Below are positions 1-20,981 of a DNA stretch of 20,981 bases, in pieces. The notes under the pieces were generated by a model. The model saw only the letters and a list, made by a program, of their open reading frames with translations. It made no database searches and was not told the DNA's origin. The stretch is from positions 1-20,981 of the IMG/VR virus record IMGVR_UViG_3300049827_000119; one strand, 5' to 3'. Within the stretch, counting starts at the first letter, position 1, and each line of letters begins with the position of its first letter. The DNA is from a virus. A program made the translations under genes and the position numbers.

Positions 1-475
1 TCGTGACAACTGCCTGCACTGCCAGGTCAGAGCGAATGTTTGTCTGGTAGCTGGTCAGGTTCATGCTTCTGTTGTTCGCGTCAAACATCCAGTTAGAGGC
101 TTTCACTTGTACATCCCGCGATTTATAAATCCCCGGCGTGACGCTGATACCGTCCATTTCAATACGACCGTAAAACAGGTCGCGGTATATTCCATCATAG
201 ACACAGTAGACCATGACGGGCAAGCCGGACGTGAAGCCAGTGAGAGCCGTAGCCGTGCCGGGAGAATAATACCCGCGTGTGCGTGCGCTGTTCGCTTCGG
301 AGTTGTCAAGCGCGAAGGTCAGCGTAGCCGCACCACCTACACGGCTCAACGGGTCGTATGCCATAATGCCCATTCCTGATATTCTAGGGTGAGGGTTCTG
401 CTTGACATCCGCGCTAATGTCAATCCAGACGTCGTTAATTTTTATCTGAAAGACAATACTCGTAAATTGTTCCAT
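1..475 (-). CDS. Tail-tip / distal tail-like protein, partial (runs off the window edge)
   Basis: This frame opens with ATG at 475-473, sharing bases with the TAA of the tape-measure gene (TAATG), and stays open for about 158 codons to position 1, so the C-terminus is missing. The product begins MEQFTSIVFQIKINDVWIDI. It contains a segment reading LTFALDNSE and, later, GLPVMVYCVYDGIYRDLFYGR. This pattern, a beta-rich stretch followed by G-x-V-x-V with an aromatic and F-x-G-R, is common in phage tail proteins of the distal-tail/hub type. Position right after the tape measure, where siphophages place the distal tail and hub genes, supports that. The exact family is inferred from pattern and position only. 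No strong ribosome site precedes it, so translation is probably coupled to the tape-measure gene. Confidence 0.8.
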   Translation of the reverse strand, partial: MEQFTSIVFQIKINDVWIDISADVKQNPHPRISGMGIMAYDPLSRVGGAATLTFALDNSEANSARTRGYYSPGTATALTGFTSGLPVMVYCVYDGIYRDLFYGRIEMDGISVTPGIYKSRDVQVKASNWMFDANNRSMNLTSYQTNIRSDLAVQAVVT

Positions 476-3090
476 TACGACAACCTGCTCACTTGTTCAG
501 ACACCGCGCTACCAATCGCGCGCGGGTTCTCTGACATCATTACGCCGATTAGCACATCCATTTTGTCAGCCATGACTTGATTTGACTTTTCGATTCGTTG
601 TGCATAACTCTCGTTCATTTGTGCCATTGCCAGCGTGATATTCTGCGTGGTACTCACTGCGCTGGTAATTTGTGAAATGGCAGAGGATATAGCCGCGCCT
701 TCTTGACTGTTGGATGAGAAGAAAGCCGATCTAACATCTTTGCCATGTACCGTTGTTGTGGGTATCCCGCCGGGGGTCGTTGTTGGACCGCCGCCGCCTA
801 AATTGACCGTAGTATCTTCGCTCGGATTAGCATAAGACTTTACGCCGGTCACTTTGCCTGCAGCTATCATTTGCTCTGATTCGGCGTTTGAATACACCTT
901 GCCATTCTTGATTAATTCAGACACACCGGGAACCCATTTACCGCCCGGTCTATCACCGACCATGTTCCAGCCGCTTGACAACTGCCCGCCGTCCGCTAAA
1001 CTTTTGGCATTGTGTACCAATACACCGCCCGCAAAGTAGTTATGACAAACATGGTCAACGTGTAAGTTATATGTTAGTTCGTTTTTGACCAACTCACGTA
1101 TGGAACTCACGCGGGCAAAAGAGCCGTCCTGATTCATCAGCAAGTCACCGACTTGGAACAGTCCCGCCGCTGTCCACTCAAAGCCATTCCAGAGTAAATG
1201 CTCTTCGGTGACTTTGAGGTAGCCGTTGAATAACAACAACCGCCCGCCATCGCGCTTCGGATGCTCAAACACTTCCACTACATTTGTCTTAACTTGTTGC
1301 TTCTTTTCAAGGTCATACGATAGGACAACATCACCGACCTTCACATCTCGAATCGGTTTGCTTTTGTTGTCCGCCATCGTTACCAATGTGTCACCAGTGA
1401 AACAAGAATTATCAGCGGGCTTATTAGCGGGCTTATTGGTCGTGGTGGTTGTGCCGCCTGCATCGTCGCCAGTTGCGCCGCCGTGTTGACCGCCCGAACC
1501 GCCGGTCATGTTGGTGAGTTCGGTTTGTAAGTCACTAAGTGCCTGCATGTCAATTTTCAAGGCTACGTCAATTGTGTAACCCTTCGCCATCAGCTTAAGC
1601 ACTCTGTCCAGTTGATTAGCGGACGGTATCATCTTCCCATTAATGGCGTCATTTAGTTTTGTTGCTTCGGTTTGAAAGGTATTAGCCATTTCAACAACAG
1701 ACGTGTCTACCATGCCCATAGATTCGGCGACCTTTAACATGTTCTCGTATTCGCCTTCTTGCCATCCATCAGAGGCGGCTTTTTGTACCATCAAATCGAA
1801 AACTATTTTTTTTGTAGCCTTTTCGTGTTCGGCAACAAGTTCCGTTATTTGTCCTTTTACGCCCTCAATGTCTTTTCCTAAATCTTTGTAACCCTGACTA
1901 TTTGGTTTCAGTCCCTCTTGCTTCGCCTGTAACTCTGCCAGCTTGTCATTAAGTGCGGTGTTGGATTCGGTGAATTTATCTGTCTCTTGCTGGACGGATT
2001 GAATCACGCTCCATTGATTAGCGTAGGCATCGGATGTGGCTTTGAGTTGTTCTTCGGTCTTTTGTTCTTCGGCGTTTTTGGCGGTTGTACTTTGTGTGTA
2101 AAACTTCGTCATCTCGCCCGCCTTGACCATCATTCTGCCAAGACGTTCGGCGGTGTCTGAATAATCAGCGGACGCTTTGTTACCTTCGTAGGTGTCTTTA
2201 ATTAAATCTCGTCCTATTTTTCCGAAGTTGTGAACTGCGGCAGATGCATTGTCCGCCTCTTCTGCGGCGGCTTGCATGTTGGCTATCCATTCACGGAATG
2301 AGTCAAATGTATAAGCCAGCCCGCGATTGAAATCTTTTATCCAGCCTTCATTGCTTTTACCGATTTGTTCGACCAGATTGCCCCATGAGTTCTTGAGATT
2401 TTCACCACCTAGTGAGGCGTCGTTCATTGCCTTTGCCGCGCCGCCGAATTCAGTAGACAATTCGGCAAGCACGAGGTTCTGATACCCCACCAAGTCGTTA
2501 GTTTCTTTGAAGTTCTCAATTTGTGCGATTTGTTCGGCAGTGAACGACACGCCCGCACGCTTGAGCGCGGCATAGCCTGAGAAGTCATTCATCGCCTTAC
2601 CGACTTGAATCACAGAGCCTTGTAAATCACCGCCCATTACAGCGGACATATCGAGTGCCGCCTGCATCGTTGGAGCAAAGGCTTCGTCTTTTACTTTTGT
2701 AAACGTCAATAACAGGGCTTCAGCGTTGGTAATAAGTTCATCGTCAACGCCTGAAACAACGGATAAAGCGTCCGCCATTTTGTTTAAGCCCTCTGACGTT
2801 TGTCCCGCCGCGCCGCCGGTACTCTTTAACACTGCTTCCAGTTTAGCGGTCATCTTGGAAGATTCTTCTGCGGCTTTAGCGGTTGCGTAAATGGCTTTGC
2901 CAAATGCAATTGCGCCAGCGGTAACGCCGCCCATAGCGGACAACAAGCCAGCGTTTGCCCCCATGAAGCCGGTCATCTTATCTTTTGCGCCTTCCAAAGC
3001 AGGCGACAGGCTCTTAAATTCTTGAGCGACCTTCTTAACAGCGGGTGAACTTTGGTCAATCGTGCGTAATGTTATGGTTACATCAGGCAT
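475..3090 (-). CDS. Tail tape-measure protein with an internal intein-like (Hint) domain
   Basis: An 871-residue protein, the longest in the window, placed after tail tube and chaperone genes as tape measures are in siphophages. Tape measures set tail length and are packed inside the tube. Residues 1-40 are polar. Residues 41-75 form a Gly/Ala-rich hydrophobic stretch (GFMGANAGLLSAMGGVTAGA) that could insert in a membrane. Residues 75-500 are mostly helical and Ala/Lys/Glu-rich, with coiled-coil-like parts around 340-430. A flexible linker (530-562, rich in Gly, Thr and Asn-Lys-Pro-Ala) leads into a Hint domain at 563-694. The tail then resumes with ADGGQLSSGWNMVGDRPGG (699-717), which resembles the ADGG...VGE-x-GPE motif usual near tape-measure C-termini. 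Without the Hint domain the protein would be 739 residues. The start ATG overlaps the end of the preceding frame by 8 nt. Confidence 0.92.
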   Translation of the reverse strand: MPDVTITLRTIDQSSPAVKKVAQEFKSLSPALEGAKDKMTGFMGANAGLLSAMGGVTAGAIAFGKAIYATAKAAEESSKMTAKLEAVLKSTGGAAGQTSEGLNKMADALSVVSGVDDELITNAEALLLTFTKVKDEAFAPTMQAALDMSAVMGGDLQGSVIQVGKAMNDFSGYAALKRAGVSFTAEQIAQIENFKETNDLVGYQNLVLAELSTEFGGAAKAMNDASLGGENLKNSWGNLVEQIGKSNEGWIKDFNRGLAYTFDSFREWIANMQAAAEEADNASAAVHNFGKIGRDLIKDTYEGNKASADYSDTAERLGRMMVKAGEMTKFYTQSTTAKNAEEQKTEEQLKATSDAYANQWSVIQSVQQETDKFTESNTALNDKLAELQAKQEGLKPNSQGYKDLGKDIEGVKGQITELVAEHEKATKKIVFDLMVQKAASDGWQEGEYENMLKVAESMGMVDTSVVEMANTFQTEATKLNDAINGKMIPSANQLDRVLKLMAKGYTIDVALKIDMQALSDLQTELTNMTGGSGGQHGGATGDDAGGTTTTTNKPANKPADNSCFTGDTLVTMADNKSKPIRDVKVGDVVLSYDLEKKQQVKTNVVEVFEHPKRDGGRLLLFNGYLKVTEEHLLWNGFEWTAAGLFQVGDLLMNQDGSFARVSSIRELVKNELTYNLHVDHVCHNYFAGGVLVHNAKSLADGGQLSSGWNMVGDRPGGKWVPGVSELIKNGKVYSNAESEQMIAAGKVTGVKSYANPSEDTTVNLGGGGPTTTPGGIPTTTVHGKDVRSAFFSSNSQEGAAISSAISQITSAVSTTQNITLAMAQMNESYAQRIEKSNQVMADKMDVLIGVMMSENPRAIGSAVSEQVSRLS
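1009..1404 (-). other. Hint / bacterial intein-like domain inside the tape measure (residues 563-694)
   Basis: This in-frame segment of 132 residues carries the intein-fold landmarks. It starts with Cys563 in SCFTGDTLVTM (block A) and continues with DVKVGDVVLSYD. The block B T-x-x-H is KVTEEHLLW (Thr628, His631). It closes with a HNYFAGGVLVHN segment ending His693-Asn694. No homing-endonuclease domain fits in this length, so it is a mini-Hint. The next residue is Ala695, not the Cys, Ser or Thr that normal inteins need for trans-esterification. That matches A-type bacterial intein-like (BIL) domains, which have His-Asn at the end but a variable next residue and have been reported to cleave and sometimes splice. 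Whether this one splices, cleaves or is inert cannot be read from sequence. Confidence 0.88.
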
Positions 3091-3418
3091 TAAATAAAAT
3101 CCTGTTATCCATCAAATAGCGGAGTATCATTCTCTCGCTATCCGTGAGGGTGTGAATCTGTGTACCTTTCAGGCTCTTGATTCGTTGCACGGCGTTGTAA
3201 ACATTCGTTAGTGCGTTCATCCTGTGCATGAGTTGGTAATCCTGGTCATACAATCCACCGGCATCGGGCAAGGTTTTCCAGCGTTCACAATTCCATGACA
3301 TCTTCAACTCATGAGGCGGCGGGGCGTTATCCGTTATACACTCCACCACCGCCTCTATTAGTTTTTTGGGATGTCCTCTAATTGATTCATGAATTTGAGA
3401 ACTTCCAAGCCTGCCCAA
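3083..3418 (-). CDS. Downstream frame of the tail assembly chaperone, made as a -1 frameshift fusion (gpG-T type)
   Basis: This frame lies between the tail-tube genes and the tape measure and is in the -1 frame relative to the gene starting at 3645. Its only upstream start would be a TTG at 3418, buried in the previous gene, and no ribosome site fits. It is best read as the second half of a fusion. After the slippery AAAAAAC at 3367-3361 the ribosome would continue with Leu-Ile-Glu-Ala-Val-Val and add 92 residues, giving a product of about 187 residues spanning 3645-3083. This is the layout of lambda gpG/gpGT and similar pairs in many siphophages, where the long form loads the tape measure and recruits tube subunits. 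The added part has a cluster of Trp/Cys (MSWNCERWKTLPD) and a helical C-terminus. Its TGA overlaps the tape-measure start. Confidence 0.82.
   Translation of the reverse strand: MGRLGSSQIHESIRGHPKKLIEAVVECITDNAPPPHELKMSWNCERWKTLPDAGGLYDQDYQLMHRMNALTNVYNAVQRIKSLKGTQIHTLTDSERMILRYLMDNRILFNA
3311..3370 (-). promoter_or_regulatory. Programmed -1 ribosomal frameshift signal
   Basis: Read on the minus strand, the 0 frame runs ATC CCA AAA AAC TAA. The heptamer A AAA AAC (3367-3361) is in the correct X XXY YYZ phase, and the overlapping C CCA AAA (3370-3364) also fits. A 0-frame TAA follows at once (3360-3358). After a 5-nt spacer (TAATA) comes GAGGCGGTGG (3355-3346), which pairs with CCGCCGCCTC (3322-3313) in a 10-bp stem containing one U-G pair and a 23-nt loop. 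Slippery site, short spacer and stable stem are all the parts of a classical -1 signal, and the -1 frame stays open for 92 more codons. Confidence 0.85.
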
Positions 3419-3645
3419 ATAATGATTTGCGCTTGTGTTGGGTCGGTCATATCGTCAAGGCTGATTTTGTAATCAGGGATAACTTTACTCTCCCATTTAC
3501 TGATTAGCACTTTCGCGCCTTCCCAATAACGAAGCATTGCATCGTTTGGATTAACACCACTTGCCGCGCCAAAGAACATGAGTTGCTGGCGTACGGTGGG
3601 TCGGTCTGGAATTTCAAATGTACAATTGTCATTCTTGAATTGCAT
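3358..3645 (-). CDS. Tail assembly chaperone, short form (gpG-like)
   Basis: A 95-residue protein from ATG 3645. A GTG directly before it (3648) could add one residue. It ends ...LEVLKFMNQLEDIPKN at a TAA that sits right after the slippery heptamer. In siphophages the gene after the tail tube usually encodes a small chaperone that binds the tape measure, with a minority product extended by -1 frameshifting. Length, position and the frameshift signal all agree. The N-terminal part looks like a beta hairpin with aromatic residues (MQFKNDNCTFEI), followed by helices. No specific family motif was recognised, so the call rests on position and on the frameshift architecture. The ribosome site is weak (AGAAAG about 10 nt upstream). 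Confidence 0.82.
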   Translation of the reverse strand: MQFKNDNCTFEIPDRPTVRQQLMFFGAASGVNPNDAMLRYWEGAKVLISKWESKVIPDYKISLDDMTDPTQAQIIIWAGLEVLKFMNQLEDIPKN

Positions 3646-3664
3646 CACAAAACTACTTTCTGCC

Positions 3665-4093
3665 TTATGCGGCGAATACGGATGTCTTGACCATCACGCC
3701 ATCAGCAGTTGCGGACAGTGAGAAGGTTTGTAAACTATTGTTCGACCCGCTGAACTCAACGGCGGTAACGACAAACTCACCGCGCAGAATTAAGCCTGTG
3801 GTTGAGTTGGTCATATTGGCGGCGCGTTGGTAAGTTCTTTGTGCGGTCGTGCGGTTGCCGAGATATGGGGCGAAGAGTCCGTTAGTCGTGGTGTTCAAAA
3901 TACCACTAAGCGACAACGTAGTTCCTGACATGCCGCTGATATAGGATTTTTCTTCATCAGCCATCGCTGAATCTTCAATCAAATCGCCAGAACCGGACAA
4001 CGTTTCACTTGTCACCCACGCGGTAATCTCGGTGGCTGTGCCAGTGGAGTTATCCCACTTGATTTTCTCGTTCTTGTAAATTAGGTTTGCCAT
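3665..4093 (-). CDS. Tail tube-like protein, copy 2 of a tandem pair
   Basis: A 142-residue protein beginning MANLIYKNEKIKWDN. It is about 75% identical by eye to the preceding gene (4103-4513). The shared core contains TSETLSGS, DLIEDSAMADEEKSYI, LGNRTT and SGSNNSLQTFS. The main length difference is a short insert (around ANMTNS) near residue 92. The size, Thr/Ser/Gly-rich beta pattern, and place just before chaperones and tape measure fit a major tail (tube) protein. That role is inferred from context. The start has a ribosome site in AAGGTGATGAC. Only 9 nt separate it from the first copy. Which copy builds the tube, or whether both do, cannot be decided from sequence. Confidence 0.82.
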   Translation of the reverse strand: MANLIYKNEKIKWDNSTGTATEITAWVTSETLSGSGDLIEDSAMADEEKSYISGMSGTTLSLSGILNTTTNGLFAPYLGNRTTAQRTYQRAANMTNSTTGLILRGEFVVTAVEFSGSNNSLQTFSLSATADGVMVKTSVFAA

Positions 4094-4102
4094 GTCATCA
4101 CC

Positions 4103-4513
4103 TTATAGGGCTACGGATGTTTTAATCATCACGCCATCAAATGTGCCACTGAACGAGAAGGTTTGCAGGCTGTTGTTTGAGCCTGAATACTCAATAGCAG
4201 TTGGCACAACTTCGCCGCGCAATACTAAGCCAGTAGTTGCGGCGCGTTGGTAGGTCTTGGTCGCGGTTGTGCGATTACCCAGCAACGGCGCGAGAATGGC
4301 GTCGGTGGTGGTGTTGACAATTCCACTGAGGGAAAGGGTCGCGCCTGCCATGCCTGCGATGTATGACTTCTCTTCATCTGCCATTGCGCTATCTTCGATT
4401 AGATCTTGCGACCCGCTCAAAGTCTCACTGGTGATATAGGCGGTAACATCCGTCAGTGTACCGGCGGCGTTGTCCAGTTTCAGCGTTTCGTTTTTGTAAA
4501 TTAGGTTTGCCAT
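4103..4513 (-). CDS. Tail tube-like protein, copy 1 of a tandem pair
   Basis: A 136-residue protein beginning MANLIYKNETLKLDN, closely related to the next gene downstream. The ATG shares bases with the preceding stop (TAATG) and is preceded by GGAGCAATA. The predicted structure is beta-rich with many Thr, Ser and Gly, as in tail-tube subunits that stack as hexameric rings. The most conserved blocks between the two copies (DLIEDSAMADEEKSYI and SGSNNSLQTFS) probably form the ring interface or core. Differences cluster at surface-like positions and in the loop near residue 92. The family assignment is from size, copy similarity and gene order and not from a recognised motif. Confidence 0.83.
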   Translation of the reverse strand: MANLIYKNETLKLDNAAGTLTDVTAYITSETLSGSQDLIEDSAMADEEKSYIAGMAGATLSLSGIVNTTTDAILAPLLGNRTTATKTYQRAATTGLVLRGEVVPTAIEYSGSNNSLQTFSFSGTFDGVMIKTSVAL

Positions 4514-4698
4514 TATTGCTCCTTATCTTCTTTTATCTCCGTCGCCTTTTTGGGCTTCTGAGGGGTCACGCCCTCGACGGGATGGGTGATGTTTTGCATC
4601 TCTTGCGCGGCGGGTGAATCTGTCCCGCGTTTGCGGGCGTGCTGTGCAAGTTTTTCCAACATCCTTTCGTTATGGTTTTTACTCTGCGAAGGTAACAT
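4513..4698 (-). CDS. Small charged hypothetical protein before the tail tube
   Basis: From ATG 4698 this makes 61 residues. An upstream GTG at 4710 would add four, and an ATG at 4662 would shorten it by twelve. The 4698 start is preferred because GGAG lies 11 nt upstream. The product is very hydrophilic, rich in Lys, Glu, Gln and Pro (THPVEGVTPQKPKKATEIKE), with a basic N-terminal helix (NERMLEKLAQHARKRG) and an unstructured-looking tail. It overlaps the end of the previous gene by about 20 nt, and its stop overlaps the tail-tube start, so it is probably co-translated. No function recognised. By position it might be a tail-completion accessory. Confidence 0.6.
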   Translation of the reverse strand: MLPSQSKNHNERMLEKLAQHARKRGTDSPAAQEMQNITHPVEGVTPQKPKKATEIKEDKEQ

Positions 4699-5131
4699 TA
4701 TCTTGCTCACTCCAATCTAGATATAAATCTATTTTCAACCATGACGGACCATCTGAATTATTCCGCCATTGTTCGGTAACGACACCTGTACCCGTAAGGT
4801 TGGCGTCAAATACAATTCCAGCTGTATCGGCTAGTTTTCTGTATTGTTCAATACGGGTAATGATGTCATCTGCGTAAGCAAGCAGGGCGTCATAAGATGC
4901 TTGGTCATCTTTGACCCTCTGCCATACTTCAACGATAGTGCGGTATTGTTTCACGCTCAAGCGCATGGCTTCCCACGTGATGGAAGTTTCACCGCGTTTC
5001 AAAATTGCGTAATGGTCACTGTTGCCACTGTCTAACACGCGCCACGTAGCACGGCGGACGTTGTTGTTATTGAATCCAGTGACCTGAGCGACCAGGCTTT
5101 CGGCTAGTATTTCGCCGTCAATATAGCTCAT
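4679..5131 (-). CDS. Putative tail terminator / neck protein
   Basis: A 150-residue protein beginning MSYIDGEILAESLVAQVTGF. It overlaps the preceding connector gene by ATGA. The centre is mixed alpha/beta with a helix-rich stretch (QYRTIVEVWQRVKDDQASYDALLAYADDIITRI), and the end reads DLYLDWSEQDNVTFAE. Proteins of this length between the gp6-like connector and the tail tube are usually tail terminators or head-tail joining proteins, which cap the tube and mate it to the neck. The call is positional. I did not recognise a diagnostic motif. Confidence 0.68.
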   Translation of the reverse strand: MSYIDGEILAESLVAQVTGFNNNNVRRATWRVLDSGNSDHYAILKRGETSITWEAMRLSVKQYRTIVEVWQRVKDDQASYDALLAYADDIITRIEQYRKLADTAGIVFDANLTGTGVVTEQWRNNSDGPSWLKIDLYLDWSEQDNVTFAE

Positions 5132-5637
5132 GCGTTATCAAATCCTTTCCGCGTGAATAATGGTTGTGCTTTGCTCGAATCGCCGGGATCACTTCTCTGT
5201 GATTCGACGGTCATACCGGTGAACGACAAACCCGCGCTGGTGCTTGCCGCACCTTGAGCAATGCCGAGATTCACAAAACCATCCGCCATATCTTCTACGA
5301 ACTGTTTAGCGTCGTTATCAAAGGCGGCGGTACGTGAGCCTTCGTCTGCGTTGTAGCCTGTCCCACGTTGCGTCAACTCCACATACTTGACACCGCGCAT
5401 CGTCACCCAATCATCACAGGCAAGTTTAGCCACTGCGTTGGCGTAAATAGCGGACGGGGAAAAGCCAGCGGCAGCAAGTGCCACGTTCAACAAAGCAGAT
5501 GAACGGTCGATAAACTTTTCGACCTCTGTGAGTGTCGGACGTGTAGCGGCGTCGAAGGTGGTATGCCCGTCTAACAAGTGGCGGGTATAGCCTTTGATTT
5601 CGTCAACACTGGAAAATGAGTCAGAACGGATTGCCAT
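5128..5637 (-). CDS. Head-tail connector (gp6-like adaptor candidate)
   Basis: A 169-residue protein with ATG in a TAATG overlap with the upstream gene. The first 110 residues are helical (VDEIKGYTRHLLDGH, VEKFIDRSSALLNVALAAAG, AIYANAVAKLACDDWVTMRG), matching the helix-bundle adaptors of the HK97 gp6/SPP1 gp15 type that form a ring under the portal. The C-terminal 50 residues are Ser/Gly-rich and look extended, as in adaptors whose tail inserts in neighbours. It precedes the tail terminator and tube genes, the usual place for an adaptor. Family-level assignment is inference from helix pattern and order. Confidence 0.68.
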   Translation of the reverse strand: MAIRSDSFSSVDEIKGYTRHLLDGHTTFDAATRPTLTEVEKFIDRSSALLNVALAAAGFSPSAIYANAVAKLACDDWVTMRGVKYVELTQRGTGYNADEGSRTAAFDNDAKQFVEDMADGFVNLGIAQGAASTSAGLSFTGMTVESQRSDPGDSSKAQPLFTRKGFDNA

Positions 5638-6866
5638 TAGCGCACCTCGTGAAAAACGAATATTGCCTTACATGCGGACGTTGCCCCGTCGCCGGTCACA
5701 ATTAGTGACAATGTCCCTAGCGATCTAGCCAATCCAGCCGCATCCAATGCTATCGGATAGCGGTTGGTTATCTGTGCGGTAGAGACCGACTTATTGACAG
5801 CAGTTGCGGCGGTGTAACCGGACGCGATAATTGCTGCTGGGGAGCCGCTAATCGTTCCAGCGGTGTTATATTCAAACGCTGAATAAGTTGTATTCACATC
5901 CGTGAAAGTGGTTGTTCCGCTGATTGCTTGACCCAAACACAAATCCCATGTCACGCCCGCGTTACCGGTTACGAATAAATCAATGCCATCCAACACAAAC
6001 TTGGTCCTGTTCGCAATATTATTGAAGGTTGTTTTTGGGCGTATACTGAGGATGTGTGCAGGTACGTTATTGCCAGCCGTTGCCGTGCCTTTGGCAGAGA
6101 ATGAATAGCCCATTACCATGTCTGAGCCGCCCTCACTGATTACGGATGAACAGTTGTAAATCATCGTAGTACTCACTGTACCCGTGCAGGTCATGCCAAC
6201 TCGTAAAGGTAGGTTAGCCGTTGCGATATAAGGAAAGGCTAACGAATTGGCATGGTCGAATTCATGGCAATAATAAATCTGCCCATCCACATCCCAGCCC
6301 ACGCGCACGCGCCCCACGTACAACGCCTGAAAGTCAATCACTAAGATTTGTTCAAGACTAAAATCTAAAGTGACATTACTTGTACCGCTACCGTCCATCG
6401 GGTCAATATTCCAAGCGGACTGGTTTACAAACTGGTCGCCTGTGGACGTGGTTGAGTACAGCGCAATTCTCGGCTGTGTTCCGTTGAGTTGAAATTCGAT
6501 GCCATTCACGCCGTTGCTATACCCTGCGAATTTTAGGCAGTTCGCAACCGCCCCACGCATATTGAAAGTGATAAACACCTGCTGACTTTTGCCGGGCTGG
6601 TATCTAAAGTTTTCATAGCTTTGCAGATACGACTTCCCGCCTGTGGCTGTGCTGGAAAAGGTCATCAGTGCGGCGCGGTTGGTTGCATCATGGGTAACCG
6701 TTGCGCCTGTCCCGTTGGTGACTGCCTCGAATAACAGGGGTTGCAAATCATGGGTAAACTGCGCGTCAAACAAGCCTTGCGGATTACTCACCCGCAAGCG
6801 CGAGAACGCATCATAATTACCGTCAAAGCCGATAAAAGTCCGTCGGCGATTTGCATATCCCGGCAT
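5637..6866 (-). CDS. Conserved virion structural protein with jelly-roll-like fold
   Basis: A 409-residue protein whose N-terminus contains FSRLRVSNPQGLFDAQF, a signature I associate with a structural protein family found widely in environmental and marine phages (pattern F-x-RLRVS-x-P-x2-LFD). Other parts typical of that family are QPGKSQQVFITFNM, GYSNGVNGIEFQLNG, VGRVRVGWDVDGQIYYCHEFDHAN and VISEGG. It is almost entirely beta-strand. The fold resembles concanavalin-like lectins, which would suit a sugar-contacting decoration or fibre-related role, but no function is established here. The ATG directly follows the TAG of the upstream gene. It sits between two small structural genes and the connector. 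Confidence 0.75.
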   Translation of the reverse strand: MPGYANRRRTFIGFDGNYDAFSRLRVSNPQGLFDAQFTHDLQPLLFEAVTNGTGATVTHDATNRAALMTFSSTATGGKSYLQSYENFRYQPGKSQQVFITFNMRGAVANCLKFAGYSNGVNGIEFQLNGTQPRIALYSTTSTGDQFVNQSAWNIDPMDGSGTSNVTLDFSLEQILVIDFQALYVGRVRVGWDVDGQIYYCHEFDHANSLAFPYIATANLPLRVGMTCTGTVSTTMIYNCSSVISEGGSDMVMGYSFSAKGTATAGNNVPAHILSIRPKTTFNNIANRTKFVLDGIDLFVTGNAGVTWDLCLGQAISGTTTFTDVNTTYSAFEYNTAGTISGSPAAIIASGYTAATAVNKSVSTAQITNRYPIALDAAGLARSLGTLSLIVTGDGATSACKAIFVFHEVR

Positions 6867-7172
6867 CTAGGCACGCCTCCAAGCCTGGACGTTGACAATC
6901 GCTCCTGCGACAGCGCGGGCGAGTTTCAACTTCGTACCATCCACGCCCTCAAAATAATACGGGCTGTTCGCGGCGGTCAATAACACGCCAGTCGAAGCGG
7001 CGGGGGTGGTGGACCCATCAAATACAACGCGAATAGATTGAGTTTCCACGCTCATCAGAAAGGCAGAGCCAAGCTGGCAGGTGCTATTCAATAACGTTGC
7101 GGTGGAGTTGGTGGTGATTTTTTGAAAGCCTGAATTAATCAAGCCTGCGGGTTGGGTTCTTTTTGCGCCCAT
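6867..7172 (-). CDS. Small beta-rich virion protein, unknown
   Basis: A 101-residue protein beginning MGAKRTQPAGLINSGFQKIT. A strong ribosome site (TGGAGGTCTAAAC) lies just before its ATG, inside the end of the previous gene. It is rich in Thr, Ala, Val and Ser with alternating strands (STATLLNSTCQLGSAFLMSV, IVNVQAWRRA) and has no cysteine pair, signal peptide or membrane segment. Its style resembles the 71-residue protein at 9950-10165, and both may be minor virion or fibre-associated subunits. It abuts the 409-residue structural protein and is probably made with it. No function recognised. Confidence 0.7.
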   Translation of the reverse strand: MGAKRTQPAGLINSGFQKITTNSTATLLNSTCQLGSAFLMSVETQSIRVVFDGSTTPAASTGVLLTAANSPYYFEGVDGTKLKLARAVAGAIVNVQAWRRA

Positions 7173-7174
7173 GT

Positions 7175-7423
7175 TTAGACCTCCATAACTGGCAGAGTGA
7201 CACGTTTACCGGTCGGGGTGGTGAATACCATCCCTTGACGTGCTTTTGCTTTTGTCAACAGTAAGTCCTCGTAGGCTTGGTCGTGCGCCCAGCCTGCGGG
7301 GATTTCAAACTTATCACCCACTTTGAAGGATTCAAATTCAGCGTATACGTATAAGCCTTTTTCTTTAGGTTGCTCAAAAGTCTGTGTTGCTTTCGCGGGT
7401 CGTTCTCTTGTTTTACTTGGCAT
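7175..7423 (-). CDS. Small hypothetical protein
   Basis: An 82-residue protein beginning MPSKTRERPAKATQTFEQPK. The first 25 residues are basic and likely disordered. The rest resembles a small beta-barrel (GLYVYAEFESFKVGDKFEIP, GMVFTTPTGKRVTLPVMEV). It overlaps the zinc-ribbon gene by 11 nt, so it is translated from the same message. The Val/Gly/Asp pattern with a KVGDKF turn hints at a small SH3-like or nucleic-acid-binding fold, but this is only a guess. No function recognised. Confidence 0.65.
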   Translation of the reverse strand: MPSKTRERPAKATQTFEQPKEKGLYVYAEFESFKVGDKFEIPAGWAHDQAYEDLLLTKAKARQGMVFTTPTGKRVTLPVMEV

Positions 7424-7673
7424 GTTTCTTGTCCTTTGTGTCTAGGTATTTTGCCCGACGTTCTGTGGCGTCATCTATAAAGTTTTGTATCACCGGCGGG
7501 CGGGCGTCCGCTTCATGGGGTGGTAATCCATTCCAATTCACACGCGGCGGTTGTGGTACACGGTGCATCTTCGTTGTACATTTCACACAATAACGCGGAT
7601 GGTCAAGCGTAGAGATGCTATGTTCAATTTCGATCTCGTGCCCGCGCTCACATTTATAGTTATAAATTGGCAT
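7413..7673 (-). CDS. FmdB-like zinc-ribbon protein
   Basis: An 86-residue protein starting MPIYNYKCERGHEIEIEHSI, very close to the MPxYxYxC...GH opening of FmdB-type zinc ribbons, with a second knuckle YCVKC (Cys29, Cys32). The first knuckle has only Cys8 followed by Arg-Gly-His12 and lacks the second Cys of the usual CxxCG. His12 or another residue may complete the zinc site. The C-terminal half (PPRVNWNGLPPHEADARPPV) is proline-rich and then helical and basic. Such ribbons occur as small phage genes near capsid genes, with no settled role. The start overlaps the end of the glycosyltransferase-methyltransferase gene by 14 nt, placing it in the same cassette. Confidence 0.75.
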   Translation of the reverse strand: MPIYNYKCERGHEIEIEHSISTLDHPRYCVKCTTKMHRVPQPPRVNWNGLPPHEADARPPVIQNFIDDATERRAKYLDTKDKKHAK

Positions 7674-9111
7674 GTTTCACCATGACCATTCCAATCAATC
7701 TACCGTCACTCGCGTGCGTGCGTGCGGGTAGGTGGGTAATTTGATATAGCGGGTCTGCCTGTAATTCGTCAATAAACTTGTTACAACCCATCCCGGCAGG
7801 CTTGCCTTCGTGGTAATAGTCATCAAATACAATTGTCTTGCCGCATCGCAACGCCTCAACTCCATCATTCTCAATTGTCTTTTCAGAGTGACCGCCATCC
7901 ACAAAGATAAAATCAGCGGAGCGCATATCTTCGATGGTCTCGCGGGTGTCGCCTGCTATCAGTTCGATATTGGCACCGGTCGCCTCAAGTCTGCGCTGCA
8001 CCACGTCAATCGGCTGTCCGTATTTCGACAATTCGCGGGTGAACTGTTCGCCTGTCATGCTCTCAAATAAATCGAAACCTTGATATTCGATCTCGTGCAT
8101 CGGATAGTATTTAGCGGCAACCTGAATCATCCTGATTGCGTTGTTGCCGTTCCACGTACCGACCTCACAAATTGACTGCGGCTTTTCTTCATTGATAATG
8201 TCAAGTAGTTGTGCGTATCTATCCATCCCCCTGTCTGGATAGACTTCCGAAGTCCCGCCCAATAATCTACCAATAAGCAGGGCGTACTCGTTCACATAAT
8301 CAAGGCTTGACCATGCGCGGGCAAGTTGGTGATAAAAGACGTTATGCTCGAACATCGCATTTAATTTACCCATGAGTTCGGCGGGCGTCTCGTATAAATC
8401 ATCTTTGTCCAGTAAGTCAGCGGCGTAGCCGAACTTTGGGGACAATACTTTGCAACCGCTTGACATTGCCTCTAGCAAGGGTAAGGGACCGCCCTCCACG
8501 TAGCCGGTGGCAACAAATACATCTGCCTGCTGATAAAACGCTCGTATCAAATCGGGGCGGTCGGCGTGGGTGTATTTCACAGACACGCCCAATGAGGTGA
8601 GGATGGCGGCGATTTCTTCCCACTGTTGACCCAGCAGAACAAACTCGTACATATCAAGGTCATACTTCCACGCCAAATCAAGTAAAAGGCTCTCGCGCTT
8701 GCGCCCGTTGGGTTGGGGGTAGCCTACGATTAGCACCATGCGCTTTTTGAAGGTGAACGAATCAGCAGGGTTATAAACAACCCATATCTTCTCAGGGTTT
8801 ACACCCAAGCCTAGCAACTCATTGCGACCTGTAAATGTCATAGTGGTGATTATGTCTGCCCGTTCACACGCCTGAAACAACTCCGCCTGTTGTCCAGGAT
8901 TGCAGTGGGTATAGGCTATGATGTGCTTGCCTTCGCCTAACTCCAAATCATCACCGACTAAAGTATGGAAAGGAAAATGCACGTTAAGGTCTGCGGACGG
9001 GTCAATGGCTTGTGTCTCTGTGACTTCGTACAACTTGTCAAGTTGTTTTAGCGGTTGGCTCATACGTGCCATCGCTACTGAGTTGTAAGGGTTGACGATG
9101 TTTACTCTCAT
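7660..9111 (-). CDS. Fused GT-B glycosyltransferase and SAM-dependent methyltransferase
   Basis: A 483-residue two-domain enzyme. Residues 1-285 resemble GT-B (GT1/GT4-type) glycosyltransferases. They include a VYNPAD hinge region (112-117), a strand LIVGYPQPNGRKRE, and the donor-binding motif EGGPLPLLEAMSSG (206-219), whose first Glu normally contacts the sugar nucleotide. Residues 295-480 form a class I methyltransferase of the Methyltransf_24 type. SAM motif I is ICEVGTWNG (314-322), an acidic strand end is YQGFDLFE (343-350), and DFIFVDGGHS (400-409) and IVFDDYYHEG follow. It probably transfers a sugar and methylates it or its carrier. The ATG overlaps the stop of the upstream glycosyltransferase (ATGA), so the two probably work in sequence. 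The acceptor, virion protein or host surface, is unknown. Confidence 0.87.
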   Translation of the reverse strand: MRVNIVNPYNSVAMARMSQPLKQLDKLYEVTETQAIDPSADLNVHFPFHTLVGDDLELGEGKHIIAYTHCNPGQQAELFQACERADIITTMTFTGRNELLGLGVNPEKIWVVYNPADSFTFKKRMVLIVGYPQPNGRKRESLLLDLAWKYDLDMYEFVLLGQQWEEIAAILTSLGVSVKYTHADRPDLIRAFYQQADVFVATGYVEGGPLPLLEAMSSGCKVLSPKFGYAADLLDKDDLYETPAELMGKLNAMFEHNVFYHQLARAWSSLDYVNEYALLIGRLLGGTSEVYPDRGMDRYAQLLDIINEEKPQSICEVGTWNGNNAIRMIQVAAKYYPMHEIEYQGFDLFESMTGEQFTRELSKYGQPIDVVQRRLEATGANIELIAGDTRETIEDMRSADFIFVDGGHSEKTIENDGVEALRCGKTIVFDDYYHEGKPAGMGCNKFIDELQADPLYQITHLPARTHASDGRLIGMVMVKHANL

Positions 9112-9893
9112 GCGGTCGCCTTTCGTAGCTTCTCAATTTCTTTACGATTCTCTTGGTTGATATACAGAGACAGGTCGCGGATTGCGGATGCTGGTTGTCC
9201 TAGCCAATCGTCTATCGTTATGCCGTAATCGGTCATGTGTTGTGGACAAACGCCCGTGTCGCCTAGCAGGGGAAAGCCTGCCAAATTCGCAAAGAACGGA
9301 AAGCGGATGTCACTGCCGACGGTATCCTTGACACCGCGTAAAGGCTTGAGTTGTTCGCGCCCTGCCAAGACTTCTTGCAGGTCGTATGGGTAAACATCCA
9401 TATCATCCTCAAGCACTTCCGGCTCGCCTTTCAATAACGGCTTCATCGCGGTTATTACGTCACGGTGTACCAGAATACACCCCCAGCCACTCGCGCCGAT
9501 GGGATAAGTTTTATTCTTTTCCAGTAGCGCGGTCATGGGTCGCATCGGCATGACACCAGGCTCGTTGCGTTCAAACCACACGGGGCAAACAGGCTGAATA
9601 GTGCGCCGCATATAGAAGCCTGAAACAAACGGGGCTTTGTGCGCCCGTAATCGTTCCAATGTGTTCTGCGGGAAAATCATGTCCGAGTCCAAAAACAAAA
9701 TAAACGGATGCTTTGTGTTCTCGTACCAGTTGTTAAGGTGCATCTGCCGCGCCTCATAGCCTTTAGTGGCTCGGATGTAATGCGGGCGGGCGTCTTTTTC
9801 TCTGAGTGTTATGCCTTCGATGCTATCGCGGCAAATCCCGTTCTCTTGAACGGAACCCACGACTGCTACATAAACAGAACCTTTGTACTCCAC
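9108..9893 (-). CDS. GT-A (GT2-like) glycosyltransferase
   Basis: Start chosen at GTG 9893, which has AGAAAGGATTCAAGC before it. A longer frame back to 9980 would run through the hairpin at 9909-9944 and add residues unlike the family. The resulting 261-residue protein begins with a strand (SVYVAVVGSV) followed by a GT-A nucleotide-sugar core. The metal-binding DxD is FLDSDM (Asp69, Asp71). Further on, FVSGFYMRR and GASGWGCILVHRDV match the acceptor-side loops of GT2-like phage enzymes. A late aromatic/His segment (CPQHMTDYG) fits a metal-ligand region. There is no membrane segment, so it is cytoplasmic. It is coupled to the fused GT-B/methyltransferase. Likely substrates are nucleotide sugars from the host. 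Modification of a virion protein is a reasonable inference because of the gene's place inside the structural operon. Confidence 0.85.
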   Translation of the reverse strand: MEYKGSVYVAVVGSVQENGICRDSIEGITLREKDARPHYIRATKGYEARQMHLNNWYENTKHPFILFLDSDMIFPQNTLERLRAHKAPFVSGFYMRRTIQPVCPVWFERNEPGVMPMRPMTALLEKNKTYPIGASGWGCILVHRDVITAMKPLLKGEPEVLEDDMDVYPYDLQEVLAGREQLKPLRGVKDTVGSDIRFPFFANLAGFPLLGDTGVCPQHMTDYGITIDDWLGQPASAIRDLSLYINQENRKEIEKLRKATA

Positions 9894-9908
9894 GCTTGAA
9901 TCCTTTCT

Positions 9909-9944
9909 AAAGACGGGGCGGGCAAGCGTTACCCGCCCCGCTTT
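9909..9944 (-). terminator. GC-rich hairpin, possible attenuator or terminator after the capsid genes
   Basis: CGGGGCGGG (9914-9922) and CCCGCCCCG (9932-9940) form a perfect 9-bp stem with a 9-nt loop, extended by AAAG/CTTT across a one-base bulge. It lies between the stop of the 71-residue protein (9950) and the glycosyltransferase GTG (9893). On the minus strand the run after the stem is only TCTTT, short for an intrinsic terminator. It may reduce read-through from the highly expressed capsid genes or stabilise their mRNA. Confidence 0.5.
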
Positions 9945-9949
9945 GGTGA

Positions 9950-10165
9950 TTAGGTTGTGGTATTGCCGGTGCTGTTGCAACTTACATACAACGTGCCGAT
10001 ACGAATACCCGTTGAATTGGCGTAAATCGTTTTGCCTGACACGCCACTAAAAGCGACGCGCCCGCTAAAGATTACCGCCGTGCTGTTGAAGGTGAGGTTG
10101 TGACTGCCAACGTCAATACGCTGTTTGGCAAACAAGCCACGCCCTGAGGATTGAGGATGCGCCAT
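9950..10165 (-). CDS. Small beta-rich protein next to the major capsid gene
   Basis: A 71-residue protein beginning MAHPQSSGRGLFAKQRIDVG. Its ribosome site, GAGGAGGCTCATA, is one of the strongest in the window, which suggests high expression like the capsid genes. The sequence alternates strands (NLTFNSTAVIFSGRVAFSGV, IRIGTLYVSCNSTGN) and is rich in Ser, Thr, Asn and Gly, without charge clusters. It may be a head decoration or a small fibre-like subunit. A terminator-like hairpin follows it. No family recognised. Confidence 0.72.
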   Translation of the reverse strand: MAHPQSSGRGLFAKQRIDVGSHNLTFNSTAVIFSGRVAFSGVSGKTIYANSTGIRIGTLYVSCNSTGNTTT

Positions 10166-10177
10166 TATGAGCCTCCT

Positions 10178-11125
10178 CTAAACCACATCCGCGAAGAAAT
10201 ACCCCATGTCAGTCGCTACGGCTTTCTGATCCCACGCTTCGGACATCTGCAACACATCGCTCTTGGTCTGCGGTTCGGAGTAGGTCGCAATTTGACCGTT
10301 ACCGCCGCCGCCGTCCCATGCGAAGGTATAACCAGCGGACGCGCCCATGATGGAGGGCGAGCCGTTCACACCACACACGAGACAATCGTCATCAATGATT
10401 GCGGAGTAAGTGCCAGCCTGTCCTTCGTTCGCGCTGTTGTAAGAAGCCTTACCAACGAGATAATTCTGGACGCCGAAAGCCGAAGCTAACGCGCCTTCAA
10501 TGTTCGCCAGTAATGCGCTCTGGACGTATTTCACGCGGTCTATAATGTCAGGGTGATTCATCAGGGCTTGGTGAACGATATAGCCCAGCACCATCGTATT
10601 GCCATCGAAGCCGGTGTTGTTGCTAATGGTGCGGCGGGCGGTAAGAACATCGTTAATCGGGTCGCCAGCGGCGAAATCGTCCCAGTCGGTGGTGGCGTTG
10701 TTGTCATCGGTCGCCCATACGGAAGTTTTCATAAAGTCCGTGCTGAACGCGAGTTCACGCCGAATCAATGACTGCTGGGCGAGCCACTGCAAACCAGCCT
10801 GTTCAAGAGCCATCGGAATCTGATTGTTAGAGCGTGCTTCGGCGGCGATAACATGCTCAAGACCGAAGGTGTTGGCGTAGCCGGTCGCGCTGGTTACACC
10901 GTAACCAGAACGGGCGAACACTGCGCCGGGGGTGCGTCCCTTCATCTCATCCAAGAAAAAGTATTTCTTGGTAAAAGCGTAATAGGTAAAGGACTGCTTT
11001 TCGATGGGGATGATCGGGAATACTTTATTTGCGACAAAGCGGTCTGCGCTCTGGGTGTAGCCCAAAAGCATATTGGTAAGAACGGGATCGACTACCTGAA
11101 TTTCTGAGTGAGTAGGTTGTGCCAT
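10178..11125 (-). CDS. Major capsid protein
   Basis: A 315-residue protein (MAQPTHSEIQVVDPVLTNML...) preceded by a strong ribosome site, TAGGAGGATTATACA. It lies directly after protease/scaffold and decoration genes, the invariant place of the major head subunit. An N-terminal segment with VANKVFPIIPIEKQSFTYYA resembles the opening of a group of HK97-fold capsid proteins. The middle contains helices (EQAGLQWLAQQSLIRRELAF) that fit the spine helix, followed by a mixed domain with NTMVLGYIVHQALMNHPDII. The end has EAWDQKAVATDMGYFFADV. There is no clear long prodomain at the N-terminus, which agrees with a separately made scaffold. I identify it by order, size and general pattern. Confidence 0.88.
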   Translation of the reverse strand: MAQPTHSEIQVVDPVLTNMLLGYTQSADRFVANKVFPIIPIEKQSFTYYAFTKKYFFLDEMKGRTPGAVFARSGYGVTSATGYANTFGLEHVIAAEARSNNQIPMALEQAGLQWLAQQSLIRRELAFSTDFMKTSVWATDDNNATTDWDDFAAGDPINDVLTARRTISNNTGFDGNTMVLGYIVHQALMNHPDIIDRVKYVQSALLANIEGALASAFGVQNYLVGKASYNSANEGQAGTYSAIIDDDCLVCGVNGSPSIMGASAGYTFAWDGGGGNGQIATYSEPQTKSDVLQMSEAWDQKAVATDMGYFFADVV

Positions 11126-11137
11126 TGTATAATCCTC

Positions 11138-11551
11138 CTACGTCCGCTGAACGTTAGAACCGCCGTTCAAAAGGACGGTGATAATGTCATTCGCGGCGGA
11201 CGAAGCCTGCAACGCTACACCGAAGAAAGCGGTATTGTCTGTGCGTGCCATTTCATTGCCCAATGAGGTGCTATTCGCGCCGATGTGGTCACCAACGATA
11301 ATGGTGGAAGTCGAGACTTTCACCTTGACGATTCCCGCATAAGCGACTTCGGCCTCTTCACCACCGGCGGGGGCGTTCATCAAAACGCCGATTGGACCGA
11401 GAGTAAGAGCTGTGGTGCTGTTCAAAACCCCGGACGAAACAACCACCCCAGCGGTGGATGCGAGTTTCACAAAGGTAAATTGTTTGGAAGCAAGACCCGT
11501 GCTGTTCGCTTTCACATTGGGGAAAGTTCTGTAATCTGCTGTGTATGCCAT
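11138..11551 (-). CDS. Capsid decoration-like protein (DUF2190 type)
   Basis: A 137-residue protein between protease/scaffold and major capsid genes, as head-stabilising decoration proteins usually are. It is rich in Ala, Ser, Thr, Val and Gly, with stretches such as LTLGPIGVLMNAPAGGEEAE, VAYAGIVKVKVSTSTIIVGD and FFGVALQASSAANDIITVLL. The P-G-V-L...A-GE-A-V-A-G-V-V-V...V-GD...G-V-A-L-x-A order is the hallmark of DUF2190 capsid proteins. Its ribosome site (AGGAGATTATACAATGGCA) is almost identical to that of the major capsid gene, so both are probably translated at similarly high rates. Confidence 0.8.
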   Translation of the reverse strand: MAYTADYRTFPNVKANSTGLASKQFTFVKLASTAGVVVSSGVLNSTTALTLGPIGVLMNAPAGGEEAEVAYAGIVKVKVSTSTIIVGDHIGANSTSLGNEMARTDNTAFFGVALQASSAANDIITVLLNGGSNVQRT

Positions 11552-11562
11552 TGTATAATCTC

Positions 11563-12066
11563 CTATTTGGCAAATGCCATCTTGAACATTTCAGGCTGTG
11601 AGTTCTTGACGTGTTCAAAAGCGGCGTTGTAATTAATGCCCTTCTCTTTCGACACCGACAAAACGGCGGCGTTAAAAGCGGCTTTGGGGTCATCCACGAG
11701 ACCGTCAGCAGGGGAGCCGACTTCTTTTGCAATCTCGCTGACGTTAATCTGTTCGCTCATTGCCTTGAATTGTTTCATCACGGCGTTAGCGGCTTCGTCT
11801 GCCAAGCCTGCCAGGATGGTGGCGAGTTCGGGCGTGACTTTGATTTCGTTCAAGTCAACGGTAAACTTTTCCACGCGTTCTTTCATGGCGGCTTCGGCTT
11901 TTTGCTGTTCAATGATTGCCTTGTACTCATCGCGTTCCTGTTTGGCGGCGGTGTAATCTTCGGGGATCACTTCGACCTTGACAGGTTCGGCGGGGTGAAT
12001 ACGGGAGTCAATGAAAGCAGTAAACTTGTCCCATACAGTCATGGGGATTTCAAATTTCTCTTGCAT
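11563..12066 (-). CDS. Nested in-frame scaffold protein (Mu gpZ-like) from an internal start
   Basis: Inside the protease gene, at codon 153, lies an ATG (12066-12064) with a perfect AAGGAG six nt upstream, better than the site of the full-length gene. Translation from here gives 167 residues: MQEKFEIPMTVWDKF..., then a coiled-coil-like helical section (TAAKQERDEYKAIIEQQKAE) and a helix-rich acidic/basic C-terminus ending MFKMAFAK. This matches the known arrangement in Mu, where protease gpI and scaffold gpZ share a frame, and in lambda (C/Nu3). The scaffold would guide prohead assembly and be removed by the protease. The start is seen in the sequence. Production of the short form is inferred. 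Confidence 0.7.
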   Translation of the reverse strand: MQEKFEIPMTVWDKFTAFIDSRIHPAEPVKVEVIPEDYTAAKQERDEYKAIIEQQKAEAAMKERVEKFTVDLNEIKVTPELATILAGLADEAANAVMKQFKAMSEQINVSEIAKEVGSPADGLVDDPKAAFNAAVLSVSKEKGINYNAAFEHVKNSQPEMFKMAFAK

Positions 12067-12522
12067 GTTTGTCTCCTTATTGGATTCGATAACTTCAACG
12101 CTGTACAAACTCGCCGCTTCGCCAAGATGCGGGGTGTGTAGTAAAGCGTCTCCCATGATTAAGGGTGCGCTTATAACGCTCCCATCAGGGGATTCCAAAC
12201 CACCTTCCCAGATTATTTCCGGCGAGTGGTAGCGATAAGCACCGTCAAGCAAAGCCTGACTGCCTTTGTCGTTATATTCAGGGATGGCATACAAACCATC
12301 CGCACGGACTTCTAACGCCTTGATATGCCCGCCCGCAGGCGTGACATCTTCATGGCTTCCGAGTTTGATTGCAGGTTTGAAATGGGGGAGTCTGACAGTC
12401 GCGGCAAACTCAGGCGTAATCTCTCTGACTTTGCCGTTCTTGACGATTTTACCAAACGGGAAAAGGCGGTATGCCTCGCCTGCTTGTACATTTACAAATT
12501 CATCAAAGATAACACTGTTCAT
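11563..12522 (-). CDS. Prohead protease, Mu gpI-like, with C-terminal scaffold region
   Basis: A 319-residue protein. The N-terminal 150 residues hold the pattern of Mu-I-type phage proteases: FKPAIKLGSHEDVTPAGGHI, then LEVRADGLYAIPEYNDKGSQ, GAYRYHSPEI and a final strand of SAPLIMGDALLHTPHLG. The His57 in KLGSHED and a Ser nearby are plausible catalytic-site parts, but I cannot assign them safely. Residues 153-319 are a helical scaffold domain that also has its own start. It cleaves scaffold and capsid parts during head maturation. The ATG stands four nt after a strong hairpin (12527-12555), and only a weak GGA-type ribosome site, inside that stem, is available. Full-length protease may therefore be made sparingly relative to scaffold. 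Confidence 0.85.
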   Translation of the reverse strand: MNSVIFDEFVNVQAGEAYRLFPFGKIVKNGKVREITPEFAATVRLPHFKPAIKLGSHEDVTPAGGHIKALEVRADGLYAIPEYNDKGSQALLDGAYRYHSPEIIWEGGLESPDGSVISAPLIMGDALLHTPHLGEAASLYSVEVIESNKETNMQEKFEIPMTVWDKFTAFIDSRIHPAEPVKVEVIPEDYTAAKQERDEYKAIIEQQKAEAAMKERVEKFTVDLNEIKVTPELATILAGLADEAANAVMKQFKAMSEQINVSEIAKEVGSPADGLVDDPKAAFNAAVLSVSKEKGINYNAAFEHVKNSQPEMFKMAFAK

Positions 12523-12526
12523 AAAT

Positions 12527-12555
12527 ACAGCCCGTCCAAATAAAGGACGGGCTGT
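12527..12555 (-). promoter_or_regulatory. Strong hairpin directly before the protease start
   Basis: ACAGCCCGTCC (12527-12537) and GGACGGGCTGT (12545-12555) form a perfect 11-bp stem with a 7-nt A/T loop. On the minus strand the stem ends four nt before the protease ATG, so any ribosome site for that gene lies in the stem. The run after it (ATTTATG) is too short for a normal terminator. It could reduce protease translation or act as a weak terminator between the 47-aa ORF and the protease. Confidence 0.6.
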
Positions 12556-12606
12556 TGTCAGGCGGTCGGTTGGTTGCGGGGGCGAATATCGCGCACGCTA
12601 GATTTG

Positions 12607-12625
12607 ATTCATTATACTACGATTT
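12607..12625 (-). promoter_or_regulatory. TATAAT-containing 19-nt repeat, copy 1 (promoter candidate)
   Basis: AAATCGTAGTATAATGAAT on the minus strand is identical to 20689-20671. It contains a perfect -10 hexamer (12616-12611). A TTGCAA (12637-12632), four of six matches to the -35 consensus, lies 15 nt upstream, which is slightly too close. It overlaps the stop of the 47-aa ORF and leads into the protease/scaffold/capsid genes. The other copy leads into the tail-spike genes. Confidence 0.5.
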
Positions 12626-12760
12626 CGATTCTTGCAAGTGCTTGAGTTCAATATCATACTGCGGCGGCGGGTCTTTTGCGCCGAAGTCATAACGCTTTTC
12701 GAGATAACGGACAATCATCATAAGCGCACGATAGAAAACCAATGCAGTTTCTTTGTCCAT
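12617..12760 (-). CDS. Small 47-residue protein coupled to the gpG-like gene
   Basis: The upstream gene ends with TAA whose last two bases begin this ATG (TAATG at 12762-12758). The frame encodes MDKETALVFYRALMMIVRYL, then EKRYDFGAKDPPPQYDIELK and HLQESKS, ending with TAG. The first 24 residues could form an amphipathic helix, followed by a proline cluster (DPPPQ) and a charged tail. A small ORF between the virion-morphogenesis gene and the protease is common in phage operons. The coupling and lack of any other gene here support it. Function unknown. Confidence 0.6.
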   Translation of the reverse strand: MDKETALVFYRALMMIVRYLEKRYDFGAKDPPPQYDIELKHLQESKS

Positions 12761-13215
12761 TATTTCTTCCCTTCCAAGAATTGCGCCAGCAACTCACCAC
12801 ACTGTTGCCATATCTTCTCGATCTTATCGGCGGCGCGTTCTGCTATCGTTCTAATCGTCCACCATCTGGACGAGTGCATACCTGCTTGTGTGCCTTCGCC
12901 AATGACTAGCGGGGCATAGTCCAAGTTCGTACCGAACACGCCCTCAACGTTACCACCGCCCAATGAGCGCACCTTATATACTGACGGACTCCCCTCTGCC
13001 CCGCCTTGCATCCCGCTACCCAATGACCGCCCAAGCGTGCCAGTTCTGCGGTACGTTGAGCCACTATCTTGTTGGGGGTAGGGCGGGACTTTTTCCCACA
13101 ACGCATTGAGTGACGCGCTCATGCTTGTTGCGGTGACTTTTATCAATTCAACAGGATACGCGGTCATACGTTGCAGTAGTTCGTTCAGTCCTTTGATTTC
13201 GATGATTTCAGGCAT
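12760..13215 (-). CDS. Virion morphogenesis protein (Mu gpG / HK97 gp10-like)
   Basis: A 151-residue protein beginning MPEIIEIKGLNELLQRMTAY. It has the layout of gp10/gpG-type head-tail proteins: an N-terminal I-x-G-L-x-E-L-x-x-R segment, a long helix, a middle part reading YRRTGTLGRSLGSG (the usual R-TG-x-L-x-x-S), then VFGTNLDYAPLVIGEGTQAG, the typical G-T-x-x-x-YA-x-x-x-x-x-GT, and a C-terminal helix (IAERAADKIEKIWQQCGEL). These proteins help complete the neck or tail. Position between the gpF-like and gpI-like genes matches Mu. Its ATG overlaps the HNH gene's stop, and AGGAG precedes it by 8 nt inside that gene, so the inserted HNH gene now supplies the ribosome site. Confidence 0.83.
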   Translation of the reverse strand: MPEIIEIKGLNELLQRMTAYPVELIKVTATSMSASLNALWEKVPPYPQQDSGSTYRRTGTLGRSLGSGMQGGAEGSPSVYKVRSLGGGNVEGVFGTNLDYAPLVIGEGTQAGMHSSRWWTIRTIAERAADKIEKIWQQCGELLAQFLEGKK

Positions 13216-13658
13216 TATGAAAACTCCTGTAAGTAGTTAATGGCACTTTGTAATACATCAGGTTTTTCTTGAGCGTTTCCAAGCAGGTGATTACATCTAG
13301 TACACAATAAACCTCTTACTGCGCCGGTGGTGTGATTATGGTCTACGGACAATCTCTTTCCGAAAGGGTCTGGTTCTTTGCAGATATAGCATTTATTATC
13401 TTGTGCGATTTCTTTTCTTTCATACTCTACTTTGTCTATTCCGTATAATTTCTTAATCATTGCATAAAAACAATGACCGTGTTTTTTTTGGTATTTCTTA
13501 TCTAGCTTTCTTTTACACTCTTTACAATAAACAGTTACGCTCGATTTATTTGATTTGTCTTTTCCAAAATAATCTACACTTTTATAAACATTACACGCCG
13601 GACATTTCTTGTTTCCATCTTTCCAAACCTCATTATTTCTTCGACCTGCTCTTCCCAT
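13215..13658 (-). CDS. HNH / endonuclease VII-type homing-like nuclease
   Basis: Start chosen at ATG 13658, one nt after the upstream stop and preceded by GGGATTATAGT. A longer frame to 13694 would overlap the head gene. The 147-residue product has four zinc knuckle pairs: CPAC (19-22), CKEC (45-48), CYIC (90-93) and CTRC (119-122). The catalytic signature LSVDHNHTTGAVRGLLCTRCN places it in the recombination endonuclease VII/HNH group, with Asp106-His107 and His109 the likely metal/catalytic residues. The gene is visibly richer in A and T and in Lys codons than its neighbours, and it splits a gpF-gpG pair that is adjacent in Mu. Both signs suggest a free-standing mobile endonuclease acquired from elsewhere. 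Confidence 0.88.
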   Translation of the reverse strand: MGRAGRRNNEVWKDGNKKCPACNVYKSVDYFGKDKSNKSSVTVYCKECKRKLDKKYQKKHGHCFYAMIKKLYGIDKVEYERKEIAQDNKCYICKEPDPFGKRLSVDHNHTTGAVRGLLCTRCNHLLGNAQEKPDVLQSAINYLQEFS

Positions 13659-13659
13659 A

Positions 13660-14265
13660 CTATAATCCCAACGCCTTTCTTTGAGCTTCCTCAACTAAGT
13701 CCAAGTCTACAATCGGTTTTGTAAAACAACGGCAGCCCACGTGACTGCTGTTTGGCGGGTATGCGTCCACATCTTCAACACCAAAGTGTTCACCTTCACG
13801 CTCTGAGCAGATAGGGCATACCAGCTCATCACTAGCAGTCATCCACTCAACCGTAGTGATAAAGCCTGTGCTTTCCCACGCCGCCATGTTGCCCATGCTA
13901 AAGGCGCGGGTGACTTCGGTCGCCGCTATTCGTGCGGCACGTGCCTCACCAAATATACCCGCCATCGTTACCTCTAGCACGTCCAACGACTGCCCGCTCT
14001 GCATCCATTCGACCATTGCGGCTTGTACCTGCTTGCGGGTATTGTCTGTAATGTCCTTGATTTCGCCATAGCGATAGTCACGGGCAAATCTTACAGCGGC
14101 ATCGTTGAATGAGTTTGGATTGACTAGCGGTTGGATGTTGAGCGGTAACGCTTCCGTTCCGCCGTCCATGCCTAACGCTAGACCGGCAAGGAATAGCGGT
14201 AGCATCTCTTCATAGAGTGCCTGCTCTTCTTCGTCCCAAAACTTAGAATCAAACGGGGTCGGCAT
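13660..14265 (-). CDS. Head morphogenesis protein (Mu gpF / SPP1 gp7-like)
   Basis: A 201-residue protein whose C-terminal half has the conserved Mu F pattern: ARIAATEVTRAFSMGNMAAW (111-130), then WMTASDELVCPICSEREGE with Cys150-x2-Cys153, and PPNSSHVGCRC with His175, Cys178 and Cys180, a likely metal site. This family is a minor head component, often bound to the portal and sometimes injected with DNA. At 201 residues it is short, keeping the core and only a brief N-terminal region. Its ATG overlaps the portal stop (TAATG). The HNH gene begins one base after its TAG. Confidence 0.88.
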   Translation of the reverse strand: MPTPFDSKFWDEEEQALYEEMLPLFLAGLALGMDGGTEALPLNIQPLVNPNSFNDAAVRFARDYRYGEIKDITDNTRKQVQAAMVEWMQSGQSLDVLEVTMAGIFGEARAARIAATEVTRAFSMGNMAAWESTGFITTVEWMTASDELVCPICSEREGEHFGVEDVDAYPPNSSHVGCRCFTKPIVDLDLVEEAQRKALGL

Positions 14266-15776
14266 TAGACACCCTTCATCTCTTTAGCGGCTTTCATCAC
14301 GCGCTTTTTTTGCTTCTCAAGGAATACGGTCATAGCCGCGTCCCATTCCTTTTCTGCCTTCGTGCGGGCGCGTTTGTCAAGTGGATCACCAACACCGAAC
14401 AACGTAGCCTTATTTTGTTCCGGCTGTGTCATGTCGCCTTGCTCGGTGTTATCCGATGTAGCGCGTGGCGCGGGGCGTTCTGCCATCGGACGACCAAACG
14501 GTGACGGGTTATTCATCATTGCCTCTCTTGCGCGGGCGATGTTCTCTGCCTTTGCGCTAACGATTTCATCCATTGTTAGTTCTGACAAGCCAGCGGTTTG
14601 ACGTAGCATCATTTCATCGCGTGGCGTCCAGGTCAACTTGTCACCAATCTTTTGCAAGAAGTCCGCAAGGGCTGAAATGTCCTTATCACCAGCGGGGGAA
14701 TGTTCAAGACAAATGTCCTCATAGTCATAACCGTTCAATTTCAAGATACGCGGGATTTCCTGCTTGGTGAATGTCTCAGCGATAATATCAGCAGTTGCGT
14801 TGACGATCATTGTAGCAAGTTCGGTCTGGTCGCCCGATAACGCCAGCGAACCGCTCCCGTTCTGTCCCAACATAATGAACTGAGACAACATCGCCATCAG
14901 CTGGCGCGATTCCAAACGCTCGATGGCTTTGCCGATTGCGTCAAAGCCCTTACCAGCACCGGACAATAACATGACCTCCCAGCCGAAAGGTAGAGTGATG
15001 CCTGCCTGTTCGTCATTCCGTAAGTTGCGCAAAACTTCGGCGGCAATGCTCGCATCACTGGACGGGTCATCCAAGTCCGTGCTTGCGCCTGCAGGCATCT
15101 TCAACACTGGCATACCTGTTAAGTCACGCTCGAAGCCAATACCCTCTAATGCGTGATAATTCTTCCAGTAATAGTAGGATGTCCACGCGCTACGCAACAG
15201 GCTTATTCCTTCGGGGTTGTTGTTCTCAACCTTTGTACGGAAATGAAGCATTCGTTCAATTGGCAAGGTGTCAAGCGTGTACGCGGGCGGGGCTTGCTGG
15301 ATAACGCCCATAATCTCACCGTTGCGTTTGTTTGGGTCGTAGCCAGTTTGTCCAGGATAATTGAGAAGCCACTGGTACACGGTGTTCTGCTTGCGCGGGC
15401 TGAAACTATCCCAGCCCCATGAGCCATCATCATACTTTTTATAGTTCACCCAGAACAGGCTAAAGCCGAACGGCAGCATGGTCATCACTTCGCTGATAAA
15501 GTCGTTCCAGCTTTGGCTCATGTACTCACGGCATTCGTTCAGGAAGTCAACGCGTTCATCTTCTTCTGTACTTTCGTCCTTGCTAACGAAGTTCCATGAA
15601 ATATTACGCAAGGCTTGCTCGTGGTAGTACAGCATGGCAGCGATAATGGGCGAGTTGCGCCTCATTTCATCATAACGTTTGTAGCCTTCTTTGCCGCGTA
15701 ACTCTTTAAGAAATTCCTCTTGTACATTGCCACTATAAACAATAAGTCCAGTCGTGCCTTGTTCTGTTTTTGCCAT
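14265..15776 (-). CDS. Portal protein (Mu gp29-like, DUF935 type)
   Basis: A 503-residue protein following TerL. The ribosome site is AGGAGCATAGAAC. Landmarks of the Mu gp29/DUF935 portal group are RRNSPIIAAMLYYHEQALRN near residue 40, SWNDFISEVMTMLPFGFSLF near 90, a helical stem/wing region (MLHFRTKVENNNPEGISLLR, then WTSYYYWKNYHALEGIGFER) and a crown-like tail rich in Lys, Ala and Glu. The portal forms the dodecameric DNA gate, docks the terminase and nucleates head assembly. The very basic C-terminus (EKQKKRVMKAAKEMKG) is likely to face DNA. Order and length agree well with this call. Confidence 0.88.
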   Translation of the reverse strand: MAKTEQGTTGLIVYSGNVQEEFLKELRGKEGYKRYDEMRRNSPIIAAMLYYHEQALRNISWNFVSKDESTEEDERVDFLNECREYMSQSWNDFISEVMTMLPFGFSLFWVNYKKYDDGSWGWDSFSPRKQNTVYQWLLNYPGQTGYDPNKRNGEIMGVIQQAPPAYTLDTLPIERMLHFRTKVENNNPEGISLLRSAWTSYYYWKNYHALEGIGFERDLTGMPVLKMPAGASTDLDDPSSDASIAAEVLRNLRNDEQAGITLPFGWEVMLLSGAGKGFDAIGKAIERLESRQLMAMLSQFIMLGQNGSGSLALSGDQTELATMIVNATADIIAETFTKQEIPRILKLNGYDYEDICLEHSPAGDKDISALADFLQKIGDKLTWTPRDEMMLRQTAGLSELTMDEIVSAKAENIARAREAMMNNPSPFGRPMAERPAPRATSDNTEQGDMTQPEQNKATLFGVGDPLDKRARTKAEKEWDAAMTVFLEKQKKRVMKAAKEMKGV

Positions 15777-15787
15777 GTTCTATGCTC

Positions 15788-17074
15788 CTAATATTTGGAC
15801 GCCCAGCCCGTCTCTACGGGTTGCCATTTGGATGCGGTGCGCTTGCTCTTGACCATCTCGCCCGCGCCAATCATATCTACCTCATGTGCATATCTGCCAG
15901 CGGCGATAAGATGGTCATTTGTTCCGCTAGGCTTAAGTATCGCATTTCCACCCGCATCTTCCTGCCAGTGGGCGGTACTAATTTCCATCTTCGTATTAAC
16001 GCAGTTCTTATCTATAACAATTTCCTGCTGTTGCAACCACTGATACCCAAACAACACGGAATCCTTGCCCTTCGCCGCACCCACCGCGCTAATGCCGTAG
16101 GTCGTTAGTTCTGCAATTGACTTCGGTTCTGCGCTATCACAAACTACATACCGATTGCCGATCTTGCGCTTGACTTCGGCGGCAAGCAAGTCATTCGTCA
16201 AGCCTTTTTGATAGAGTTCGTCATAGACATAAATCCGCTTATTTGCCTTGTCGTAATGTGCGACCCATAAAGCGGACGGGTCAACGCTAAAACCGAAATC
16301 AAGCCCGAAGCGATGGTTAACAAACTGGTCACGCATCCCGCTCAAATCTTCCACGCGCCAATTTGTAAAGATGACGTGTCCCAATATTCCCCAATTGCCA
16401 AGCGTGTACACGTTATACCGGTACTTGTCCTTCTCGCTCTCAAGATCTTTTTGGTCTTGCGATGTCAGGAATTTATTATCCTTGTACGTGGTCTTGAGTA
16501 TGCTCAAGTCGTCCGTTCTGTATTCTGTCTGACTGTCAGACCATGCCACTGACTTAAAAAATTCCTCATATATCCAGTGACTTTGCAGTATCGGGTTGAA
16601 TGAGAGTATCATTCTTTTTCGGGTATTCTCATCGCCGCCGCGTTGCCGTTTGTATAAATTCATTACATCATTCTTTTCAGTCTCCGTTGCCTCTTCAATC
16701 CAAATGTCGGTAATAACGCCAGTCGGAGGCACAATTGACTTTAGTTTCTCTACATCATCCAAGCCAGCAAAATAAGCAATACAACCATTCTTTTTATATG
16801 TGATGGTCGCATCGTCTTTATTGACTTTGAATCGACTAGATATTCCTAATTCATCTATCACTCGTTTTACCTGCATAAATACTGACGATCTAATGGTACG
16901 CGCTACCTGCCTGCATATTAAATAATTTCTGCCGCCCGTCATTAAATCAACTATAACCCGTTGCGATAACGCCCACGATTTACCAGACCCGCTCCCGCCG
17001 AATATAATTTGTGTCCGTGCGTAATCTTCCAAGAGGGGGAGGTAAGCGTCATTGATTATTAGGTTCTGTTGCAT
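15788..17074 (-). CDS. terL: Terminase large subunit (packaging ATPase and nuclease)
   Basis: A 428-residue protein from ATG 17074, with AAAGG six nt upstream. A GTG at 17077 could add one residue. Walker A is GGSGSGKS (26-33) and Walker B with its catalytic Glu is ITDIWIEEATE (121-131). SFNP near 158-161 fits the coupling motif. The C-terminal nuclease domain has FGLDFGFSVDPSALW with Asp259, followed by a CDSAEPKSIAEL segment whose Asp is a second metal ligand. This is the layout of PBSX/Terminase_3-type enzymes, which pump DNA through the portal and cut concatemers. The gene overlaps TerS by 26 nt. Near-normal length and intact motifs indicate an active enzyme. Confidence 0.95.
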   Translation of the reverse strand: MQQNLIINDAYLPLLEDYARTQIIFGGSGSGKSWALSQRVIVDLMTGGRNYLICRQVARTIRSSVFMQVKRVIDELGISSRFKVNKDDATITYKKNGCIAYFAGLDDVEKLKSIVPPTGVITDIWIEEATETEKNDVMNLYKRQRGGDENTRKRMILSFNPILQSHWIYEEFFKSVAWSDSQTEYRTDDLSILKTTYKDNKFLTSQDQKDLESEKDKYRYNVYTLGNWGILGHVIFTNWRVEDLSGMRDQFVNHRFGLDFGFSVDPSALWVAHYDKANKRIYVYDELYQKGLTNDLLAAEVKRKIGNRYVVCDSAEPKSIAELTTYGISAVGAAKGKDSVLFGYQWLQQQEIVIDKNCVNTKMEISTAHWQEDAGGNAILKPSGTNDHLIAAGRYAHEVDMIGAGEMVKSKRTASKWQPVETGWASKY

Positions 17075-17438
17075 CACTCGCCTTTCGTATGTTGATAGTC
17101 AGGCTTCCGTCACTGTTCTGTAAATCAAGCGTATCCTTTACCTTGCCCTCCGCCCGTTCCATCAGTTCTTTCCATAGTCCAGACGTAGGCTCAAACATCA
17201 ACGCGCTAAACACGCGGGCGGTCACTAAGTATTTCATTTGCACATCGGCGGGCAACTCGGCAAGCATCCTGCCTAGGTCGTTATCTTTGCCGATGAACGC
17301 GATAATATCCGCTGGGTACATATCACCAACGGATTTGATTATCGCCGCCCAACTTTCGCCGTCCTTCGGTCTGCCGGTCGGGTTGGGTGACTTACCCCCT
17401 TTCTTCCATGCTGGGTTACCGCGCTTTTTGATTGTCAT
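17049..17438 (-). CDS. terS: Terminase small subunit-like protein
   Basis: A 129-residue protein just before and overlapping TerL. The N-terminus KRGNPAWKKGGKSPNPTGRP carries the basic G-x-S-x-NP-x-GRP motif frequent in phage small terminase-like and DUF5681 proteins, and probably contacts DNA. The middle is helical (WAAIIKSVGDMYPADIIAFI, MKYLVTARVFSALMF), and a C-terminal LWKELMERAEGKVKDTLDLQ segment is often seen in TerS proteins that end with a short beta tail. It would recognise the packaging site and hand DNA to TerL. No strong ribosome site is adjacent, the nearest AGGAG being 18 nt upstream. Position makes the role likely. The subtype is uncertain. Confidence 0.82.
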   Translation of the reverse strand: MTIKKRGNPAWKKGGKSPNPTGRPKDGESWAAIIKSVGDMYPADIIAFIGKDNDLGRMLAELPADVQMKYLVTARVFSALMFEPTSGLWKELMERAEGKVKDTLDLQNSDGSLTINIRKASDATEPNNQ

Positions 17439-17449
17439 TTATTAGCAAT

Positions 17450-17662
17450 TTACTTGCTCCTCGGGTCATCCACTGCGCGCCATACAAAATGCCCGCCAGC
17501 GCGAGTATCCCACCGCCAGACCGCCAGTGTCTCGTACTTATGCTGTACGCTCGTGCGGGTGCTAATCCCTGCAATGCCGTTGTCAACTGTGACCAGCACA
17601 AACGGACGGGCGGCGAAGTACAGGGTGATAATGAGGACGATACTTACTACTAGCTTTTTCAT
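17450..17662 (-). CDS. Small single-span membrane protein
   Basis: A 70-residue protein with a good ribosome site (AGAAAGGATTCC) and an ATGA overlap with the previous gene. MKKLVVSIVLIITLYFAARP is a classic N-terminal membrane anchor or signal sequence with Lys2-Lys3 inside. The rest (TVDNGIAGISTRTSVQHKYE, AVWRWDTRAGGHFVWRAVDD) is a Trp/Arg-rich outer segment. There is no lipobox Cys. It could be a membrane-associated lysis or exclusion accessory, but nothing in the sequence proves this. The position immediately before TerS is where some phages carry small accessory genes. Confidence 0.65.
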   Translation of the reverse strand: MKKLVVSIVLIITLYFAARPFVLVTVDNGIAGISTRTSVQHKYETLAVWRWDTRAGGHFVWRAVDDPRSK

Positions 17663-17874
17663 GGAATCCTTTCTAAACTATGCACACCCAAATGGATCGG
17701 ATGCGTTGAACGCTTTTTGCGTATCTCATACGTGATAACCACATCCACGTCTTTGGTCAAGCCGACCTCCTGCCCGTCGAATACTATCTCATCGTGAGAT
17801 AATTCAGGATTGTACGCCAGTTCACATAACACGAGTGTTCTAGCGGCGGAGCGGGGGAGGTTGTGCAAGTACAT
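17659..17874 (-). CDS. Small hypothetical protein
   Basis: A 71-residue protein beginning MYLHNLPRSAARTLVLCELA. The ATG shares bases with the upstream stop (TAATG), and its own TGA overlaps the next start (ATGA), so it is translated as part of a chain. The middle is mixed (ELSHDEIVFDGQEVGLTKDV) and leads to strands with a basic ending (DVVITYEIRKKRSTHPIHLG). No known motif, signal peptide or membrane segment. It may be a tail-fibre or neck accessory by association. Function unknown. Confidence 0.6.
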   Translation of the reverse strand: MYLHNLPRSAARTLVLCELAYNPELSHDEIVFDGQEVGLTKDVDVVITYEIRKKRSTHPIHLGVHSLERIP

Positions 17875-18197
17875 TATCGTTCTGCCCTTACAAAGAAATA
17901 AGCCTCTTTGATGTCCGTGCCTGTGGCGAATTTCACCTCAACACGATAGAGAATATCTTGAGTTAATGACTTGAGTTCTGGACAAGTAATTGTCTGTCCG
18001 TTGATGGAGCCGCTGCCCACCGGCATCACGGTACTGGTAACATCCGTGTGTGTGTTGGTGGACTCGTCCACACCGAAAGCCCTAACGGTCAACGGGGCAA
18101 CAGGTACGCCCCAAGTCGTGTCAACTGTCACCGTCCATGTAATTTCTTCGTCCACCCCTTGGATCTGTTTACCTTCCAATACTTCACGATTTGCCAT
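17874..18197 (-). CDS. Ig-like small structural protein
   Basis: A 107-residue beta protein starting MANREVLEGKQIQGVDEEIT. Features are WTVTVDTTWGVPVAPLTVRA, then FGVDESTNTHTDVTSTVMPV, GSGSINGQTITCPELKSLTQ and YRVEVKFATGTDIKEAYFFV, which together look like one Ig/fibronectin-type domain. Proteins of this plan (V-T-x-x-V-M-P-x-G-S...G-x-x-I-T-x-P-x-L-x-x-L-T...Y-R-V-E-V-x-F) recur next to small fibre and neck genes in phages. The ribosome site is AGGAGAGCGATA. Both ends overlap neighbours by TAATG. Likely a virion surface or fibre accessory. Confidence 0.68.
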   Translation of the reverse strand: MANREVLEGKQIQGVDEEITWTVTVDTTWGVPVAPLTVRAFGVDESTNTHTDVTSTVMPVGSGSINGQTITCPELKSLTQDILYRVEVKFATGTDIKEAYFFVRAER

Positions 18198-18445
18198 TAT
18201 CGCTCTCCTGTATTCAGCGCGGTACTACGGGCGGCTAAAGTCAGGGATGTGTCACGCGCCGCAAGTGTCAACGCTTGAATCGTGCCGCGTCCAACGATGC
18301 CCTCTGTCCACGTACCACCCGCCCAAGCACCTGTGACCCATGAGCCAATTACCCAGCCGGGATACCGTTCCGCCCATGAGTTACCAGCCCATGAGTCAAA
18401 CTCCCAAGTGCCGGGAACATCCCAGACGCTACCGATTGCCGCCAT
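18197..18445 (-). CDS. Tryptophan-rich short-repeat protein
   Basis: An 82-residue protein with two sections. Residues 8-46 have tryptophans at 8, 14, 19, 24, 31, 36, 41 and 46, mostly five apart, with Gly, Ser and Thr between them (for example GSWVTGAWAGGTWTEG). Residues 58-76 repeat the unit LTLAARDTS / LTLAARSTA, and the chain ends LNTGER. Such W-x-x-G-x-W and TLxARS repeats occur in small virion or fibre-associated proteins of other phages and suggest a beta-solenoid or stacked-aromatic surface. Stop and start codons are joined to both neighbours (TAAATG and TAATG). Function unknown. Confidence 0.68.
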   Translation of the reverse strand: MAAIGSVWDVPGTWEFDSWAGNSWAERYPGWVIGSWVTGAWAGGTWTEGIVGRGTIQALTLAARDTSLTLAARSTALNTGER

Positions 18446-18823
18446 TTATGCGGGTCCCCAAGGAATGGTCGAACCGTTGCCAGTCAAGGTCACGCTGTTG
18501 ACTTTCGTCACATCGGCAACAACGGCGGGCAGTAGGTACTCTGTTCCGGCTTTGTTCACCACCCATAACGCGGGAATGTGCTGTTGGTCTACCGTGCTGG
18601 TCGCGGTCTTGAAGATGCAAATATATTCACCTTCTGCGTTATTCGAGCCGCTGGCGAGTTGATATTTATATAACCCGTCACCCACTTCGGTCGTGTTGCC
18701 AGCGGTAACAATCTCTGTCCCGTTGCGGTACACATCCACCGTGACAGTTAAGCCGGTCTTGCCAACTTTGCTCTCGATGTAATGAGCGTAAAAGATTAAA
18801 GCGTTTCCAGTTTGTTCAAGCAT
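18446..18823 (-). CDS. Beta-rich fibre-associated protein
   Basis: A 125-residue protein beginning MLEQTGNALIFYAHYIESKV. AAGGAGACTTAAAA precedes the ATG. The core reads GKTGLTVTVDVYRNGTEIVT, then TEVGDGLYKYQLASGSNNAE and GEYICIFKTATSTVDQQHIP. This V-x-V-x-V-Y-x-x-G...EVG-x-GLY-x-Y plan is common in phage fibre-side or neck-side beta-sandwich proteins. The final part (VVADVTKVNSVTLTGNGSTI) may be a short repeat or trimerisation piece. It follows the tail spike directly. It is probably part of the host-contact apparatus, inferred from context. Confidence 0.68.
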   Translation of the reverse strand: MLEQTGNALIFYAHYIESKVGKTGLTVTVDVYRNGTEIVTAGNTTEVGDGLYKYQLASGSNNAEGEYICIFKTATSTVDQQHIPALWVVNKAGTEYLLPAVVADVTKVNSVTLTGNGSTIPWGPA

Positions 18824-18835
18824 TTTTAAGTCTCC

Positions 18836-20011
18836 TTAACTTGTGGTCGTGTGAGTTTGTAGAGCGTCATTATTTACTGTGCGGTCAACGTACACACCCA
18901 ATGGATATTTGCCGCCACTCCCGATCAGCCCATCCATCGAACCTACTAAAACAATCGCGGAGTTAGAAGCATCAATGTCCAACTTTAGCACATTATTACT
19001 TTCCAGCGTAATCATGCTGGAGTTGCGGAATTTTGCGGTGTAGTTGTTTTCTGTCAATAAAGAGGTGTGAATTTTGGTGGAGTTGCACCAGTTGGAATTG
19101 ATATGATATTGCGCCTGTCCCTCCAAGTCCAAACCCTCCAACGTCATGCAATTTATCCCAGCATAAGCGGTTGCCCCGTCAAGATAAATGTGCGCTCCGC
19201 TGGAAGTGCCTGTCAAATATAAGCGGTTGGTTTGCACTCTCACAAAGGTACACAGATTTAAATTAGTTTCATAACCGCCATGTGGAACAACTTGTAAATG
19301 GAATGATGGCAACGCCTCACCGCCCAACATAATCCCAAAATATAAGTCTGTAAAAACGGAGTTACCCGGTTGCAGGTCGTTATTTGTACCGATTGAATAA
19401 TCATTGTCACTAGCCACCCGTATCCCCTGAATACACCGCGCCCGCAAATTTGCAAAGTGGCTGTTCATAATGTTGACGAAATCAAACGCCAATCCCGTAA
19501 CATTGGATGCGAGAATATCACGGACAACGGACGCACTCAAGCCGTGAATATTCGTACCACCGCAACGAATGACGGTTTCCACATTGTTGAATCCAAGCGA
19601 TTCGATCTTTACCCCATGCAACGCGGATTGTGGTCCGTAGGTGTTGCCTGTTAAATCCTGAGTGAGAGCAATGCCGCCAGGATACGTGATAACTGTCCCC
19701 GTATTTACGGTGTCCAAATCCCAATAATTCGGCTGAATAGTGGATGCCCCAGGATAGACACCCCGAAGCGTCACGCCGTTTTTCAAGATAAGTGAGGCGG
19801 TTAATTTATACGTGCCGGTGGGTAAGAACACCTCGCCACCACCCGCCGCGTTTGCGGCATTAATCGCGGCTTGAATTGCGGTGGTGTCATCGTGCGACCC
19901 ATTTCCAAATGCGCCGTAATCAACAACGTTAAATAGGCGCGTTGCGATCTCGTTATGTTCTGCGATATGTCCAGTGTCGTTCAGTTGCCAAGTGTTTCTG
20001 AGTGGAGTCAT
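18836..20011 (-). CDS. Tail spike with pectate-lyase-like beta-helix (putative depolymerase)
   Basis: A 391-residue protein. Residues 28-70 hold the Pectate_lyase_3 entry motif: FNVVDYGAFGNGSHDDTTAI, a helix QAAINAANAA, then GGGEVFLPTGTYKLTASLIL. The following repeats (LKNGVTLRGVYPG, ALHGVKIESLGFNNVETVIR, INCMTLEGLDLEGQAQYHIN, SNWCNSTKIHTSLL) look like rungs of a right-handed beta-helix to about residue 365. The first 27 residues (LRNTWQLNDTGHIAEHNEIA) would connect to the particle. Such spikes are trimers that bind and often cleave host capsule or cell-wall sugars. At 391 residues it is compact. No catalytic residues can be assigned by eye, so enzyme activity is plausible but unproven. The ribosome site is GAAGGATGTATT. 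Confidence 0.83.
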   Translation of the reverse strand: MTPLRNTWQLNDTGHIAEHNEIATRLFNVVDYGAFGNGSHDDTTAIQAAINAANAAGGGEVFLPTGTYKLTASLILKNGVTLRGVYPGASTIQPNYWDLDTVNTGTVITYPGGIALTQDLTGNTYGPQSALHGVKIESLGFNNVETVIRCGGTNIHGLSASVVRDILASNVTGLAFDFVNIMNSHFANLRARCIQGIRVASDNDYSIGTNNDLQPGNSVFTDLYFGIMLGGEALPSFHLQVVPHGGYETNLNLCTFVRVQTNRLYLTGTSSGAHIYLDGATAYAGINCMTLEGLDLEGQAQYHINSNWCNSTKIHTSLLTENNYTAKFRNSSMITLESNNVLKLDIDASNSAIVLVGSMDGLIGSGGKYPLGVYVDRTVNNDALQTHTTTS

Positions 20012-20057
20012 AATACATCCTTCATCAAGTCATCTGATAGCGTGCCGAGGCCGCCGC

Positions 20058-20594
20058 CTAAGTAGGGTTTCCTATCGAAAACTCGTACTCGTTGATATAT
20101 GCCGCGCCGCCGATGTTTGGCAATAACTCCAAATATTCAAGTTTCAAATATCGAAATGGTGTTGTGCCTGTAATGGTTTCTTCGTGCGGGTCGGTAGCGT
20201 CGTATAAAATCGTGCCACTAACCGCCGTCCAATTGGTATTGTCGGGCGATGTTTTCCAGACACCCTGCCCCTGCACATCACCGCCGTAGCGTTTAACTTT
20301 GTCAATAACTACCAAATGTCCAAAATCGAACTTGATCCAGAATCCTGCCGTACCTGCATTGACGCCAGAATTGGTAGAATAGATTTGATTCGTTTTTGTA
20401 CCATCCACCCATGCACTCACCGCCCCGCTCCATGCTTGTGTTGTTAAACCATTATCGCCTATTGTTATAGTAATCAATGCAGTTCTGTCACCCATTCCGC
20501 CCGTGTTGGCATAAGACGGGGTTTCGTACGTGACACCGCCGCCGCCCGCCATCCCCAACGCGCCAATTAATTTTCTTGTGCCTAAAGGAAACAT
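20058..20594 (-). CDS. Discoidin / F5/8 type C-like carbohydrate-binding protein
   Basis: Start chosen at ATG 20594, with CGGAG and a 6-nt spacer. A TTG at 20612 would add six residues and overlap that site. The 178-residue product has a short N-terminal segment (MFPLGTRKLIGALGMAGGGG) then a galactose-binding-like sandwich: WIKFDFGHLVVIDKVKRYGG, WKTSPDNTNWTAVSGTILYD and FRYLKLEYLELLPNIGGAAY. The F-D-x-G-x-x-x-x-I-x-K-V...S-x-D-x-x-x-W...R-Y-L-K-L order is that of CBM32/discoidin domains. It would bind surface glycans, alongside the tail spike encoded next. It is the first convincing gene after the gene-poor leader. Confidence 0.8.
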   Translation of the reverse strand: MFPLGTRKLIGALGMAGGGGVTYETPSYANTGGMGDRTALITITIGDNGLTTQAWSGAVSAWVDGTKTNQIYSTNSGVNAGTAGFWIKFDFGHLVVIDKVKRYGGDVQGQGVWKTSPDNTNWTAVSGTILYDATDPHEETITGTTPFRYLKLEYLELLPNIGGAAYINEYEFSIGNPT

Positions 20595-20670
20595 GATATA
20601 CTCCGGTTGCAAGCCGCCCTTTGCCGGTTTGTCATGGCGCGGGGTGTTAGTAGCATCGCCGCGCTTTTTT

Positions 20671-20689
20671 ATTCATTATACTACGATTT
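20671..20689 (-). promoter_or_regulatory. TATAAT-containing 19-nt repeat, copy 2 (promoter candidate)
   Basis: Identical to 12625-12607. TATAAT is at 20680-20675 on the minus strand, about 80 nt before the discoidin gene. The -35 area at 17-nt spacing reads GCGAAC, which is poor, so activity may need an activator or the repeat may be a protein-binding site. It precedes the first gene of the block. Confidence 0.45.
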
Positions 20690-20765
20690 GATTAACGGTT
20701 CGCTTTACTGGCGGGGCGTATCCGCCTGTGATTTTTCGCGGACGTTTAGCCCGTTGCACGCTATA

Positions 20766-20938
20766 TTAGGCGGCATTATGCGAGGGTGGTTCGGCAAGGT
20801 CTCCAGTTATTCATGGGCAGGGGAGACTCCACGGGACGCCTTTCGGCGTTTCTGCTTGCGCTTCATCAGCCGCAATTTTGCCCATCCAGATGTTGCCTGT
20901 CACCGAACCTTTGGCAACCCACGGAGATTGCCGCCTAA
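20766..20938. repeat. Nested inverted repeats
   Basis: Three pairs of complementary segments are nested symmetrically. They are TTAGGCGGCA (20766-20775) with TGCCGCCTAA (20929-20938), GGTTCGG (20788-20794) with CCGAACC (20903-20909), and ATGGGCA (20813-20819) with TGCCCAT (20879-20885). A small ACGCC-TTTC-GGCGT hairpin lies inside. The order allows one long branched fold in RNA of either strand or in single-stranded DNA. No known RNA family was recognised. Confidence 0.5.
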
Positions 20939-20981
20939 CTATGTTTTATGGATTGTACACTTTTGACGCCGGGATCAATAT

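Follow-up and report, generated by a model that had tools for sequence, protein, structure and literature searches.

An intein-like Hint domain beside the tip module of phage tape measure proteins, a candidate for self-processing

Bacterial intein-like (BIL) domains of type A end in His-Asn and have no nucleophile at the +1 position; they mainly cleave and can also splice (PMC4031507). The proteins in which BILs have been described are non-conserved bacterial ones, where the domains lie in hypervariable regions (PMC7765530). In T5 and lambda, tail morphogenesis includes a cleavage of the tape measure protein (TMP), pb2 and H respectively (PMC10038345, PMC3224144); lambda H is cut only after U has completed the tube (PMC3224144). 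This maturation separates a C-terminal piece from the rod, and no Hint is involved in it.

Here we describe a Hint (intein-like) domain within the TMP of an uncultivated virus. The stretch of DNA analysed, called the window below, is the whole IMG/VR virus record IMGVR_UViG_3300049827_000119, 20,981 bases long. The Hint domain of its TMP resembles type A BILs (2lwy; BUBL1 BIL2, 6y75 and 6tmm) in fold, in size and in having no +1 nucleophile, and it has the terminal His-Asn in common with the bacterial BIL from C. thermocellum (2lwy). Unlike the BILs, however, it lies inside a phage TMP and recurs there at one position, next to a conserved motif. We found no report of a Hint in a TMP among open-access papers.

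The tape measure gene and its Hint domain

An earlier reading made from the sequence alone, here the sequence-only reading, had called the 871-residue ORF of the window a TMP (Table 1), and this identity is well founded. The protein matches Pfam TMP_2 (E = 1.3e-7) and PHROG 27166, 'tail length tape measure' (6.5e-26). Immediately upstream lie two overlapping frames, the usual arrangement of tail chaperones, which are joined by a canonical -1 slippery sequence so that the frameshift product extends into the second frame; the PHROG search gave no match for either frame. Major tail protein genes also stand upstream. The ORF thus carries the marks by which a phage TMP is recognised, namely a TMP profile, with frameshifted chaperones and a tail tube gene upstream.

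Within this ORF, Cys563, T-E-E-H at 628-631, His693-Asn694 and the following Ala695 lie, to the base, where the sequence-only reading had placed them. The Hint profile search that it had called for matched the Hint families at about 1e-8. With residues 541-713 of the TMP as query, Pfam returned Intein_splicing (E = 1.1e-8), Hint (1.1e-8) and PT-HINT (1.3e-8); the latter two exceed their curated cut-offs and Intein_splicing falls just below (35.5 vs 35.8 bits). The Hint match is far beyond chance. An AlphaFold2 model built from 30 Hint sequences has the full Hint fold (mean pLDDT 90.7), and its best PDB match is BUBL1 BIL2 of T. thermophila (6y75; Foldseek E = 1.8e-12), with a VIA Z of 21.8 and 1.6 A over 138 residues. 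For the BIL domain of C. thermocellum (2lwy) the values are Z 19.9 and 1.4 A over 130 residues, and mini-inteins match the model at Z similar to that of the BIL domains. When profiles of solved structures were ranked, BIL2 entries came first (7.3e-26), 8w20, an 'intein C-terminal splicing domain-containing protein', second, and the C. thermocellum BIL third (2.8e-17), above true inteins (7e-12 and weaker). Searches of Pfam, of solved-structure sequences and of folds concur on the identity of the domain. The likeness to type A BILs proposed by the sequence-only reading holds up as well: the domain combines the Hint fold, Cys563, T628 and H631, and His693-Asn694 with Ala695 at +1, and BILs come first in the profile and fold rankings.

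Table 1. Features of the window and of the other Hint-bearing TMPs (coordinates in bases of the window, or in residues where stated)
Source	Feature	Position	Strand	Basis or remark
Window	TMP with internal Hint, 871 aa	475..3090	-	ORF; Pfam TMP_2, PHROG tape measure
Window	Tail assembly chaperone pair, two overlapping frames	3083..3648	-	Slippery AAAAAAC at 3361-3367 (read 3367-3361)
Window	Hint (intein-like) domain, residues 563-694, 132 aa, without homing endonuclease	1009..1404	-	Pfam, solved-structure profiles, fold
Window	Cys563, N-terminal nucleophile, block A	1402..1404	-	Same residue in 8/8 Hint-plus-motif copies
Window	T-E-E-H, residues 628-631, block B TxxH	1198..1209	-	T and H same in 8/8 copies
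Window	His693-Asn694, C-terminal cleavage dipeptide, block G	1009..1014	-	Same in 8/8 copies
Window	Ala695, +1 position, not a nucleophile	1006..1008	-	Sequence
Window	Flexible linker before Hint, Gly/Thr/Pro/Asn-rich, residues 529-562	1405..1506	-	Sequence; poorly conserved vs L047
Window	Tip module, residues 695-745, ADGG...MVGD...VPGVSELIKNG	856..1008	-	61% identity to L047; counterpart in Hint-less TMPs
Window	Rest of TMP C-terminus, residues 746-871 and stop	475..855	-	Sequence
L047	TMP, 831 aa	Hint at residues 520-651		+1 Ala
L049	TMP, 693 aa	Hint at residues 484-615		+1 Val
L168	TMP, 1223 aa	Hint at residues 1000-1130		+1 Ala
L173	TMP, 1136 aa	Hint at residues 901-1042		+1 Leu
L199	TMP, 826 aa	Hint at residues 482-613		+1 Thr
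L201	TMP, 1620 aa	Hint at residues 1373-1504		+1 Ile

Two other identities were considered. The window Hint passes the Pfam cut-off for the PT-HINT of polymorphic toxins and, like it, lies upstream of a C-terminal piece, but the stretch that follows resembles TMP C-termini and not a toxin domain. An assembly artefact is ruled out by the independent contig L047, which shows the same architecture.

Several other genes of the window, all on the minus strand, deserve mention. Adjacent, similar genes at 3665-4093 and 4103-4513 resemble major tail protein genes and are tandem copies by sequence, the second being the one with a PHROG match. Inside the structural gene block, 7660-9980 contains a pair of glycosyltransferase-like genes, of which one also has a fused methyltransferase-like part. 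In the head module, an HNH-endonuclease-like gene (13215-13694) is 46% identical to a copy in contig L036, which otherwise shares only the terminase with the window. The large terminase (15788-17077) is 73-78% identical to those of contigs L004-L010, with which the window has hardly another gene in common, and has apparently been exchanged.

Recurrence beside the tip motif

When viral contigs were scanned with patterns and with a profile, six further TMPs with an internal, endonuclease-free Hint emerged, making seven with the window, from four TMP families and all from uncultivated contigs (Table 1). Every Hint copy has 128-142 residues, leaving no room for a homing endonuclease. L168, L173 and L201 were identified as TMPs by PHROG or Pfam, and L199 has a weak PHROG match (1.2e-4). 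L047 and L049 gave no TMP profile match; they count as TMPs because L047 is homologous to that of the window (5e-16) and L049, whose gene lies directly before a Dit gene, to L047 (7e-38). The parts preceding the Hint are related to one another in the window, L047, L049 and L199; those of L168, L173 and L201 match neither these four nor each other at E 0.01. A 611-residue protein encoded near a head-decoration gene (L255, 4281-6116, plus strand) carries the same Hint plus RGGEVDGPTPAILGEKGPE cassette as well. It does not have the appearance of a TMP and is not counted as one, and the eight Hint-plus-motif copies referred to here are the seven TMPs and L255.

The sequence-only reading had located the Hint between a flexible linker and a conserved C-terminal Gly-Gly motif, in agreement with the sequence and with the comparison to L047. 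The Hint is followed directly by AKSLADGG in the window, IYKKHEGG in L201 and LKSIDFAAGG in L173. The Gly-Gly motif (AxGG in five TMPs, HEGG in L201) comes 4-6 residues after the Hint in all but one of the seven and leads into a conserved C-terminal stretch; the exception is L199, where it lies further downstream. Isolated phages carry this C-terminal stretch without a Hint. One is Pseudanabaena phage Pam4; its TMP and the window's are related at the N-terminus. In addition, the Hint-less C-termini of Streptomyces phage phiRKBJ001 (LAAGGVTTGPTMAMIGEGRE) and Campylobacter phage CJIE4-3 (FADGGIVTRPTNALIGENG) match the piece after the Hint in L173 (FAAGGIVTRPTRALIGEGRE). Because isolated phages have the stretch without the Hint, the Hint and its linker look like an insertion at the border of rod and tip module.

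For the comparison with close Hint-less TMPs, contigs sharing the terminase gave no TMP match and no Hint-less TMP of the same genus, and we found no Hint-less sister TMPs of high identity. Direct scans of viral contigs with TMP and Hint peptides gave no match. The combined Hint-plus-Gly-Gly pattern found enzyme inteins and no TMP in species genomes, while about 800 sampled genomes from two phyla contained mostly PT-HINTs of polymorphic toxins, one gpJ-like Hint and no TMP. Isolated phages yielded only enzyme inteins, toxin Hints or C-terminal fibre Hints and no TMP-Hint, and the BFVD fold search gave no entry named tape measure among the 50 matches listed.

These surveys also brought up Hints in other virion proteins. 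Six viral contigs (L101, L169, L170, L171, L174 and L176) and one bacterial genome (L309) encode gpJ-like tail-tip proteins in which a Hint lies near the N-terminus. Gly runs flank this Hint, Gly also occupies its +1 position, and the viral six group in a single clade (99/98). Virion or fibre-like proteins of L088, L103, L121, L175, L218 and L229 end in a Hint (...VHN plus 1-10 residues), as do annotated tail or intein-domain proteins of Alcaligenes phage Afa-NA1 (L286) and phage NCTB (L288).

Constraint, the +1 residue and the Hint tree

All eight Hint-plus-motif copies share Cys1, TxxH and HN...VHN. The search patterns had no part in Cys1 and TxxH but did in part fix HN...VHN, except that in L199, L201 and L255 they left the last HN and the +1 residue free. 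The catalytic cysteine is the sole cysteine of three of the seven TMPs (L047, L049 and L201) and of L255; the window TMP has two cysteines. Identity between the window TMP and that of L047 is 20% over residues 1-270, 29% over 271-480 and 17% over 481-562, then 64% in the Hint and 61% over 695-745, and 27% and 25% downstream. Within the Hint, this pair gives a pN of 0.27 and a pS, already saturated, of 0.87. Such values indicate strong purifying selection on the Hint; the constraint as a whole does not give the picture expected of a decaying intein.

The missing +1 nucleophile stood as far as Ala695 of the window and six of the seven TMPs are concerned, although it is not absolute, since L199 has Thr. 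In a scan without constraint on this residue, five of six TMP-Hints had no Cys, Ser or Thr at +1, compared with 9 of 53 other internal Hints (Fisher p = 0.002, over rows that are not all independent by descent). Those nine include gpJ-like tip proteins, with Gly, and further proteins whose sequences suggest a structural role.

In the Hint tree, the window, L047, L049, L199 and L201 form a supported clade (96/88) despite the different family of the L201 TMP, and L168 pairs with L255 (100/98). A common clade, and with it one origin, for the eight Hint-plus-motif cassettes together was neither demonstrated nor rejected (p-AU 0.20). The cassette has either moved between TMP types or arisen more than once.

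Probable self-cleavage and competing explanations

On balance, we favour the reading in which the insert, a self-processing domain resembling A-type BILs, parts the rod from the tail-tip end, and to judge from these comparisons the TMP probably cuts itself during tail assembly. Among the options listed by the sequence-only reading, separation of the C-terminal piece is the leading one. A self-processing Hint would have become fixed in the TMP directly ahead of the module by which TMP C-termini are recognised. Cys563 would form a thioester with residue 562, which would be hydrolysed or otherwise resolved because no Cys, Ser or Thr stands at +1, and Asn694 would cyclise and free the peptide starting at Ala695. 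The predicted products are a tail-tip piece of residues 695-871 (18 kDa), which may act at the tail tip, and a rod piece of residues 1-562 (about 60 kDa) or 1-694 (about 75 kDa). In T5 the C-terminal piece of the TMP stays in the cup. The outcome would match the proteolytic maturation of T5 pb2 and lambda H, with the difference that the TMP would carry the cutting device itself, in cis. Counting against self-cleavage are the uncultivated origin of every copy, the share of the search patterns in HN...VHN, the Thr at +1 in L199, the more distant Gly-Gly motif of the same protein and the number of TMPs, only seven. A change in tail length, for which the sequence-only reading had argued, is no necessary consequence: because cleavage of lambda H follows completion of the tube by U (PMC3224144) and the Hint sits near the C-terminal (tip) end, its removal or cleavage need not alter tail length.

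The main rival is splicing, which we consider unlikely but serious. Once Asn694 has cyclised, the freed amine of Ala695 would attack the Cys563 thioester, giving a seamless TMP of 739 residues and an excised domain of 132; the domain would then be an unusual endonuclease-less intein following the route proposed for type A BILs, which can indeed splice without a +1 nucleophile, although cleavage products dominate (PMC4031507). The catalytic residues of both junctions are intact and the +1 residue of L199 is Thr; residue conservation by itself does not distinguish cleavage from splicing. What speaks for cleavage is that the +1 nucleophile, kept by most internal phage Hints, is missing in five of six TMP-Hints, and that the insertion lies in a variable linker and not at a conserved site needing restoration. 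The contrast is with inteins proper: those of phage enzymes and of L219 share the Hint fold and blocks A, B, F and G with the window Hint but have Cys, Ser or Thr at +1 and sit in conserved active sites. In L219 (2178-5981, plus strand), a TMP has its NlpC/P60 active site split between DC and SG by a Hint with Ser at +1, by its sequence a classical intein in the same kind of protein. The window Hint does not fit a class 1 intein: Ala695 stands at +1, and the domain sits in a linker with 17% identity (481-562) just before the tip motif, not at a conserved site.

It is less probable still that the domain has lost its chemistry and now serves the TMP as a folded spacer or for binding. Its position at the border of rod and tip, where a folded spacer could matter, suits this idea, but a spacer would not need the invariant TxxH and HN, nor a Cys1 that never varies in proteins with otherwise few or no cysteines.

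A thioester without an internal acceptor is open to external nucleophiles, and Hints lacking the +1 nucleophile occur in tip-like and fibre-like proteins too. The amine of another tail protein might thus resolve the Cys563 thioester, joining the rod covalently to a partner and releasing the C-terminal piece; nothing in the sequence points to such a partner, we know of no partner or cross-link for a TMP Hint, and we regard this route as very improbable. Most disfavoured of all is a selfish or neutral intein remnant, harmless in the linker: intein relatives are common in phages and the linker position would fit, but no copy, at 128-142 residues, has a homing endonuclease, and the Hint is under strong purifying selection and more conserved than its host protein. 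The neutral passenger allowed for by the sequence-only reading is likewise unlikely, because the arrangement recurs next to the same motif in unrelated TMPs, purifying selection acts and every catalytic residue is kept.

A wider and more tentative idea, which we hold to be possible though doubtful, is that tailed phages have repeatedly built non-splicing Hints into virion proteins as in-cis maturation devices for the ordered cutting, and perhaps covalent joining, of tail parts. Such proteins might include tape measures with the Hint before the tip module, gpJ-like tip proteins with it near the N-terminus and fibre-like proteins with it at the C-terminus. With a TMP that carries its own processing domain, two point mutations would make the timing and purpose of maturation cleavage testable. 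If self-processing is true, BIL-type domains would gain a defined structural job in a virus, and the non-splicing Hints of virion proteins would be set apart from the selfish inteins of phage enzymes.
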